The position numbers and the translations under genes were made by a program. Under the pieces are notes generated by a model. The model did not search any database, was not told where the DNA came from, and saw nothing but the letters and a program-made list of their open reading frames with translations. Positions 1 through 64,000 of a stretch of 64,000 nt of DNA are shown one piece after another. This stretch comes from Gemmatimonadaceae bacterium (GTDB taxonomy: Bacteria; Gemmatimonadota; Gemmatimonadetes; Gemmatimonadales; Gemmatimonadaceae): assembly GCA_035533755.1 (NCBI GenBank), contig DATLTC010000060.1, positions 1 to 64,000 of the forward strand, read 5' to 3'. Each line of letters starts with the position of its first letter. Position 1 is the stretch's first letter.

Positions 1-624
1 TTTGCGGTGGCGCGGCTGCGGCGCGACGCGCCGCCCGAGTTGGCGGAGACGGTGGAGGTGCTGGCCACCGAGACGGCGCGGCTCGAGGCGCTGGCCAAGA
101 ATTTCTCGCAGTTCGGCAAGCTGCCCGAGGGGCCGCGCGCCGCGGTGGATCTGGGCGATCTGGTCCGTTATACCGCGCGGGCCTCGGTGCCCGAATCGGT
201 GGCGCTGGCGATCGAGGTGCAGGACGGGGTTCCGATGGTGTGGGGGCACCACGATGCGCTGGCCCGCGCGTTCAGCAACGTGGTGCTGAACGCGGTGGAA
301 GCGTGCGGCGGGACGGGCGCGATCACCGTGCGCGTGCAGCGCGCGACGTGCGGTGGCCGCGACGCGGTGGCGCTGGAGGTCCACGACACGGGGCCGGGGA
401 TCGCCCCCGACCGGTTAGCGCGGGTGTGGGAACCGTACGTTACGTACAAGGCGGGCGGCACCGGGCTGGGGATGGCGATTGCGCGCCAGACCGTGCTCGC
501 CCACGATGGAGAGGTGTTTGCCGAGAGCACGCCGGACGCCGGCACGACGATCCGGTTCGTGATCCCGGTGGGCACGGAGACCGGCACCACGCCCGAAGGC
601 GCCGGAGCGTCACCTCACTCATGA
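1..624 (+). CDS. Sensor histidine kinase, C-terminal part (cut by window edge)
   Basis: The frame is open at base 1, so the N-terminus and the phospho-accepting H box lie outside the window. What remains is the second DHp helix followed by a complete HATPase_c domain. Counting from the GTG at 7, the N box NVVLNAVEA is at residues 91-99, the G1 box DTGPGIAPD at about 127-135, and the G2 box GGTGLGMAIARQ at about 150-161. The protein should autophosphorylate on the missing histidine and pass the phosphate to a response regulator. The NtrC-type regulator three genes downstream is the obvious partner. The input signal cannot be judged because the sensor part is missing. Confidence 0.93.
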   Translation, partial: FAVARLRRDAPPELAETVEVLATETARLEALAKNFSQFGKLPEGPRAAVDLGDLVRYTARASVPESVALAIEVQDGVPMVWGHHDALARAFSNVVLNAVEACGGTGAITVRVQRATCGGRDAVALEVHDTGPGIAPDRLARVWEPYVTYKAGGTGLGMAIARQTVLAHDGEVFAESTPDAGTTIRFVIPVGTETGTTPEGAGASPHS

Positions 625-646
625 GACACGCAAGGAGCGCGGCACG

Positions 647-931
647 ATGAACGGTCAGGAAATGATAGTGGCGGTGACGTCCCTGGGGCTCGTGGCGTAC
701 TTCGTGCGCTCCGTCACCGGACTGATCGGCCGCAAGATCGACGCCCATCAGCGCGGGGCGCTGCATCCCGACACCGACCAGCGCATGGCGCGCATCGAGC
801 AGGCGGTGGACGCGATCGCGCTCGAAGTGGAACGCATCTCCGAAGGCCAACGGTTCACCACGCGATTGCTGGCCGAACGCGCCTCCGTGGCGCCGCCCCT
901 GCCCTCCTCCAAACCGCCGGTGCAATCATGA
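647..931 (+). CDS. Small membrane-anchored coiled-coil protein, copy 1
   Basis: A 94-residue protein with a hydrophobic N-terminal segment (about residues 5-25), then a basic stretch, then a predicted amphipathic helix containing RIEQAVDAIALEVERISEGQ (about residues 47-66) and a Pro-rich tail. I do not recognise a named family. The helix is closely similar to one in the next gene, so the two are tandem paralogues. Its stop overlaps the next start (ATGA, 928-931), implying translational coupling. Lying between a histidine kinase and its likely regulator, it may be an accessory membrane or scaffold component of that system; this is inference from position only. Confidence 0.75.
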   Translation: MNGQEMIVAVTSLGLVAYFVRSVTGLIGRKIDAHQRGALHPDTDQRMARIEQAVDAIALEVERISEGQRFTTRLLAERASVAPPLPSSKPPVQS

Positions 932-1254
932 ACACGCCCTTTCTGCTCCAGCAGATCATCATCCCGAGCGGCATTCCCAGCGACGTCGTGCCGATCGTCG
1001 GGATCGTGTTCGGCACGATCATGATCATGGTGCTCGGCACGCCGATCATCCGGGCGATCATCCGGGCCGTGGAGCGGCGCGCCGCGCCGCCCGCGGTGCC
1101 CTCCGACCTCAACGCGCGGCTCGAACGCATCGAGCAGACGGTGGATTCGATCGCCATCGAGATGGAGCGCGTGTCCGAAGCGCAGCGCTTCCTGACGCGG
1201 CTGCAGACCGAGCAGCGCGCGATCGGCAGCGTGCTGCCGCAGCCGCCCCGCTGA
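928..1254 (+). CDS. Small membrane-anchored coiled-coil protein, copy 2
   Basis: A 108-residue protein with a hydrophobic segment at about residues 20-42 (PIVGIVFGTIMIMVLGTPII) and a charged helix with RIEQTVDSIAIEMERVSEAQ (about residues 71-90). That helix matches the preceding gene almost position for position, while the membrane segments differ in sequence. The start codon overlaps the upstream stop. It ends 22 bases before the response regulator gene. Function is unknown. The paired paralogues could form a hetero-oligomer in the inner membrane, but nothing in the sequence proves this. Confidence 0.77.
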   Translation: MNTPFLLQQIIIPSGIPSDVVPIVGIVFGTIMIMVLGTPIIRAIIRAVERRAAPPAVPSDLNARLERIEQTVDSIAIEMERVSEAQRFLTRLQTEQRAIGSVLPQPPR

Positions 1255-1276
1255 CCGTCGCCCGCCCAGCGCGCCC

Positions 1277-2653
1277 ATGTCCACCGTCCTGATCATCGAC
1301 GACGAGCCCAACATCCGCCGGATGGTGGGGGCGTTGCTCGCCGCCGAAGGGTTCGAGGTGCGCGACGCGGCCGACGGGGCCACGGGGATCGCCCAGGCGA
1401 TGGAGTTCGAGCCCGATGCCGTGCTGCTCGATCTGATGATGCCGGGCGAGCTGGACGGGATGGCCGCGCTCAACAGGCTCCGCGAAGTGGCGCCCGACAC
1501 GCCGGTGGTGATGATGAGCGGCAAGGCGGGGCTGAGCGACGCCGTGAAGGCCACCAAGCTCGGCGCCTTCAACTTCCTGGAAAAGCCGCTGAGTCCGGAG
1601 AGCGTGCTGCTGGCGCTGTCGTCGGCCATCGAACTGCGCCGGGCGCGACGGGAAGCCAAGGCGCTGCGGGCGGAGGTGGGGCTGGGCGGCGAGATGGTGG
1701 GACGCAGCCCGGCCATGGAGAAGGTGCGGGAGATGATCGCGCGGGTGGCGGCGACGGACGCCCGGGTGCTGATCACCGGCGAATCGGGCACCGGCAAGGA
1801 GCTGGTGGCGGCAGCCATCCACAACGCCAGCGAGCGGCGCGACCGGCCGTTCGTGCGCGTGAACTGCGCCGCCATTCCGCGCGATCTCGTGGAGAGCGAG
1901 ATGTTCGGCCACGAGAAGGGGGCGTTCACCGGGGCGTCGGAACGCCGCATCGGACGGTTCGAGCTGGCGCACACGGGCACGCTGCTGCTCGACGAGGTGG
2001 GCGATCTCGGGCAGGAGGCGCAGGCCAAGCTACTCCGCGCCATCGAGGCCAAGGAGATCGAGCGGGTGGGTGGCGGGAAGCCGATCCGGGTGGACGTCCG
2101 GATCCTCGCCGCCACCAACAAGGATCTGGCGCGGGCCGTGAGCGAGGGCGCGTTCCGCGAGGACCTGCTGTTCCGGCTCAACGTGATTCCGCTGCACGTG
2201 CCGCCGCTGCGCGAGCGGCCGGACGACATCCCGCCGCTCGTGGCCCACTTCTCGGCGCTGCACCGCGTGCGCACCGGCCACCCGGCGCCGCGGTGGACCG
2301 ACGATGCCCTCACGCTGCTCACGCGGTACCGGTGGCCGGGCAACGTGCGCGAGTTGGCCAACGTGGTCGAGCGCCTGGCCATCCTCCACGCGGGGCACGA
2401 CGTGACCACCGACGACGTGCAGGGCGTGATCGCGATCGGCGACGGCGCGGCCGCGGCGCCGGCGTTCCCCGACGCGTCCAAGCTCACGCAGCCGCTGAGC
2501 GACACGCTGGACGACTATGAGCGGATGCTCATTTCGCGCGCCCTGTCGGTGGCCGGCGGGAACGTGGCCGAGGCGGCGCGTCGTCTGCAGACCGACCGGC
2601 CGAACCTGTACCGCCGCATGCGCCGGCTCGGGATCGGCAATGGCGGGGATTGA
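1277..2653 (+). CDS. NtrC-family sigma54-dependent response regulator
   Basis: A 458-residue activator with the full three-domain layout. The receiver has the acidic pair D8-D9, phospho-acceptor D52 and K103. The AAA+ domain has Walker A GESGTGKE at 168-175, the sigma54-contacting loop GAFTGA at 215-220 and Walker B LLLDE at 236-240, with later arginine-rich sensor segments (FREDLLFRLNVIPL, WPGNVREL). A Fis-type helix-turn-helix lies at the C-terminus (VAEAARRLQTDRPNLYRRMRRL). Phosphorylation should drive oligomerisation and ATP-dependent opening of RNA polymerase-sigma54 promoters. The partner is probably the kinase at the left edge. Targets are unknown; the outer-membrane protein just downstream is a candidate. 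Confidence 0.95.
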   Translation: MSTVLIIDDEPNIRRMVGALLAAEGFEVRDAADGATGIAQAMEFEPDAVLLDLMMPGELDGMAALNRLREVAPDTPVVMMSGKAGLSDAVKATKLGAFNFLEKPLSPESVLLALSSAIELRRARREAKALRAEVGLGGEMVGRSPAMEKVREMIARVAATDARVLITGESGTGKELVAAAIHNASERRDRPFVRVNCAAIPRDLVESEMFGHEKGAFTGASERRIGRFELAHTGTLLLDEVGDLGQEAQAKLLRAIEAKEIERVGGGKPIRVDVRILAATNKDLARAVSEGAFREDLLFRLNVIPLHVPPLRERPDDIPPLVAHFSALHRVRTGHPAPRWTDDALTLLTRYRWPGNVRELANVVERLAILHAGHDVTTDDVQGVIAIGDGAAAAPAFPDASKLTQPLSDTLDDYERMLISRALSVAGGNVAEAARRLQTDRPNLYRRMRRLGIGNGGD

Positions 2654-2686
2654 CGTGCGAGCGACTCAGGCCCTGAGGGGATGCAC

Positions 2687-4396
2687 ATGCGACGCATGAT
2701 GTTCACGCTGGCGCTGGTGATCACCCCGCTGGCGCTCGCCGCGCAGCAGCGCGACACGACGCTCGCCGGACATTCGCTGCCGCGCGACGTGGCGCGGGAG
2801 GCGGTCCGGCTGTTCAATGGCGCCGCCACCCTGCGCACCACGGGGCCCATGGACATCGCCGAGGGTCGCGAGATCCACGGCGACGTGGCCGTGCTCAACG
2901 GCCCGCTGACGATCGCCGGGCACGTCACCGGGCGGGTGCTGGCCATCGACGGCGACGTCACGCTGCTGCCCACGGCGCGCATCGACGGCGACCTGCTGGT
3001 GGTGGGCGGCGAGGTGGACGGGCGCGATCGCGCCTACGTGGGGGGCGAGATCCGGGTATACCACAGCCGGCTGCGGTACACGCAGGCCGGCGACCGCATC
3101 GCCGCCGCGGAGCCCGACTCGGGGCGCGAGGAGCCCTGGTGGCGGCGGTTCGAGCACCGCCGCGACGAGAGTGGGAGCTCGTTCCTGGTGGCGAGCGCGG
3201 GCGCGTACAATCGCGTGGAGGGACTGCCGATCAATCTCGGCCCGCAGATGTTCCGCGACTTCAGCAAGGGGAGCGCCCGCCTCGACGCATACGCGGTGGT
3301 GCGGACGGCGAGCAGCTTCCGCGCCGGCAGCAACGACGTGGGCCACAATCTGACCGGCACGCTGCGCCTGGGACCCGGCAACGGGTTCCTGGTGGGCGCC
3401 GGCGTGTACGACGTGGTGGAGCCGGTGGAGTCGTGGGGGCTCTCCAATCTGGAGGTGGGCCTGGCCTCGGCCCTGTTCCGGCGCGACTACCGCGATTATT
3501 TCCAGCGCCACGGCGGCAACGTGCGGGCCGGCGTGTACGCGCGCGACAACACGACATTCACCATCTCGTATGCCGACGAGCACTGGACGCCGCGAGCGGC
3601 GAACAATGCGTGGACGCTGTTCCGGTCGGGCTCCCCGTGGCGGCCGAATCCGGCGATGGACGCCGCGCACTTCCACCTGCTGAACGCCACGTTGCACGTG
3701 GATACGCGCACCGATGAAGCCAATCCGTGGGCGGGGTGGTACGTGATGGCCGACCTCGAGCGGGGGCGCGGCCACATCGATGCCCTGGGGGCCACGGGGG
3801 TGGCGCGGGCGTATCCGGCCGGCCGGCCGGTGACCTACGAGCGCGGGTTCCTCGACCTGCGGCGCTACAACCGCATCTCGCGCCACGCCCAACTCAATCT
3901 GCGTCTGGTGACCGGCGGCTGGCTGGGCGGCGACCCGCTGCCGCTGGAGCGACGGCTGTCGGTGGACGGCTACGGATCGCTGCCCGGGTTCGAGTTCCGC
4001 ACCGGGCGCGCCGGCGAGGACGTGAGCACGTGCAGCGTGGGCGCGATCCCGCCCGGGTATCCGGCGCAATGCGACCGGATCGCGCTCGGGCAGGTGGAAT
4101 ACCGCAGCGATCTGCACGTGCCACTGTTCAACTGGGACGATGACAGCTGGGTGCGGCCGCACTTCACGGCCGACGGGACGTGGGTGGTGTTCCTCGACGC
4201 CGGACGGGGGTGGCTGGTGGGCAACCCGGGGCCGCCGATGACCTACACGAGCGGCGGGATGCCGCCGTTGGGATCGTTCCGCAGCGACCTCGGCGTGGGT
4301 CTGGATTTCGACGTGCTGGGCATCTACCTGGCCAAGCCGCTGTCGTCACCGCAGCTGCCGATGCGGCTGTTCCTCAGTCTCCAGCACCGCTTCTAA
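2687..4396 (+). CDS. Outer-membrane beta-barrel with bactofilin-like N-terminal repeats
   Basis: An ATG occurs at 2681, but the GAGGGG ribosome-binding sequence abuts it; the ATG at 2687 has proper spacing and is preferred (569 residues). A signal peptide (MRRMMFTLALVITPLALA) ends before AQQ. Residues about 65-125 form short hydrophobic turns with recurring Gly-Asp (HGDVAVLNGPLTIAGHVTG, IDGDVTLLPTARIDGDLLVV), resembling the right-handed beta-helix of polymer-forming (bactofilin-type) domains. The remaining ~400 residues are rich in Trp/Tyr/Arg and alternating strands, ending LSLQHRF with a terminal Phe typical of BAM substrates. Probably a periplasm-to-outer-membrane protein of unknown role. 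The domain combination is unusual. Confidence 0.8.
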   Translation: MRRMMFTLALVITPLALAAQQRDTTLAGHSLPRDVAREAVRLFNGAATLRTTGPMDIAEGREIHGDVAVLNGPLTIAGHVTGRVLAIDGDVTLLPTARIDGDLLVVGGEVDGRDRAYVGGEIRVYHSRLRYTQAGDRIAAAEPDSGREEPWWRRFEHRRDESGSSFLVASAGAYNRVEGLPINLGPQMFRDFSKGSARLDAYAVVRTASSFRAGSNDVGHNLTGTLRLGPGNGFLVGAGVYDVVEPVESWGLSNLEVGLASALFRRDYRDYFQRHGGNVRAGVYARDNTTFTISYADEHWTPRAANNAWTLFRSGSPWRPNPAMDAAHFHLLNATLHVDTRTDEANPWAGWYVMADLERGRGHIDALGATGVARAYPAGRPVTYERGFLDLRRYNRISRHAQLNLRLVTGGWLGGDPLPLERRLSVDGYGSLPGFEFRTGRAGEDVSTCSVGAIPPGYPAQCDRIALGQVEYRSDLHVPLFNWDDDSWVRPHFTADGTWVVFLDAGRGWLVGNPGPPMTYTSGGMPPLGSFRSDLGVGLDFDVLGIYLAKPLSSPQLPMRLFLSLQHRF

Positions 4397-4399
4397 GAC

Positions 4400-5053
4400 G
4401 TGCGCTCCGCAATCCGGATCCTCCTCGGCCTGACGCTGCTCGCGGCGCCCCTCAGGGCGCAGCGCGGCGCCCAGTTACACGTGCAGCTGGCCACGGCGGG
4501 GAGCGCGGAGCGCGAGCCCGGCGTGTCGGTGTCGGGCGTGCTGGACGACGCGCAGCTCCGCGAGCTGATGCGGAACGGATTTCCGGTGGCGCTCCACTTT
4601 CGCCTCGAACTGTGGCGCATCGGCGGCGTGTTCAACGAACTCGAACGCTCCACCAAGTGGGACGTGCTGGTGCAGTACGACCCGGCGCCGTACCGCAAGG
4701 CGTACCGGGTGGTGCGGCGCGCCAACAACCAGACCGAGGATTTCGGCTCGCTCCCGACGCTCGATGCCACCGACGCCCTGCTGGCGCAGCCCTATCGCGT
4801 GGCGTTGCTGCCGGGGCATGCCGGCGCCCGGTACTACTACAACGCCGTGCTCGAGGTGGAATCGCTGAGCGCCAACGACCTGAGCGAACTGCAGCGGTGG
4901 CTGCACGGCGACCTGGGGCCGGCGGTACGGGGCAAGGGCAATCCGCTGTCGGCGCTCCGGAACGGCATCGGGCGGCTGCTGTCCCGCGTCCTCGGCGGGA
5001 CCAAGCGGAACTACGAAGCGACCTCACCCACGTTCGTCGCCGAGCCGCGGTAG
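4400..5053 (+). CDS. Secreted DUF4390-like protein
   Basis: A 217-residue protein starting with GTG three bases after the upstream stop. It has a signal peptide (RSAIRILLGLTLLAAPLRAQ), then a beta-rich region including RNGFPVALHFRLELWR and a predicted DVLVQYDPAPYRKAYRVVRR strand pair, ending in a basic tail. The layout recalls DUF4390 proteins, which in beta-proteobacteria sit beside NtrY-like kinases. Here the gene also belongs to a kinase-regulator cluster, which supports the assignment by context. The family match is from memory of its pattern. Biochemical function is unknown. Confidence 0.7.
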   Translation: MRSAIRILLGLTLLAAPLRAQRGAQLHVQLATAGSAEREPGVSVSGVLDDAQLRELMRNGFPVALHFRLELWRIGGVFNELERSTKWDVLVQYDPAPYRKAYRVVRRANNQTEDFGSLPTLDATDALLAQPYRVALLPGHAGARYYYNAVLEVESLSANDLSELQRWLHGDLGPAVRGKGNPLSALRNGIGRLLSRVLGGTKRNYEATSPTFVAEPR

Positions 5054-5070
5054 CGGCCGGCCGGGCGCGT

Positions 5071-5649
5071 TCACGCGTGCTCGACCTGGTGCTCGAGTCG
5101 TTCGAGCTGATGGAGCACGGCGTCGCCGTAGAAGGTGCGGATGTACCGCGCCTGGATCGGCGTGAGCTTGCGCACCGCCCAACTCAGGTGCACGAAGTGC
5201 GGCTCCAGCGGATGGGTGAGCGGATGCATGCCGATCTCCTCGGGCATGCGGTTTCCCTTGCGCGTGTTGCAGGGGCTGCAGGCGGCAACGACGTTGGTCC
5301 ACTCGTTGGTGCCGCCGCGCGACAGCGGAATGAGGTGGTCGCGGGTGAGCGATTCGCGGGGCTTGAGTTCGGTGACGTGGCGCCCGCAGTACTGGCACTT
5401 GTAGTGGTCGCGCGCGAACAGGAAGGTGTTGGTCACCTGGCGCCGGAAGCGCCGCGGCACGTGGATGAACTTGGTGAGGCGGATGACCACCGGGCGCGGC
5501 ATGGTGAGCCGTTCGGAGCGCACCATGCGGTCCTGCTCGGCTTCGACGATCTCCGCCTTGCCGTCGATCACCAGGCGCAGGGCCCGCTTGAGGGGCACCA
5601 TGGTGAGCGGTTCGAACGAAGCGTTCAGCGCCAGGCAGCCGACAATCAC
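5071..5649 (-). CDS. HNH endonuclease
   Basis: A 192-residue protein with a GTG start preceded by AGGAGG five bases upstream. Two zinc knuckles frame the HNH core: CQYCG at about 85-88, and CSPCN about 40 residues later. Between them lie the RDHLIPLSRGGTNEWTNVVAAC residues of the HNH fold, with DH as catalytic/metal residues and N as the structural Asn. The N-terminal half (ALNASFEPLTMVPLKRAL) is typical of the stand-alone HNH family widespread on bacterial chromosomes. No recombinase, methylase or immunity partner is adjacent, so a restriction or toxin role is not supported. It lies 49 bases downstream of ilvE on the same strand. Confidence 0.9.
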   Translation of the reverse strand: MIVGCLALNASFEPLTMVPLKRALRLVIDGKAEIVEAEQDRMVRSERLTMPRPVVIRLTKFIHVPRRFRRQVTNTFLFARDHYKCQYCGRHVTELKPRESLTRDHLIPLSRGGTNEWTNVVAACSPCNTRKGNRMPEEIGMHPLTHPLEPHFVHLSWAVRKLTPIQARYIRTFYGDAVLHQLERLEHQVEHA

Positions 5650-5698
5650 ACGCGCCTCCTGCTGGTGGCACGCGGGGTCGCCTGACGCCGCCTACTAC

Positions 5699-6652
5699 TC
5701 ATCGACCCGCCCCGACCGGTTCGGGAATCGGCGTGAGCCATCCATGCCGGTCCTCGATGGTCCCGTGGGAAATGCCGAGGTATTCCTTCTGGATGGCCGC
5801 CGTGATCGGGCCGCGTTTTCCGTCGCCCACCGGCATGCGGTCGACGCTGCGAATAGGCGTGATCTCCACCGCCGTGCCGCAGAAGAACAGTTCGTCGGCG
5901 ATGTACAGGAATTCGCGCGGCATGAGCTCCTCGCGCACCTCGAGACCGAAATCAGCGGCGATGTCCATGACGGTGTCGCGGGTGATGCCCGGCAGGATGC
6001 CGGCGCTCACCGGCGCCGTGTACAGCACGCCGTCGCGCACGACGAACAGATTCTCGCCGCTACCCTCGGACACGAACCCGGACGAATCGAGCATGATGCC
6101 CTCGGCGTAGCCGTCCGCCTTGGCTTCCATCTTGGCGAGCTGCGAGTTCAGGTAGTTGCCGCCGGCCTTGGCCATCGTGGGGAAGGTGTCGGGGGCGGCG
6201 CGCCGCCAGCTCGACACGCGCACGTCCACGCCGGCCTCGAGGGCATCCTGGCCCAGATACGCGCCCCATTCCCAGGCGAGCATGTACACCTCCACCGGCG
6301 CCGAGCCGGGCAGCACGCCCATCTGCTCGCCGGTGCGGATGACGACCGGGCGGAAGTAGCACTCCCTGAGGTCGTTGGCGGCGATGGTATCGAGGCAGCC
6401 CTGCACGAGCTCGTCCACCGAGAATCGGACCGGCATGCGGTAGATCTTGCAGGAGTCGAGCAGGCGCCGCATGTGCTCGCGGGCCCGGAACACCGCGCCG
6501 CCGGTGGGGGTCTCGTAGCACCGCATCCCCTCGAACAGGCTCGAGCCGTAATGGACGACGTGGCTGATCACGTGGATCGTCGCGTCCTCCCAGTTCACGA
6601 GTTGACCGTCGCGCCAGATCTTGGCCGTGCGACCGGTCTTCGGCTGCGCCAT
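5699..6652 (-). CDS. ilvE: Branched-chain amino acid aminotransferase
   Basis: A 317-residue fold-type IV PLP enzyme. The N-terminus shows VVHYGSSLFEGMRCYET, the PLP lysine is K162 in TMAKAGGNYLNSQ, and the cofactor loop EGSGENLFVVRDG and GILPGITRDT follow. FFCGTAVEITPIRSVD near the C-terminus is diagnostic of the IlvE subgroup. It should interconvert Leu, Ile and Val with their 2-oxo acids using glutamate, in the cytoplasm. An AAGGAG ribosome site lies nine bases before the ATG, and a possible -10 (TATCAT on the minus strand, 6684-6689) lies in the 75-base gap upstream, so it may be transcribed separately from the amidohydrolase gene. Confidence 0.96.
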   Translation of the reverse strand: MAQPKTGRTAKIWRDGQLVNWEDATIHVISHVVHYGSSLFEGMRCYETPTGGAVFRAREHMRRLLDSCKIYRMPVRFSVDELVQGCLDTIAANDLRECYFRPVVIRTGEQMGVLPGSAPVEVYMLAWEWGAYLGQDALEAGVDVRVSSWRRAAPDTFPTMAKAGGNYLNSQLAKMEAKADGYAEGIMLDSSGFVSEGSGENLFVVRDGVLYTAPVSAGILPGITRDTVMDIAADFGLEVREELMPREFLYIADELFFCGTAVEITPIRSVDRMPVGDGKRGPITAAIQKEYLGISHGTIEDRHGWLTPIPEPVGAGR

Positions 6653-6727
6653 GGGAATGCTCCTTGAGCCCTGAGTTCCCTCTATGATAAGCGGTGGACC
6701 GCGCCAGCCGCTAGCGGAACTCCGCCC

Positions 6728-8065
6728 CTACGCCCGGCCGGCGAGCCACTGCTGCAGGCGATCGGCGGTGAGCTGCACGCGCTGCGGGAGCCCGGCGTCG
6801 CGGTCCACGAGCGCCCCGTTCCGCACGAGCACGCGTCCGGCCACGGTCACCAGGCGGGCCGGCGTGCCGTGCAGCGCGAACAGCACGGCGCCCTCCACGT
6901 CGTGCACCGGGCCCGCCATCTCATCGAGCGGGAACGCGGCGAGATCGGCGGACTTGCCGGCCTCCAGCGACCCCACCTCGCGCTCCATCCCGAGCGCGCG
7001 CGCGCCGTCGATGGTGGCTAGCCGCAGCGCGCGCGCCGCCGTGACCGCGTCGTGCCGATGGACGCGCGCCCGTTGCTGCAGGGTGGCCAGCCACGCTTCG
7101 CCGAGAATATCCATCCGGTTATTGCTGGCCACGGAATCGGACCCGAGCCCGACGGCGATGCCGGCCTCCAGAAACTCGGTGAGCGGCGCCACCCCGTGGC
7201 CCAGCTTGGCGTTCGAGGCCGGACAGTGGACCACCGTGGAACCCGACGCGGCGATCGCATGCACATCGGTGGCGTCGGCGTGCACGCAGTGGATGAGCAG
7301 TGGCTGGGCATCGAGCACGCGGAGCCCGCGGAGCAGTTGGATGGGACTGCGCGCCCGCTCCTCGACGCGGATGCCCCGTTTGAGCAACGCGTCGGCGAAC
7401 TCGCCGCGCGCGTCGACGACGAGGCGCTGCTCGGCCTCGCTCTCCGCGATGTGGATCGCCATCGGCAGATCGGCCTGGATGGCGTACCGGGTCGTGGCCG
7501 AGAACAGGCGGTCGCTCACCGTGTACGGCGCGTGGGGCGAGACGCCCACGCGGACGAGCGAAGTCTGCCGCGCGCGCAGCGCGTCCACCCGACCTTTGAG
7601 TTCGGCCAGCGCTTCATCGCAGGCCACCGGCGCCGGCCCGAACACTTCCTGATACACGATGCCGCGCACGCCCCGCTCCAGCATCGCGTCGAACGCCACG
7701 CCCGATTCGCAGGTATCGGCGTACGTCGTGATCCCGGCGCGGAGGCCCTCATCGAGGCCAAGGCGGGCCGAGTCGAGCAGCATCTCGCGCGTGCAGACGT
7801 TGCGTCGTGCCGTGGTCAGGCGCAGGATCCACGACCGGAAGTCGAGATCCTCGAGAAAGCCGCGCATGGCGGTGAGCTCGAGGTGCGTGTGCGCATTGAT
7901 CAGCCCCGGCATCACCACGGAGGCGCCGAGTTCCACGTCCTCGCCGGGCGGCGCGCCGGCCCGCGGTCCCACGTAGGCGATGCGGTCGTGGGCCACGGCC
8001 ACCGTCCCGTTGCGGACGGCGGGCGTGGCGATGGGCAGCACCCAGGCGGCATGGTAGCGGATCAT
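6728..8065 (-). CDS. Amidohydrolase, MTA/SAH deaminase or aminofutalosine deaminase type
   Basis: A 445-residue metal-dependent deaminase of the TRZ/ATZ group. Metal ligands are visible in NAHTHLELT (H59, H61), HIAESEAE, HCVHAD and GLGSDSVASNN (catalytic Asp). The start at 8065 overlaps the upstream penicillin-binding protein stop (ATGA, 8062-8065); an upstream in-frame extension has no homology character. Close relatives deaminate S-adenosylhomocysteine/methylthioadenosine or, in the futalosine route to menaquinone, aminodeoxyfutalosine. The NAHTHLELT...RG...F.SWI pattern leans toward the aminofutalosine branch, but I cannot separate them without alignment. Confidence 0.88.
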   Translation of the reverse strand: MIRYHAAWVLPIATPAVRNGTVAVAHDRIAYVGPRAGAPPGEDVELGASVVMPGLINAHTHLELTAMRGFLEDLDFRSWILRLTTARRNVCTREMLLDSARLGLDEGLRAGITTYADTCESGVAFDAMLERGVRGIVYQEVFGPAPVACDEALAELKGRVDALRARQTSLVRVGVSPHAPYTVSDRLFSATTRYAIQADLPMAIHIAESEAEQRLVVDARGEFADALLKRGIRVEERARSPIQLLRGLRVLDAQPLLIHCVHADATDVHAIAASGSTVVHCPASNAKLGHGVAPLTEFLEAGIAVGLGSDSVASNNRMDILGEAWLATLQQRARVHRHDAVTAARALRLATIDGARALGMEREVGSLEAGKSADLAAFPLDEMAGPVHDVEGAVLFALHGTPARLVTVAGRVLVRNGALVDRDAGLPQRVQLTADRLQQWLAGRA

Positions 8066-10275
8066 GGCATCCCGCCGCCGCCCGGCTTCTTCTTGGGCGG
8101 AATGTAGAACGGACTGGTCGTATCCCGCGTGACCGGTTTTCTGGGAATCAGTACGGCCGGCGTCGTGTCGGGCCGCAACACCACGCCGTGCGCGGTGTGC
8201 ACGGTGCACGGCCGCGTGGGCTCGGTGCCCGAGAGATAGACCTCGCTCATCACGTCGCTGGAGGGGCAGTACGGGGTACGGAGCATATTGGTGGTGAAGT
8301 CGATCTCACGCGTCACGATGCCGCCGGGACGGGGCCAGTCGGGCGGAGCCGGCTTCCGACGATACACCTCGGTCATGAAGGCTGTCCATGCCGGCGCGGC
8401 CAGGAGCCCCCCTTGCGCGTTGGCCTTGATCTTGGCGGGTTTGTCGAACCCGAGCCAGATCCCGGCCACGAGATCCGACGTGTAGCCGATGAACCAGACG
8501 TCGGCGCCGTCGTTGGTGGTCCCCGTCTTGCCGCCCGCGGGAATCGTGAAATACTGGCCCACGGAGCCGGCCGCCGACCCCTTGGTCACGACGTCCTTCA
8601 TCATGTCCACCATCAGCCACGCCTCCTGCGGCGTGAGGATGGTGGTGAGCTGCGGACCCTGCGTCCACAACACCTTGCCGTCGGCGCTCTCCACCCTGGT
8701 GATCCCGAACGGCGCGGCCCGCGTGCCGAGGGTGGCGAACGTGGTGTACGCGGCGATCATCTCGATGGGGTACACGTCGGCGGCGCCGATGTTGATGGAC
8801 GGATACGGGGGGATGGGCGTCGTGATGCCGAACTTCCGCGCCTCGTCGATCACGTTCTGCTCGCCGAGCCCCATGCCGATGCGGATGGCCGGCACGTTGC
8901 GCGATTCGTAGAACGCCTTTCGCAGCGTCATGCGGCCGTCGAACTTGAGATCGAAGTCCTGCGGGGTCCAATCGGTACCGTCCACCTGCGGCACGGACAG
9001 CGGCTCGTCGTCCACGAGGTACGACGGCGTGAGCCCGTTCTGGATGGCGTCGGAGTACACGATGGGCTTGAACGTGGAGCCGGGCTGCCGCAGGGCCTGC
9101 GTGGCGCGGTTGAACTTCGAGTCGTCGAAGTCGCGCCCGCCGACCATGGCCAGCACGGCGCCGGTGCGCGGGTCCAGGGCCACGAACGCGCCCTGCAGAT
9201 ACGGCGAACTGGCGTCGGCCTTGGCGTCGCCCTCGCTCGCCTGGGCCAGATAGTGCTCGAAGGTGGGGTGGTGGTACGGGCCGTACTTCCCCGCCTCGAT
9301 CGCGCGCAGCTGCGTTTCCATGGCCCGCTCGGCCGCCGACTGGAGATCGAGATCGAGCGTCGTATAGATCTTGAGCCCCTGTTCGTACAGGCGCTGCCCG
9401 AACCGGGCGTCGAGCTGCTGACGCACCCACTCGACGAAGTACGGGGCCACGTCGCCCGATTCGGAGCGGCCGGCGAGCTGCAGCGGGTAGGCCTTGGCGA
9501 GGCTGGCGTCGGCGTCGCTCACCAGGCCGTCCTGGCGCATCAACTCGATGATCGTGTTGCGGCGCTGCACGGAGCGGTCGGGGAACCGGCGCGGATCGTA
9601 GCGGCTGGGAGCTTTGGGGAGGGCGGCGAGCGTGGCCGCTTCGGCCAGGTTCAGGTAGCGCGCCGACTTGCCGAAGTAGCGCTGCGACGCCGTCTCCACG
9701 CCGTGGGCGCCGTTGCCCAGGTAGATCTGGTTGAGGTACAGCTCGAGGATGTGGTCCTTGGAGTATCTCCGCTCGATGGCCAGGGCCACCTTGGCTTCCT
9801 TGAGCTTCCGGATCAGCGACTTCTCGCGCGAGATGCGGTCGGGAAACACATTGCGGGCGAGCTGCATCGTGATCGTGGAGAAGCCCTGCGCGTAACCGCC
9901 GCTGCGCAGGTTGCGCAGTCCGGCCCCGAACATGCGGATGAAATCGATGCCGTGGTGCGAGTAGAAGCGCTTGTCCTCGGTGGCGAGGAAGGCGTCGCGC
10001 ACCACGGGCGGGATGTCGGCGAGCTTGATCAGCGTGCGGCGTTCGAGGCCCAGCTCGGTGATGAACCGTCCGTCGGCGGCGTACACCTTGGACGTCTGGC
10101 GCGGCGTGTAGGCCTCGAGCACGCCCACCGACGGGCAGCGCCCGGCGCTGCAGACCAGCGTCCAACTGGCGATCGCGAAGCTGGCGCCGAAGGACACCGC
10201 GAACACCCCCGTGACGACGACGCGGCGGGTAAGTACGGGGTGCCGCTTGCGGAATCCAGCCAGAGAGAGGCGCAC
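8062..10275 (-). CDS. mrcA: Penicillin-binding protein 1A (bifunctional transglycosylase/transpeptidase)
   Basis: A 737-residue class A PBP starting with GTG. A single N-terminal membrane segment (about 18-40) is followed by the GT51 glycosyltransferase domain, with catalytic Glu in ATEDKRFYSHHGID (E100) and the GGSTITMQ-like GFSTITMQLARN. The transpeptidase motifs are S400-T-F-K403, SRN at 458-460 and KTG at 583-585 (GGKTGTTNDG). The tail is basic and ends in PKKKPGGGG. It polymerises lipid II and cross-links peptidoglycan in the periplasm. It is the first gene of a minus-strand unit with the amidohydrolase and is divergent from tyrS. Confidence 0.96.
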   Translation of the reverse strand: MRLSLAGFRKRHPVLTRRVVVTGVFAVSFGASFAIASWTLVCSAGRCPSVGVLEAYTPRQTSKVYAADGRFITELGLERRTLIKLADIPPVVRDAFLATEDKRFYSHHGIDFIRMFGAGLRNLRSGGYAQGFSTITMQLARNVFPDRISREKSLIRKLKEAKVALAIERRYSKDHILELYLNQIYLGNGAHGVETASQRYFGKSARYLNLAEAATLAALPKAPSRYDPRRFPDRSVQRRNTIIELMRQDGLVSDADASLAKAYPLQLAGRSESGDVAPYFVEWVRQQLDARFGQRLYEQGLKIYTTLDLDLQSAAERAMETQLRAIEAGKYGPYHHPTFEHYLAQASEGDAKADASSPYLQGAFVALDPRTGAVLAMVGGRDFDDSKFNRATQALRQPGSTFKPIVYSDAIQNGLTPSYLVDDEPLSVPQVDGTDWTPQDFDLKFDGRMTLRKAFYESRNVPAIRIGMGLGEQNVIDEARKFGITTPIPPYPSINIGAADVYPIEMIAAYTTFATLGTRAAPFGITRVESADGKVLWTQGPQLTTILTPQEAWLMVDMMKDVVTKGSAAGSVGQYFTIPAGGKTGTTNDGADVWFIGYTSDLVAGIWLGFDKPAKIKANAQGGLLAAPAWTAFMTEVYRRKPAPPDWPRPGGIVTREIDFTTNMLRTPYCPSSDVMSEVYLSGTEPTRPCTVHTAHGVVLRPDTTPAVLIPRKPVTRDTTSPFYIPPKKKPGGGGMP

Positions 10276-10324
10276 GATGGCTGGAAGCTAATGGCCCGCC
10301 GTGACATGCAGCAACGCGCGGCGT

Positions 10325-10353
10325 GTGACATTCCCTCCCGGGGCCTCTATAAT
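10325..10353 (+). promoter_or_regulatory. Sigma70-type promoter of tyrS, predicting a leaderless mRNA
   Basis: GTGACA (10325-10330), a 17-base spacer and a perfect TATAAT (10348-10353). Only seven bases separate the -10 from the tyrS ATG at 10361, so transcription should begin at or next to the start codon. No Shine-Dalgarno sequence is present. Confidence 0.75.
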
Positions 10354-10360
10354 TGTGTCC

Positions 10361-11656
<1,296 letters not shown>

Positions 11657-11659
11657 CCC

Positions 11660-12814
11660 TCAGCGCGCGCCGATCACCTCGAGCGCGCGGGTGATGTCGT
11701 CGTCGGTGTTGAAGCAATGGATGGCCAGCCGCATCGCGCCTTCGCGCTGCGAGTGGGCGACGCCGGCGTCGCGGAGGCGCTGGCTGGTGGCCTCCGGATC
11801 GGGGGGCGCGACGCAGACGATCCCGGCGCGCTTGCCGGCGTCGGCCGGCGTGACCAGCCGCATGTCGTCGCGCGCGCGAGCCCAGTCCACCACGCGGTCG
11901 GCGAGCGCGCGCACGTGGGTCTCGATGGCCGCCGGTCCGAGTTCGAGGAGCAGCGCCAGACTGGCGTTCATGCCCGCGAAATCCTGGAACGGCACGGTGA
12001 TGAATTCGAAGCGCCGGGCGTCGTCGCGCCAGGTCATGTCGTAGTCCAGCAGCTTCCGGAAATCGTCCGATCCCTTCACGGCCATCCAACTCACGAACGG
12101 CGGATCCAGCGCGGGAATCAGATCCTCGCGCACGTACGTGAATCCGGCGCCCCACGGCGAGAGGAGCCACTTCTGCGCGCCGCAGCTGAGGATCGCCGGC
12201 TGCACGGCGCGCACATCGAGCGGCAGGGGGCCCAGTCCCTGGATGGCATCCACCACCAGGTGCACGCCGCGCTCGCGGCAGCGGCGTCCCATGGCCACGA
12301 GATCCACCCGGTAGCCGGTGGCGAATCCCACCCACGAGACGGCGAGGATCTTCACCTGCGGATCGTCGAGCGCGGCGAGCAGCGCCGCCTCGTCGGTGAG
12401 GCCGTCGCGCATCGGGATCACGCGCACCGTGGCGCCGCGCTTGGGGGCGAGTTCGAGCCACGGATAGACGTTCGCGGGAAAGTCGCCGTCGGGCACGACG
12501 ACCACGTCGCCCGGCCCCAGCGGCAGCCCCGCCGCGGCCAGGTTGATGCCGTAGCTGGTGTTCACCGCGAGCGCGATCTCGGTGGGGCGCGCGTTGATCA
12601 ACCGGGCCACGAGCTGCCGGGACGCGGCCAGCGTCTCGAAGAGCAGATCGTCGCCCATCCGGTGCGGCATGTGGCGGAGGTCGGTGAACGCGCCCACCGC
12701 TTGGACCGTGCGCCGCGGCAGCGGCCCGGTGGACGCGCTGTTGAGAAACACAGCGCTGGCGGGATCCATCCAGGGGAATTCGCGCGCGCGCAGCGCATGG
12801 ACGTCGTAGCTCAT
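11660..12814 (-). CDS. Class V PLP-dependent aminotransferase
   Basis: A 384-residue fold-type I enzyme of the class V (isopenicillin N epimerase/cysteine desulfurase-like) group. FLNSASTGPLP at the N-terminus binds substrate, D189 and Q192 in VDAIQGLGP contact PLP, and K215 in SCGAQKWLLSPWG is the Schiff-base lysine. It lacks an obvious SufS/IscS active-site Cys loop and is not next to iron-sulfur genes, so a desulfurase role is unlikely. Its start overlaps the oppC-like stop (ATGA, 12811-12814), making it the last gene of the operon headed by the REC-PglZ regulator. Substrate unknown. Confidence 0.9.
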   Translation of the reverse strand: MSYDVHALRAREFPWMDPASAVFLNSASTGPLPRRTVQAVGAFTDLRHMPHRMGDDLLFETLAASRQLVARLINARPTEIALAVNTSYGINLAAAGLPLGPGDVVVVPDGDFPANVYPWLELAPKRGATVRVIPMRDGLTDEAALLAALDDPQVKILAVSWVGFATGYRVDLVAMGRRCRERGVHLVVDAIQGLGPLPLDVRAVQPAILSCGAQKWLLSPWGAGFTYVREDLIPALDPPFVSWMAVKGSDDFRKLLDYDMTWRDDARRFEFITVPFQDFAGMNASLALLLELGPAAIETHVRALADRVVDWARARDDMRLVTPADAGKRAGIVCVAPPDPEATSQRLRDAGVAHSQREGAMRLAIHCFNTDDDITRALEVIGAR

Positions 12815-13683
12815 GACGGTGGAACCTCGGGAACGGCGGACGCCCGGTTGGCGCCGCGGGGATCGAGGGCGTCGCGCAATGCGTCGCCCAACAGGTTGAA
12901 GGCCAGGACGGTGAGGCCAATGGCCAGGCCGGGAGCCACCGAGGTCCACGGCGCGCTCTGCAACTGCGCCAGGTCGCGCGCATCGGCGATCATCGCGCCC
13001 CAGCTGGGCGTGGGTGGCTGCACGCCCAGCCCCAGAAACGACAGCGACGACTCGGCCATGATCGCGCCGGCGATGCCCAGCGTGGCGGCGATCACCACGG
13101 GCGCCACCACGCTCGGCAGGACGTGCCGGAGGATCACGCGCCGGTCGCGCGCGCCCAGGGCGCGCGACGCCTGGACGAACTCCAACTCGCGCACCACGAG
13201 GACCTGGCCGCGCACCAGCCGCGCCATCGCCGCCCACCCCACGAATCCGATGGTGAGAAACACGACCGTGAGCGACGGTTGCAGCGCGGCGACGAGGGCG
13301 ATCAGCAGCAGGAGCGTGGGAAAGGCCAGCGTCACGTCGGCCAACCGCATCACGAGTTCGTCGAGCCACCGGCCGTAGTATCCCGCGGCCAGCCCGAGCG
13401 CGAGGCCCACGGTGAGGGCGATGGCCTGCGAGAAGACGCCCACCGAGAGCGAGATCCGCGCGCCGTAGACCAGCCGCGCCCACACATCGCGTCCCTGCAC
13501 GTCGGTGCCCAGCCAATGGGTGGCGCTGGGCGGCAGCAGCTGGGCGCGCAGGTCGATGGCCACCGGACTGTGCCGGGCGACGAGCGGCGCGGCCACGGCC
13601 ACGAACCCCATCGCCACGATCACGCTCCCGGCGAACCAGGCGCGGGCGTCGCGGCGCAGGATCTCGCGCGGACGCGCGCTCAC
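12811..13683 (-). CDS. Peptide-type ABC transporter permease, OppC/DppC family
   Basis: A 290-residue inner-membrane permease with about six membrane spans, the OppC-type N-terminal region (HWLGTDVQGRDVWARLVYGARISL) and the EAA loop RALGARDRRVILRHVLP that contacts the ATPase. The GTG start overlaps the acyltransferase stop (GTGA, 13680-13683). No binding protein, OppB or ATPase is adjacent. The only matching partners in the window, a family 5 binding protein and an OppB permease, lie near 53-56 kb on the other strand. The pair may be split, or each half may belong to another transporter outside the window. Confidence 0.92.
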   Translation of the reverse strand: MSARPREILRRDARAWFAGSVIVAMGFVAVAAPLVARHSPVAIDLRAQLLPPSATHWLGTDVQGRDVWARLVYGARISLSVGVFSQAIALTVGLALGLAAGYYGRWLDELVMRLADVTLAFPTLLLLIALVAALQPSLTVVFLTIGFVGWAAMARLVRGQVLVVRELEFVQASRALGARDRRVILRHVLPSVVAPVVIAATLGIAGAIMAESSLSFLGLGVQPPTPSWGAMIADARDLAQLQSAPWTSVAPGLAIGLTVLAFNLLGDALRDALDPRGANRASAVPEVPPS

Positions 13684-14618
13684 GACGGATCGCCCAGTTC
13701 GGCGGGCGTGCCGGGCCGCTGATGCTTCCAGCGGCGGTGGTGCCAGAAGTACTGCTCGGGGGCGCGACGCACCCAGCGTTCCAACACGTTCGTGTAGGCG
13801 CCGACGATCGCGTCCACGTCGGCCTCGCGGTCTCCCGTGCGCACCGTCTCCACGGGCTCGAAGCTGATCGCGAACCGTCCGCTCGGCTGCCGGAGCGCGG
13901 CGCCGAACACCATCGGGGCGTCGAGGCGCAGCGCGAACACCGCCGGCCCGCGCGGTGTCTTGGCCAGGCGGCCGAAGAACGGCACCCAGGTGGAGGCGAG
14001 GCCCGCCGCGCCCTGATCGAACAGGAAGGCCACGGCGCGTCCGCCGCGCAGGGAGCGCGGCACCTGACGCACCGCGTCGGCGTCGTGGACCACCGTCATC
14101 CCGATGCGCTCGCGGGTGCGCGTGAGGTACCCGTCGAACAGCGGATTCTGCATGCCGCGGGCCACGGCGTCGAGCGGGATGCCGCGGGCCGCCAGGTACG
14201 AGCCCCCCAACTCCCAGTTGCCCAGGTGGCCGGTGAGCACGATCAGTCCGCGGCCCAGCGCGCGGGCGCGCTCGACCACCTCCCAGTTGTCCACGCGTTC
14301 GAAGAGGTCGATCACGTCCTGGCGCGAGTAGGACGGGAGCACGGCGGTCTCGATGAACGTGCGCCCCAGGCTCTCGTAGCTGGCGCGCGCCACGTCGTGG
14401 ACGCGGTCGGCCGTCCAGTCGGGGAACGCGGCGCGCAGTTGGCGCTCGACCACGCCGCGGCGAATGCCGAGCGGGGCGTAGGCCAGCGCGCCGAGGCGGG
14501 CGCCCACGGCGCTGGCGCGGCGGAACCCCAGGGCGTCGAGCGCGCCCACGGCGCCGCGCAGGGCGGCGTACTCGGCGCGGTGCGACAGGGTGATGCGGTG
14601 GACTGCCGCGTCGCTCAT
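13680..14618 (-). CDS. Lipid A acyltransferase, LpxL/HtrB type
   Basis: A 312-residue member of the lysophospholipid acyltransferase family. The catalytic HX4E motif is H131-LGNW-E136 (VLTGHLGNWE), followed by the VARGMQNPLFDGYLTRTRERIG region and FLFDQGAAG. C-terminal APEQYFWHHRRWKHQRPG is characteristic of LpxL/LpxM enzymes. It should transfer a secondary acyl chain to lipid A on the inner membrane's cytoplasmic face. The start overlaps the msbA-type stop (ATGA, 14615-14618). Co-transcription with a lipid exporter supports the lipid A role. Acyl specificity cannot be read from sequence. Confidence 0.93.
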   Translation of the reverse strand: MSDAAVHRITLSHRAEYAALRGAVGALDALGFRRASAVGARLGALAYAPLGIRRGVVERQLRAAFPDWTADRVHDVARASYESLGRTFIETAVLPSYSRQDVIDLFERVDNWEVVERARALGRGLIVLTGHLGNWELGGSYLAARGIPLDAVARGMQNPLFDGYLTRTRERIGMTVVHDADAVRQVPRSLRGGRAVAFLFDQGAAGLASTWVPFFGRLAKTPRGPAVFALRLDAPMVFGAALRQPSGRFAISFEPVETVRTGDREADVDAIVGAYTNVLERWVRRAPEQYFWHHRRWKHQRPGTPAELGDPS

Positions 14619-16447
14619 GGGCCCGTGGCGGCGGCGGGCTGGCGCTCGTCGCGGAACTGCAGCGAGTGCAGGCGGTGGTACGCGCCGTGCAGCGCGAGCA
14701 ATTCGCCGTGCGTGCCCCGCTCCACGATCTGTCCGCGGTCGAGCACGAGGATCTGGCTGGCGTGGGTGATCGTGGACAGCCGGTGCGCGATCACGAACAC
14801 CGTGCGTCCGGCCAGCAATCGGTCGATGGCTTCCTGCACCAGCCGTTCCGACTCGGTGTCGAGCGCCGAGGTGGCCTCGTCGAGAATCAGGATGGGCGGA
14901 TCGGTGAGCAGCGCGCGGGCGATGGCGATGCGCTGCCGCTGGCCGCCGGAGAGGCGGGTGCCGCGTTCGCCCAGCACCGTGGCGTAGCCGTTGGGCAGTT
15001 CGGTGATGAACCCGTGGGCGTTGGCGGCGCGGGCGGCGGCCTCGACCTGGGCGTCGGTATACCGCGCGCTCGCGCCGTACGCGATGTTGCTGCGCACGGT
15101 GTCGTTGAACAGCACGGTGTCCTGACTCACGATGCCGGTGAGGGCCCGCAGCGACTGGAGCGTGATCTGGCGCGTGTCCCGGCCGTCGAGCACGATGCGG
15201 CCGGCCGTCGGCTCGTAGAAGCGCGGGATGAGATCGACGAGGGTGCTCTTTCCGGCGCCGCTCGCGCCGACGAGCGCGACCACTTCGCCCTTGCGCGCCA
15301 CGAAGCTGATGTCGGTGAGCACCGGCTCGTGGTCGTAGGCAAAGCAGAGGCCCTCGAATTCGAGGCGGTCGCGGAACTCCAGCACCTGCACCGTGCCGCG
15401 GTCCATCTCCGCTTCGGTGGGCTGGTCGAGCACGCCGAACAGGCGCTCGGCGGCCGCCATGGACTGCTGCGCCGTGGTCGGCGCCTGCGACAGCTGCTTG
15501 AGCGGCGGCAACAGGCGCATCACCATGATCATGAAGGTGATCAGCGTGGCGCCGTCGAGGGTGGCCCCCGGCGCCAGCACCTCGCGCGCCCCCATCCACA
15601 GGATGAGCACCGCCACCGCGGTGCCGATCACCTCGGTGAGCGGCTGCGAGAGCACCGCCGTGCGCGCCACGCGCACCATGCCGCCGGAGTAGCGGTGGTT
15701 GGCGTCGGTGAACCGCCCGTCCTCGTACGGCTCGGCGCCGAACGACTTCACGAGGCGGATGCCGCTCACCACTTCCTGCAGCACGCTGGTGATCTCGCCG
15801 TAGTCGTTGCGCAGGCGCCGGTAGGCATGCCGCAGCCGCCGCAGGATGGGCTGGAGCGCCAGGGTGAGCAGCGGCGCGATGACCAGCGAGACCAACGTCA
15901 GGCGCGGCGAGTAGTAGAGCAGCACGACCACCGTGGCCGCGATCTGGGCCACGTTCTGGATGCTCTTCGTGACCAGCTCGGTGATCAGGGCCTTGGTCTG
16001 CTCGGTGTCGGAGAGGACCTTGGAGATCACCTGGCCGGTCTTGGTGCGCTGGAAGTAGCCGAGCGGCAGCCGCTGGAGATGGGTGAACACGCGGTCGCGC
16101 AGGTCGCGGGTGACCAACTCCTGCAGCGCCGCGCCCAGTTGGCCGCCCATCCACACGAACACGTTCTTCACGGCCACGATGATCACGATCGCGACGATCA
16201 TCGCCTCGAGCGATTGCAGCGGCTTGGCCGGATCGAGGAACGCGCCGACCATGCGTTCCTGCAACGCCGCGAGCTTCCCGCTGGTCGGGATGTACTGCTT
16301 GGCCTTGAACAGCGCGTTCAGGAACGGGATCAGCAGCGTGAACGAGAACGCGTCGAGCGTGGCCGCGATGACGCTGCTCCCGATCGTGCCCGCCATGCGC
16401 CACCAGTGCGGGCGCACGAAGCGCAACAGCCGACGATACAATCCCAT
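14615..16447 (-). CDS. msbA: Lipid A/lipid export ABC transporter, MsbA type
   Basis: A 610-residue half-transporter: an N-terminal six-span exporter domain (about 1-330) fused to an ATPase with Walker [11 protein letters not shown] loop SQDTVLF, signature LSGGQRQR, Walker [13 protein letters not shown] and H loop IAHRLST. Homodimers of this family flip lipid A or other lipids to the outer leaflet. The downstream LpxL-type gene supports MsbA over a drug exporter. Its ATG overlaps the preceding regulator stop by one base (TGATG at 16445-16449). Confidence 0.92.
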
Positions 16448-18009
16448 CAGCGGCGCGGCGTGAGGAGGGACACCGGCAGAATGCACTCCTCGGGGGTCAC
16501 GCCCCCGTGCAGGAACGATCCGCGATACCGGCTCTGGTACTCGCGCAGTTTGGTGGGATACACGAAGAACCCGTCGCCGCTGGCGAGCAGGGTGTGCGCC
16601 CCCATGCCGCGACGCGGCAGCTTGAGCGCCTCCTCCCGGCGGAACAGCAGCGCCTGGTCGGGATGCTCGGCCCGCAGGTCCTCGCCGAACTTGTAGCGCA
16701 GATGCGGCGTGGCGTCGCGCTTGGCGAACACCGTGACCGGCGTGTGGCAGTGGATGGACCCGTGGTCGCTCGTGATCAGCACCTTGAGCCCGCGGCGGGC
16801 CGCTTCCTTGAGCACGGTGAGCAGCGGCGAACGCTGGAACCACTGGTGCGTGAGCTGGCGGAGCGCGACCTCGTCGCGCGCCACCTCGTACAGAATCGCC
16901 GATTCCGAGCGGCCGTGGGTGAGCAGGTCGATGAAGTTGAACACGAACGCACTGATCCCGTCGGGGGCGATGGCGTTGGCGAGCCGGCGCTCCAGATCGG
17001 AGGCGTCGAGCATCGTGTTCACCTTCTCGTAGCGCACCGGCACGCGCCGGTTCAACTCCACGAGCTGCGCCTCGAGCAGGTCGCGCTCGTGCGCGTTGAG
17101 CGATTCGTCGTCGCGTTCGCCCCACCAGTCGGGGAACCGGGCCGCGATCTCGCTGGGGAACAGCCCGCTGAACAGGGCGTTGCGCGAATACGGCGTGGCG
17201 GTGGGGAGAATCGAGAAATAGTGCGTGGTCTCGACCTCGAACAGCTGGGCGATGATCGGCTCGATCACCTTCCACTGGTCCAGCCGCAGGCAGTCCACGA
17301 CCACGTAGAGCACCCCGCGGTCGTGCTGCAGCACCGGCATCAGGAATTCCGAGACGATGTCGATGCTCAGCGGCGGCCGATCGCCGTCGAGCCGAGCCAG
17401 CCAGTCGGGGTAGGCGCGCATCATGTAGTGGGCGAATTCGCGGCGTACGTCGGGGTACAGGCCGCGCAGCGACTCGTGCAGCCCGGACTCTCCCGCCTCG
17501 GCCAGATCGAGGTCCCAATGGGTGAGTTCGATGTACCGGTCGATCCATCCGCGCCAATCCAGATTGCGCATCTGATCCGTCTGCAACTCGCGGAATCGAT
17601 CCACGAATCGGCGGGCGAGCGCCTGCTGCCGGATGCGCGGCCCCTCGAGGAGCCGCGCCACGAGCGCGAACACCTGTCGCGGCGTGACCGGCTTGACGAG
17701 GTACCCGCTCATGTCGGCGCCCAGCGCCTCGGTCAGCGTCTCGTCCTCTTCGCTCTTGGTAACCATCACGATGGCGAGGTTCGGGTCGATCTCGCGCAGC
17801 TCGCGAAACGCCTCCAGGCCGCGCTTGCCCGGCATCTGCTCGTCGAGGAGCACCAGATCGAACGTCCGTCGCCGAACCATCTCGGCGGCGTCGTCCGCGT
17901 TGGTCGCCATCTCTACCTGGAACCCCTTCTCGCGCAAGAACATGCGGTGGGGTTCCAGAAGCTCCGCCTCATCGTCCACCCAGAGGACGGACTTCGCCTG
18001 GTGCGCCAT
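16447..18009 (-). CDS. PorX-like response regulator with PglZ phosphatase-fold output domain
   Basis: A 520-residue two-domain protein. The receiver (1-120) has D12-D13, phospho-acceptor D56 in LVLLDEQMPG and K106. After a helical linker, residues ~230-515 are a PglZ/alkaline-phosphatase-superfamily domain with candidate metal ligands: D239 in VVVDCLRLDQW, T270/T272 in LPTATPYSRN, D360 and H365 in FIDLLTHGRS, and D415-H416 in TSDHGSIHCH. This architecture matches PorX, which controls type IX secretion in Bacteroidetes and has nucleotide phosphodiesterase activity. No PorY kinase or T9SS gene is visible here. It heads an operon with msbA and an lpxL-type gene. Confidence 0.93.
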   Translation of the reverse strand: MAHQAKSVLWVDDEAELLEPHRMFLREKGFQVEMATNADDAAEMVRRRTFDLVLLDEQMPGKRGLEAFRELREIDPNLAIVMVTKSEEDETLTEALGADMSGYLVKPVTPRQVFALVARLLEGPRIRQQALARRFVDRFRELQTDQMRNLDWRGWIDRYIELTHWDLDLAEAGESGLHESLRGLYPDVRREFAHYMMRAYPDWLARLDGDRPPLSIDIVSEFLMPVLQHDRGVLYVVVDCLRLDQWKVIEPIIAQLFEVETTHYFSILPTATPYSRNALFSGLFPSEIAARFPDWWGERDDESLNAHERDLLEAQLVELNRRVPVRYEKVNTMLDASDLERRLANAIAPDGISAFVFNFIDLLTHGRSESAILYEVARDEVALRQLTHQWFQRSPLLTVLKEAARRGLKVLITSDHGSIHCHTPVTVFAKRDATPHLRYKFGEDLRAEHPDQALLFRREEALKLPRRGMGAHTLLASGDGFFVYPTKLREYQSRYRGSFLHGGVTPEECILPVSLLTPRR

Positions 18010-18017
18010 GTAGGCAG

Positions 18018-18047
18018 AATGTAGCCGTCAGAAAAAGTGCGAGCAAC
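18018..18047 (-). promoter_or_regulatory. Candidate promoter of the PorX-like operon
   Basis: On the minus strand, TTGCTC (18042-18047), an 18-base spacer and TACATT (18018-18023). The ATG begins at 18009, eight bases past the -10, so the mRNA would be leaderless or nearly so; no Shine-Dalgarno is seen. The same TTGCTC with an 18-base spacer precedes the gene at 18545. Confidence 0.55.
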
Positions 18048-18069
18048 GGAGTGATCCACGTCGCTGGCA

Positions 18070-18498
18070 ATGCGGTGCCTGACGGCGCAGATTGCGCCCG
18101 TGCTCACTCTTCCACCGTATGCCGTCGCCGCGCCCGCTTTCCCCTTTCCCGCGCTCGCGGCCCTGGCGGGGCGTGTGCCGCTCGGCGGGGCGCGGGAAGC
18201 GGTGATGGCCTGCTTCATGGCCGTCCGGCTGGCCGGGGACGCGGTGGAGACCGGGGCGTCGGCCGTGCCTCCGTCGCTCCGCGCGGCGCGGGCGCGGGGC
18301 GCGCGCGCCTGGCTCGGCGCCCTGGCCGTGCCGGCAGGCGTGCGCGGGCCGGTGGGCAAATTGATCGACGCCAGCGCCGCCCAGGATCCCTCCGCCATCC
18401 GGGTTCCCCTGGCCTCGGTGATGACCGTCACGGCGAGTTACCTCGATCCGGCCGCACGTTCAGAGCTCGAACACCTCGCGCAAGCCCTTGCGGCGTAA
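18070..18498 (+). CDS. Hypothetical protein
   Basis: A 142-residue Ala/Pro/Leu-rich protein I do not recognise. It reads as coding by its strongly GC-rich third positions and by filling the gap between two divergently oriented units. It has few charged residues and no clear signal peptide or membrane helix; the C-terminal half (PASVMTVTASYLDPAARSELEHLAQAL-like region) looks helical. The only nearby start is the ATG at 18070, within the region shared with the promoter of the divergent regulator. It ends 46 bases before the DnaB-like gene, whose own promoter lies in that gap. Existence is likely but not certain. Confidence 0.55.
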   Translation: MRCLTAQIAPVLTLPPYAVAAPAFPFPALAALAGRVPLGGAREAVMACFMAVRLAGDAVETGASAVPPSLRAARARGARAWLGALAVPAGVRGPVGKLIDASAAQDPSAIRVPLASVMTVTASYLDPAARSELEHLAQALAA

Positions 18499-18509
18499 GG
18501 CGGTTCTGC

Positions 18510-18539
18510 TTGCTCGCCCGGGCGGGCGAGGCGTATAAT
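18510..18539 (+). promoter_or_regulatory. Sigma70-type promoter of the DnaB-like gene, predicting a leaderless mRNA
   Basis: TTGCTC (18510-18515), an 18-base spacer and a perfect TATAAT (18534-18539). Only five bases lie between the -10 and the ATG at 18545, and there is no Shine-Dalgarno. The spacer contains a GC inverted repeat (CTCGCCCGGGCGGGCGAG, 18513-18530) that could bind a regulator or form a hairpin. Confidence 0.7.
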
Positions 18540-18544
18540 GGGCC

Positions 18545-19396
18545 ATGGCTCGGAGCACTGACATCTCACCGATTTCCAAACTGCTGTCGCGCGTTGACGC
18601 GACCGCGGACGGGGCACCCGTCAGGGACACCGTACCGAGCGGATTCCCGAGCATCGATCGCATGCTCGGCGGCGGCCTTCGGGGCGGGGACCTGCTCGTG
18701 CTCGGCGGCGACGTGGGCAGCGGCAAGTCCGCGCTGGCGCTCGCCATTGCCTTGCGGGCGGCGCAGCAGAGCGTGCGCACCGTGTTCTACTGCGGGGAGA
18801 TGATCGTGGAGCGGGTGATGGAGCGCGCGCTGGCCATCGAGGGGCGCGTGCGGATAGACGACCTGCGGCAGGGCACTCTGGACGACGCCGCGCGGGCCGT
18901 GGTCGGTGCGGCGGCGGTGCGCCTGCGCGACGCCATGCCGGCCATCGACCGCATGCCGGCCGGCGGCGTGGCGGCGCTGGCGGCGGATCTCGAATCACGG
19001 GGCCACGTTTCGCTGGTCGTGGTGGACCCCCTCGAGTCCCTGGCCACGGGGGCCAGGCCGCGTGACGAGGAGCTGGCCCAGGCGGTGCTCGACCTCAAGG
19101 CGCTGGCGCTCCGCCACAATGTCGCCATATTCACGACCTCACAGCTCCCGGGCCTCGTTCCGCGCGAGGACCGGCGTCCTCACCTGGATGATTTCGGCGC
19201 CCTCGGCGCCGTCAAGCACCACGCCGATGTGATTCTGGCGCTCTTCCGCGAGGGGATGTACGACCCCCGCCGAGAACTCGAAGGCGCCACCGAACTGCTG
19301 GTCCGCAAGAACCGCAACGGCACCACGGGCTACATCGATCTGTACTTCTACGCCCAGTGGATGCGATTTGAAGACATGCTGGATCCCGACCGGTAG
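18545..19396 (+). CDS. Stand-alone DnaB-like RecA-fold ATPase
   Basis: A 283-residue protein matching only the C-terminal ATPase half of replicative helicase DnaB. It has Walker A GGDVGSGKSA (K61), the catalytic-Glu segment CGEMIVERVMERALA (E85), Walker B SLVVVDPLES, a TSQLPG...DDFGALGAVKHHADVILALFRE segment and the VRKNRNGTTG arginine-finger region. The primase-binding N-terminal domain is absent. The ~35-residue leader is unlike DnaB. It might act as an accessory or regulatory hexameric ATPase (KaiC/RadA/DnaB group) rather than the replicative helicase. It has its own promoter and precedes a lipoprotein gene. Confidence 0.85.
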   Translation: MARSTDISPISKLLSRVDATADGAPVRDTVPSGFPSIDRMLGGGLRGGDLLVLGGDVGSGKSALALAIALRAAQQSVRTVFYCGEMIVERVMERALAIEGRVRIDDLRQGTLDDAARAVVGAAAVRLRDAMPAIDRMPAGGVAALAADLESRGHVSLVVVDPLESLATGARPRDEELAQAVLDLKALALRHNVAIFTTSQLPGLVPREDRRPHLDDFGALGAVKHHADVILALFREGMYDPRRELEGATELLVRKNRNGTTGYIDLYFYAQWMRFEDMLDPDR

Positions 19397-19407
19397 GAGG
19401 CAGGCTT

Positions 19408-20763
19408 ATGCGCAGTCTTCGCTCCGTTGTCGTCGTCGCGCTCGCCGCTCTGCTTGGCGCCTGCGCCACGGCGGGCACGGTGGGCCCCGAGGGAATCGCG
19501 CGACTCGAGAGCGCCCGGTCCGAGCATCCGAGCGATGCGTCCGCCAGCCGTGCCCTCGGCATCGCGTACTACCAGGCCAAGCGGTACCCCGAGGCCCGGC
19601 AGGCGCTCGAGCAGGCGGCGGCGCTGGATCCGCGCGACGGGACCACCCAACTCTTCCTGGGCATGACCGCCGAGGCGCAGAACGACTTCGTTGCGGCGCG
19701 TGCCGCGTATTCATCGTACGTGAAGTACGGCCGCACGGCGCGGGTGCGCGGGATGCTCCAGGAGCGACTCGCGGCGCTGAACCAGAAAGAGCTGGTGCAG
19801 GGCGCGCAACAGGCCGTGGCCAATGAGGCCAAGCTCGCCTCGGTGCCCGGCTCGCCGAACACGGTGGCCGTGCTGCCAATGACGTTCAGCGGGAGCGACA
19901 CGACGCTGCGTCCGCTGGGACGCGGGCTCACCGAGCTGCTGACCACCGATCTTGCGCAGTCGCCCAAGCTGACCGTGGTCGAGCGGGCCCGCGTTCAGGC
20001 GCTGGTGGACGAGATCCAACTGCAGCAGTCGGGCGCCACGGATCAGAGCACGGGCGTGCGGGCCGGCAAGATGCTGCAGGCGGGCCGGCTGATCGCGGGC
20101 GGCATCCAGCAGACCGGCAGCAATCTGCAGGTGAACGCGCCGATCGTGAACGTGGACAACGGACAGGTGGTGGGCGCGCCCAGCGACAATCGCACGCTCG
20201 ACCAACTGTTCACGATCGAGCAGGACATCGCGTTCGGGATCTTCAATTCGCTGGGCGTGACGCTGACCACGGCCGAGCGCGACCGGATCCAGCAGCGGCC
20301 CACGAAGTCGCTGGCGGCGTTCCTCGCGTTCAGCCGCGGGCTCACGTTCCAGGACGAGGGCCGGTTCGACGACGCCAGCCAGCTGTTCGACCAGGCGATG
20401 CGGATCGATCCCGGATTCGGCGCGGCGGCCACGCGGGCGCAGCAGACGCACGCCGCGGCGCAGGGGCAGCAGGTCACGCCGGCGACCGTGGAAGTGGGCC
20501 TGCGCGGAACGGGTGAAGGACGGATCGTGGACGGCGCGTCGCAGGGCCTGGTGATCAGCGGATCCAGCGGCGGGCTGGCGAGCACGGCGGCGGCCACGGC
20601 GTCGGTGCTCAATCCGTCCCCGGCGAGCGTGGCCTCGACGGGCGGCGGCACCACCACCACCCAGACGCCGGGCAAGACCAATCCGGCGGCGACGGGCACC
20701 GGCACCGACAACGTGTCCAACAAGACGGCGATCATCTCCATCGTCGTCCAGATTCCGCACTAG
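19408..20763 (+). CDS. TPR- and CsgG-like lipoprotein
   Basis: A 451-residue lipoprotein: signal peptide with lipobox LLGAC (Cys19), preceded by AGGAGG. Residues ~35-130 form TPR-like helices (ALGIAYYQAKRYPEARQALEQAAALDPRDG). Residues ~150-290 resemble the CsgG/curli-assembly fold (VAVLPMTFSGSD, LTELLTTDLAQSPKLTVVERARVQALVDEI, AGKMLQAGRLIAGGI). A second TPR-like unit follows, then a low-complexity Gly/Thr/Ala tail. CsgG proteins form outer-membrane export pores, but many CsgG-domain lipoproteins have other envelope roles. The gene is two bases upstream of an outer-membrane barrel gene, so the pair probably works together. Confidence 0.85.
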   Translation: MRSLRSVVVVALAALLGACATAGTVGPEGIARLESARSEHPSDASASRALGIAYYQAKRYPEARQALEQAAALDPRDGTTQLFLGMTAEAQNDFVAARAAYSSYVKYGRTARVRGMLQERLAALNQKELVQGAQQAVANEAKLASVPGSPNTVAVLPMTFSGSDTTLRPLGRGLTELLTTDLAQSPKLTVVERARVQALVDEIQLQQSGATDQSTGVRAGKMLQAGRLIAGGIQQTGSNLQVNAPIVNVDNGQVVGAPSDNRTLDQLFTIEQDIAFGIFNSLGVTLTTAERDRIQQRPTKSLAAFLAFSRGLTFQDEGRFDDASQLFDQAMRIDPGFGAAATRAQQTHAAAQGQQVTPATVEVGLRGTGEGRIVDGASQGLVISGSSGGLASTAAATASVLNPSPASVASTGGGTTTTQTPGKTNPAATGTGTDNVSNKTAIISIVVQIPH

Positions 20764-20765
20764 CC

Positions 20766-21875
20766 ATGAGGATCCCCGGCATGCGCCGCCTGCTTCCCCT
20801 CGCCCTGCTCGGCGGTCTGGCGAGTACGCTGCCCGCCCAGTCGGTGTGGGATGCGAGCGCGCGGATCGGTCCGCAATTCATGCAGTACGACATCAAGGCG
20901 CCGATCAGCGAGAAGATCTCGGAATACGCGGTGCCGCTGTACGTGCTCATTCCCGTGACCGACGCGTTCAGTTTCGACATCGGCACCTCGTGGGCGCAGG
21001 CGCGCGTGGAGAGCCCCGGCACCAACGGCGGCACCACGGTGAGCGAGCTGTCGGGGATGACCGACACGCAGATCCGCGCCAACTACACCATGGGCACCGA
21101 TTTCATGGTGCTCACGGCGGGCGTGAACCTGCCCACCGGCAAGAGCCTAGCGCTGCCCGCGGAATACGCGGCCGCCACGCAGATCGCCAGCGATTTCCTG
21201 GTGTTCCCGATCACAGGATTCGGCACCGGCGCCGGGGGCACCGGCGGCGTGGCGCTGGCGCGGCCCATGGGCGACTGGAACGTGGGCGCGGGGCTGAGCG
21301 TGCGCTACTCGGCGGCGTACGATCCGTTCCAGGACGCAGCCGGCGCGCGGCTGCATTTCCAGCCGGGCAACGAGTATCGCGCGCGCATCGGCGTGGACCG
21401 CCCCTATGGCACCGGCCGTATTTCGATGGGCTTCACGTATTCCAAATTCGGCAACGACCAGGCCAACTCGTCGGCGTACAACACCGGCGACCGCTACATC
21501 ACGCAGGCGTCGATCTCCAACTCGATCGGCAACGCCGACGTCGTGGTGGCGGGATGGGACCTGTTCCGCGCGTCGGGCGAGCTGGCCGACCACACGATCA
21601 CGGGACGCGAGAACATCGCCAATACCGGCGTGGCGGTGGGCTTCCACTCCGGCGATCTGACCATCGAGCCGAGCCTCGAGGGCCGCGTGTGGACGCAGGA
21701 TGCCGTGCCCACGAGCTACATGGGCACCGTCGGGCTGCGCCTGAACTACGACTTCGGCGGGTACGCGATCACGCCGTTCGCCGGCTACACGGCCGGCGTC
21801 GTGGGCAGCACGACCGGGAACTCGAACATGACGGGATTCCGCGCCACGCTCGCCATCCGGTTGGGCGGCGGCTGA
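20766..21875 (+). CDS. Outer-membrane beta-barrel protein
   Basis: A 369-residue protein with a signal peptide (RRLLPLALLGGLASTLPAQ) and an aromatic/Gly-rich body with alternating strands (YNTGDRYITQASISNSIGNADVVVAGWDLF, GTVGLRLNYDFGGYAITPFAGYTAGVVG). It appears to be a barrel of about 16 strands. The end, ATLAIRLGGG, lacks the usual terminal Phe. It could be a porin or transporter whose assembly or substrate is linked to the CsgG-like lipoprotein immediately upstream. I cannot name a family. Confidence 0.78.
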   Translation: MRIPGMRRLLPLALLGGLASTLPAQSVWDASARIGPQFMQYDIKAPISEKISEYAVPLYVLIPVTDAFSFDIGTSWAQARVESPGTNGGTTVSELSGMTDTQIRANYTMGTDFMVLTAGVNLPTGKSLALPAEYAAATQIASDFLVFPITGFGTGAGGTGGVALARPMGDWNVGAGLSVRYSAAYDPFQDAAGARLHFQPGNEYRARIGVDRPYGTGRISMGFTYSKFGNDQANSSAYNTGDRYITQASISNSIGNADVVVAGWDLFRASGELADHTITGRENIANTGVAVGFHSGDLTIEPSLEGRVWTQDAVPTSYMGTVGLRLNYDFGGYAITPFAGYTAGVVGSTTGNSNMTGFRATLAIRLGGG

Positions 21876-21901
21876 GCGCGCGCCGCGTCGCGGGCGGGTG
21901 A

Positions 21902-21925
21902 GCGGGAGCCTCTCGGGGCTCCCGC
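21902..21925 (+). terminator. Probable terminator after the outer-membrane protein
   Basis: GCGGGAGCC (21902-21910) pairs perfectly with GGCTCCCGC (21917-21925) around a six-base loop, followed by GTTTCGTTT. The T-run is interrupted, so efficiency is uncertain. Confidence 0.7.
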
Positions 21926-21954
21926 GTTTCGTTTGCGCCGTGGGCCGGCCGGCG

Positions 21955-21983
21955 TTGGCCGGTGTGGGCGCGCGGGCTATATT
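21955..21983 (+). promoter_or_regulatory. Promoter of the yebC-ruvCA unit
   Basis: TTGGCC (21955-21960), a 17-base spacer and TATATT (21978-21983). It lies just after the terminator and gives a leader of about 39 bases to the yebC ATG. Confidence 0.65.
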
Positions 21984-22028
21984 GGCAATCGGTTCCGTGG
22001 TGCGTTCCATCCGACTCGCGAGCTGCCG

Positions 22029-22778
22029 ATGGCTGGCCACAGCAAATGGAAGCAGATCAAGCATTACAAGGCAGCGACCGACGCCAAGCGCGGGGCGCTG
22101 TTCACGAAGCTCATCCGTGAAATCACCATCGCCGCCAAGCAGGGGGGCGGCGATCCGGGGGGCAACGCGCGGCTGCGCACGGCCATCGACACGGCGCGCC
22201 AGAATTCCATGCCCAAGGAGAACATCGAGCGGGCCGTCAAGAAGGGCACGGGCGAACTCGAGGGCGTGGACTACCAGGAACTGATGTACGAGGGGTACGG
22301 CCCCGGCGGCGTGGCGATCATGATCGCCGCGCTCACCGACAACGCCACGCGCACCGTGGCCGACGTGCGCCACAAGATGTCGCGCGGCGGCGGGAACGTG
22401 GGCGCTCAGAACTCGGTGGCCTGGATGTTCGACAAAAAGGGCCAGCTCACGATCGACGCCACCAAGTACGGCGAGGACAAGGCGCTCGAAGCGGCGCTCG
22501 ACGCGGGTGCCGAGGACTTCGCGCGCGACGGGGACGTGTACGTGGTGACCACCGAACCCGCGGCGTTCCACGGGGTGAAGGAGGCGCTCGAAGCCAAGGG
22601 CATCGCCGTGGCCGAGTCGGAGCCCGTGGTGATGGTGCCCAGGAACACCGTGAAGGTCGAGGGGAAGACGGCCGAGCAGCTGCTCAAGCTGCTCGAAGAG
22701 CTCGAGATGATGGACGACGTGCAGAAGGTCTGGGCCAACTTCGACATCGACGTCGCCGACATGGCGAACGCCGGGTAG
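22029..22778 (+). CDS. yebC: YebC/PmpR-family protein
   Basis: A 249-residue member of the TACO1/YebC family, recognised by MAGHSKWKQIKHYKAATDAKRG and the conserved core YEGYGPGGVAI, NRTVADVRHKMSRGGGN-like and AWMFDKKG segments. Members act as DNA-binding transcription regulators or as ribosome-associated factors that relieve polyproline stalling. The ATG at 22029 begins the universal MAGHSKW motif. Its stop shares one base with the ruvC GTG (TAGTG), as is common since yebC often precedes ruvC. Confidence 0.96.
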   Translation: MAGHSKWKQIKHYKAATDAKRGALFTKLIREITIAAKQGGGDPGGNARLRTAIDTARQNSMPKENIERAVKKGTGELEGVDYQELMYEGYGPGGVAIMIAALTDNATRTVADVRHKMSRGGGNVGAQNSVAWMFDKKGQLTIDATKYGEDKALEAALDAGAEDFARDGDVYVVTTEPAAFHGVKEALEAKGIAVAESEPVVMVPRNTVKVEGKTAEQLLKLLEELEMMDDVQKVWANFDIDVADMANAG

Positions 22779-23287
22779 TGCTCGTCCTTGGCGTCGACCC
22801 CGGCACGGCGCAGACCGGCTACGGGGTCGTGCGCGGAGACGGCACCCGCCAACCGGTGCTCGTGGAGTGCGGCGTGCTGCGCACCAAGGCGCGCGACCCG
22901 CTGCCGGCGCGCCTCCGCGAGATCTACGACGGGGTGTGTGAACTGCTCGACCGGCACCGGCCCGACGCGATGGCCGTGGAGGACGTGTTCTACGCCCGCA
23001 ACGTGCGGACGACGATCGTCCTCGGGCACGCGCGCGGCGTGATTCTGCTGGCCGGCGAGCAGCGCGGCATCCCGATCCACGAGTTCCCGCCCGCCGAGAT
23101 CAAGAAGGCCGTGGTGGGCCGCGGCGCCGCCACCAAGGAACAGGTGCAGTTCATGGTCACCAAGCTGCTCCGCCTCAAGTCGCCGCCCCAGCCGTCCGAT
23201 GCCGCCGACGGCGTGGCCGCGGCGCTCGCCTGCATCATGGGCGCGCGCGTGCCCAAGCTGTACGTGCTCCCGGGAGGCCGCGCGTGA
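22778..23287 (+). CDS. ruvC: Holliday junction resolvase RuvC
   Basis: A 169-residue RNase H-fold endonuclease that cuts Holliday junctions as a dimer. The acidic active site is visible as D7 in LGVDPGTAQTGYGVV, E68 in AVEDVFYARN, and the D-rich motif SDAADGVAAALA near residue 141. The start is GTG, overlapping yebC; the stop overlaps the ruvA start (GTGA, 23284-23287). Confidence 0.97.
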   Translation: MLVLGVDPGTAQTGYGVVRGDGTRQPVLVECGVLRTKARDPLPARLREIYDGVCELLDRHRPDAMAVEDVFYARNVRTTIVLGHARGVILLAGEQRGIPIHEFPPAEIKKAVVGRGAATKEQVQFMVTKLLRLKSPPQPSDAADGVAAALACIMGARVPKLYVLPGGRA

Positions 23288-23880
23288 TCGCCGAAGTGCG
23301 CGGCAGCCTGAGCGCCCGCTCGCTCGACCGCGTGACCGTGATGACCTCCGGCGGCGTGGGCTACGAGCTGTTGATCCCGCTCAGCGTGTTCGAAGTGCTC
23401 CCCAAGCTGGGCGATCCGGTGCACCTGCACACGCATCTCGTGGTGCGCGACGACGGCTGGCTGCTGTTCGGCTTCCGCACGCCGTTCGAACGGCGGGTGT
23501 TCCAGCTCCTGCTCACCGCCAACGGCGTCGGCCCGGCGCTGGCGCTGGCGCTCGTGTCGCACCTCACGGCCGAGCGCCTGGTGCGCGCGCTGGGCGAGAA
23601 GGACATCGCGACGTTGCAGAGCGTGCCGCGCGTGGGGCGCAAGAAGGCCGAGCGCATCCTGCTCGATCTGGCCGACAAGCTGGAGGACCTCGCGGTGGAC
23701 GGCGCCGCGCCGCGCCCCGAGGGGGCCGGCTCGGAGGACGCGATCCGCGCGCTCGTCTCGCTGGGCTACTCGCCGGCCGACGCCGAGAAGGCGGTGCGCG
23801 CCGCGCTCGATGCGGGCGGCCGCGGCCTGCCGGCGGCGGAGCTCATCCGCCGCGCGCTGGCCGCGGTAGCGGCGCGCTAG
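23284..23880 (+). CDS. ruvA: Holliday junction branch-migration protein RuvA
   Basis: A 198-residue protein: an N-terminal OB fold (MIAEVRGSLSARSLDRVTVMTSGGVGYELLIP), two central helix-hairpin-helix elements (LTANGVGPALALALVSHL and LQSVPRVGRKKAERILLDLADKL), and a C-terminal three-helix domain (DAIRALVSLGYSPADAEKAVRAAL) that binds RuvB. It holds the Holliday junction as a tetramer. Translationally coupled to ruvC. Confidence 0.96.
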   Translation: MIAEVRGSLSARSLDRVTVMTSGGVGYELLIPLSVFEVLPKLGDPVHLHTHLVVRDDGWLLFGFRTPFERRVFQLLLTANGVGPALALALVSHLTAERLVRALGEKDIATLQSVPRVGRKKAERILLDLADKLEDLAVDGAAPRPEGAGSEDAIRALVSLGYSPADAEKAVRAALDAGGRGLPAAELIRRALAAVAAR

Positions 23881-23926
23881 ATTCCGAGCGACGTTCTCCC
23901 CTCCCCTCTCTGCCACGGAGCCCCCG

Positions 23927-25078
23927 GTGCGAGCAGCGCAGCGCACGGCGACGTTCACGGAATCCGTCATCCGCGAGATGACGCGAGTCGCCAACCTCTA
24001 CGAAGCGGTCAATCTCTCGCAGGGCTTTCCCGACTTTCCGATGCCGGCGCCGATGAAGGACGCCGCGTGCGCCGCGATCCACGGCGACGTGAACCAGTAC
24101 GCGATCACGTGGGGGAGCGCGGCGCTGCGCCTGGCGGTGGCCGAGAAGTACCGGCGCTGGTACGGCATGGAGGTGGACACGGAGCGGGAGATCACCGTGA
24201 CGTGCGGAGCCACCGAGGCGATGGCCAGCGTGTTCCTGGCGCTCGTCGATCCGGGCGACGAGGTGATCGTCCTCGAGCCGTTCTACGAGAACTACGGCCC
24301 CGACGCGATCCTGGCCGGCGCCAAGCCCGTATTCGTGCCGCTCGACCGGCCCAACTGGACGCTCAATCCCGACCGCCTGCGGGCGGCGTTCAGCGAGCGC
24401 ACCAAGGCGATCATCATCAACACGCCGCACAATCCCACCGGCCGCGTGTTCACGCGTGAGGAGATGAACCTCATCGCCGAGCTGTGCATCAAGTACGACG
24501 CCTGGGCGATCACCGACGAGATCTACGAGCACATCCGGTACGCCGGCGACCACCACGTGCTGGCCACCTGGCCGGGCATGCGGGAGCGCACGATCACGAT
24601 CTCGGGATTGTCGAAGACGTTCAGCTGCACCGGGTGGCGGCTGGGATACGCCATCGCGCCCGCCGAGCAGACGGCGGCCATCCGCAAGGTGCACGACTTC
24701 CTCACCGTGGGCGCGCCGGCGCCGCTGCAGGCGGCGGGCGCCGTGGGCATGCGGTTCGACGCCGAGTACTTCAACCACATGGCGCAGGAGTACCGCGCGC
24801 GGCGCGAACTGCTCCTGCCGGCGCTGCGCGAGGCGGGATTCACGTTCTCCGTGCCCGAGGGGGCGTACTACGTGCTGGCCGATTTCTCGGCGCTCAGCGC
24901 CGACGACGACGTGACGTTCGCCAAGTGGATGGCCAAGGAGATCGGCGTGGCCACCGTGCCCGGATCGAGCTTCTACCACGACCCGGCGTTGGGACGCTCG
25001 CTGGTACGGTTCGCGTTCTGCAAGAAGCTCGAGACGCTCGAACGCGCGGTGGAGCGGCTGGCGAAGCTGAACCGCTGA
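23927..25078 (+). CDS. Class I/II PLP-dependent aminotransferase
   Basis: A 383-residue fold-type I enzyme with VNLSQGFPDFPMP at the N-terminus, NTPHNPTGRV and DEIYEHIRYAGDHH around the cofactor, and the Schiff-base lysine in GLSKTFSCTGWRLGY. The pattern matches the kynurenine/glutamine/methionine aminotransferase group, which often serves in methionine salvage or broad aromatic transamination. The GTG start at 23927 follows an ACGGAG site. It sits between ruvA and ruvB, separating genes that usually adjoin. Substrate not determinable here. Confidence 0.92.
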   Translation: MRAAQRTATFTESVIREMTRVANLYEAVNLSQGFPDFPMPAPMKDAACAAIHGDVNQYAITWGSAALRLAVAEKYRRWYGMEVDTEREITVTCGATEAMASVFLALVDPGDEVIVLEPFYENYGPDAILAGAKPVFVPLDRPNWTLNPDRLRAAFSERTKAIIINTPHNPTGRVFTREEMNLIAELCIKYDAWAITDEIYEHIRYAGDHHVLATWPGMRERTITISGLSKTFSCTGWRLGYAIAPAEQTAAIRKVHDFLTVGAPAPLQAAGAVGMRFDAEYFNHMAQEYRARRELLLPALREAGFTFSVPEGAYYVLADFSALSADDDVTFAKWMAKEIGVATVPGSSFYHDPALGRSLVRFAFCKKLETLERAVERLAKLNR

Positions 25079-25228
25079 GCGGTGTAAACGGCAGCTTCGC
25101 CGCATGGCCCAGACGGCGGCCGGCGCGTGCCGCGGCAACCCCACTCTCACGTATTCGGCGTCTATTCGGTATATTGGCCACGGTGGGGCGCGCCCCGGAC
25201 AAGCGCCGCATATACTCTCTCACCTTCC

Positions 25229-26251
25229 ATGACCCGCGCCGAGATCACCACGCCCGAAGCGCTCCCCGACGAGTCGGTCGTCGAGCTGTCGCTGCGCCCC
25301 CAGCGTCTGGCCGAATTCATCGGCCAGACCAAGGTCAAGGAGAGCCTGCGCATCTGGATCGACGCCGCGCTGGCGCGCCGCGAGCCACTGGATCACGCGC
25401 TGTTCTTCGGGCCGCCCGGGCTCGGCAAGACGACGCTCGCCGAACTGATCGCGCGCGAACTCGGCGTGAACGTGCGCACCACCTCCGGCCCGGCGCTCGA
25501 GAAGCCCGGCGATCTCGTGGGCACGCTCACCAACCTGCGCGCCGGCGACATCCTGTTCATCGACGAGATCCACCGCCTGCGCCCGATCATCGAGGAATTC
25601 CTCTACCCCGCGATGGAGGATTTCAAGATCGACATCCGGCTCTCCGAGGGGCCCAAGGCGCAGACGATCACGATGCCGATCGAACGGTTCACGCTGATCG
25701 GCGCCACGACGCGGTTCGGGATGCTGACGCCGCCGATGCGCGCCCGATTCGGCATCGTGGAACGCCTGAACTTCTACCCGCCCGAGGATCTGGAACAGAT
25801 CGTCGTGCGCTCGGCCGAGGTGCTGCGCGTGGCGATCGATGCCGAGGGCGCCCGCGAGATCGCCCGCCGCGCGCGGGGGACGCCGCGCGTGGCCAATCGC
25901 CTGCTGCGCCGGGTGCGCGACTATGCGCAGGTGCGGGCCGACGGGGCGATCACGCGCGAGGTGGCCGGCGAGTTGCTGCGGATGATCGACGTGGACGAGT
26001 TCGGCCTCGACGACATGGACGCGCGCATCCTCAAGACGATCATCGAGAAGTTCGACGGCGGGCCGGTGGGACTGGCGAGCATCGGCACCGCGGTGGGCGA
26101 GGACGCGAATACGATCGAGGAGGTGTTCGAGCCCTTCCTGGTGCAGAACGGATTCCTGCAGCGCACCTCGCGCGGGCGCGTGGCCACGGCCCAGGCCTAT
26201 CGGCATTTCGGATATGTGGTGCCGGCGGGCGGACAGGGAGAGCTGCTGTAA
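25229..26251 (+). CDS. ruvB: Holliday junction DNA helicase RuvB
   Basis: A 340-residue AAA+ motor: [17 protein letters not shown], Walker [13 protein letters not shown], Walker [10 protein letters not shown], sensor 1 LIGATTR, and a C-terminal winged helix ([30 protein letters not shown]). It drives branch migration of RuvA-bound junctions. The ATG at 25229 fits the family N-terminus; an in-frame start at 25127 would add a non-conserved extension. A possible -10 TATACT (25211-25216) lies 12 bases upstream, and TATATT (25170-25175) is another, so it may have its own promoter. Confidence 0.96.
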
Positions 26252-26255
26252 CAAC

Positions 26256-26293
26256 GGCGACGCGCGCGGAAGACCACCCGCGCGCTCGTCGCC
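26256..26293. other. Strong GC hairpin after ruvB
   Basis: GGCGACG plus CGCGCGG (26256-26269) pairs with CCGCGCG (26278-26284) and CGTCGCC (26287-26293), with a two-base bulge and an eight-base loop. There is no following T-run, so it is a candidate pause, processing or weak termination site, not a classic terminator. Confidence 0.4.
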
Positions 26294-26333
26294 CCGCGCT
26301 GGTCTCCGCACTGGCCGTTTAGCTTTCCGTCCC

Positions 26334-27374
26334 ATGCCCCCACTCGGCCTCGCCACTTCCGACTACGACTTCCCACTGCCGCCGTCGCTCATCGCCCAGA
26401 CGCCGGTCGAGCCGCGCGACGCGTGCCGGCTGATGGTCGTCGATCGGGCGGCCGGCACGATCGCCCACGCGCGATTCTCCGATCTCCGCACGCTCATTCC
26501 CGCCGGCGACGTGCTGGTGCTCAACACCACGCGCGTGCTCCGCGCGCGTCTGCTCGGCACGCGTGACTCGGGGGCGCCCGCCGAGATCCTGTTGCTCAAG
26601 CCGGTCGGCGACGGCACGTGGGAGGCGATGGTGTCGCCCGGCGGGAAGCTCAAGCCCGGCCGGGTGGTCCATGTCGCGCCGGGGTTCGACGCCGAGATCG
26701 TGTCGATCACCGAGCGCCGCACGCGGATCGTGCGGCTGCGGGCCGAGGGTTCGATCGACGACGCCATCGAGCGGTTCGGCCACGTGCCGTTGCCGCCGTA
26801 CATCGACCGACCCGACGCGCCGCCGGATGCCGAGCGCTACCAGACCGTGTATGCCCGCGAGCGCGGGTCGGTGGCGGCGCCCACGGCCGGACTGCACCTG
26901 ACGTCGGGCCTCCTCGACGCGCTCGCCGCCAAGGGCGTGCGCCGGGTCGACGTGGTGCTCCACGTGGGCGCCGGCACCTTCAAGCCCGTCGAGGTGGAGG
27001 ACCCCGCGCAGCACGTCATGCACGAGGAGTGGTACGCCGTATCCGCGCCGGCCGCCGCCGCGATCAACGCCGCGCGCGCCACGGGAGGGCGGGTGTGGGC
27101 CGTGGGCACGACGGCGGTCCGCACCCTCGAGAGCACGGCCGGCGCCGACGGCGCGATCGTGCCGGGCGAGGGGGAAACGCGCATCTTCATCCGCCCGCCG
27201 TACGCCTTCCGCGCCGTGGATCGGCTGGTGACCAACTTCCACCTGCCCCGCTCCACACTCATCATGCTGGTCGCGGCATTCGCGGGCTACGAACTCACGA
27301 TGCGGGCGTACCGGGAGGCGATCGCCGCCGGCTACCGGTTCTATTCGTATGGCGACGCGATGGTGATTCTCTAG
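26334..27374 (+). CDS. queA: S-adenosylmethionine:tRNA ribosyltransferase-isomerase QueA
   Basis: A 346-residue enzyme of queuosine biosynthesis, adding the epoxycyclopentane ring to preQ1 in tRNA with SAM as ribosyl donor. Recognised by SDYDFPLPPSLIAQTPVEPRDACRLMVV, NTTRVLRARLLG, the VHVGAGTFKPVEVED...HVMHEEWYAV segment, and NFHLPRSTLIMLVAAFAG. The ATG at 26334 matches the family start. It is two bases upstream of tgt, the preceding enzyme in the same pathway. Confidence 0.96.
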   Translation: MPPLGLATSDYDFPLPPSLIAQTPVEPRDACRLMVVDRAAGTIAHARFSDLRTLIPAGDVLVLNTTRVLRARLLGTRDSGAPAEILLLKPVGDGTWEAMVSPGGKLKPGRVVHVAPGFDAEIVSITERRTRIVRLRAEGSIDDAIERFGHVPLPPYIDRPDAPPDAERYQTVYARERGSVAAPTAGLHLTSGLLDALAAKGVRRVDVVLHVGAGTFKPVEVEDPAQHVMHEEWYAVSAPAAAAINAARATGGRVWAVGTTAVRTLESTAGADGAIVPGEGETRIFIRPPYAFRAVDRLVTNFHLPRSTLIMLVAAFAGYELTMRAYREAIAAGYRFYSYGDAMVIL

Positions 27375-27376
27375 CG

Positions 27377-28519
27377 ATGCGCGAACTCTTCGACTTCACG
27401 ATCGAGCACCAGCAGGGCGCGGCCCGCGCCGCCACCTTCACCACGCCGCACGGCGCGGTGGAGACGCCCGCGTTCATGGCCGTGGGGACGCAGGCCACCG
27501 TCAAGGCGCTCGACCCCGACGATCTGCGCGCCATGGGCGCGCCGATGATCCTCGCCAACGCGTATCATCTCCACCTGCGGCCCGGCGACGAGCTCATCCG
27601 GCAGCTCGGCGGCCTGCACCGGTTCATGCACTGGGACGGGCCGATCCTCACCGACTCGGGCGGCTTCCAGGTGTTCTCGCTGGCCTCGCTGCGCACGGTG
27701 GACGAGGACGGCGTGGAGTTCCGCAGCCACCTGGACGGCTCGCGCCATCGGTTCAGCCCCGAGGCGGTGATGGAGATCGAGCGGAACCTGGGCGCCGACG
27801 TGATCATGCAGTTCGACCACGTGATTCCCGGCCAGAGCGATGCGACCGCGGCGCGCGACGCCAGCGAGCGGAGCGTGCGCTGGCTGGCCCGCTGCCGCGC
27901 CGCGTTCAACGCGCTGGCGCATGACCGCCCGCAAGCGCTGTTCCCGATCGTGCAGGGTGGGATCCACGCCGGCCTGCGGCGCGAGGCCGCGCGCGCCATC
28001 CAGGATCTGGATGAGTGGCGGGGCTTCGGCATCGGCGGACTCTCGGTGGGCGAGGAGAAGCCCGATATGTACGCGATGCTCGACGTGGTGAACCACGCCC
28101 TGCGCACCGATCGGCCGCGGTATCTCATGGGCGTGGGGTTTCCCGAGGATCTGGTGGAGGGCGTGCGGCGCGGCGTGGACCTGTTCGACTGCGTGGCCCC
28201 CACGCGCCTGGGGCGCAACGGGGCGGCGTTCACGCGCGACGGACGGATGAACATCAAGCGGGCCGAGTACCGGGCCGACGAACGGCCGCTGGACGAGGCG
28301 TGCACCTGCTCGGCGTGCCGGCGATTCTCGCGCGCCTACCTTCGCCATCTGTTCCTGGCCGACGAGATGCTCGGCTTGCGCCTCCTCTCGCTGCATAATG
28401 TACATTTCCTGGTCTCGCTGATGCGCGACGCGCGCGCCGCCATTCGCGACGGCGCCTTCGACGGCTGGAGCCAGCACTGGCTGGACCGCTACCACTCACG
28501 GACGAGCACTCCCGTATGA
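27377..28519 (+). CDS. tgt: tRNA-guanine transglycosylase
   Basis: A 380-residue TIM-barrel enzyme exchanging guanine-34 for preQ1 in tRNAs with GUN anticodons. The start segment FTTPHGAVETPAFMAVGTQ, LTDSGGFQVFSL (general-acid Asp), GGLSVGE, the nucleophile Asp in DLFDCVAPTRLGRNG and the zinc site CTCSAC...H (about residues 313-343) are all present. It continues directly into yajC with an ATGA overlap (28516-28519). Confidence 0.97.
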   Translation: MRELFDFTIEHQQGAARAATFTTPHGAVETPAFMAVGTQATVKALDPDDLRAMGAPMILANAYHLHLRPGDELIRQLGGLHRFMHWDGPILTDSGGFQVFSLASLRTVDEDGVEFRSHLDGSRHRFSPEAVMEIERNLGADVIMQFDHVIPGQSDATAARDASERSVRWLARCRAAFNALAHDRPQALFPIVQGGIHAGLRREAARAIQDLDEWRGFGIGGLSVGEEKPDMYAMLDVVNHALRTDRPRYLMGVGFPEDLVEGVRRGVDLFDCVAPTRLGRNGAAFTRDGRMNIKRAEYRADERPLDEACTCSACRRFSRAYLRHLFLADEMLGLRLLSLHNVHFLVSLMRDARAAIRDGAFDGWSQHWLDRYHSRTSTPV

Positions 28520-28884
28520 CACTTCCCCTGTACGCCATGCTCGCGATGGCGCCCTCGGCCGGCGGCCAGAGTTCGCTGGCCCCGTTCCTGTTCCAGATCG
28601 CCCTCATCATCGCGATCTTCTACTTCCTGCTCATCCGCCCGCAGCAGAAGCAGCGGCGCCAGCACGACCAGGCACTGATGGGCCTCAAGAAGGGCGACGA
28701 GGTGGTGACGGCGGGGGGCGTGGTGGGCGAGGTCGTGCACATCAAGGAGTCGCTCCAGAGCGACGGCACGACGAAGCCGACCAACGACGACCGCGTGACG
28801 ATCAAGTCCGGCGAGACGCGGCTGGTGATCGAGCGGGGTCGCATCGCCAAGATCGTGGCGGGTGCCACGGTCACCTCGGCGTAA
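28516..28884 (+). CDS. yajC: Preprotein translocase accessory subunit YajC
   Basis: A 122-residue protein with one membrane span (about 24-42, PFLFQIALIIAIFYFLLIRP) followed by the signature RPQQKQRRQHDQALMGLKKGDEVVTAGGVVGEV. YajC associates with SecDF-YidC. Here secD and secF do not follow; the next gene is def. The start overlaps the tgt stop and its stop shares a base with the def start (TAATG). Confidence 0.93.
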   Translation: MTLPLYAMLAMAPSAGGQSSLAPFLFQIALIIAIFYFLLIRPQQKQRRQHDQALMGLKKGDEVVTAGGVVGEVVHIKESLQSDGTTKPTNDDRVTIKSGETRLVIERGRIAKIVAGATVTSA

Positions 28885-29441
28885 TGCCGCTCCTCGAGAT
28901 TCGCGTCCTCGGCGACCCGATTCTCCGTGAGGAGACCCTGCCCGTCGCGGAGGTCACGGACGCCCTGCGCGCCCTGATCGACGACATGTTCGCCACCATG
29001 CACGCCGCCAAGGGGATCGGTCTCGCGGCGCCCCAGGTGGGCCGGCGCGAGCGGCTCACGGTGATCGATGTGGACGGCCAGCGGTTCGTCCTCATCAATC
29101 CGGAGATCGTGCTCCGCGAAGGATCGGCCAAGGGCGAGGAGGGATGCCTCTCCATCCCCGACGTCTACGCCGACGTGGTGCGCGCCACGCGCGTCGTCGT
29201 CCGCGCCACCGATCGCGACGGCCAGCCGTTCGAGGTGGAGGCCACCGATCTCCTGGCGCGCTGCATGCAGCACGAGATCGACCACCTGCACGGCACGCTG
29301 TTCATCGACTATCTGAGCGTGCTCAAGCGCCGCAGCGCGCTGGCCAAGTGGACCAAGGAGAAGGAGAAGTATCCGGGCCTCATCCGCCGCCTCACGGCGG
29401 CCGATATCGCGGCGCATCATCACCGCGACGAGGAGATGTGA
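28884..29441 (+). CDS. def: Peptide deformylase
   Basis: A 185-residue metalloenzyme removing formyl groups from nascent N-terminal Met. All three motifs are intact: GIGLAAPQVG, EGCLSIPDV (metal Cys) and QHEIDHLHGTLF (HEXXH metal/catalytic). Directly adjoins fmt, whose product creates the formylated initiator tRNA. Confidence 0.97.
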   Translation: MPLLEIRVLGDPILREETLPVAEVTDALRALIDDMFATMHAAKGIGLAAPQVGRRERLTVIDVDGQRFVLINPEIVLREGSAKGEEGCLSIPDVYADVVRATRVVVRATDRDGQPFEVEATDLLARCMQHEIDHLHGTLFIDYLSVLKRRSALAKWTKEKEKYPGLIRRLTAADIAAHHHRDEEM

Positions 29442-30386
29442 GTGCGCGTGCTCTTCTGGGGCACCCCTGATTTCGCCAGCCCGGCCCTCCGGGCGCTGAT
29501 CGGCGAGGGGTTCGACGTCGTCGGCGTGGTCACGCAGCCCGACCGCCCGGTGGGACGGTCACGCTCCACGCTCGAGGCGTCGCCGGTCAAGCAGATCGCC
29601 GAGCGCCAGAACCTTCCCGTGCTGCAGCCCGAACGGCCGCGCGGCGAGGCGTTCCTGGCCAGCGTCGCCGCGCTCGAGCCCGACGTGTCGGTGGTGGTGG
29701 CGTACGGACACATCCTGCCGCAGGACGTGATCGACCTCCCGCGCCTGGGCACGCTCAACATCCATGCATCGCTGCTGCCGGCGCTGCGCGGCGCGGCGCC
29801 CATCCAGGCGGCCATCCGCGACGGGCTCAGCGAGACCGGCGTGTCGATCATGCGCATGGTGCCGGCGCTCGACGCCGGTCCCGTGATCCTGCGCGCCGCG
29901 ACGCCGATCTACGACGACGAGACGACGGGCGAGCTGTCGCTGCGGCTCTCGGAGATGGGCGCGGCGGCGGTGATCGAGGCGCTGGCCCTGCTGGAACTGG
30001 AGGCCGCCCGCGAGGAGCCGCAGGACGACACCCGCGCCACCTATGCGCCCAAGATCACGCGCCCGATGACGCGGGTGGATTGGCGGCAGCCGGCGGGGGT
30101 CGTGTCGCGCGTCATTCGCGCCTACGATCCCAAGCCGGGCGCGTTCACGGTGCTCGACGGGGCCGAGGTCAAGCTGTTCGGCGCGCGCGCGGCCCCCGAG
30201 GCGCACGGCCGGCCGGGTGAGGTGGTGGGGGTGGACGACGCGGGGCTGCTCGTGGCGTGCGGCGACGGCGGCACCCGGCTGACCGCGGTCCAGCCGGCCG
30301 GCAAGCGGCGGATGGACCCCGCCGAGTGGTACCGCGGCCGCGGCATCGCCGTGGGGCAAGTGTTCGACCCCGCGCCCGCGGTGTGA
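29442..30386 (+). CDS. fmt: Methionyl-tRNA formyltransferase
   Basis: A 314-residue enzyme: LFWGTPDFASPALRAL start, formyl-folate-binding VAYGHILPQDVIDLP, catalytic LNIHASLLPALRGAAPIQ, and the C-terminal OB-like tRNA-binding domain (VVSRVIRAYDPKPGAFTVLDG). The GTG start immediately follows the def TGA with no gap. It overlaps the next gene by GTGA at 30383-30386. Confidence 0.96.
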   Translation: MRVLFWGTPDFASPALRALIGEGFDVVGVVTQPDRPVGRSRSTLEASPVKQIAERQNLPVLQPERPRGEAFLASVAALEPDVSVVVAYGHILPQDVIDLPRLGTLNIHASLLPALRGAAPIQAAIRDGLSETGVSIMRMVPALDAGPVILRAATPIYDDETTGELSLRLSEMGAAAVIEALALLELEAAREEPQDDTRATYAPKITRPMTRVDWRQPAGVVSRVIRAYDPKPGAFTVLDGAEVKLFGARAAPEAHGRPGEVVGVDDAGLLVACGDGGTRLTAVQPAGKRRMDPAEWYRGRGIAVGQVFDPAPAV

Positions 30387-31030
30387 GAGCGCTCAACCTT
30401 CCCGTCATCCATGCGGTCACCAGCGACGCGGTGATCGCACGCCAGGGATTCCTCGAGCGGGCGGAGCGCCTGATGCGCACGCTGGGCGCGCGGGGCGCGG
30501 TGCAGGTACGCGCGCCGGCGGCGAGCGCCGAACGGCTGATCGCCGTGGCCTCGGCGCTCGCCGCGCTGCAGGAGGAGACCGGCGCCTGGGTGGTGGTCAC
30601 CGATCGCGTGGACGCCGCGCTGGCGTCTAACGCGCGCGGCGTCCAGCTCACCGGCGCGTCGATGGACGTGCGCACGGCGCGGCGCATCGCCCCGGCGCTG
30701 GCCGTGGGGGCGAGCATCCATGCCCGCGACCAGGGGCTGGCCGCGGCGCGCGACGGCGCGGCATGGGGCGTGATCGCCCACGTGCTCACCCCGCCGCCCG
30801 GACGCGCGCCGCGCACGCCGATGGCGCTGCTCGGCCACGAGCTGGCGGGGCTCACCGATCTGCCGCTCGTGGCCATCGGCGGCATCGCGCCGCAGCACGT
30901 GGCGCCGCTGCGCGCGTTGGGATTTCACGGCGTCGCCGTGATCCGCGGGCTCTGGGATCGCGACGATACCGAACGGGCGGCGGAGGAGTATCTTTCAGCC
31001 TACGCGGGGTCAGCGGACGCCGCGCCGTAG
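30383..31030 (+). CDS. Thiamine-phosphate synthase/TenI family TIM-barrel protein
   Basis: A 215-residue protein starting with GTG overlapping fmt. The ThiE/TenI pattern is visible: VVVTDRVDAALASNARGVQLTG, ARRIAPALAVGASIHARDQGLAAARDGAAWGVIAHV and LPLVAIGGIAPQHVAPLRALGFHGVAVIRGL. The usual ThiE phosphate loop (GPVFPTxTK) is altered to LTPPPGRAPRT without the Lys, so it may be a TenI-like or otherwise divergent member and not the thiamine-phosphate synthase. No other thiamine gene is nearby. Confidence 0.8.
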   Translation: MRALNLPVIHAVTSDAVIARQGFLERAERLMRTLGARGAVQVRAPAASAERLIAVASALAALQEETGAWVVVTDRVDAALASNARGVQLTGASMDVRTARRIAPALAVGASIHARDQGLAAARDGAAWGVIAHVLTPPPGRAPRTPMALLGHELAGLTDLPLVAIGGIAPQHVAPLRALGFHGVAVIRGLWDRDDTERAAEEYLSAYAGSADAAP

Positions 31031-31051
31031 GACTCTCACGCGACGCACCTT

Positions 31052-32413
31052 ATGGCAGGTCACGACCATCCAGTGCACGGCAACGCCACACTCGCCCGGC
31101 CCGCGGGGGTGACCGATGCGCGCGTGGTCGCCGCGGGCGTCTGCGCCGACCTGCGCCGCGGGGAACTGCTCGACGCCACGTTCGACCGGCGGACGCACCC
31201 GCTCGACGCGCGCGACCGCCGATGGACGCGCGAACTCGTGTACGGCATGCTGCGCATGCGCGGGCGCCTCGATGCCCTGCTCGCCGAGCGGGTGCGCGGC
31301 GGATTGGGACGGCTGGACGCCGAGCTGCTCGACCTCCTGCGCCTGGGCGCATACCAGCTGCTCGCGATGGGCAGCGTGCCCGCGTACGCCGCGATCGCGC
31401 AGACGGTGGAACTGGCCAAGGAGCGGGCCGGCGAAGGCGCCGGCAAGCTGGCCAATGCGGTGCTGCGGCGGCTGGACCGCGAACGCGACGCGCTGGCGCT
31501 CCCCGCCGCCACCGATGCCGTGGACGCGCTGGCCACGGAGTTCTCGCATCCGCGATGGCTGGTGGCGCGATGGCTGGAGCGCTGGGGCGAGGCCGACACG
31601 CGGCGGCTGCTCGCCGCCAACAACACCGAGCCGCCGATCGTCGCCCGCCCCGTGCACGTGGTGCGCGAGCAGCTCGAGGCGGCGCTCGAGTCGGCCGGCG
31701 TGCGCGCACTCGATGTGCCGCTGGTGAGCGACAGCATGGTGCTGGCCGGCCCCATTCCGGCGCTCACCGAATTGGGCGCGTTCAAGCGCGGGCTGTTCCA
31801 CATCCAGGATCCGGCGTCCACGCTCGTCACCAAGTACGCCGCCATTCCAACGGGCGCGACGGTGGCCGACCTGTGCGCGGCGCCGGGCGGGAAATCGGTG
31901 GAGCTGGCGCGCACCGCGGGCGTCGTGCTCGCGAGCGACGCGTCGCTCAGCCGGCTCAAGCGCGTGATCGAGAACGTGAAGCGCCTGGAACTCGACAACG
32001 TGCATCCCTACGTGGCCGACGCGCGCGCGCCCGCGCTGCGGCCGGTGGACGTGGTGCTGCTCGATGCGCCGTGCACGGGCACGGGCACCATGCGCCGGCA
32101 CCCCGACGCGCGCTGGCGCCTCAAGCCGTCGGATCTCGCCGTGATGACGGCGGTGCAGACGATGCTGCTCGCGTCCGTGGCGGGTCTCGTCCGACCCGGC
32201 GGGCTCCTCGTATACAGCACCTGCTCGCTGGAACCGGAAGAGAACGACGAGCAGGTGGATCGGTTCCTGGCCGGGCATCCGGACTGGCGGCTCGAGCCGC
32301 CCGGACCCGGGACGGTGCCTGGCGAGGTGCTGGACGGCGGACTGTTGCGCGTGCTGCCGCAGCGTCACGGCACCGACGGCGCGTTCGCCGCGCGACTGCG
32401 GCGGGGCGCGTGA
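31052..32413 (+). CDS. rsmB: 16S rRNA (cytosine-967-C5) methyltransferase
   Basis: A 453-residue protein: an N-terminal NusB-like helical domain (about 20-155) and a C-terminal SAM methyltransferase. It has motif I VADLCAAPGGKSVELA, the motif IV Cys in LLDAPCTGTGTMRRHPDARW and the motif VI catalytic Cys in YSTCSLEPEEND. It methylates C967 of 16S rRNA. The stop overlaps the next gene by GTGA. Confidence 0.95.
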   Translation: MAGHDHPVHGNATLARPAGVTDARVVAAGVCADLRRGELLDATFDRRTHPLDARDRRWTRELVYGMLRMRGRLDALLAERVRGGLGRLDAELLDLLRLGAYQLLAMGSVPAYAAIAQTVELAKERAGEGAGKLANAVLRRLDRERDALALPAATDAVDALATEFSHPRWLVARWLERWGEADTRRLLAANNTEPPIVARPVHVVREQLEAALESAGVRALDVPLVSDSMVLAGPIPALTELGAFKRGLFHIQDPASTLVTKYAAIPTGATVADLCAAPGGKSVELARTAGVVLASDASLSRLKRVIENVKRLELDNVHPYVADARAPALRPVDVVLLDAPCTGTGTMRRHPDARWRLKPSDLAVMTAVQTMLLASVAGLVRPGGLLVYSTCSLEPEENDEQVDRFLAGHPDWRLEPPGPGTVPGEVLDGGLLRVLPQRHGTDGAFAARLRRGA

Positions 32414-33150
32414 GCAAGCCGGGATGGTGGCGGCGCGCCGCGCCCTATCTGATCGCCGCTGTGGCCGGCAGCGCGCTGGCGTGGGGCATCGTCGCGTTCG
32501 TGATATTCCCTCCGGGCGCGCCGCCCGAGGACGCCAGGGTTCCCAACGTCACGGGCCTGAGCTTCGATGCCGCGAGCCAACGCCTGCAGCTGATCGGGTT
32601 CAAGGCCCAGCGGGGCGAGATGCGGTTCCAGGACGCGGCGCCGCGGCTCACCGTGATCCAGCAATCACCCGACCAGGGCAGCCGCGAGCCGCTGGGATCC
32701 GTGGTGACGCTCGACCTCAGCGCCGGCGCGCGCACGGCCCAGGTGCCGAACGTCGTGGGCCAGGTGCGCGCGCAGGCAGATTCGGCGCTCACCGCCGCCG
32801 GGTTCACCACGGTGCTCGATTCCACGCCGCAGGTGAGCGACCAACCCCTCGGCACGGTGATCGGCACCCGGCCGGCCAGCGGCGCGCGCGCCGCGGTCCC
32901 GTCGGTGGTCACGCTCGTGCTCAGCGCCGGCCCGGCCAACGTCACCGTGCCCGATCTGGCGGGGCGCAGCCTCGTCGAGACGCGGATCCTGCTGGACCAG
33001 TTGGGGCTGACGCTCGGCGACGTTACGATTCTCAATGGCGGGGACAGCCGGCAGCCGCAGGCCGTCGTGCAGCAGAGCCCCGCGGCGGGCAGCCTGGTAG
33101 CATCGGGAGCCCGCGTGACCGTGAGCGTCTCGGGAGGACGCACGCCATGA
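32410..33150 (+). CDS. Membrane-anchored PASTA-domain protein
   Basis: A 246-residue protein with one N-terminal membrane helix (about 8-33, APYLIAAVAGSALAWGIVAFVIF) and three PASTA repeats starting VPNVTGLSFDAASQRL (about 44), VPNVVGQVRAQADSAL (about 114) and VPDLAGRSLVETRILL (about 179). PASTA domains bind peptidoglycan or beta-lactam-like ligands and normally sit on Ser/Thr kinases or PBPs; here there is no catalytic domain. It could be a wall-binding partner for such a kinase or PBP. Overlaps rsmB and rpe. Confidence 0.88.
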   Translation: MSKPGWWRRAAPYLIAAVAGSALAWGIVAFVIFPPGAPPEDARVPNVTGLSFDAASQRLQLIGFKAQRGEMRFQDAAPRLTVIQQSPDQGSREPLGSVVTLDLSAGARTAQVPNVVGQVRAQADSALTAAGFTTVLDSTPQVSDQPLGTVIGTRPASGARAAVPSVVTLVLSAGPANVTVPDLAGRSLVETRILLDQLGLTLGDVTILNGGDSRQPQAVVQQSPAAGSLVASGARVTVSVSGGRTP

Positions 33151-33812
33151 CCGTCCGGATCGCGCCATCGCTGCTCGCCGCCGACTTCTCGCGCCTCGCC
33201 GACGAGGTGGCGTTGTGCGTGGAGGGAGGCGCCGACTGGCTGCACATCGACGTGATGGACGGACGCTTCGTGCCCAACATCACGTTCGGCATGAAGATCA
33301 TCGAGACGGTGCGCCGGCTCACGACCCTGCCGCTGGACGTGCACCTGATGGTGGTGGAACCCGAGAAGCACTTCCAGGCGTTCGCGGCGGCGGGGGCCAG
33401 CGGGCTCACGCTCCACGCCGAGGTGGCGCCGCATCTGCAGCGCCAGCTGGCGCACATTCGCGAGTTGGGGTGCCGGGCCGGCGTCGCGATCAATCCGTCC
33501 ACGCCGCTCTCGGCGGTGGAGGACGTGCTCGATGATCTGGACCTCCTGCTCGTCATGACCGTGAATCCGGGGTTCGGGGGGCAGACGTTCATTCCGCACT
33601 CGCTCGACAAGGTGGGCCGCGCGCGCCGCCTGCTCGACGCGGCCGGGTGCGGCGCGCTGCTCGAGGTGGACGGCGGCATCGCGCGCGAGACGATCGGCGA
33701 CGTTTGGCGCGCCGGCGCCGACACGTTCGTGGCCGGCCATGCGGTGTTCTCGGCGCGCGATCCCAGAGCGGAGATCGGCGCGTTGCGCCGTGCATGCGAG
33801 GTGAGGGTATGA
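33147..33812 (+). CDS. rpe: Ribulose-phosphate 3-epimerase
   Basis: A 221-residue TIM barrel for Ru5P/Xu5P interconversion. The start IAPSLLAADFSRLADEV, metal/catalytic residues in WLHIDVMDGRFVPNITFG, DVHLMVVEPE, VNPGFGGQTFI and the catalytic Asp in LEVDGGI are all intact. ATGA overlap with the PASTA gene. Confidence 0.97.
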   Translation: MTVRIAPSLLAADFSRLADEVALCVEGGADWLHIDVMDGRFVPNITFGMKIIETVRRLTTLPLDVHLMVVEPEKHFQAFAAAGASGLTLHAEVAPHLQRQLAHIRELGCRAGVAINPSTPLSAVEDVLDDLDLLLVMTVNPGFGGQTFIPHSLDKVGRARRLLDAAGCGALLEVDGGIARETIGDVWRAGADTFVAGHAVFSARDPRAEIGALRRACEVRV

Positions 33813-34423
33813 CGGTACGCCAGCAGTGGGTCGTGGTCCTCGGCGTGATCGCGCTGCTGGGGATGGGCTCGTACGCGTTTCAACGGGCGTTCGGCAACGA
33901 AGTCCAGCCGGTGGAGGTCGGGTCCAAGGCGCCGCCGTTCCGGGCGTGGACCATCGACGGCACCGACCGCGTGAAGCGACTGGCCGACTACAAGGGCGAT
34001 GTGGTGCTGCTCAACGTGTGGGCCACCTGGTGCCCCCCGTGCAAGGCGGAGATGCCGACGCTCGAACGGCTGCACGAGATGTACGGCGCCGACGGGCTCA
34101 AGATCGTGGCCGTGAGCGTGGACGAGACCGCCTCGGACGATTCCATCCGCACGTACGCGCGCAACATGGGACTCCGGTTCGAGATTCTCCACGACTCCGC
34201 GGGCGCCATCGAGCAGATGTACCAGGTGATGGGGTACCCCGAGACGTACGTCATCGGGCGCGACGGCGTGATCCACAAGAAGTGGATGGGCGCCGCCGAC
34301 TGGACCTCGGAGGGCAACATCGCGCTGGTGCGGAGTCTGCTCGGCCTCCCGGCGTCGGTCGCCACGGCCGACCCGGCCCCGACCGGCACGAGCGACCCGC
34401 GCCGCGCGCTCGCCATCCGCTGA
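33809..34423 (+). CDS. TlpA/ResA-like membrane-anchored thioredoxin
   Basis: A 204-residue protein with an N-terminal signal anchor (WVVVLGVIALLGMGSYAF) and a TlpA-type thioredoxin fold: GSKAPPFRAWTIDG, active site WATWCPPCKAEMPT, and GYPETYVIGRDGVI with the cis-Pro. It probably acts as a periplasmic thiol reductant, for example in cytochrome c maturation. A Pro/Thr-rich tail follows. ATGA overlap with rpe. Confidence 0.92.
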   Translation: MTVRQQWVVVLGVIALLGMGSYAFQRAFGNEVQPVEVGSKAPPFRAWTIDGTDRVKRLADYKGDVVLLNVWATWCPPCKAEMPTLERLHEMYGADGLKIVAVSVDETASDDSIRTYARNMGLRFEILHDSAGAIEQMYQVMGYPETYVIGRDGVIHKKWMGAADWTSEGNIALVRSLLGLPASVATADPAPTGTSDPRRALAIR

Positions 34424-34430
34424 GGCCGAC

Positions 34431-34841
34431 ATGCCCGCTCCCCCGCCGCGCTGGCGCCGCCGCCTGGTGGGCGCGTTCACCGAGCGCCTGGGCCTCAAGG
34501 CGGTGGCGATCGTGTTCGCGATCGTGCTCTGGTTCATCGCCACGTCCACCGAGCCCACCGAGGAGATCGTCCCCGTGCGGCTGGCGCTCGCCCTCGACAC
34601 GGGGCGCGTGCTGCGCGATCCGGCGCCCGAAGTGCACGCCCTCGTGGCGGGCGAAGGCAAGGAGATCTTCGCGCTCTACGCCCACCCGCCCATGATCAGC
34701 CGGCGCGTGCCCGGCGGAGCCGATTCCACCACGCTCGAGCTGTCGCCCGACGACGTGGTGCTGCCGCCGGGGGTGACGGCGCTGGTGCGCGACGTGCAGC
34801 CGCACACCGTGGTCGTGCACGTCACGGCGCGGCGCCCATGA
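34431..34841 (+). CDS. YbbR/CdaR-like membrane protein
   Basis: A 136-residue protein with a short basic N-terminus, a membrane helix (LGLKAVAIVFAIVLWFIATS, about 20-39) and a single beta-rich extracytoplasmic domain. The pattern LGLKxxAxxxAxxLWF is typical of YbbR/CdaR proteins, which in Firmicutes modulate the diadenylate cyclase CdaA. No cyclase gene is present in the window, and only one YbbR-like unit is seen, fewer than usual. Overlaps tsaD. Confidence 0.75.
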   Translation: MPAPPPRWRRRLVGAFTERLGLKAVAIVFAIVLWFIATSTEPTEEIVPVRLALALDTGRVLRDPAPEVHALVAGEGKEIFALYAHPPMISRRVPGGADSTTLELSPDDVVLPPGVTALVRDVQPHTVVVHVTARRP

Positions 34842-35875
34842 GCCGGCTGCTCGGCATCGAGACGTCGTGCGACGAAACGTCGGCCGCCGTGCTCGAGGGA
34901 TCCGGGGACCGCGCCGCGCTCCGCTCGCTGGTCATCCTGTCGCAGGACGTCCACCGCGTGTTCGGCGGCGTGGTGCCGGAGATCGCATCGCGCGCGCATC
35001 TCACCAGCATCCAGCCGGTGGTGGCGCGCGCGCTCGCCGACGCCGGCGTGGACGGGCGCGACCTCGACGGCGTGGCCGTGACCCACGGCCCGGGCCTGGT
35101 CGGCGCCCTGCTCGTGGGCGTGAGCTTCGGCAAGGCGCTCGCGTTCTCGCTGGGCGTGCCGCTGGTGGGCGTGCACCACATGGAAGGCCACCTGTTCGCC
35201 ACCGCGCTCGAGCATCCCGACGCGGTGCCGCCGTTCACGGCGCTCCTCGTGTCGGGCGGCCACACGCTGCTCATCGACGTCGAGGCGTGGGGGCGCTACC
35301 GCCTGCTCGGCCGCACGCGCGACGATGCGGCGGGCGAGGCGTTCGACAAGGTGGCCAAGCTGCTCGGCCTGCCCTACCCCGGCGGCCCGCACGTGGAACG
35401 ACTCGCGGCCACCACCGGCGCCGGCGCGTTGCGCTTCGCGCGGCCCATGCTGCGCCGCGACCAGCGGCCCGGCGATGCCGATTATTTCGACGTGTCGTTC
35501 AGCGGGCTCAAGACCGCCGTGCTGCACGCCGTGCGCGACGCCGGCGGCGAGGATCGGGCGCGCATCGCGCGGGCCTTCCAGGACGCACTCATCGAGACGC
35601 TGGTCGAGAAGACGGCGCGGGCCGTGCGGGCGTTCGACCGCGAGCGCGTGGTCCTGGGCGGCGGCGTGGCCGGCAATCGCACGCTCGTCGAGGCGATGCG
35701 GGAGCGACTCGCGCCCGCGGGGGTATCCGTGTATGCTCCCGGAGCGCGGCTGGCCACCGACAACGCCGGAATGATCGCCCGCGCCGGTCTGTTTCACTTC
35801 GAGCGCGGCGAACGCGCCGGGCTCGATCTCAACGCGTTCGCCACCCTTTCCATTCCCGGCCTCATCGCCGCATGA
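34838..35875 (+). CDS. tsaD: tRNA N6-adenosine threonylcarbamoyltransferase TsaD
   Basis: A 345-residue ASKHA-fold protein transferring the threonylcarbamoyl group to A37 of ANN-decoding tRNAs. LGIETSCDETSAAVLE at the N-terminus, the metal-binding H-x-x-x-H in GVHHMEGHLFA, VSGGHTLL and VLGGGVAGNRTL identify it. ATGA overlaps on both sides, with the YbbR-like gene and lgt. Confidence 0.97.
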   Translation: MSRLLGIETSCDETSAAVLEGSGDRAALRSLVILSQDVHRVFGGVVPEIASRAHLTSIQPVVARALADAGVDGRDLDGVAVTHGPGLVGALLVGVSFGKALAFSLGVPLVGVHHMEGHLFATALEHPDAVPPFTALLVSGGHTLLIDVEAWGRYRLLGRTRDDAAGEAFDKVAKLLGLPYPGGPHVERLAATTGAGALRFARPMLRRDQRPGDADYFDVSFSGLKTAVLHAVRDAGGEDRARIARAFQDALIETLVEKTARAVRAFDRERVVLGGGVAGNRTLVEAMRERLAPAGVSVYAPGARLATDNAGMIARAGLFHFERGERAGLDLNAFATLSIPGLIAA

Positions 35876-36723
35876 CCAATCCCATCGTACATCATCCGTT
35901 CGTCGTCCAGCTGGGCCCGCTGTCGCTCACCGGATTCGGCATCGCCGTGGTCACGGCGTTCGGCATCGCCCAATTCCTGGCCGAGCATGAACTCGACCGC
36001 CGCGGCCACGACACACGCGCCATCGCCGACATGATCCTCGCCGCCGTGGTCGGCGGGCTGCTCGGGGCCAAGCTCTACTACGTGATCATCCTCAAGAACT
36101 ACGACGCGCTGTTCACGCGCGGCGGGTTCGTATTCTGGGGCGGACTGATCGGCGGCACGCTCGCCGTGATGGCCGTGATCCGCTGGAAGAAGATCCCGAT
36201 GCTGCGCATCTTCGACGTCGGCGGACCGGCGGTCGCCGCCGCCTACGCCGTGGGGCGCACCGGGTGCTGGGCGGTGGGCGACGACTACGGGCGGCCGTTC
36301 AGCGGATTCGGCTCGGTGGTGTTCCCCAACGGCTCGCCGCCGACCACGGTGGCCAGCATGATGGCGGAGTTCCACACGCGGTTTCCGGCGGGCACCGATC
36401 CCGCCAAGCTGGTGTCGGTGTATCCCACCGAGTTGTACGAGGTGGCGCTCGGCTTCACCATGTTCCTCATCCTGTGGCGGATGCGCGATCACAAGCATGC
36501 CGAGGGATGGTTGTTCGGCGTGTATTGCGTGCTCGCCGGGCTGGAGCGGTTCGTGATCGAATTCTTCCGCGCCAAGGATGACCGATTCCTGGGCGGGCTC
36601 ACCTACGCGCAGGGCATCGCGCTGGTGTTCGTGGCGCTGGGCTTCGTCTGGATGTACCTCCTCCGCGACGCGACAAAGAAACGGCCGGGCATCTACCCGG
36701 CGAACGCCGCGCGCGCGGCGTAG
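35872..36723 (+). CDS. lgt: Prolipoprotein diacylglyceryl transferase (variant signature)
   Basis: A 283-residue multi-span inner-membrane protein: LGPLSLTGFGIAVV, GGLLGAKLYYVI, FVFWGGLIGG, VYPTELYEVAL and ERFVIEFFRAKDD are Lgt hallmarks. The signature loop, usually GRxGNFxNxE, reads GRTGCWAVGDDYG: the Arg and final Gly remain, but the Asn is Cys and the Glu is Asp. I recall similar GRxGC...GDxxxG loops in Bacteroidetes-type Lgt, so it is likely functional and lineage-specific. It attaches diacylglycerol to lipobox Cys; lipoproteins at 19408 and 53196 are possible substrates. Confidence 0.88.
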   Translation: MTNPIVHHPFVVQLGPLSLTGFGIAVVTAFGIAQFLAEHELDRRGHDTRAIADMILAAVVGGLLGAKLYYVIILKNYDALFTRGGFVFWGGLIGGTLAVMAVIRWKKIPMLRIFDVGGPAVAAAYAVGRTGCWAVGDDYGRPFSGFGSVVFPNGSPPTTVASMMAEFHTRFPAGTDPAKLVSVYPTELYEVALGFTMFLILWRMRDHKHAEGWLFGVYCVLAGLERFVIEFFRAKDDRFLGGLTYAQGIALVFVALGFVWMYLLRDATKKRPGIYPANAARAA

Positions 36724-36747
36724 TCACCGCCGCCCCAACGCCACCTC

Positions 36748-36783
36748 GACGCCGGCGCCGGTCAGTCTTCCGGCGCCGGCGTC
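36748..36783. terminator. Hairpin between convergent lgt and cytochrome-FTR1 genes
   Basis: GACGCCGGCGCCGG (36748-36761) is perfectly repeated in inverse at 36770-36783 around an eight-base loop. It lies past the lgt stop and overlaps the 3' end of the opposite gene. A shared terminator is plausible, but no T-run is present. Confidence 0.5.
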
Positions 36784-38954
36784 GTCTCGTCGGCCACCAC
36801 GTCCTCCAGCGCCTGCAACCGCGCCCGCAGCGCGTCCTGCTCGGCACGCAGCTCGGCGAACGCCACGGCCACGTCGGAGCCCGCGGCCGACGGGGGCACC
36901 GTGGGCAGCGTCACCGACCGCTTGGGCCAGAACGTCTTGGCGAGCGCGAACACGAACAGCGCCAGCAGCAGGAGTTGGGCAAGCACCGTCTCCCACGTGG
37001 GGTACAGCCCCAGCGCCTCGACGTGCGGGAAGCCGGGGATCACGCTCATCGAGATCGCGTTGCCTTCCTGCAGCTCCCGGATTCCCTTGCCCGTGAAGAC
37101 GAACGCCATGTAGTACAGCAGCACGCTCGTCACGCTGAAGAACGGCCGCAGCGGAATCCGCACGCCGTAGCGGTAGAACAGCGTGAAGATCACCGCCAGC
37201 GCCACGAATCCGGCCACGATGCCCAGCGACAGCGGGACCGCCAGATGCGGCCCCTCGCTGAACAACGCCTGATAGAACAGCGCCGTCTCGGCGCCCTCGC
37301 GGTACACGGCCAGGAACGCCACGAACGCCAATGCCCGTCCGCCGCCGTGCTGCAGCGCGTCGGTCACCTTCTCGCGAATGAATTGCTGCCACTTGGCCGC
37401 CTCGACACGCGAGATCAGCCAATAGCTCACCGAGAACAGCACGACCACGGCCACCAGCAGCGTGACCCCTTCGAGGATCTCGCTGCTCGCCGGCACGGCG
37501 CGGAGGATGGTGCGCAGCGCGACGGCGGTCACGGCGCTCGCGCCGAGCCCCAGCGCCACGCCCGTCCAGATGGAGCGCAGGCGCTCGCGGTGCCCGGTTT
37601 TGAGCAGGAACGCCACCACGGCGCCGATCACGAGGATGGCTTCGAACCCCTCGCGGAGAATGATCAGGAACGACTGCCAGAACGCCTCCACGGCGCTCCC
37701 CGCAGGACGCGTGAGCTCCACGATCGCTGGCAGGTTGGCCTCGATCACGTCCCGCGCGTGCGTGGCCCCCTCCACGTCGTTGGCGTTCACCGCGCCCTTG
37801 AAGTCGCCGAACAGCTTCTCCATCCGGGCCACGAGCCCGGGGTTCTTGGCCCGCGCCGGACCCTCGAGTGGCTCGAACGCGAGATAGGCGTCGAACGCGC
37901 GGTCCCCGGCCTCGTTCTTCCGCCCCAACTGCGCCGACGCCAGCGACTGCTCGAGCAACGCGCTGACGGTGCGCGCTGCGCCCGCGGCGCCGCTGTCCGA
38001 CGTCGCCGCGACGGTGGCCGCCGGCGCGTTCTTGGCCGGCAGCGTGCGCAGATACGCGACCACGCTCCGCACCTGCGCATCGGTGAGACCCGGCGCGCCG
38101 GGCATGGCCGTGGCGCTCATCCCGCCCCGCACCACGCGCGCCAGACTGTCGTCGGTGCGCGTCACCTGCCAGGCCAGCGTCCCGATCTCGGTCGGCAGCT
38201 TGGACAGCGCGTGCGCGTACGAGCCGTCGCCAGCGCCCGTCACGCCGTGGCACTGCGCGCACCCCTGCATGTACAGCCCCTCGCCCTCGGCCACCTGAGC
38301 CGCCGTGGCGCGTAGCGAGACGACGTACGACATCACGTTCCACCGCTGCTGCGGCGTGAGCGTTCCCGCGAAGCCCACCATCGGCGTGCCCGACACGCCC
38401 ACCGACGCGATGCGGAACATGATCGCCGGCGTGACGCTGGCCACGACCTTCGGATCGCCGATCGGCACCGGCTTGGGATTCAGCAGCTTCGCCTGCGGCC
38501 CGTCCCCGTGCCCGCTGATGCCGTGGCATTGCGCGCACGTGTTGTCGTAGATCCGTTTCCCGTCAGCGAGATCGACCGGCGCCGTGGGCAACTCGAGCTG
38601 TCCCTCGCTGCCCAGCGCCAGCGCAAAGCGATGCTCCAGCGCGCCGAGTACGCGCGGCGGCTGGCGGACCCGCGCCGCGGCGATGATCGAGTCGAGCAAC
38701 GCGCGCGCCGCCGTGGCGTGTTCGCCGGTCAGCCGGTCGGCGATCTGCTTGGCGTCGTCCAGGAAGCCGACGGCCTCCTGATATTCCGACGCGGCGGTCA
38801 GTTGACCGCGGCTGTCCACTCCCTTGCCGTATTCCTCCACCGCAACGCTGACGATGTTGGCCATGCGTCGCACCGGGTGCTCCTGCGCCGCGAGCGGCGG
38901 CGCAGCAAACCCAAGCGCCGCGAGGGCAAGGCAGGTGATCCGTCGTAATCTCAT
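36762..38954 (-). CDS. Di-haem cytochrome c-FTR1 iron permease fusion
   Basis: A 730-residue protein. After a signal peptide (~1-23) and a helical region come two cytochrome c domains with CAQCH at 140-144 and 232-236, then a linker and an FTR1/EfeU-type permease. The permease has about seven membrane helices and both iron-binding motifs, REGFE at 434-438 and REGAE at 552-556. A charged coiled tail ends the protein. FTR1 permeases import iron coupled to oxidation or reduction; the fused haems may move electrons to or from iron in the periplasm. A candidate -10 (TACATT, 38964-38969, minus) is nine bases before the ATG. Confidence 0.92.
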   Translation of the reverse strand: MRLRRITCLALAALGFAAPPLAAQEHPVRRMANIVSVAVEEYGKGVDSRGQLTAASEYQEAVGFLDDAKQIADRLTGEHATAARALLDSIIAAARVRQPPRVLGALEHRFALALGSEGQLELPTAPVDLADGKRIYDNTCAQCHGISGHGDGPQAKLLNPKPVPIGDPKVVASVTPAIMFRIASVGVSGTPMVGFAGTLTPQQRWNVMSYVVSLRATAAQVAEGEGLYMQGCAQCHGVTGAGDGSYAHALSKLPTEIGTLAWQVTRTDDSLARVVRGGMSATAMPGAPGLTDAQVRSVVAYLRTLPAKNAPAATVAATSDSGAAGAARTVSALLEQSLASAQLGRKNEAGDRAFDAYLAFEPLEGPARAKNPGLVARMEKLFGDFKGAVNANDVEGATHARDVIEANLPAIVELTRPAGSAVEAFWQSFLIILREGFEAILVIGAVVAFLLKTGHRERLRSIWTGVALGLGASAVTAVALRTILRAVPASSEILEGVTLLVAVVVLFSVSYWLISRVEAAKWQQFIREKVTDALQHGGGRALAFVAFLAVYREGAETALFYQALFSEGPHLAVPLSLGIVAGFVALAVIFTLFYRYGVRIPLRPFFSVTSVLLYYMAFVFTGKGIRELQEGNAISMSVIPGFPHVEALGLYPTWETVLAQLLLLALFVFALAKTFWPKRSVTLPTVPPSAAGSDVAVAFAELRAEQDALRARLQALEDVVADETTPAPED

Positions 38955-39036
38955 TGCCGAGAAAATGTATCGGGATTACATCGCCAGTTCTAGCCTGGTG
39001 CCAACTCCACGCCCATCCATACGCAACGCCGACGCA

Positions 39037-39750
39037 TCATTGCCCACGGTGGACGGACGTACCGCGGTCCAGATTCTCCCAGCACCGATCGGCCGCATGG
39101 AACAGGGCGTCGAGCGCAGCGCGCCACGCCCGCCAGCTCGCCACCCGCGCCGTCGTGGGGGGGCGGGCGGCGGCCGGACTCGCGGCGCGCAGGGTAGCCA
39201 GGGCGCGGCGCAGCGGCTCGGTCGCATCCTCGATGTGGGCGGCGTAGGCGCGCCGCGCCGCAGGGCGCGCGTCGGCGCTGTGCTCCACGGCCGCCGCGAG
39301 ATAGGCAGCGAGGGCGCGGTCCAGGCGGTCGGGGTCGAACGCGGCCACGACCTCGTGCCGCGCCACCGCGTCCTCGGCGCGGCGGCGCGCGTCCAGCAGG
39401 GGCGCGAAGAATTCATGCTGGCCGGTGGCATTGGCGCGCGCCCGCGACGACCCCAGCCAGCGCAGCGCCCGCGTCAGTTCGGGCACGGTGCAGCAGGCGG
39501 CAACGAGGGCGGCATCCAGCGCCGGCGCCTGTTCGCACTCCAACACGATCGGCTCCCCGCGCTCGAGCGCGATCGCCACCTGCCCTCCGTCCAGGCGCAC
39601 TTCGGCCACGTCGTCCAGGCGCACGACACGCGACAGCCGTCCGTCGGCGCTCGTGACCGCCAGATCGCCGGCGCCCACGCGGACGAACACCGCGGCGCTG
39701 CGGGCTCCGGCAAGGCGAGCCTCGAATTGGGCGGTGCGGAGCTCGCTCAC
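39037..39750 (-). CDS. Conserved-looking hypothetical protein
   Basis: A 237-residue soluble protein with GTG start overlapping the HAD gene stop (GTGA, 39747-39750), which supports the start. The first ~85 residues are beta-rich (AAVFVRVGAGDLAVTSADGRLSRVVRLDD, VAIALERGEPIVLE), and the rest is Ala/Arg-rich helix with possible coiled coil. No signal peptide, membrane span or recognised motif. Its place downstream of a HAD phosphatase and an EamA transporter suggests co-transcription but not a function. Confidence 0.7.
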   Translation of the reverse strand: MSELRTAQFEARLAGARSAAVFVRVGAGDLAVTSADGRLSRVVRLDDVAEVRLDGGQVAIALERGEPIVLECEQAPALDAALVAACCTVPELTRALRWLGSSRARANATGQHEFFAPLLDARRRAEDAVARHEVVAAFDPDRLDRALAAYLAAAVEHSADARPAARRAYAAHIEDATEPLRRALATLRAASPAAARPPTTARVASWRAWRAALDALFHAADRCWENLDRGTSVHRGQ

Positions 39751-40439
39751 GCCGCCAGGATTGCGTCGAGCACGGCGGCCGTGTCGCGAAAATCGGCGAA
39801 TACGGCGGCGGCATCGTACGCGCTGAGCTCGCTCACCGAATACCGTCCGGTGGCCACGCCCATGGCGCGCGCGCCCACTCCGCGCCCGCAGGTGAGGTCG
39901 GCCGGCGTGTCGCCGATGACGGTCATGTCGTGCCCCGGCATCTCGCGCCCCAGGAGTTCGCGCGCCCGCGTCCGGGCGATTGCCGGGAGTTCGGCGCGCA
40001 CGGCGTGGTCCGATCCGAACGCCCCGACGCGGAACCGCTCGGGCGCGATGCCCGCCGCCTGCAGCTTGGCGCGCGCCCCGGGCTCCACGTTGCCGGTGAG
40101 CAGCCCGAGCGTGACCTCGGGCCGCGCCTCGAGCGCGTCGAGCAGCGCGGGCACGCCGGGGTAGGCGCGCGCGCCATGTCCGGGCGTGGCCAGCTCGTCG
40201 TGGAGCAGCGCGACGTACCGGGCGAACACGGTGTCGAGGCGCGCCGAGATCGTCGCCGTCTCCACGCCGGCAAGGTGCATCAACTCGAACACGATCTGCG
40301 GATCGGTCTTGCCGTCGAACCAGTGGTGCTCGGGGCCGGCGGTGCCGAACGATTCCACGAGCGCCCGCTGGATGGCCCGGCGTCCGGCGCCGTCGCTGTT
40401 GAGCAGCGTGCCGTCGATATCGAACAGGATCAGCTTCAT
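39747..40439 (-). CDS. HAD-family phosphatase (phosphoglycolate phosphatase-like)
   Basis: A 230-residue HAD hydrolase with motif I FDIDGTLLNSDG (nucleophile and acid Asps), motif II GLLTGNVEPGA, Lys of motif III and motif IV VIGDTPADLTCG. The four-helix cap is of the C1 type as in Gph. It resembles phosphoglycolate phosphatases, and a glcD-glcE pair exists elsewhere in the window (61644), but substrate cannot be assigned confidently. ATGA overlap with the upstream transporter. Confidence 0.9.
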   Translation of the reverse strand: MKLILFDIDGTLLNSDGAGRRAIQRALVESFGTAGPEHHWFDGKTDPQIVFELMHLAGVETATISARLDTVFARYVALLHDELATPGHGARAYPGVPALLDALEARPEVTLGLLTGNVEPGARAKLQAAGIAPERFRVGAFGSDHAVRAELPAIARTRARELLGREMPGHDMTVIGDTPADLTCGRGVGARAMGVATGRYSVSELSAYDAAAVFADFRDTAAVLDAILAA

Positions 40440-41359
40440 GCGCGGGTGAGCAGGAGTCCGGACATGATGCTCACCGCGCCCACACCCTGCCAGAACGTGG
40501 GGGTCTCGCCGAGCATGGCCCAGGCGACGACGAGCGCCACGAGCGGCTGCAGGTTGGAGTACATCGCGGTGCGCGTGGGACCGATGATGCGCACGCCGCG
40601 GTACCAGAACAGGTAGGCGATCACGAGGGAGCCCAGCCCGCTGTACAGGATGGCGGCCCACGCGCCACCGTGCACGGTGGTCCACGAGGTGCGGAGCATC
40701 GCCGGGGCGGCGATCACGCCCAGCAGGAGCGCCCCGCCGATCATGGTGTAGGCGGAGAGCGTGACGCCGTCGATGCGGCGCGTGTACGGCGTGAGCAGGA
40801 CGGTATAGAGCGCCCAGCTCACGGAGCCGGCGAGCACCAGCAGGTCGCCGGTCACCGAGGCGCCCTTGGCCACCACCTGCGTGCCGCTGTACACCACGAA
40901 CCCGATGCCGATCACCGACAGCGCGATGCCCGCCACGCCCCGGGCGTGGACGCGCTCCACGCGGCGTAGGCGGCTGATGATCGCGATCAGCGCGGGCGAC
41001 GCCGCCACGACGAGCGCGGCGTCGCCGGCGCGCGTCCGCGCCACGCCCTCGATGAACAGCAGTTGATAGACGCCGTTGCCGATGACGCCGAGCGCCAGCA
41101 GGGCGACGACGTCGCGCCACGGCAGGGGCACGTGCCGCGGCACGAAGGCCAGCGCGGCCAGCGCGACGGCGGACATCACCACGCGCGCGCCGTTGAACGC
41201 GAGCGGCGACAGCACGTCGGTGCCGTATTTCACGACGCTGAAATTCACGCCCCAGATCACCGCCATGAGGATCAGCAGCAGATCGGTGACGGCGACGGCG
41301 GCGCGGCTTGGCGCGGGGTCGCCCGGGAGGGGCAGCGAGGCGGAGGTGGGGGAGGGCAT
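40436..41359 (-). CDS. EamA/DMT-family transporter
   Basis: A 307-residue membrane protein with ten predicted helices and two EamA repeats (LLLILMAVIWGVNFSVVKYG..., GDLLVLAGSVSWALYTVLLTPY...). Members export amino acids, metabolites or drugs. The ATG at 41359 is chosen; an in-frame start at 41410 would overlap the divergent gene's start. No strong ribosome site is seen before either. Confidence 0.88.
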   Translation of the reverse strand: MPSPTSASLPLPGDPAPSRAAVAVTDLLLILMAVIWGVNFSVVKYGTDVLSPLAFNGARVVMSAVALAALAFVPRHVPLPWRDVVALLALGVIGNGVYQLLFIEGVARTRAGDAALVVAASPALIAIISRLRRVERVHARGVAGIALSVIGIGFVVYSGTQVVAKGASVTGDLLVLAGSVSWALYTVLLTPYTRRIDGVTLSAYTMIGGALLLGVIAAPAMLRTSWTTVHGGAWAAILYSGLGSLVIAYLFWYRGVRIIGPTRTAMYSNLQPLVALVVAWAMLGETPTFWQGVGAVSIMSGLLLTRA

Positions 41360-41369
41360 CCACGAAACG

Positions 41370-41398
41370 TAGACGACGCCCAACCGCGAGTCTATGTT
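41370..41398 (+). promoter_or_regulatory. Candidate promoter for the gene at 41405, predicting a leaderless mRNA
   Basis: TAGACG (41370-41375), a 17-base spacer and TATGTT (41393-41398). The ATG starts six bases after the -10 and no Shine-Dalgarno is present. Confidence 0.5.
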
Positions 41399-41404
41399 CC
41401 TCGC

Positions 41405-41827
41405 ATGCATGTCTCATTCGCGCTGTTTGCCGATGCGGCCAACGTGTCGCAGGAAGGAAAGCTGAACATCCTCGGCGTGTTCGATGCGCTGCAGGTCGGC
41501 ACCCTGCCGGCGGTGCACCCGCGGGCCCACCTCGTGGTGCATCTCAAGGGCACGTCCCTGGACATCGGGCAGCACACGGTCTCGCTGCGGTGGATCAACC
41601 CGGCGGGCACCGAGTTGTGGAGCAGCGCCGGCGACCTGAACGTGGGCCCCCTTCCCACGGGCGTGGTGGAGATGGACCTGCCGCTCATCGCGCAGATCGA
41701 CCTGCCGATCGACGGCGCGGGCGGATACGCCATGGCGATCGCCCTCGACAACGAAGACACCGCCGAGGTGCCGGTGCAGGTGCGCGTGGGCACGCCCATC
41801 GGCGCGCCGTCCGGACTGGTGAGCTGA
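41405..41827 (+). CDS. Small beta-rich protein, DUF6941-like
   Basis: A 140-residue protein beginning MHVSFALFADAANVSQEGKLNILGVFDALQ-type pattern (key residues FADxANVSxEGKLNILGxF, residues ~6-26), then beta-strands (RAHLVVHLKGTS, HTVSLRWINPAG, YAMAIALDNEDTAEVPVQVRV). It resembles a widespread short family of unknown function (DUF6941, by memory of the pattern). It is the only + gene in a minus-strand stretch and ends seven bases before the convergent NlpC/P60 gene. Confidence 0.8.
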   Translation: MHVSFALFADAANVSQEGKLNILGVFDALQVGTLPAVHPRAHLVVHLKGTSLDIGQHTVSLRWINPAGTELWSSAGDLNVGPLPTGVVEMDLPLIAQIDLPIDGAGGYAMAIALDNEDTAEVPVQVRVGTPIGAPSGLVS

Positions 41828-41834
41828 GCGCGGG

Positions 41835-42608
41835 CTAGAGAATGCGGCGCGCGAACAGGAAGCGTTCGCGCAGCCCGGCTACGTAGGCGTCGCGGCCGTC
41901 GCCCAGCCGCTCGATCGCGAACCCGCCACGGCCGATCGCGACGTGCGCCATGCGCCCGCCGCCGATGCCCAACCCCACGTGCGTGACGGCCCGGTCGTCG
42001 CGATCGGAGAAGAACGCCAGTTCGCCCGACTCCAAGGCCGTGAAGCCGTGCGCGCTGGCGTCTCCCGCGCCGGCCTGCTGCCAGGCATCGCGCGGCAGCG
42101 CCACGCCATGCAGCGCCAACACCGTCTGCGCGAACCCCGAGCAGTCGGCGCCCCACGGCGTGACCCCGCCCCACTGGTAGCTCGTCCCGTCGAAGAACTC
42201 CCGCGCCGTCCGCTCCACGGCCGCGGCGTCGCGCGGGAAGCGCGCCGCCAGGTCGCTCACGGCGATCGCTTCGCCCTGCTCCACGATCTCGTCGGGCGCC
42301 AGGTATGCGCCCAGCGGCAGCGCGCGGCGGCCGCCCCCGGCCGGCGTCCGCGTGACGCACCCCAACGAGAGCCGGCTCACGCCGCGGCTCCGGCGCGTGG
42401 CGCCCCCCGGAACGCGGGTGAGGTAGCCCGCGTGCATCCACCCTTCATAGCCGTCGGCGCCGCGCACGCGCAGCCAATCGCCCTGCTCGGCGACGATCTC
42501 CACGGGATGGCCAGCCAGCCGTTGCGACCGCTGAGGGCTCGACGCGCGCGGCTCGGCCTGTAGCGGCGCGATCGCCACGCGGATCACCGCGCCCGACCCG
42601 GCGCTCAT
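41835..42608 (-). CDS. NlpC/P60 cysteine peptidase with SH3 domains
   Basis: A 257-residue protein with one or two N-terminal SH3-like units (VAIAPLQAEPRASSPQRSQRLAGHPVEIV..., about 9-70) and a C-terminal NlpC/P60 domain with catalytic Cys in WGADCSGF and His in VTHVGLGIG. Such enzymes cut D-gamma-Glu-diamino acid bonds in murein peptides. No signal peptide is evident, so it may act in cytoplasmic murein-peptide recycling (as YkfC does). It overlaps the upstream P1-type peptidase gene (ATGA), which would fit joint peptide degradation. Confidence 0.92.
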   Translation of the reverse strand: MSAGSGAVIRVAIAPLQAEPRASSPQRSQRLAGHPVEIVAEQGDWLRVRGADGYEGWMHAGYLTRVPGGATRRSRGVSRLSLGCVTRTPAGGGRRALPLGAYLAPDEIVEQGEAIAVSDLAARFPRDAAAVERTAREFFDGTSYQWGGVTPWGADCSGFAQTVLALHGVALPRDAWQQAGAGDASAHGFTALESGELAFFSDRDDRAVTHVGLGIGGGRMAHVAIGRGGFAIERLGDGRDAYVAGLRERFLFARRIL

Positions 42609-43576
42609 GCGCGGTCGGCGAGCCCGGGGAACGCCGCGCTTCCCCTGGCCAGACGCACGCCGCGCTCGATGGCCTCCTCCAGCGCCGCCGCGGCCAGCGC
42701 CTCCACGTGGAGGGCGTTGGCCGACACGCCGTCGCGGCCGCAGAGCGCGAACACCACATCGCCGTCGAACGACGAACCGGCCGGCGCGATGCGGCGGAAG
42801 AGGCCGGCGCCGGCGGCCCGGGCCAACTGCGCCAGTTGCACGCGGTCGAGCAACGCGTTGGTGGCCACCACGCAGAGCGTGGTGTTGCGCATCGCCTGTT
42901 CGGCGGACAGCGCGGCAAGGCGATGCGGGTCGTCCACGAGCAGCCGCGCGGCATCGAGAAATCCGCCGCCGTCGGCCCGCGCACCGGCGATGACGTGGCC
43001 CGCCGCATCTCGCACGTCTCCGAACGCATTCACCACGGCCACGGCCGCCACCCACACGCCGGCCGATCCGCGCTCGGCACAGCCGACGCCGCCCTTCATG
43101 GCCCGGGCGGCACCCGCCGCCTTGCCCACCGTGGCGCCGGTGCCGGCGCCCACGCTCCCCTCGGGCACGTGCACGGACGTGGCCGATTCCGCGGCCTGAT
43201 ACGCCATCTCCGGCGTGGGCCGCGCGCCGAATCGTCCGATCGGCCCGAGGTCGAAGATCACCGCCGCCGGGACGATCGGCACCACGCCGCCGGCGATCGG
43301 GAAGCCGCGGTTCCGCTCCTCCATCCACCGCATGACGCCGGCCGCGGCGTCGAGGCCATAGGCCGACCCGCCGGTGAGGAGCACCGCGTCCACGCGGTCG
43401 GCCAGCGCGTCGGCGCTGAGCGCGTGGATCTCGCGCGACCCGGTGGCGCGGCCGAACACGGCGGCCGCGCCGCGCAACGGAGCGTCGATGCCGCGCACCA
43501 CGGTGCATCCCGTGCCGCCGGCAGCGTCGGTGGCGTGCCCCACCGCCACGCCGACGCGGGAGAAGTCCACGCTCAC
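42605..43576 (-). CDS. P1 (DmpA/NylC)-family autoprocessing peptidase
   Basis: A 323-residue N-terminal-nucleophile hydrolase of the DmpA family. GKAAGAARAMKGGVG and the conserved cleavage/nucleophile segment MRNTTLCVVATNALL (N|T bond) indicate autocleavage into two chains, with the freed Thr as nucleophile. Related enzymes are D-aminopeptidases and nylon-oligomer hydrolases. GTG at 43576 is preferred, one base past the upstream stop; GTG at 43570, behind GAGGTGA, is an alternative. Confidence 0.9.
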   Translation of the reverse strand: MSVDFSRVGVAVGHATDAAGGTGCTVVRGIDAPLRGAAAVFGRATGSREIHALSADALADRVDAVLLTGGSAYGLDAAAGVMRWMEERNRGFPIAGGVVPIVPAAVIFDLGPIGRFGARPTPEMAYQAAESATSVHVPEGSVGAGTGATVGKAAGAARAMKGGVGCAERGSAGVWVAAVAVVNAFGDVRDAAGHVIAGARADGGGFLDAARLLVDDPHRLAALSAEQAMRNTTLCVVATNALLDRVQLAQLARAAGAGLFRRIAPAGSSFDGDVVFALCGRDGVSANALHVEALAAAALEEAIERGVRLARGSAAFPGLADRA

Positions 43577-43577
43577 C

Positions 43578-43769
43578 TCAGTGGCCCGAAGCGGGCGGCG
43601 CGACCTCGCGTTTGGCCTGACAGGCACGGCACCGCGTGACGCCGCGAATGTTGCACATCACACAGAGGAAGGTGCCGCAATCGACGCACGGGTAGCCCTC
43701 CGAGGCGCGCTCCTCGTTGCCGCACGCCCGGCAGGTCATCATGTCGTGTTCCTTCAATTCATTGGTCAT
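43578..43769 (-). CDS. Small double zinc-ribbon protein
   Basis: A 63-residue protein with four CxxC knuckles (CRAC, CVDC, CVMC, CRAC), enough to bind two zinc ions. It is too small for catalysis and probably mediates protein or nucleic-acid contact. Its ATG overlaps the stop of the NtrC-like regulator (ATGA, 43766-43769), so it may be an accessory to that regulator or simply an operon passenger. Confidence 0.85.
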   Translation of the reverse strand: MTNELKEHDMMTCRACGNEERASEGYPCVDCGTFLCVMCNIRGVTRCRACQAKREVAPPASGH

Positions 43770-45139
43770 CGTCCGCCTCCGGTGTGCACCGCCTGTCGCA
43801 TCTCCATGCCGTATTCCTTGATCTTCTTGATCAGCGTGGCGCGCGAGATGCCGAGTTCCTTGGCGGCGCGCGTGCGATTGCCGTCGTGGGCGCGCAGCGT
43901 GCGGTCGATGTGCTGCCGCTCCACCTCGGCCAGGGTGCGCGGAACGTGGTGCTCCACCCCCAGCCCCGACGCGTCGCGTACCTCGGCGGCCAGGTGCGTT
44001 GCCGCGATCGCCGGCGCGCCGCGGCCGATGATCATCGCGCGTTCGAGCACGTTGCGCATCTCGCGGATGTTGCCGGGCCAGGAATACTTCAGCAGCCGCT
44101 CGAGCGCGTCGTCGTCGATCTCGGTGGGCCCCTCGGGAAGGTTCACCCGCAACTCGTCCAGCAGGTGGGCGATCAGCTCCACCAGGTCCTCGCGCGCCCG
44201 CGCCCGCAGCGGCGGGAGATTGATCGGCATCACGCTCAGGCGGTAGTAGAGATCTTCGCGGAACCGGCCCGCCGTGACCTCGGCCACGAGGTCGCGGCTC
44301 GTGGCGGCGATCAGCCGCACGTCCACCTGGACCTCGCGCGTGCCGCCCTGGCGGCGGAAGCTCTTGCCTTCGAGCACGCGCAGCAGCTTGGGCTGGAGGT
44401 GCGCGTCCAGATCGCCGATCTCGTCGAGGAACAACGTGCCCCCGCTCGCCACCTCGAGCAGGCCGGGACGATGCACCTCGCCCTCGGGCGACACCCCCTG
44501 CTCCACGCCGAACAGCTCGGAATCGAGCGACGCCGCGGTGAGCGCGGCGCAGTTCACCTCGATGAACCGCTGGCCGGAGCGCGGGCTCTGCCGGTGCATG
44601 GCGTCGGCCACGCGGCCCTTTCCCGTGCCCACCTCGCCCACCAGCAGCACCGTCGTGCGATCGCTGTGCGCCAACAGATCGATCTGCGCGGCCAGTTCGC
44701 GCATCGGCGGCGACGAGCCGAGCAGCGCCCGCGCCGGCATCTGCCCGCGCCGTTCCGTCAGATAGACGTTCATCTGGCGCAGATGCGCCTTCTCGAATGC
44801 GCGCTCGGCGGCCGCGCCGAGGTGGGCCAACTCGATGGGCTTGGTGAGGAAGCTCTCGGCGCCGGCCTGCATGGCGCGCACGGCGAGCGACACGTCGCCG
44901 TGCCCGGTGATCATGATCACCACCGGGTGCTCTTCCTTCACCCGCTCGAGCACCTCGAAGCCCGTGATGTCGGGCAGGCGCAGGTCGAGCAGCACGAGAT
45001 CGGGACGCCGCTGCTTGATCAGCGCGACGGCTTCCTCCCCCGTGTAGGCCTTGAGCACCTGATGCCCGCTACGCTCAAAGAACGCCCCCAGGAACGAGGT
45101 GATGTCGCGTTCGTCGTCGACGATGAGAACGGTCGGCAT
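43766..45139 (-). CDS. NtrC-like response regulator with degenerate GAFTGA loop
   Basis: A 457-residue REC-AAA+-Fis protein with D52 and K100 in the receiver. The AAA+ domain aligns without gaps to the regulator at 1277 at these sites, but residues 215-220 read GVSPEG where that protein has GAFTGA, and the Walker A is GEVGTGKG (168-175) instead of GESGTGKE. Walker B LFLDE and the REDLYYRL sensor region remain. GAFTGA contacts sigma54, so this protein may not activate sigma54 promoters; it could work with sigma70 or as a repressor. No histidine kinase is adjacent. Confidence 0.94.
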   Translation of the reverse strand: MPTVLIVDDERDITSFLGAFFERSGHQVLKAYTGEEAVALIKQRRPDLVLLDLRLPDITGFEVLERVKEEHPVVIMITGHGDVSLAVRAMQAGAESFLTKPIELAHLGAAAERAFEKAHLRQMNVYLTERRGQMPARALLGSSPPMRELAAQIDLLAHSDRTTVLLVGEVGTGKGRVADAMHRQSPRSGQRFIEVNCAALTAASLDSELFGVEQGVSPEGEVHRPGLLEVASGGTLFLDEIGDLDAHLQPKLLRVLEGKSFRRQGGTREVQVDVRLIAATSRDLVAEVTAGRFREDLYYRLSVMPINLPPLRARAREDLVELIAHLLDELRVNLPEGPTEIDDDALERLLKYSWPGNIREMRNVLERAMIIGRGAPAIAATHLAAEVRDASGLGVEHHVPRTLAEVERQHIDRTLRAHDGNRTRAAKELGISRATLIKKIKEYGMEMRQAVHTGGGR

Positions 45140-45234
45140 GCCCGGGCGGTGGTGGCGGAGCTGGAAGGGCTCGGTTTCGAAGGGACTGCAGTGTAAAGAG
45201 AATGAACACTAATCCGCCGCGGAGCAACCCTCGA

Positions 45235-46131
45235 TCAGCGCGACCCGGGAATCAGCACCCGCCCGGCGCCCGGCAACACCGTGGCATCGAGCGCCCCAAC
45301 GGGCAGCAGTTCTCCGTCCGCTTCGGTCCGGCGCGGGGGCTCGGCCACCACGCGGATGTGGCGGCCGCGGTAGAAGCTCGTGAGCCCGTCGTCGGGGAAC
45401 CGGCCGCGTAACATGCGCCAGGCCACACGCACCGCCTGGCCGAGCGACCGCGGCGAGTACACGGCCACGTCGAGCGCGCCGTCGTCCGGGCGCGCGTCCG
45501 GCGCGAGGGTGATCACGCCGCTGAGCACGGAGCCCACGTTGGCCACGAGGATGCTGAGCGCCTCGACCTCGTGGACGGCGCCGTCCACCTCGATGCGCGC
45601 GCGGAATCGCTCGCCGCGCACGGCGGCGCCGATGGCCGCACCGGCGCCGGCGACCACGTAGGCGCCGATCCCGAGCCGGCGCTTGTGCCAGGTCGCGGTG
45701 CGCTCGAGCATGCGGACGTCGATGCCGATGCCGGCGGCCACGGCGAAGTGCCCGCCCGACGCGAGCCGGGCGAGGTCGATCGCGCGCACGCGTCCGCCGC
45801 AGAGAGCGCGCACGGCGCGAGCCGGATCGAGCGGGATGCCGAGGGCGCGCACGAGCAGGTTTCCCGTGCCGGCGGCGAGCGGCCCCACGGGGACGGCCGT
45901 GCCGGCCAACGCCCCGAGCGCCTCGATGATGGTGCCGTCGCCGCCGAGGACGAACACGGCGTCGTAGGCCGTGGCCGCGGCGCGGGCCATGCCGCCGGCA
46001 TCGCCGGGCCCCGTGGTGCGCCGCGTGTCGTGGGTCACACCGAGGGCGGCGAGCGCGGCTTCGACGCGGGCCAGGTCGCGCACCCCGCACCGCGACGCGG
46101 GGTTCACGATCAGCAGGGCGCGGCGGATCAC
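45235..46131 (-). CDS. Diacylglycerol/lipid kinase family protein
   Basis: A 298-residue member of the DAGK catalytic/YegS family: LLIVNPASRCG, the ATP-binding GGDGTIIEALGAL, and LAAGTGNLLVRALGIPLD. The C-terminal beta-sandwich carries DDGALDVAVYSPRS and EADGELLPVG. It phosphorylates a lipid, with diacylglycerol the likely substrate, feeding phospholipid recycling. The GTG start overlaps the TamB stop (GTGA, 46128-46131), so it sits at the end of an envelope-assembly unit. Confidence 0.93.
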   Translation of the reverse strand: MIRRALLIVNPASRCGVRDLARVEAALAALGVTHDTRRTTGPGDAGGMARAAATAYDAVFVLGGDGTIIEALGALAGTAVPVGPLAAGTGNLLVRALGIPLDPARAVRALCGGRVRAIDLARLASGGHFAVAAGIGIDVRMLERTATWHKRRLGIGAYVVAGAGAAIGAAVRGERFRARIEVDGAVHEVEALSILVANVGSVLSGVITLAPDARPDDGALDVAVYSPRSLGQAVRVAWRMLRGRFPDDGLTSFYRGRHIRVVAEPPRRTEADGELLPVGALDATVLPGAGRVLIPGSR

Positions 46132-49100
46132 CAGCGCCAGGATTTGGACAGCGAGACGCCCCACTGCTGCGGGGTGGGCACGAATCCGCGCAGGCCGCGG
46201 CCGCACAGCAGCGCGCTGGAGGGCGGATCCACGCCCACGTCCGCCGCCAGCGTATTGGAGAATCGATATTGCAGCTTGCCCCCGAGTTGCTGGAAGAATC
46301 CGTTCATCCCCGGGTCGCTGCCGGTCTGGTTGGGGTTGAGTTGGCACAGGCCGGCGCTGATGCTGAAGAAGAGATTGTTGGTGAGCTGCTTCTCGCCGCC
46401 CAACCGGGCGCCGGCGAAGAAGTCGCGCGCCGCGTTCGTCGTGGGCGCGTTGGTGGCGGTCTCGTCGGTGGCGCCGGCCTGGAACTGCAGGATGTCGAAC
46501 GTGGAACCGAGCTGCCCGCGCAGCGTCTGGGCGAGCACGCTGCTGGCGGTGGGCAGCAGCACCTGCGCCGCCGTGCGCAGGTAGCTCTGGTTGGCTCCGA
46601 GCTCGAAGCTCGGCACGCCGCAACAGAGGTAGCTCACGAGGTCGGATTGCGGGATCGCGTAGCTCTCCCCGCTCTCCAGGTCGAGCGACGGCCCCGGATA
46701 GAGGTACCCGGAGAGCTTGGCGCGCACCTTGACGTCCTGCCGGTTGTACTGCCGCACGTTGTAGATGGCGCTGATATTGATGCGCGGATTGAGGTCCGGC
46801 GTGCCATAGAACGTGATCGTGCCGCTCTCCACCTGGAATTCGCGCTGCAGCGGCCCGAACGACAGCGTGTACGTGCCGCGTTCGGCGATGAGCGTCCCGT
46901 CGAGCGCCAGGCGGTACGTCAGGGTGTCCAGGGCGGGGTCGCGGCTGAACGGCGACCCGCCGTCGGTGGCGCGCTGGCCCGACCGCGTGACGTTGAGCGA
47001 TCCCGCGAGCTTCACGTTGGCTTCCTGCGACCGTAGCCACACCTCGTCGCCGAGCGTCACGCGGACGTTGCTGATCGTCATGTCCTTGAGCAACGCCGAC
47101 GGCGGGCTGGGCAGCTTGATCTGGCGGCTCAACTCGGCGGTGTCGATGATGCCTTCGAGATCGGCGTAGCTCAGGGCCACCAGCTGCTTCTTGGCCACGG
47201 CGCGCTCGGGGATGTAGATCGTGCCCCGCACGACGTTGACGGAGCCGGTGAGGGTGGATGCGTCCTGGCGTCCGCTCAGCGTGATGCCCTGGCCCACCGT
47301 GGACACGTCCAGCCGCGCCAGCGCGCGCTTGTCCATGACCCGGAAGTTGTGCGCGGCCAGCCGCAGGTTGAACAGCGGATTGCTGCGATCGGCGAAATCC
47401 ACGAACCCGAGGACGGCCACGCTGTCGTTGGGCGAGGTGGCGTTCCAGGCCCGCAGCCGGCGGATGGCTAGGCTGTCGCGGGCGCTGAACATGGCGAGAT
47501 CGGCGCTGATGTCGTGCAGCGTGAGCCCGATGTCGGCCACCGAGAGCTGGCCGCCGTTCATCTGCACCACGCCGCCCACGGTGGGGTGGTGCCACGTCCC
47601 GGCCACGTCGAGATCCAGATGCACGCGCCCCTTGGCGTCGGTCACCGCGGGCACGAAGGCCTCGACGATGGCGAAGTCGGCGCTGTCGGCACGGATCTTC
47701 CCGCTCAGGGAATCGTCGAGCAGCCGCGGGGCGTCGGACAGCGTCAGCTCCATGGGCAGCGACGCCGTGGCCTGCAGCGAGGGGGCCCCGCCCCGGAAGA
47801 TCGTGAGCGCCGCCTGGGTGCGCCGGTCCGCGTAGGCCGCGGTGGCGTCGACGCGCTCCAATCGCATGCCGCCGTAGCGGAGGCCGTGCAGCGTCGCGTC
47901 CAGCGACGCCAGCGGGCGCGCCCGCGTGCCGCGCACCCCGGCATGGAGCGCGCCCCAGCCCGCCATCGTGTCGGCAATCTGCAGCAGCGTGGCCGCGTCG
48001 CGCACCGGCACGCTGTCGGCGCTGAACATGAGCGCCACGGAATCCACGGCCGGCACGCGGCCGGCGACCGCCACCGACCCGCCGCGCCCGTTGGTGATCC
48101 GCAGCGTGTCGATCGCGATCAGCGACGAATCGACGCTGATCCGCGCCGGCGCCGCGAGGGTCCACGTGTCGTGGCCGAGGTTGACGTCCACCGACTCCAC
48201 CGTGGCGCCGATGAGCCCGTCGGTGCGGCTCACGCGTCCCGCCGCGGCGAACGTGGGACCGTTGTCGCTGAGTACGCCGAGGCGGAAGCTGCCGCTCGTG
48301 CGTGTGGCCAGCTGCAACTCGGCCCCGATCGTGTCCACCTTCACGCCGGCCAGCACGAGCGTGTCCAGTTCCAGGCCCACGGTGCCGCGCGGCGCGTTCA
48401 GGATGTCATCCACGGCGAACCGCCCGTGCATCGACGCGCCGCGATCCTTGTTGATGTAGAGCGTGCTCCCGAACACTTCGCCGCGCACGTTCAACGAGTC
48501 CAGGTTCCCGGTGACCATGCCGGTGAGCGACAGCGCGCCGGCCAGCGAGTCGGGCTTGCCGCTGGCTTTCGCCGCCGCCGTGGCCAGGAACGGACGCAAC
48601 CCGCCCAGCGAATCCACCGACGCCTCGTAGGCGAGCGAGTCCACGGCGCCGCGCCGCAGCCCGAGCGCGCCCGAGGCCGTGATCGTGGCCGCCGACGTCT
48701 CGAGGCGCAGCGAGTCGACGTGCATCTTGGCATCGCCGAACCGGAACCGGGCGCGCGAGCCGAACAGCTGCACGTGATCGAGATCGGAGTGCTCCAGCGA
48801 CACGAGGACCGAGCCGTTGAGGGTGGCGATCGAATCGCCGCGCAGATTCACTTCGTAGTTTCCGGTCAGCGAACCCGCCGGCACGCCGTCGCGGTCGAGG
48901 AGCTGCGCCGGATCGAGGGCCACCACGCGCCCGCTGCCCTGCGCGCCGAGCATGGGCGGGAAGATGTCTACGTGGCCGTTGAACGACGCGGCGCCGAGCG
49001 GCCCGCGGAGCGACACGTCGAGGAGCAGACTGTCGGTCGTGCCCTGGGCGCGGATCGTGCCCGCCACCATGCCCTTGACCGGCAGCCCGGCGTACGAGCG

Positions 49101-50702
49101 ATGGAGCCCGGTGAGCGACAGCGAGTCGGCGAACAGGGCCACGTCATACCTCATGAACTGATCGCCGTAGGTGATCCGTCCATTGCCCACGAGCCGCGAC
49201 GGCGGCGCGTCGCCGTCGTGCTGCTGCACGTCGGCATTCGAGAACCGGACGTCCATCCACGACGAGTCGAGCGTGGCCGCGCCCGACAGCCAGCCATGGA
49301 GCCGCGGGAAGGCGGGGTAGAGATACTCGATGGTGCGCAGGTCGACCATCTGCGCGGCGACGTCGAAATGCTGGAAGACGGTGAACCCGGGGTTCAGAAT
49401 GTCGAGCCCGCCGCGGCCGCTCAGCGCCGACACCGCCCCGGGTACGTGCGCATCATGGAACGTGAGCTGCGCCGTATCGACCACGAAGTGCGTGAGCGGG
49501 CCGCCGCGGGCCACCACCGTGCCCCGCAACTGGCCCTGCCAGTCCACCGGGAAGGCCTTGCCGTTGAGCGTGCGCAACAGGTCGAAATCCACGGGATCGG
49601 CGTCGAGGTTCACGTCCTTGACCTGCAGCACGGGGCCGCCGACGCCGAACGTCATCGCGCCGCGCAGATGCGACCCGGTGCTCCGCACATCCATCTTCGA
49701 GAGCGCGTAGTCCAGCACGTGCAGATCGCGCTCGTTGTGGATGTCGAGATCCATCGATCCGCCGCCCGTCGTGGGGAGCGTGGGATACACCCAGTCGACA
49801 TCGGCCAGCGAGACCGAGTCGCCGATGATGTGCAGCGCGTAGCGCGTGGGGAGATCGTTGCCCCACCAGATCTTGCCGCTGGCCGATCCCGTGGACGCCG
49901 GCAGGTCGAAGTGGCGCACCGTGGCCCACAGCGAGTCGCCCAGATTGCGCACCGTGCCGCGCACGTTGCGGAACAGGAACGGCGGCTCGCGCTCGTCCAG
50001 GTCGAGCGTGTCGAAGGCGAAGGTCCTCCCGGCGCTGTCGGGATCCGCCCAGCGCACGTACGGGAGCACGGCGTGGATGCGGCTCCACCGCCACGTGCGG
50101 GTGAACCCCTCGCGCGTGCGGCGCACCTCGGGCTCCGCGTGCGACAGCGCGGCCGCGATCGCGCTGTCGCGCCGCACGCCGTGGAGCGAATCGTCGGGGT
50201 GCCAGGGCAGCGTGAGTTCGAACGTCGCGTTGTGCACCCGCACCGAGTCGAAGACGAGGTAGTCGCCCCACTGGGGGCCCCGCGACGGCGGCCCCTGGAT
50301 GCCGCTGCGGAAGATGCGCCGGAAGTTCCAGTCCCAGTTCTCGTGCTGCCGCAGGTACACCGTGGGATGCTGGATGTCGACGGACGAGAAGAGCAGCCGC
50401 TTGTCGACCAGGTCACGAGGATCGTACGCCACCGTGACCGGCCCGGTGGCCACGAACAGCGAGTCCTCGGCGTCGCGGATCTCGACCGAGTCGATGGTCA
50501 TGCCGGTGAGATAGCTGCCGCTGATCCGGCCCAGATAGACGCGCCCGTGCACGGCGGCCGTGACGCGGTCCTGCACCAGATGGCGCACCTGATCCTGCCC
50601 CCAGCCGGTCTGCGTGAGCACCATCACGCCGCCCACGGCTAGGAGGATGAGCGACACCACCAGGCCGAGGCTCACGAAGAGAACGATGCGCCGGCGCGAC
50701 AT
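46128..50702 (-). CDS. tamB: TamB-like envelope bridge protein
   Basis: A very large (1524-residue) protein with one N-terminal membrane helix (about 7-30) followed by over a thousand residues of beta-strand repeats rich in Asp/Ser/Val (SVDIQHPTVYLRQH, GQLRGTVVARGG, ...), and a C-terminal TamB/DUF490 domain (GTYTLSFGPLQREFQVESGTITFYGTPDLNPRINI...). Proteins of this type form a periplasm-spanning groove for lipid transport or barrel assembly between the membranes. The stop of the Omp85 partner is three bases upstream of its start, matching the TamA-TamB arrangement. Confidence 0.92.
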   Translation of the reverse strand: MSRRRIVLFVSLGLVVSLILLAVGGVMVLTQTGWGQDQVRHLVQDRVTAAVHGRVYLGRISGSYLTGMTIDSVEIRDAEDSLFVATGPVTVAYDPRDLVDKRLLFSSVDIQHPTVYLRQHENWDWNFRRIFRSGIQGPPSRGPQWGDYLVFDSVRVHNATFELTLPWHPDDSLHGVRRDSAIAAALSHAEPEVRRTREGFTRTWRWSRIHAVLPYVRWADPDSAGRTFAFDTLDLDEREPPFLFRNVRGTVRNLGDSLWATVRHFDLPASTGSASGKIWWGNDLPTRYALHIIGDSVSLADVDWVYPTLPTTGGGSMDLDIHNERDLHVLDYALSKMDVRSTGSHLRGAMTFGVGGPVLQVKDVNLDADPVDFDLLRTLNGKAFPVDWQGQLRGTVVARGGPLTHFVVDTAQLTFHDAHVPGAVSALSGRGGLDILNPGFTVFQHFDVAAQMVDLRTIEYLYPAFPRLHGWLSGAATLDSSWMDVRFSNADVQQHDGDAPPSRLVGNGRITYGDQFMRYDVALFADSLSLTGLHRSYAGLPVKGMVAGTIRAQGTTDSLLLDVSLRGPLGAASFNGHVDIFPPMLGAQGSGRVVALDPAQLLDRDGVPAGSLTGNYEVNLRGDSIATLNGSVLVSLEHSDLDHVQLFGSRARFRFGDAKMHVDSLRLETSAATITASGALGLRRGAVDSLAYEASVDSLGGLRPFLATAAAKASGKPDSLAGALSLTGMVTGNLDSLNVRGEVFGSTLYINKDRGASMHGRFAVDDILNAPRGTVGLELDTLVLAGVKVDTIGAELQLATRTSGSFRLGVLSDNGPTFAAAGRVSRTDGLIGATVESVDVNLGHDTWTLAAPARISVDSSLIAIDTLRITNGRGGSVAVAGRVPAVDSVALMFSADSVPVRDAATLLQIADTMAGWGALHAGVRGTRARPLASLDATLHGLRYGGMRLERVDATAAYADRRTQAALTIFRGGAPSLQATASLPMELTLSDAPRLLDDSLSGKIRADSADFAIVEAFVPAVTDAKGRVHLDLDVAGTWHHPTVGGVVQMNGGQLSVADIGLTLHDISADLAMFSARDSLAIRRLRAWNATSPNDSVAVLGFVDFADRSNPLFNLRLAAHNFRVMDKRALARLDVSTVGQGITLSGRQDASTLTGSVNVVRGTIYIPERAVAKKQLVALSYADLEGIIDTAELSRQIKLPSPPSALLKDMTISNVRVTLGDEVWLRSQEANVKLAGSLNVTRSGQRATDGGSPFSRDPALDTLTYRLALDGTLIAERGTYTLSFGPLQREFQVESGTITFYGTPDLNPRINISAIYNVRQYNRQDVKVRAKLSGYLYPGPSLDLESGESYAIPQSDLVSYLCCGVPSFELGANQSYLRTAAQVLLPTASSVLAQTLRGQLGSTFDILQFQAGATDETATNAPTTNAARDFFAGARLGGEKQLTNNLFFSISAGLCQLNPNQTGSDPGMNGFFQQLGGKLQYRFSNTLAADVGVDPPSSALLCGRGLRGFVPTPQQWGVSLSKSWRW

Positions 50703-50705
50703 CGG

Positions 50706-52985
50706 CTAGAACTCCGGACCCACGGAGAACGTGAGCGTGAGCCGGTGGAAGAAGCCCGACGATTGCGACGGGGCAAAGGTGGCCGGGCACGCCTGTTCGG
50801 CCTGCGTGTACGTGGTGCCCGCGCTGCCGGTCTGCACGCTCACGGGAATCGTATTGCCGGGACTGACGCAGTAGAGCGGGGCCACCCCGGTTTCGCGATT
50901 CACGCTCGCGTCGTAGTAGATCGGGCCGCGCGGCTGGGGATACGGATTGTACCCCACGTTGACCTGCACCGGTCCCACCGGCGTGAACAGCCGGATGCCG
51001 ATGCCGGGCGTCCATTTGAGATGCGACACCGACAGCCCCGTGCCCGGCGTGCCCCGCGTCCACACGTCGCCGGCGTCGGTGAACAGCGTGTACTGCAGCA
51101 GGCGCGGAAAGAAGAGGTCGGCGATGCGATACTCGAAGTTGGCCACGACCAGCGCGTTACCGCCCACCGGCACCACCCGATACGGACGCACGCCGTCGGG
51201 TGACCGGAAGTAGCGCGTGCTGTCGTTCACGGTCACCGAATCGTACCCCTGCGCGATGTACAGCAGCGACCCCAATTCGTTCTGCTGGAAGCCGCGCACG
51301 CTCCCCGCGCCGCCCGCGTACAGGCGCTCCTCGGGCGGGATGTAGCGCGTGGAGTTGGACAGCGAGAAGTTCGACCCGAGCACGATGCCGCCGCGCAGCC
51401 GCGACGCGAACACGCCGGACCGTCCCACCGGGTGGTACCACGCCACGTCGAACGTGCCCTTGTTGAACGTCAGATCGGCCGACGACCCCAGCGCGCGCTG
51501 CGAGCTGCGCAGCTCGGTGCGGAAGACGTATCCCTGGCTCGGGTTGAACGGATCGTCGGTGTTGGCCACGGAATACTGGACGCTGGCCACGGCCAGCGGC
51601 TGCGCGATGCGCGAGATCTGGTCGCGCGACTGCTGGTCGCAGCGATTGAACACCGCGCACAACAGCGCCGGTTGGGCCTGGGTGCGCCCGTACTCGAGGC
51701 TGTACGCCAGCCGCAACCGGCCGCCCACCGACAGATCGCGGCCCACCGACGCCTCGCCGCCGATCAGCGTGGAGCGCAGGTACGCGAGGTACTCGCTCCG
51801 GCGCTCGCGGTAGATCGTGTACGACGGCACCCACTCGGAGCCGAATAGTCCGGGCTGCTGGAGCGTGGCCGAGATGCTGTAGTTGGTCGTGTCGCTGAAC
51901 GGATCGCGGCGCAGGATGTTCTGGTAGCAGAGATTGCGCGTGCCCGCCGACGCCAGCGGATACCCGTAGCCGATCTTGGAGAGCTGCCCCGACACTTCCA
52001 GATGCCGCGCTTGGTGGAGAAAGTTCTTGTTCGTGTACTGCGCGCTGGTGTGGAAGCAGTCCAGCGTCGCCCACCCGTACTTCGTGTCCAGCTGCTGCAT
52101 GTAATCCTCGCGCAGGTTCACGAGGAGCGTGACCAGCGAATCGTTCTTCGGCTGCACCGAATCGAGCGCCACCTCGACGTGCCGATAGGCGCCCAGCTGG
52201 TACAGGCTGCGCTGCGCCGCGATCAACTTGTCGTCGCTGTACAGGTCGCCGAGGCGGATGCCGAGCAGGCCCCGCACCACGTCGTCTCCGATCTGCTGCC
52301 GGTGCGCGCTGTCCAGCGGAGCGACGATGACGCGGATCTGCCCGATGCGGGCCAGCGGTCCGGGAAGGGCGGTGATCGTCACGCTGGCCCGCAGCGAGTC
52401 GGTGCGCACCGTGTAGTTGCGCAGCAGATCCACTCTGGGATAGCCGGAGTTCCGCAGCCGCGCCTTGATCGTGTCCAGTTCGGCGGCCAGCAGGTTGACG
52501 TCGAACGGCATCCCCACGTGCAGCCCCAGGCCGGCCAGGACCTTCGCCCGATTGCGCACCGACTCCAGCCCGGTGATCGCCAGCGAGTCGATCACGATCG
52601 GCTTGCCCTCGTTGATCGCGAACACCACGCGCACGGCGCGCGGTCCCATGGGCTGCACGAGGGTATCGACCTGCGTGCTGTAGTAGCCCTTGTCGTGGTA
52701 GAACTTCTTGAGCCGCAGCACGTCGAGCGGGAACTCGCTCGGGTCCAGACAGTGCTTGGCGCCGAAGAACCCCACGTGAACGCGCATCCACCCCGACGCG
52801 GTGGTCGCGATGCGCTCCGCGAGATCCGAGCTGCTGAACGCGTGGTTGCCGCGGAACTCGAGCGCGCGCACCTCGCGGTCCCCGGCCGCGCAGGACCCGT
52901 CCTGCGCGTGCGCGCGCGCCGGCAACGCCACGGCCGCGAGCACGAGGCTCATCGCCCCGATCGCATAACGGGAGAACCGGCGCAT
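50706..52985 (-). CDS. Omp85-family outer-membrane assembly protein (BamA/TamA-like)
   Basis: A 759-residue protein with signal peptide (about 1-28), POTRA domains (about 38-330) and a 16-strand barrel with the Omp85 motif VRGF (GSVRGFQQNELG) and a terminal FSVGPEF. Adjacency to tamB favours TamA or a TamA-like role; the POTRA count (about three to four) cannot be fixed by eye. The ATG at 52985 is chosen; an in-frame upstream extension lacks signal-peptide character. Confidence 0.92.
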   Translation of the reverse strand: MRRFSRYAIGAMSLVLAAVALPARAHAQDGSCAAGDREVRALEFRGNHAFSSSDLAERIATTASGWMRVHVGFFGAKHCLDPSEFPLDVLRLKKFYHDKGYYSTQVDTLVQPMGPRAVRVVFAINEGKPIVIDSLAITGLESVRNRAKVLAGLGLHVGMPFDVNLLAAELDTIKARLRNSGYPRVDLLRNYTVRTDSLRASVTITALPGPLARIGQIRVIVAPLDSAHRQQIGDDVVRGLLGIRLGDLYSDDKLIAAQRSLYQLGAYRHVEVALDSVQPKNDSLVTLLVNLREDYMQQLDTKYGWATLDCFHTSAQYTNKNFLHQARHLEVSGQLSKIGYGYPLASAGTRNLCYQNILRRDPFSDTTNYSISATLQQPGLFGSEWVPSYTIYRERRSEYLAYLRSTLIGGEASVGRDLSVGGRLRLAYSLEYGRTQAQPALLCAVFNRCDQQSRDQISRIAQPLAVASVQYSVANTDDPFNPSQGYVFRTELRSSQRALGSSADLTFNKGTFDVAWYHPVGRSGVFASRLRGGIVLGSNFSLSNSTRYIPPEERLYAGGAGSVRGFQQNELGSLLYIAQGYDSVTVNDSTRYFRSPDGVRPYRVVPVGGNALVVANFEYRIADLFFPRLLQYTLFTDAGDVWTRGTPGTGLSVSHLKWTPGIGIRLFTPVGPVQVNVGYNPYPQPRGPIYYDASVNRETGVAPLYCVSPGNTIPVSVQTGSAGTTYTQAEQACPATFAPSQSSGFFHRLTLTFSVGPEF

Positions 52986-53149
52986 CACCCGCCGGCGCTC
53001 GAGGAAAGTCGCTTGTCGGTCATGCGATCCCGGAACGAGACCCCCAGCCCTCGCCTCCCGCGCGAGTCCTGGGACCAGTGGGTCGTGGCATGCGCACTGC
53101 CGAAACACGACGCGCCCGCGCGGCGCGTAAATCCGGCGGGCGCTTGTGA

Positions 53150-53178
53150 TTGACGCGTCATTGCGGGTAGCGTAAGTT
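53150..53178 (+). promoter_or_regulatory. Promoter of the peptide-binding protein gene, with palindrome over the -35
   Basis: TTGACG (53150-53155), a 17-base spacer and TAAGTT (53173-53178). The -35 overlaps a perfect 10-bp palindrome, TGACGCGTCA (53151-53160), a possible operator. Predicted start is about 53185, giving a very short leader. Confidence 0.55.
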
Positions 53179-53195
53179 CTCGCCCGCTATCCAAG

Positions 53196-54794
53196 GTGTC
53201 AACCGCCGTGCCGTCTCAAATCGCGCGACTGCTCCGCCTGTCGCTTCTCGTCGTCCTCCCCCTCCCCCTCGCCTGCCGCGGGGGAGAGCCGGGCACCCCG
53301 TCGCGCCGCACCCTGATCGACTCGCGCGACACCTACGACCCCCGGTCCCTCGACCCGGCGCGATCCACCGACGTGCCCACCGGCCGCGCCGTGAGCTACG
53401 TCTTCGAGGGCCTCACCCGCTTCACCGCCGACGCCCGCCTGGAGCCCGCCCTCGCCACCCGCTGGGACCTGGCCCCCGACGGCCTCACCTACACCTTCCA
53501 CCTGCGCGCCGGCGTGTTCTTCCAGGACGGCACGCCGCTCTCCGCGCGCGACGTCGTCCACTCGTTCACCCGCGCCCTCGATCCGGCCACGCGCGGCAGC
53601 GGCGCCGTACCCCTCCTCCCCATCCGCGGCGCCGCCGACTTCGCCGACGGCAAGGCCCCCTCGGTGAGCGGGCTCGCCGCGCCCGACGACAGCACGGTCG
53701 TCATCACCCTCGCCCAGCCGCTCGCCACCTTTCCCAAGCTCCTGGCCATGCCCGCGGCCTCGGTCCTTCCCGCCTCGGCGCCCGCCGACGTGAGCGACCA
53801 TCCCGTGGGCACCGGTCCCTGGAAGCTCGTCACCTGGAAGCACGACGACTACCTGCTGTTCGCGCGCAACGAACACTACTGGGGCGGCGCCCCCGAGGCC
53901 GACTCGCTCCGCGCCCGCATCATCGCCGAGCCGAGTACCGCGGTGGCGGAATTCGAGAGCGGCAACGTGGACGTCGTCGAGATCCCGCCCGACGAGACCG
54001 AGACCTGGGAGCACGATCCGGCCAGGAAGCGCTTGCTCACCGACGTCCCGGCGCTGCAACTCGTCTACGTGGCGATCAACACCACCCGCGGACCGCTCCG
54101 GGATCCGCGGGTCCGCCAGGCCATCAACGACGCCGTGGACACCCGGACCATCGTGCAGCAACTCATCCACGGCCGCGGCCGCGTGGCCGCCGGCGTCATC
54201 CCGCCCTCGCTGGGCGGCGCCGACACCACCCGCGCCCCCTACGCCTACGACGTGGCCCGGGCCAGGCAGCTCCTGGCAGCCGCCGGATACCCCAAGGGCA
54301 TCGACGTCGAGCTCTGGACCGGCACCACGCCGATCATGGTGCGAGTGGCCGAGGCCCTCCAGGGCTATCTCGCCGCCGCCGGCATCCGGGCCACGATCGA
54401 GCAGCGCGACGCGGCCACCGCGCGCGCCGCCGCGCGCCGCGGGGAGACCGACCTGTTTCTCAAGGACTGGTACGCCGACTACCCCGACGCGGAGGACTTC
54501 CTGTACCCGCTCCTCGACAGCGCGAACATGGGCCCGGGCGGCAACGTCTCGTTCTACCACAACCCGGCGTTCGACCGCCTGCTGGACCAGGCGCGCCGCC
54601 AAGCGGACGAGGCCAAGCGCAACCTCCTCTACCGGCAGGCCGACTCGCTGGCCTTCGCCGACGCCCCCATGCTGTACCTCTACTTCTACACGCAGCTCTA
54701 CGCCGTGCAGCCCTGGATCGAGGGGTTCACGCCGCCGGTGATCTTCAACGGCCAACGTTGGACCCACGCGCGGTTCCGGCCCCCGGGTCGCTGA
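53196..54794 (+). CDS. Peptide/nickel-type ABC transporter substrate-binding lipoprotein
   Basis: A protein of up to 532 residues of solute-binding family 5. Lipobox LPLAC gives Cys27 from the GTG at 53196; the GTG at 53208 has better spacing from AAGGTG and would make it Cys23. Family features include RDTYDPRSLDPARSTDVPTGRAVSYVFEGLTRF, WDLAPDGLTYTFHLRAGVFFQDGTPLSARDVVHSF and a C-terminal PWIEGFTPPVIFNGQ. It should bind peptides or another solute outside the inner membrane and pass it to the OppB permease gene downstream. Confidence 0.93.
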   Translation: MSTAVPSQIARLLRLSLLVVLPLPLACRGGEPGTPSRRTLIDSRDTYDPRSLDPARSTDVPTGRAVSYVFEGLTRFTADARLEPALATRWDLAPDGLTYTFHLRAGVFFQDGTPLSARDVVHSFTRALDPATRGSGAVPLLPIRGAADFADGKAPSVSGLAAPDDSTVVITLAQPLATFPKLLAMPAASVLPASAPADVSDHPVGTGPWKLVTWKHDDYLLFARNEHYWGGAPEADSLRARIIAEPSTAVAEFESGNVDVVEIPPDETETWEHDPARKRLLTDVPALQLVYVAINTTRGPLRDPRVRQAINDAVDTRTIVQQLIHGRGRVAAGVIPPSLGGADTTRAPYAYDVARARQLLAAAGYPKGIDVELWTGTTPIMVRVAEALQGYLAAAGIRATIEQRDAATARAAARRGETDLFLKDWYADYPDAEDFLYPLLDSANMGPGGNVSFYHNPAFDRLLDQARRQADEAKRNLLYRQADSLAFADAPMLYLYFYTQLYAVQPWIEGFTPPVIFNGQRWTHARFRPPGR

Positions 54795-54801
54795 GCGCGA
54801 C

Positions 54802-55719
54802 ATGCTGCGCTACGTCGCCCGTCGCCTCGCGCTCGCCGTCCCCACGCTGTTCGGCGTGCTCGTGGTGGCGTTCCTGCTCCTCAACGTGGCGCCCGGCGAC
54901 CCGGTGACGGCGATGGTCGGCGAGCGCGCCGATCCGGCCACCGTGGCCAGACTGCGCGCCGAGCTCCACCTGGACGACCCGCTGCCGCTCCGCTTCGTCC
55001 GCTACGTGGACCAGGTGGCGCACGGCCAGCTCGGCCGGTCGTTCGTCACCGACCGCCCGATCACCGCCGACATCGCCGAGCGGTTTCCCAAGACGCTGGA
55101 GCTGGCGTTGGCGGCCATGCTCCTCGCCACCGTGTGCGGCATCTCGCTCGGCGTGCTGAGCGCGCGCCACCCGGGCGGCTGGATGGACCGCCTGGCGCTG
55201 GGCGTGGCGTACCTGGGCATATCGTTTCCCGTATACTGGGTGGGGTTGCTGCTCATCCTCGTGTTCGCGGTGGGACTCCGATGGCTCCCGCCGTCGGGGT
55301 ATGGAGGCCTCGAGTACCTGATCCTGCCGGCGCTGGCGCTCGGCATGCGGTCCATCGCCTTCCAGGCCCGCGTCACGCGATCGTCGATGCTCGACGCGCT
55401 GGGCGCCGACTTCACGCGCACCGCCCGCGCCAAGGGCGCGCGCGAATGGGTCGTGGTGCTGCGGCACGCGCTGCGCAACGCCCTCATTCCCGTGATCACC
55501 GTGGTCGGCCTCGACTTCGGCTCGTACCTCACGGGAAGCATCCTCACCGAGACCGTGTTCTCCTGGCCCGGCCTGGGGCGCTACGTGGTGAACGCCATCG
55601 CGCGCCGCGATCTTCCGGCCATCCAGGGCTCGGTGCTGTTTCTGAGCGCCGTGTTCGTGCTCGTGAACCTCGTGACCGACCTCGCCTACGCGAAGGCAGA
55701 TCCGCGAATCGCCTACTGA
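54802..55719 (+). CDS. Peptide-type ABC transporter permease, OppB/DppB family
   Basis: A 305-residue permease with six spans: MLRYVARRLALAVPTLFGVLVVAFLLLNVAPGDP at the N-terminus, EAA loop in TRTARAKGAREWVVVLRHALRNALIPV, and GSILTETVFSWPGLGRY. OppB and OppC form the channel; no oppC or ATPase follows. The only OppC in the window is at 12811, 41 kb away on the other strand. Confidence 0.94.
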   Translation: MLRYVARRLALAVPTLFGVLVVAFLLLNVAPGDPVTAMVGERADPATVARLRAELHLDDPLPLRFVRYVDQVAHGQLGRSFVTDRPITADIAERFPKTLELALAAMLLATVCGISLGVLSARHPGGWMDRLALGVAYLGISFPVYWVGLLLILVFAVGLRWLPPSGYGGLEYLILPALALGMRSIAFQARVTRSSMLDALGADFTRTARAKGAREWVVVLRHALRNALIPVITVVGLDFGSYLTGSILTETVFSWPGLGRYVVNAIARRDLPAIQGSVLFLSAVFVLVNLVTDLAYAKADPRIAY

Positions 55720-55727
55720 TGACTACC

Positions 55728-55815
55728 GGTAGGACGGTAGGACGGCAGGAGGGAAGGACGGATGCCTGCCGAACGCCGTTTACCCACTACCCCCCTACGG
55801 TCCTACCGTCCTACC
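55728..55815. repeat. Octamer tandem repeat with inverted copies, intergenic
   Basis: Four 8-base units, GGTAGGAC, GGTAGGAC, GGCAGGAG and GGAAGGAC (55728-55759), are followed by two inverted units GTCCTACC-GTCCTACC (55800-55815). The first two forward units and the inverted pair are a perfect 16-base inverted repeat that could form a long hairpin or stem in the RNA. A related array is at 58366. Confidence 0.85.
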
Positions 55816-55826
55816 CTCCCACTCCA

Positions 55827-56129
55827 ATGACTCTCTCCGAATACGAACGCTCCGCCGGCCGCACCATCAACCCGGCCCTGAGCGACCGCGACCGCCTCCT
55901 CGACGCCGCGGCCGGCCTGGCCGAAGAATCGGGCGAGGTGCTCGGCTTGGTGCGCAAGCATCTGATGCAGGGGCGCGGGCTGGACGCGGCGCGGTTGCGC
56001 GAGGAGTTGGGCGATGCGCTGTGGTGCCTGACCATCGCCGCGCAGAGCGCCGGGCTCACATTGGACGACGTGGCCCAGGCAAACGTGGCCAAGCTGACGC
56101 AGCGCCACCCCGGCGGATTTCAGGCCTGA
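55827..56129 (+). CDS. MazG-like NTP pyrophosphohydrolase
   Basis: A 100-residue all-alpha NTP-PPase. Mg-binding acidic residues are in the EESGE (AGLAEESGEVLGLVRKHL) and EELGD (LREELGDALWCL) motifs, typical of single-domain MazG-like housecleaning enzymes that hydrolyse non-canonical or toxic NTPs. The ATG at 55827 lies 12 bases after the inverted repeat, without a clear Shine-Dalgarno. Confidence 0.87.
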   Translation: MTLSEYERSAGRTINPALSDRDRLLDAAAGLAEESGEVLGLVRKHLMQGRGLDAARLREELGDALWCLTIAAQSAGLTLDDVAQANVAKLTQRHPGGFQA

Positions 56130-56192
56130 CCGGAGATCGGCCGCGCACCGCACGCTGCGTTTTCTCCGCGTGCCGTGCGCGGTCCGCTGTCC

Positions 56193-57215
56193 TTAGTCGT
56201 CCTTCTGCCCGAACACCGCCATGTTCGAACTGTGTCCCGGATTGACCTTCTTGTCCGGGTACACCCAGTGCACCGCCTGATTCACCGCGGTCGTCGCTTC
56301 GCCAAAGCCGGTGGCGATGAGCTTGAGCTTGCCGGGATAGGTCACCACGTCGCCGGCCGCGTACAGACCGGGCCGCCCCGTCTCCATCCGACTGTTCACG
56401 GAGATCTCGTCCTTCTCGATCTTCAACCCCCAGGTATTGATCGCACCCATGTCGCTCACGAAGCCGAGCATCGGCAACACGGCGTCGGCGGCCACCTGAT
56501 GCGTGGTCTTGGCTTTGATGTCCTTGAGGATGAGGTGCGTGAATCGCTCCCCGCCCGCATCGGGCACCAGGTCCGCCAGTTCGTGGAACGTGAGGAGCCC
56601 CGCCTTCCCCGCCGCCACCGCCTGCTGGAACTGGGCCACCGTGGCGTCGTGAGCGCGGAACCGATCGCTCCGGTGCACGATCGTCACGCTCGCGGCGCGG
56701 CCGAGCAGCTGCGTGCCCCAATCGAACGCCGAGTCGCCGCCGCCGATGATCACCACGTGGCGCCCCCGGAACCGCTCGGGATCGGTCACCACGTCGTGGA
56801 TGCCGCGACCGTACCAGGGCTCGGCGGCCGCCTGCGGCAGGCGGCGCGGCGCGAACGCGCCGATCCCAGCCGCGATGACGATGGCGCGTGTGGGAAAGCG
56901 GTCGGTCTCGGTCACGAGCACGAAGTGGCCGTCCTGCTCCTCGAGCCCTACCACGCGCTGGGAGTAGTGCATGGGCTGGGCGAACTGCGCGGCCTGCTCG
57001 CGCAACGCCCGCACCAGGTCCTTGGCCAGCACTCTCGGGAACCCTGCCACGTCGAAGATGTACTTCTCCGGGTAGAGCGCCGTCAGCTGGCCCCCGGGCT
57101 CGGCCAGGGCATCCACGATTTGCGCCGTGGCCCCGCGCATGCCAGCATAGAACAGCGCAAACAGTCCGGTGGGGCCGCCCCCAATGATCGTGATGTCGCG
57201 GATTTCGTGATTCAT
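56193..57215 (-). CDS. Ferredoxin/flavodoxin-NADP+ reductase, thioredoxin-reductase-like
   Basis: A 340-residue two-dinucleotide-domain flavoprotein: FAD site IIGGGPTGLFALFYAGMRG, NADPH site VVIIGGGDSAFDWGTQLLG and C-terminal ATGFGEATTAVNQAVHWVYPDKK. The redox CxxC of thioredoxin reductases is absent (DSAFDWG at that position), which points to a YumC-type ferredoxin-NADP reductase. The ATG at 57215 is chosen over an in-frame upstream start. Possible -10 TATAAC (57242-57247, minus). Confidence 0.9.
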   Translation of the reverse strand: MNHEIRDITIIGGGPTGLFALFYAGMRGATAQIVDALAEPGGQLTALYPEKYIFDVAGFPRVLAKDLVRALREQAAQFAQPMHYSQRVVGLEEQDGHFVLVTETDRFPTRAIVIAAGIGAFAPRRLPQAAAEPWYGRGIHDVVTDPERFRGRHVVIIGGGDSAFDWGTQLLGRAASVTIVHRSDRFRAHDATVAQFQQAVAAGKAGLLTFHELADLVPDAGGERFTHLILKDIKAKTTHQVAADAVLPMLGFVSDMGAINTWGLKIEKDEISVNSRMETGRPGLYAAGDVVTYPGKLKLIATGFGEATTAVNQAVHWVYPDKKVNPGHSSNMAVFGQKDD

Positions 57216-57331
57216 CCGATAACGTTCGCCTGACCTCAATCGTTATACAAGCAGCCGGCGGCGCGCCCCCCGCCGGCCCCGTCCCGCCAGCCGCGCACCC
57301 CGCGGCTCCGCCCGTCCCCAGCACAGCCCGC

Positions 57332-58363
57332 ATGCCAGAAAGTCTCGACTACCACGGCTCATTTCATCTCGTTCGCAAAGTGGCCGAAGGCGGGATGGCC
57401 ACGGTGTACGAAGCCGAACAACTCGGACCGTCGGGTTTTTCCAAGCGCATCGCGCTCAAGGTCATCCACCCCGATCTCGCGCAACGCCGCGAGTTCCTCC
57501 AGCTGTTCGTGGACGAGGCCAAGCTCTCGGCCAACCTGATGCACGGCAACATCGTGCAGATCTACCAGCTGGGCGAGGTGCGCGGGCAGTACTTCATCGC
57601 CATGGAGTACATCCAGGGCCCCACGCTCCGCAGCGTGATCGACCGGCACAACGAACTCGGCCGCCCGATCCCCGCCACGATGGTGGCGTACGTGGGCAGC
57701 CGGCTGTGCCGGGCCCTCGACTTCGCCCACAACGCCGTGGGCCCCGACGGCCGCCGGCTGGACGTCGTGCACCGCGACGTCTCGCCCGGCAACGTCATGA
57801 TCACCTGGGACGGCCACATCAAGCTCGGCGACTTCGGCATCGCCAAGGCCCGCACGTCCATCGACCCGGCGTCGGATCAGCACGTGCGCATGGGCAAGAA
57901 GCGCTACATGAGTCCGGAGCAGGTGCTGGGCACGCTCGTCGACGCGCGCAGCGATGTGTTCTCGCTGGGCGTGGTGCTGTACGAACTCCTCGCGCTCAGC
58001 CCGCTGTTTCACGAGGACAACACGGCCCTGTCGGTGGAAGAAGTGGTGCTGCGTCCCCTGCCCGACCTGCGGTCGAGGATCACCGACCTCGATCCCGATC
58101 TCGACGCGCTGCTCCAGCTCTCGCTGCAGCGCAACCCGGCGGAACGCGCCACGGCGGCTCAACTCGGATCGCTGCTCGATCAGTGGATCTCGGCCCAGCA
58201 CGACCGCGCCGGCGCGTCGCCCGACTGGCTGCAGAACCACCTGGCAGAGATCTTCCCGACCACCTTCGAAGCGCGCTTCGAGGCCGACCCCGTGGCGGTC
58301 CAGGCGGCGTCGGAGGTATTCAAGAAGAAGCGCGGATCGATCATCGCGCGGCTGTTCGGGTGA
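57332..58363 (+). CDS. Ser/Thr protein kinase (Hanks type)
   Basis: A 343-residue kinase with P-loop VAEGGMATVYEAEQ, VAIK-type Lys in IALKVIH, catalytic HRDVSPGN (D in HRD), metal-binding DFG (KLGDFGIAKA) and APE-like SPEQVLG. HRDVSPGN, not HRDLKPEN, recalls myxobacterial-type bacterial kinases. No membrane span is evident after the kinase domain; the C-terminal ~60 residues look helical, so it is probably cytoplasmic. It lies between the FNR gene (divergent) and the PduO-type gene. Confidence 0.94.
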   Translation: MPESLDYHGSFHLVRKVAEGGMATVYEAEQLGPSGFSKRIALKVIHPDLAQRREFLQLFVDEAKLSANLMHGNIVQIYQLGEVRGQYFIAMEYIQGPTLRSVIDRHNELGRPIPATMVAYVGSRLCRALDFAHNAVGPDGRRLDVVHRDVSPGNVMITWDGHIKLGDFGIAKARTSIDPASDQHVRMGKKRYMSPEQVLGTLVDARSDVFSLGVVLYELLALSPLFHEDNTALSVEEVVLRPLPDLRSRITDLDPDLDALLQLSLQRNPAERATAAQLGSLLDQWISAQHDRAGASPDWLQNHLAEIFPTTFEARFEADPVAVQAASEVFKKKRGSIIARLFG

Positions 58364-58365
58364 TC

Positions 58366-58389
58366 GGTAGAACGGTAGAACCGTAGGAC
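58366..58389. repeat. Octamer tandem repeat, second intergenic copy
   Basis: Three 8-base units, GGTAGAAC, GGTAGAAC and CGTAGGAC, start three bases after the kinase stop. They share period and consensus (nGTAGrAC) with the array at 55728, making this a dispersed short tandem repeat family. Confidence 0.8.
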
Positions 58390-58430
58390 GGCGACCACGC
58401 CGTCGCGGTCCTGCCCCATGCTTTTTTTGG

Positions 58431-58436
58431 TACATT
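58431..58436 (+). promoter_or_regulatory. Candidate -10 for the PduO-type gene
   Basis: TACATT lies six bases before the ATG at 58443, after a seven-base T-run. No good -35 is seen at 17 bases. If real, the transcript would be leaderless. Confidence 0.35.
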
Positions 58437-58442
58437 CCTGTC

Positions 58443-58988
58443 ATGAAGATCTACACCAGAACCGGCGACACCGGCGACACCGGCCTGTTCGGCGGCGGCC
58501 GCACGCCCAAGAACGATCCGCGCGTCGAAGCCTACGGCGACGTGGATGAGTTGAACGCCGCGATCGGCCTCGCGCGGGCCAGCGAGGCGATGCCGCGCGT
58601 CGACGAGGTCCTGGTCCCCATCCAGCGCGACCTGTTCGCGATCGGCGCGCTGCTCGCCACGCCAGATCGCGCGAAGATGAAACAGCATCTCGACAAGGCG
58701 CGCATCGACGACGGGCGCATCGCGGAACTCGAGCGCGCGATCGACGACGCCGACGCCGAACTGGAACCGCTCAAGGCGTTCATCATCCCGGGGGGCACGC
58801 CAAAGGCCGCCGCGCTCCACCTCGCCCGCACCGTGTGCCGGCGCGCCGAGCGCCGCGTGGTCGCGTTGCGCGGCACGGTGGACGTGCCCGACCTCGCCAT
58901 CATCTATCTGAACCGGCTGTCCGACCTGCTGTTCACCCTCGCCCGCGTGGCCAACCGGCGGGCCGGTGCCGGCGAGGTGACATGGTAG
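58443..58988 (+). CDS. ATP:cob(I)alamin adenosyltransferase, PduO type
   Basis: A 181-residue four-helix-bundle enzyme making adenosylcobalamin. It carries the ATP-binding N-terminus KIYTRTGDTGDTGLFGGGRTPKND, VDELNAAIGLAR, and C-terminal IIPGGTPKAAALHLARTVCRRAERR and YLNRLSDLLFTLAR. It ends 25 bases before aroB, with which it may be co-transcribed. Confidence 0.95.
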   Translation: MKIYTRTGDTGDTGLFGGGRTPKNDPRVEAYGDVDELNAAIGLARASEAMPRVDEVLVPIQRDLFAIGALLATPDRAKMKQHLDKARIDDGRIAELERAIDDADAELEPLKAFIIPGGTPKAAALHLARTVCRRAERRVVALRGTVDVPDLAIIYLNRLSDLLFTLARVANRRAGAGEVTW

Positions 58989-59013
58989 CGCGCCGTCCGC
59001 GGAATCGGCGCGC

Positions 59014-60087
59014 ATGATCGAGACCACGTACCGCGTCCACATCATGCCCGGGGCGCTCGACGCGCTCGGGGGCGTGGTGCGCGTCGTGGCCCGGGGCCAC
59101 CGCTATGCGATCATCACCGACAGCACCGTGGGCCCGCTGTACGCCGCGCGCGCGCAGGAAGCGCTGGCCGGCCAGCTGTCCGACGTGTTCACCATCCCCG
59201 CCGGCGAGACGAACAAGACGCGCGAGACGTGGGCCGCCGTCACCGACGCCATGCTCGACGCCGGGCTGGGCCGCGACGCGGTCGTCATCGCCCTCGGCGG
59301 CGGCGTCGTGGGCGACCTCGCCGGATTCGTGGCCGCCACGTTCATGCGCGGCGTGCCGTTCGTGCAGGTGCCCACCACCCTGCTCGCGATGCTCGACGCA
59401 TCGATCGGCGGCAAGACCGGCGTCGATACGCCGGCCGGCAAGAATCTCGTCGGCGCGTTCCACCAGCCGGCCGCGGTGATCGCCGACCCCGGCCTGCTCG
59501 CCACGCTGCCCATGGAGCAGCTCCGGGCCGGTTTCTCCGAAGCGCTCAAGCACGGCGTGATTGCCGACCCCGCGCACTTCGACGCCGTGGCCGCGCTCGG
59601 CGCGATGTTGCGCCGCCACCGGCCCGATGACCGCGCGGTGAGCGCGTTGATCGCCCGCAGCGTGGAGATCAAGTCGGCCGTCGTCGCGTCGGACACGCGC
59701 GAGTCGGGACGCCGCAAGACGCTCAACTTCGGCCACACGATCGGCCACGCCATCGAGCACCTGAGCGGATACACGCTCCTCCATGGCGAGGCCGTGGCCA
59801 TCGGCATGTGCGTCGAATCGGCGATCGCCGAGCGCTTGGCGATCGCCGAACCGGGCACCGCCGAACGGATTCGCGCCGCGTGCGCGGCCATCGAGCTCCC
59901 GACGTCGGTACCGCAGGACCTCCCGGCCGCGGAGATCCTGCGCATCACGCACGGCGACAAGAAGGGACGCGGTGGCCGCGCCGCGTACGCGCTGCCCACG
60001 CGCATCGGGGCCATGGCGTTCGCCGATCACCACTGGGCCGAGCCCGTGCCCGACGATGTGGTGCTCGCCGTGCTGCGCGGCGAGTGA
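59014..60087 (+). CDS. aroB: 3-Dehydroquinate synthase
   Basis: A 357-residue NAD- and zinc-dependent enzyme of the shikimate pathway, making 3-dehydroquinate from DAHP. It has NAD loop LGGGVVGDLAGFVAATFMRG, the PTTLLAMLDASIGGKTGVD substrate segment, and zinc ligands E in AGFSEALKHG and H in NFGHTIGHAIEH and LLHGEAVAIGM. The ATG at 59014 follows a short gap after the cobalamin gene. Confidence 0.97.
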   Translation: MIETTYRVHIMPGALDALGGVVRVVARGHRYAIITDSTVGPLYAARAQEALAGQLSDVFTIPAGETNKTRETWAAVTDAMLDAGLGRDAVVIALGGGVVGDLAGFVAATFMRGVPFVQVPTTLLAMLDASIGGKTGVDTPAGKNLVGAFHQPAAVIADPGLLATLPMEQLRAGFSEALKHGVIADPAHFDAVAALGAMLRRHRPDDRAVSALIARSVEIKSAVVASDTRESGRRKTLNFGHTIGHAIEHLSGYTLLHGEAVAIGMCVESAIAERLAIAEPGTAERIRAACAAIELPTSVPQDLPAAEILRITHGDKKGRGGRAAYALPTRIGAMAFADHHWAEPVPDDVVLAVLRGE

Positions 60088-60094
60088 GCGCGCG

Positions 60095-60319
60095 TTGACG
60101 ACGCCCGGTCGCGAGGGCCGATCGCTGTCCGTCGCCGGCGCGCGACAGCTGCTGCTGTTGGGGATCATCGCCGCACTCGCCGTCGCGGCATTCCTGCTCG
60201 ACGTCCCCGTGGTGGCGATCGCCATCGGCGCCGGCATCGCCGTGGGCGCGCTCTTCGCGTACATGTCGAGCCGGTTACGGCGATCGAAAGCCCGCGCCTC
60301 CGACCACTCCACGCGATAA
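60095..60319 (+). CDS. Small membrane protein, TTG start proposed
   Basis: An open frame just after aroB encodes a 74-residue protein with two hydrophobic segments (LLLLGIIAALAVAAFLL and VVAIAIGAGIAVGALFAYM), then basic residues SRLRRSKARAS. There is no ATG or GTG in a sensible place; TTG at 60095 gives the best product, with GAGTGAG upstream as a weak ribosome site. A two-span membrane peptide of unknown role, or a non-coding tail of the aroB mRNA. Confidence 0.45.
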   Translation: MTTPGREGRSLSVAGARQLLLLGIIAALAVAAFLLDVPVVAIAIGAGIAVGALFAYMSSRLRRSKARASDHSTR

Positions 60320-60628
60320 TCCGATCGCTGTCATGAAGTTCGCCGTCAGTTGCGCTGGCCCAGACGACTGACGGCGAGGTTCGGACTATTTTCGGAACAA
60401 CTGACCGAAGATCATATGTTTACATGTGTACCAATATTTAACCGTGCAAATTTCTGCCACATCAGCGGTTAACTAGTCAAACTAGTGTTTATCACGATGT
60501 ACCGATCATCACCACTGTTGACGCCCCCGGAAGTCGACATTATCGTGCCCGTCCCTGCTAGTCGCCGGCGTGCCGCGAGCGTTTACGCTCGCTCCCACCT
60601 TCCCGCTTTCCGTCAGATAGGGGCGTGT
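60320..60628. other. AT-rich intergenic region with repeats and promoter
   Basis: About 300 bases without a gene. At the left end a perfect 10-base inverted repeat, CGCCGTCAGT (60341-60350) and ACTGACGGCG (60367-60376), may end the aroB transcript. Between about 60388 and 60500 the base composition is strikingly AT-rich for this genome and holds a duplicated palindrome ACTAGT-CAA-ACTAGT (60472-60486). The sigma-factor promoter follows at 60518. Confidence 0.8.
60518..60546 (+). promoter_or_regulatory. Promoter of the sigma factor gene
   Basis: TTGACG (60518-60523), a 17-base spacer and TATCGT (60541-60546), giving a leader of about 75 bases to the ATG at 60629. Confidence 0.6.
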
Positions 60629-61519
60629 ATGGAGCAAGTGACCGAGACCAGGTCCAAGGGATACTTTCGCTCTTCTCCCTCCTCGGCGTTTGACCAGTAC
60701 CTGCAGGACATCCAGAAACTCCCCCTCATCGACGATCCGCAGGAAGAGCGACGACTCGCGCGTCGCGCGCAGAAGGGCGACGAGAAAGCCGCCGAACGGC
60801 TCGTCACGGCCAACCTCCGCTTCGTCATCTCGTACGTCAAGAAGTACCAGGGCCACGGACTCGACCTGAGTGAGTTGGTGGCGATCGGCAACGAAGGCCT
60901 GCTCAAGGCGGTCCGGAAGTTCGACCCGGATCAGGGCGTCAAGTTCATCTCGTACGCCGTGTGGTGGGTGCGCCAGGCCGTGCTCAAGGCATTGGCCGAG
61001 CAGACGCGCTCCGTGCGCATTCCGCTCAACCAGAATTCGCAGCTCATCCGCCTGGCCCGCGCCGAGACGGTGCTCGCCCAGGTGCTCAAGCGCGATCCCA
61101 CCGAGAACGAGATCGGGCGCCTGCTCGACGAGACGCCGGAAACGATCCGCAGCGCCAAGCAGATGTCGGCCACCGAAGTCTCGCTCGACGCGCCGATCGA
61201 TCGGTCCGACCGCGAAGCCTCGACGCTCGGCGAGCGGTTTGCCGGCGTGGACGGCACCGAGATCGAAGAGGTCACCGATTACAAATTGATGCGCGAGTTC
61301 ATCGACCGCGTGTTCAAGAAGTATCTCACGCCGCGCGAGCGGAAGATCCTCTATCTGTACTATGGCCTCGAAGAGGGCAGCGAGGCGATGACGCTCGAGA
61401 AGATCGGCGCGCTCATGGGCGTGACGCGCGAACGCATTCGCCAGATCCGCGAGCGCGCGTTCGAGAAGCTGCGCGAGAGCCCCGACGGGCGCGCGCTGTG
61501 CGGCTTCTGGGCCGCGTAA
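60629..61519 (+). CDS. rpoD: Principal-type RNA polymerase sigma factor (RpoD/SigA family, no region 1.1)
   Basis: A 296-residue sigma70 factor. Region 1.2 (AFDQYLQDIQKLPLID) is followed directly by region 2 (TANLRFVISYVKKYQGHGLDLSELVAIGNEGLLKAVRKFDPDQGVKFISYAVWWVRQAV), then region 3 and region 4 with the -35 helix-turn-helix MTLEKIGALMGVTRERIRQIRERAFEKLR. The acidic region 1.1 of E. coli RpoD is absent, as in Bacteroidetes principal sigma factors. An unusual tail (SPDGRALCGFWAA) ends it. ATG at 60629 is preceded by AGATAGGGG. Whether it is the only principal factor cannot be told here. Confidence 0.9.
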   Translation: MEQVTETRSKGYFRSSPSSAFDQYLQDIQKLPLIDDPQEERRLARRAQKGDEKAAERLVTANLRFVISYVKKYQGHGLDLSELVAIGNEGLLKAVRKFDPDQGVKFISYAVWWVRQAVLKALAEQTRSVRIPLNQNSQLIRLARAETVLAQVLKRDPTENEIGRLLDETPETIRSAKQMSATEVSLDAPIDRSDREASTLGERFAGVDGTEIEEVTDYKLMREFIDRVFKKYLTPRERKILYLYYGLEEGSEAMTLEKIGALMGVTRERIRQIRERAFEKLRESPDGRALCGFWAA

Positions 61520-61549
61520 CCGGTCCGGCCACCACACGAATCGCACCAA

Positions 61550-61578
61550 CCCCCGGCGAGCCTCGCCGGGGGTTTTTT
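61550..61578 (+). terminator. Rho-independent terminator of the sigma factor gene
   Basis: CCCCCGGCGAG (61550-61560) pairs with CTCGCCGGGGG (61562-61572), followed by six T residues (61573-61578). A clear intrinsic terminator. Confidence 0.92.
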
Positions 61579-61579
61579 C

Positions 61580-61610
61580 TTGGCACACCACGGGCCCCCG
61601 CTTCTATAAT
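61580..61610 (+). promoter_or_regulatory. Promoter of the glcD-glcE unit
   Basis: TTGGCA (61580-61585), a 19-base spacer and a perfect TATAAT (61605-61610), starting right after the terminator and giving a leader of about 27 bases. Confidence 0.6.
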
Positions 61611-61643
61611 GTAGGCCAGCCCGATCCGCGCCTCGCGAGAGCC

Positions 61644-63101
61644 ATGACCCCACCCACCGATCACGTGCCGGGAACCATCGACGCCGATCTCGCGGCGCGG
61701 CTCGCGCACATCGTGGGCGAGCGGCGCCTGCTGCGCCGCACCAGCGAACTCGTGGCCTACAGCGCCGACGGCCTGCCGTCGTATCATCGGCAACCCGCCT
61801 GCGCGGTGTTTCCCGGCACGCGCGACGAGGTGGTGGCCGTCGTGCGCGCGCTCGCCGACGCCGGCGTGGCCTTCGTCCCGCGCGGCGCCGGCACCGGACT
61901 GTCGGGCGGCGCGCTGGCCGACGGGGTCGTGCTGCTGGGACTCAATCGCCTCACGCGCATCCTGTCCATCGATCCCGACAACCGCCTTGCCGTGGTCGAG
62001 CCTGGCGTGGTGAACGTCGCGCTCACGCGCGCCGCGAGCCCGCACGGCCTGCACTACGCGCCCGATCCGTCCAGCCAGGCGGCGTGCACGATCGGGGGCA
62101 ACGTGGCCGAGAACGCCGGCGGTCCGCACTGCCTCAAGTACGGCGTGACCACCAACCACGTCGTGGCGCTCACCGTGGTGCTGGCCGACGGACGGATCGT
62201 GCACCTCGGCAACGCCGACGGGGAAGCCGACGGCTACGACCTGGTCGGGGCGTTCGTGGGATCGGAGGGATGCTTCGGCGTCGCGCTCGACATCACCGTG
62301 CGCCTCACGCCCGACCCCGAAGCGGTGCGCACGCTGCTCGTCGACTTCACGAGCCTCGACGCCGCGGCACGCGCGGTGTCGGCGATCGTCGCGAGCGGGA
62401 TCGTGCCCGCCGCCCTCGAGATGCTCGACGCGCCCACCATCCGGATGGTCGAGGCGTCGATCTACGCCGCCGGCTATCCGGTGGACGCCGCCGCCGTGCT
62501 GCTCATCGAACTCGACGGCGCGCTGGCCGGTCTCGAAGCCGACGTGACGGCGGTGGACGCGATGTGCCGCGCCGAGGGCGCGCGCGCGGTGCGCATTGCC
62601 CGCGACGAGCCCGAGCGCGCGCGCCTCTGGCAGGGACGCAAGAAGGCGTTCGGCGCGATGGGCCGGTTGTCGCCCCACCTCGTGGTGCAGGACGCGGTGG
62701 TGCCGCGCACGCAGCTGCCGCGGGTGCTGGCGGAGATCCAGGCGATCGCGATCCGCCGGCGGGTGACGGTGTGCAACGTGTTCCACGCCGGCGACGGCAA
62801 CGTGCACCCCAACGTGGCCTACAACGCCAACGACCCCGACGAGACGGCCCGGGTGCACGCGGCGATGCGGGACATCATGCAGGCGTGCATCGCGGCTGGC
62901 GGCACGATCACCGGCGAACACGGCGTGGGCCTCGACAAGCTGCCCTACATGGACGCGATCTTCTCCGCCGAGTCGCTGCGCGCGATGTGCGATCTGCGCG
63001 ACGTGTGGGATCCGGCGCGGCGCCTGAATCCGGGCAAGGTGGTGCCCGTGCACAGTTGCCGTGAATGGCACGCGGCGCCGAACGCGCGAGGCGGACGGTG
63101 A
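61644..63101 (+). CDS. glcD: Glycolate oxidase subunit GlcD (FAD-linked)
   Basis: A 485-residue FAD-binding oxidase of the VAO/PCMH fold. The FAD loop FVPRGAGTGLSGGA, ACTIGGNVAENAGGPHCLKYG, VTVCNVFHAGDGNVHPN and the C-terminal GEHGVGLDKLPYM with RLNPGKVVP are GlcD/D-lactate dehydrogenase hallmarks. With GlcE and GlcF it oxidises glycolate to glyoxylate. Its TGA overlaps the glcE start (GTGA, 63098-63101). Confidence 0.94.
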   Translation: MTPPTDHVPGTIDADLAARLAHIVGERRLLRRTSELVAYSADGLPSYHRQPACAVFPGTRDEVVAVVRALADAGVAFVPRGAGTGLSGGALADGVVLLGLNRLTRILSIDPDNRLAVVEPGVVNVALTRAASPHGLHYAPDPSSQAACTIGGNVAENAGGPHCLKYGVTTNHVVALTVVLADGRIVHLGNADGEADGYDLVGAFVGSEGCFGVALDITVRLTPDPEAVRTLLVDFTSLDAAARAVSAIVASGIVPAALEMLDAPTIRMVEASIYAAGYPVDAAAVLLIELDGALAGLEADVTAVDAMCRAEGARAVRIARDEPERARLWQGRKKAFGAMGRLSPHLVVQDAVVPRTQLPRVLAEIQAIAIRRRVTVCNVFHAGDGNVHPNVAYNANDPDETARVHAAMRDIMQACIAAGGTITGEHGVGLDKLPYMDAIFSAESLRAMCDLRDVWDPARRLNPGKVVPVHSCREWHAAPNARGGR

Positions 63102-64000
63102 CCGCGGCCACGCGCGACATTGCCGCGCGCGTGCGCGAAGCCGCCGCCGCGGGCACGCGGCTGCGCGTGACCGGGCGCGGCACCTGGTCCGCCGCCAATC
63201 GGCCGGTGATGGCCGACGCCCTGCTCTCGGTTGCCGAGTGCGCCGGGATCGTGGACTACGTGCCGGGCGACCTCACGCTCACGGCCCGCGCGGGCACGCC
63301 GCTCGCCGACATCGCGCGGGCCACGCGCGCCCACGGCCAGTGGCTGGCGCTCGATCCCTATGGCGGCGACGCGGGAAGCATCGGCGCCACCGTGGCCACG
63401 GCGTCGGCGGGGCCGCACGCCACGGCGTTCGGCACGCCGCGCGATCTGCTGCTCGGCGTCGAGTTCGTCACCGGCGCGGGCGACATCGTGCGCGGCGGCG
63501 GGCGCGTGGTGAAGAACGTGGCGGGCTTCGACCTCGTGCGCCTGACGGCGGGCGCGTGGGGAACGCTGGGCGTGATTACCGAGGTCACGGTGCGGCTGCG
63601 CGCCCTGCCCGAAACGCACGAGACGCTCGCGCTGGGCGCCGCCGACGACCCGGCGGCGCTCGATGCGCTCGCCACCGGATTGCGCGCGCTCACCACCGTG
63701 CCATTCGCGTGCGAACTGGTGAGCGGCGCGTTGGCGGCTCGGCTCGGGCTGCCGGGAGCACCGGCGCTCATGGTGCGCATTGCTGGCAACGCGGACTCGC
63801 TGCGCGCCCAGCGCGACGGGCTGGCGCGCCTCGGCGCCGGCGCCTTCCGGCCGGCGGACGACGCGGTGTGGTCCGCGCTGCGCGGCGCCGAGTCGCCCGA
63901 CTGCGCCGTGTGGCGGATGTCGCAGCGGCCGTCGCGGTTCGCGGCCACGTGGGGGGCGGCGCGACAGGCGGTGGCCCCACTCGACGGCGCGTGGATGCAC
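63098..64000 (+). CDS. glcE: Glycolate oxidase subunit GlcE (cut by window edge)
   Basis: A GTG overlapping the glcD stop opens a frame that runs off the window end after 301 codons. The product is a short FAD-binding protein of the same fold: TGRGTWSAANRP, VDYVPGDLTLTARAGTPLADIA, GGDAGSIGATVATASAGPH, RGGGRVVKNVAGFDLVRLTAGAWGTLGVITEVTVRL. This matches GlcE, the second FAD subunit of glycolate oxidase; glcF would be expected just beyond the edge. Confidence 0.9.
   Translation, partial: MTAATRDIAARVREAAAAGTRLRVTGRGTWSAANRPVMADALLSVAECAGIVDYVPGDLTLTARAGTPLADIARATRAHGQWLALDPYGGDAGSIGATVATASAGPHATAFGTPRDLLLGVEFVTGAGDIVRGGGRVVKNVAGFDLVRLTAGAWGTLGVITEVTVRLRALPETHETLALGAADDPAALDALATGLRALTTVPFACELVSGALAARLGLPGAPALMVRIAGNADSLRAQRDGLARLGAGAFRPADDAVWSALRGAESPDCAVWRMSQRPSRFAATWGAARQAVAPLDGAWMH

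Follow-up and report, generated by a model that had tools for sequence, protein, structure and literature searches.

Two intergenic gaps in the window (the whole stretch of 64,000 nucleotides analysed here) each carry an array of closely similar octamers directly behind a stop codon, which raises the question of what kind of element these arrays belong to and what, among word, shape and position, is conserved in it. Both arrays had been noted in a preliminary description, and our re-reading of the sequence agrees as to their places: with at most two mismatches the octamer pattern has eight matches in the window against a shuffle mean of 0.33, and 0 of 100 shuffles reached eight. The array in the first gap is one arm of a larger, full element (Table 1), the outer right units of which, GTCCTACC GTCCTACC (55800–55815), pair perfectly with 55728–55743. 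This 16-base inverted repeat had been recognized, but its extent was understated, as further imperfect octamers are present inside the element. The full copy lies 8 bp behind the stop codon (TGA, 55717–55719) of the upstream gene, and there is no promoter space between it and the downstream gene, because the start codon of the latter follows only 11 bp on. The predicted hairpin of this copy has a folding energy of -49 kcal/mol on the + strand and -60.9 kcal/mol on the - strand (z -4.0 and -5.1, respectively). The second array starts 2 bp after the TGA (58361–58363) of the kinase gene; its three units were correctly described, whereas an inverted unit and a run of T residues further on had been overlooked. 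The region 58364–58440 folds at -30.4 kcal/mol (z -3.1), and a U tract after the GC-rich hairpin is present only here, being absent after the full copy. The two window arrays are one full copy and one half copy of the same family.

Table 1. Features of the window arrays and their flanking genes, and loci of related arrays elsewhere
Feature	Position	Strand	Basis or remark
Full element, 88 bp	55728–55815	-	Covariance-model match, 101 bits
Left array, four octamers GGTAGGAC GGTAGGAC GGCAGGAG GGAAGGAC	55728–55759	+	Sequence, genome-wide matches, covariance model
Core of full element	55760–55783	-	Reads GTAAACGGCGTTCGGCAGGCATCC on the - strand, the conserved asymmetric core of the family (alignment)
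Right (inverted) array	55784–55815	+	Sequence, predicted hairpin
Upstream gene, permease-like by eye	54802–55719	+	Own gene call
Downstream gene	55827–56129	+	Own gene call
Half array, three octamers GGTAGAAC GGTAGAAC CGTAGGAC	58366–58389	+	Sequence
Terminator-like hairpin: CGTAGGAC, inner stem, inverted unit GGTCCTGCC (58407–58415), T7 (58422–58428)	58382–58428	+	
G018 heptamer loci	L368:5033–5109, L368:7575–7659, L370:19198–19284, L265:4734–4811		
Bacteroidales array loci	L100, L106, L112, L118, L126, L133, L135		

That the arrays belong to a genome-wide repeat family had been proposed, and a search of the source genome (G000, 3.25 Mb) bears this out, with 62 exact matches to GTAGRACNGTAGRAC and none to the reversed control. 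Instead of the tandem array, as was then supposed, the unit that is replicated is a near-palindrome of about 88 bp, in which approximately four octamers of the GGTAGGAC type are followed by a conserved core and approximately four inverted octamers. Sites compared side by side give the layout GGTAGGAC GGTAGGAC GGTAGGGG GGTAGGAC - GGTAAACGGCGTTCCGCAGTCATCC - GTCCTACC CCCCTACC GTCCTACC GTCCTACC, and alignment of dispersed copies reveals a common, asymmetric core. A covariance model built from 23 copies gave 86 strand-hits in G000, and since copies mostly match on both strands this corresponds to slightly more than 40 copies; the mapped places comprise about 40 full copies and, in addition, 17 half arrays, several of the latter being followed, by eye, by an ordinary terminator-like hairpin. 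The large hairpin envisaged for the inverted form is predicted for those full copies that were folded, at -48 to -69 kcal/mol (z -3.9 to -8.8). Partner arms in G000 show no covariation in a permutation test, and selection for pairing is therefore not demonstrated in this genome. No Rfam family scored above its gathering score in ten sources holding elements, where only a tRNA was matched, and the open-licence literature yielded no paper with GTAGGACGGTAGGAC and none describing the element family.

Where these elements lie with respect to genes was determined with our own gene caller, trained on G000 and seeded on codon-position GC; the genomes are drafts, and sites were sampled partly under the guidance of G000. 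Nearly all placeable full copies in G000 (37/40) are intergenic, with 23 copies between genes of the same direction, 11 between convergent genes and 3 between divergent ones. In the median, the same-direction copies lie 5 bp from the stop upstream and 39 bp from the start downstream, and 17 of the 23 lie within 10 bp of a stop, where random placement in the gap would give 6.7 (P=3.2e-7). The suggested preference for sites just after stop codons thus held in this check. In G018, all 15 same-direction copies are found 0–10 bp behind a stop (2.8 expected, P=5.6e-14), and in G003 the four arrays examined are all at -4 to +5 bp from stops. Convergent gaps are favoured over divergent ones in both G000 and G018 (Fisher P=6.7e-4 and 2.8e-4, respectively), copies in G017 are distributed as six convergent, five tandem and no divergent, and the element in a convergent gap of G000 usually touches a stop codon at both of its ends. 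In G018 there is also a copy 9 bp behind a gene for tRNA-Leu, and this site without a stop codon points to transcript ends.

The arrays can also supply the stop codon itself. Among 62 stop-facing ends of full and half copies in G000, 24 have the stop of the gene inside the array (23 TAG and one TAA), at offsets, such as -5, -13, -21 and -29, that correspond to the octamer's own stop. Because the period of 8 is not a multiple of three, three units present TAG in all frames, and one of TAG, TGA and TAA is found in most units.

The design extends beyond the source genome, in part with other words. All four genomes of the genus contain the exact pattern GTAGRAC, as does G015; G057 and G058 show it weakly, and it is absent from 53 other relatives. 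The covariance model also matches G018, G011 and others, and these relatives within the family share the architecture and use a unit of their own, namely GGCAGGAG in G018 (451 matches of this type to a degenerate pattern), GACAGGAT in G017, GATAGGAG in G011 and GGTARGAC in G058. Even within the genus, G003 has its own genome-wide family, as GTGARGCS (GTGARGCSGTGARGC) has 116 matches there and 0–1 in nine other genomes. Of 395 genomes in the phylum, 11 have a pattern of the purine-first class, most of them belonging to the same family, with an almost empty control, and across the order the distribution is patchy. A test on G018, run with trimmed arms, showed that the 24-nt outer arms match their own partner better than the arms of other copies (0/5000 permutations), an effect that is weaker with 35-nt arms (299/5000); odd insertions in G018 are mirrored between the arms, for example at L271. 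With regard to the repeat period, 8 is the commonest extragenic tandem period in 400 kb of G002 (10/25, whole contig stretches), and tandem periods within genes of the same 400 kb are multiples of three. A period of 8 is not a law, as G018 has beside its octamers a heptamer family, GAGCGTG, with inverted arms. Heptamer arrays of both polarities (GAGCGTG/CACGCTC) were seen at several loci in 80 kb of unselected G018 sequence (Table 1), and 200 kb of G024 contained neither an octamer nor a heptamer family.

Orthologous gaps were aligned with those of three congeners, at about 80 % nucleotide identity. Where G000 has an array, the relative has a period-8 array in 13 cases and none in 7; where G000 lacks one, the relative has an array only once, at the anchor by which the locus was retrieved, and lacks it in 12 cases (pooled Fisher P=0.0014, the comparisons not being independent). 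The word in a shared slot often differs. At the end of one gene (L037:2972), G000 has GTAGGACG, G001 GTAGGAGG and G003 a hairpin of GTGAAGCC; G003 has TCACGGCC at L037:11053 and G001 CCGGCTCA at L037:13532, and the GTGARGCS unit of G003 occupies two of the same orthologous gaps as G000 arrays. Eight orthologous G000/G002 pairs have a likeness of 0.745, which is only slightly above the 0.711 of permuted pairs (P=0.007). G000 copies are 0.77–0.80 alike among themselves (median 0.80) as against 0.75 with their G002 orthologues, a difference that the G000-built model favours. Array length varies between orthologues, private unit variants occur within one array (L210/L244), and some slots are empty in congeners (L217). 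No target-site duplication is visible at the occupied/unoccupied pairs L217_3009, L217_6078 and L040, these being few sites at only about 80 % identity. Judged from slot sharing and pair likeness, the slots are inherited in part and the sequences in part homogenized within a genome.

Comparison with known systems places the family nearest to the dispersed extragenic palindromes known as REP, BIME and REPIN, which are GTAG- and CGTC-tagged, occur in tens to hundreds of copies and, as inverted pairs, form hairpins in single-stranded DNA or RNA (PMC3116915, PMC3733652). The octamer family is likewise dispersed, extragenic, hairpin-forming and located at gene ends, and its G000 unit contains GTAG, yet its arms are tandem octamer arrays, its anchoring at stop codons is strict and its unit differs between congeners. 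GTAG is also present in the units of G015 and G058 and is absent from those of G003, G017 and G018. The Y1_Tnp profile (PF01797) has no match in G000–G003, G015, G018, G011 or G057; it is present in G017 and G058, and 5 of 14 control genomes were positive. As this transposase is absent from the main carriers, and GTAG from other lineages, the family cannot be classed with the REPIN/RAYT system. Terminal inverted repeats, in the form of the inverted octamer arms, are a feature shared with MITEs.

Short intergenic tandem units comparable to TAACTGA repeats are also found in the cyanobacterial STRR heptamers. The TAACTGA heptamers themselves are direct repeats of Beggiatoaceae, Cyanobacteria and Bacteroidetes, located before start codons and hardly ever inverted (PMC4679880). 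Both kinds share with the octamer family short intergenic tandem units, a length that is not divisible by three, stops in all frames, many loci per genome and a patchy occurrence over lineages. The octamer family differs from them in its unit of 8 and its paired inverted arrays around a core, and from TAACTGA in following stop codons, where the heptamers immediately precede start codons, and in having units that differ between sister species; the period of 8 and the inverted arms in G000–G003 and G015 do not fit this type. Terminators without a U tract and bidirectional terminators have been described as hairpin clusters behind stop codons (PMC8355165). These too are stable hairpins a few bases from a stop codon that are frequent in convergent gaps, but the octamer family has a 32–36 bp stem of repeats common to dispersed loci and its copies often leave no promoter room before the next gene. 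A general terminator role fits poorly with several copies that lie only a few bases before a start codon, at 11 bp in the case of the window, and an ordinary intrinsic terminator is rejected for full copies without a T run that abut start codons. The context gives no support for a CRISPR, an integron attC site or a phage origin, and matches to the pattern in viral contigs are short arrays without the core.

We hypothesize that the family consists of REP-like, non-coding gene-end palindromes that act on mRNA 3' ends and that spread and are homogenized within genomes, a reading to which we would give about even chances. Our current working hypothesis is that RNA from either strand would form a long and, by prediction, very stable stem, which may shield the upstream mRNA against 3'–5' exonucleases at its 3' end and, where a T run follows, may help termination. 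Three units would halt translation in every frame, since 8 is not a multiple of three and most units contain a stop. At the DNA level, arrays would lengthen and shorten by slippage and a within-genome copying process would disperse and homogenize the copies, with the outcome that the gene-end slots, inherited in part, would hold a separate unit in each lineage. Four observations lead us to infer action on transcript 3' ends: placement tight against stop codons, the copy behind a tRNA gene, the excess in convergent gaps and, in G018, the match between partner arms. Of the three roles proposed in the preliminary description, RNA stabilization is in this sense the nearest, RNA-level action at gene ends being the best fit to the positions, and nucleoid binding finds no support in the present analysis. 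The all-frame stops suggest either a second, translational benefit or a mere filter that admits such elements into gene ends.

Insertions tolerated solely at gene ends would, however, yield much of the same position bias, and a purely selfish MITE- or REPIN-like element, spread by a transposase in trans and without function for the cell, is a serious possibility, if not the one we would expect to prove right. Its accumulation at gene ends would then reflect harm done by other insertions, or gene-end hairpins would be its target. The core common to dispersed copies, the patchy distribution in the order, the greater likeness of G000 copies to one another than to G002 orthologues and the missing copies at slots of some congeners are all consistent with such an element. 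The third role proposed earlier, that of a small mobile element, agrees with the same dispersal and core and with the lineage-specific families, but neither a transposase nor, at the few pairs compared, a target-site duplication was seen. Against a selfish element, too, the main carriers lack Y1_Tnp, no autonomous copy was seen, most of the congener slots compared are filled with the same or another octamer, and the G018 placement is tight for tolerance alone. It is quite improbable, in our view, that the arrays are neutral microsatellites, immobile and functionless, that arose by slippage past stop codons and became palindromes by template switching at hairpins. Differing array lengths between orthologues, private unit variants inside one array, the mirrored insertions of G018 and Bacteroidales arrays that lack inverted arms would suit this account, but independent slippage does not produce one unit and core at tens of loci and another unit in a congener, and the design recurs at the same slots with unrelated units. 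Least probable by far is that the arrays are binding sites for a DNA- or RNA-binding protein (a nucleoid protein, or one that is CsrA- or S1-like), the register of which is set by the 8-base spacing. The 8-base period persists across several unrelated units, the units of the purine-first families contain AGGA/GGA and similar proposals have been made for the TAACTGA heptamers (PMC4679880); a fixed specificity would nevertheless forbid the exchange of the unit between congeners, and the heptamer family of G018 argues against a constant period.

A sequence tag, together with its transposase, is what usually defines a REP-type repeat. What is conserved here is the place, directly behind the stop codon, and the shape, arrays in inverted pairs that repeat about every 8 bases, and the word is exchanged within one genus; the same genes across related species sometimes carry hairpins of equal design with quite different 8-base words. 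Explanations of bacterial intergenic repeats that rest on shape can thereby be told apart from those that rest on sequence, and the same gene with a different word in the same slot is a natural comparison for studying the function of gene-end hairpins. It is tempting to speculate, although we consider it rather unlikely, that position and architecture of such hairpins are passed on, with the unit word exchanged throughout the genome from one sister species to the next, a copying or conversion machinery overwriting palindromes at existing slots, coupled to selection for the hairpin and the all-frame stop.

A number of related arrangements were seen in passing. The octamer palindromes of G017 (L280–L296) seem to be part of a larger repeated block, and in convergent gaps of that genome a stop lies at 27–80 bp on one side and at about 223–245 bp on the other. 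In G025, arrays of the octamer CACAGAGG stand in inverted orientation at a distance of about 140 bp from each other (L363:1472–1495 and 1631–1654), and the G015 orthologue of one slot (L077:580–1520) contains GTACTCGG-like short-period repeats and an array of the 13-mer AAAGAAAACGTCG. A metagenome-assembled genome (MAG) of the same phylum, RYN_360, shows another palindrome design, in which an inverted block of repeats resembling GGTTTGTCGGTTT comes after GTAGGAC arrays (L139, L157, L165). Long intergenic octamer arrays of GTAGGAC/GTAAGAC, mostly without an inverted arm, are present in the Bacteroidales MAGs KA21 and Md513_bin82, of an unrelated phylum (Table 1); homology with these is not claimed, as they are without core and inverted arms. 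In Pseudomonas strains (L163, L124, L179), GTAGGAC octamer arrays directly adjoin a head that is REP-like (GTAGGAGCTG...GCTGCGATCTTTTGAT) and look as though they had grown out of the GTAG end of the REP.
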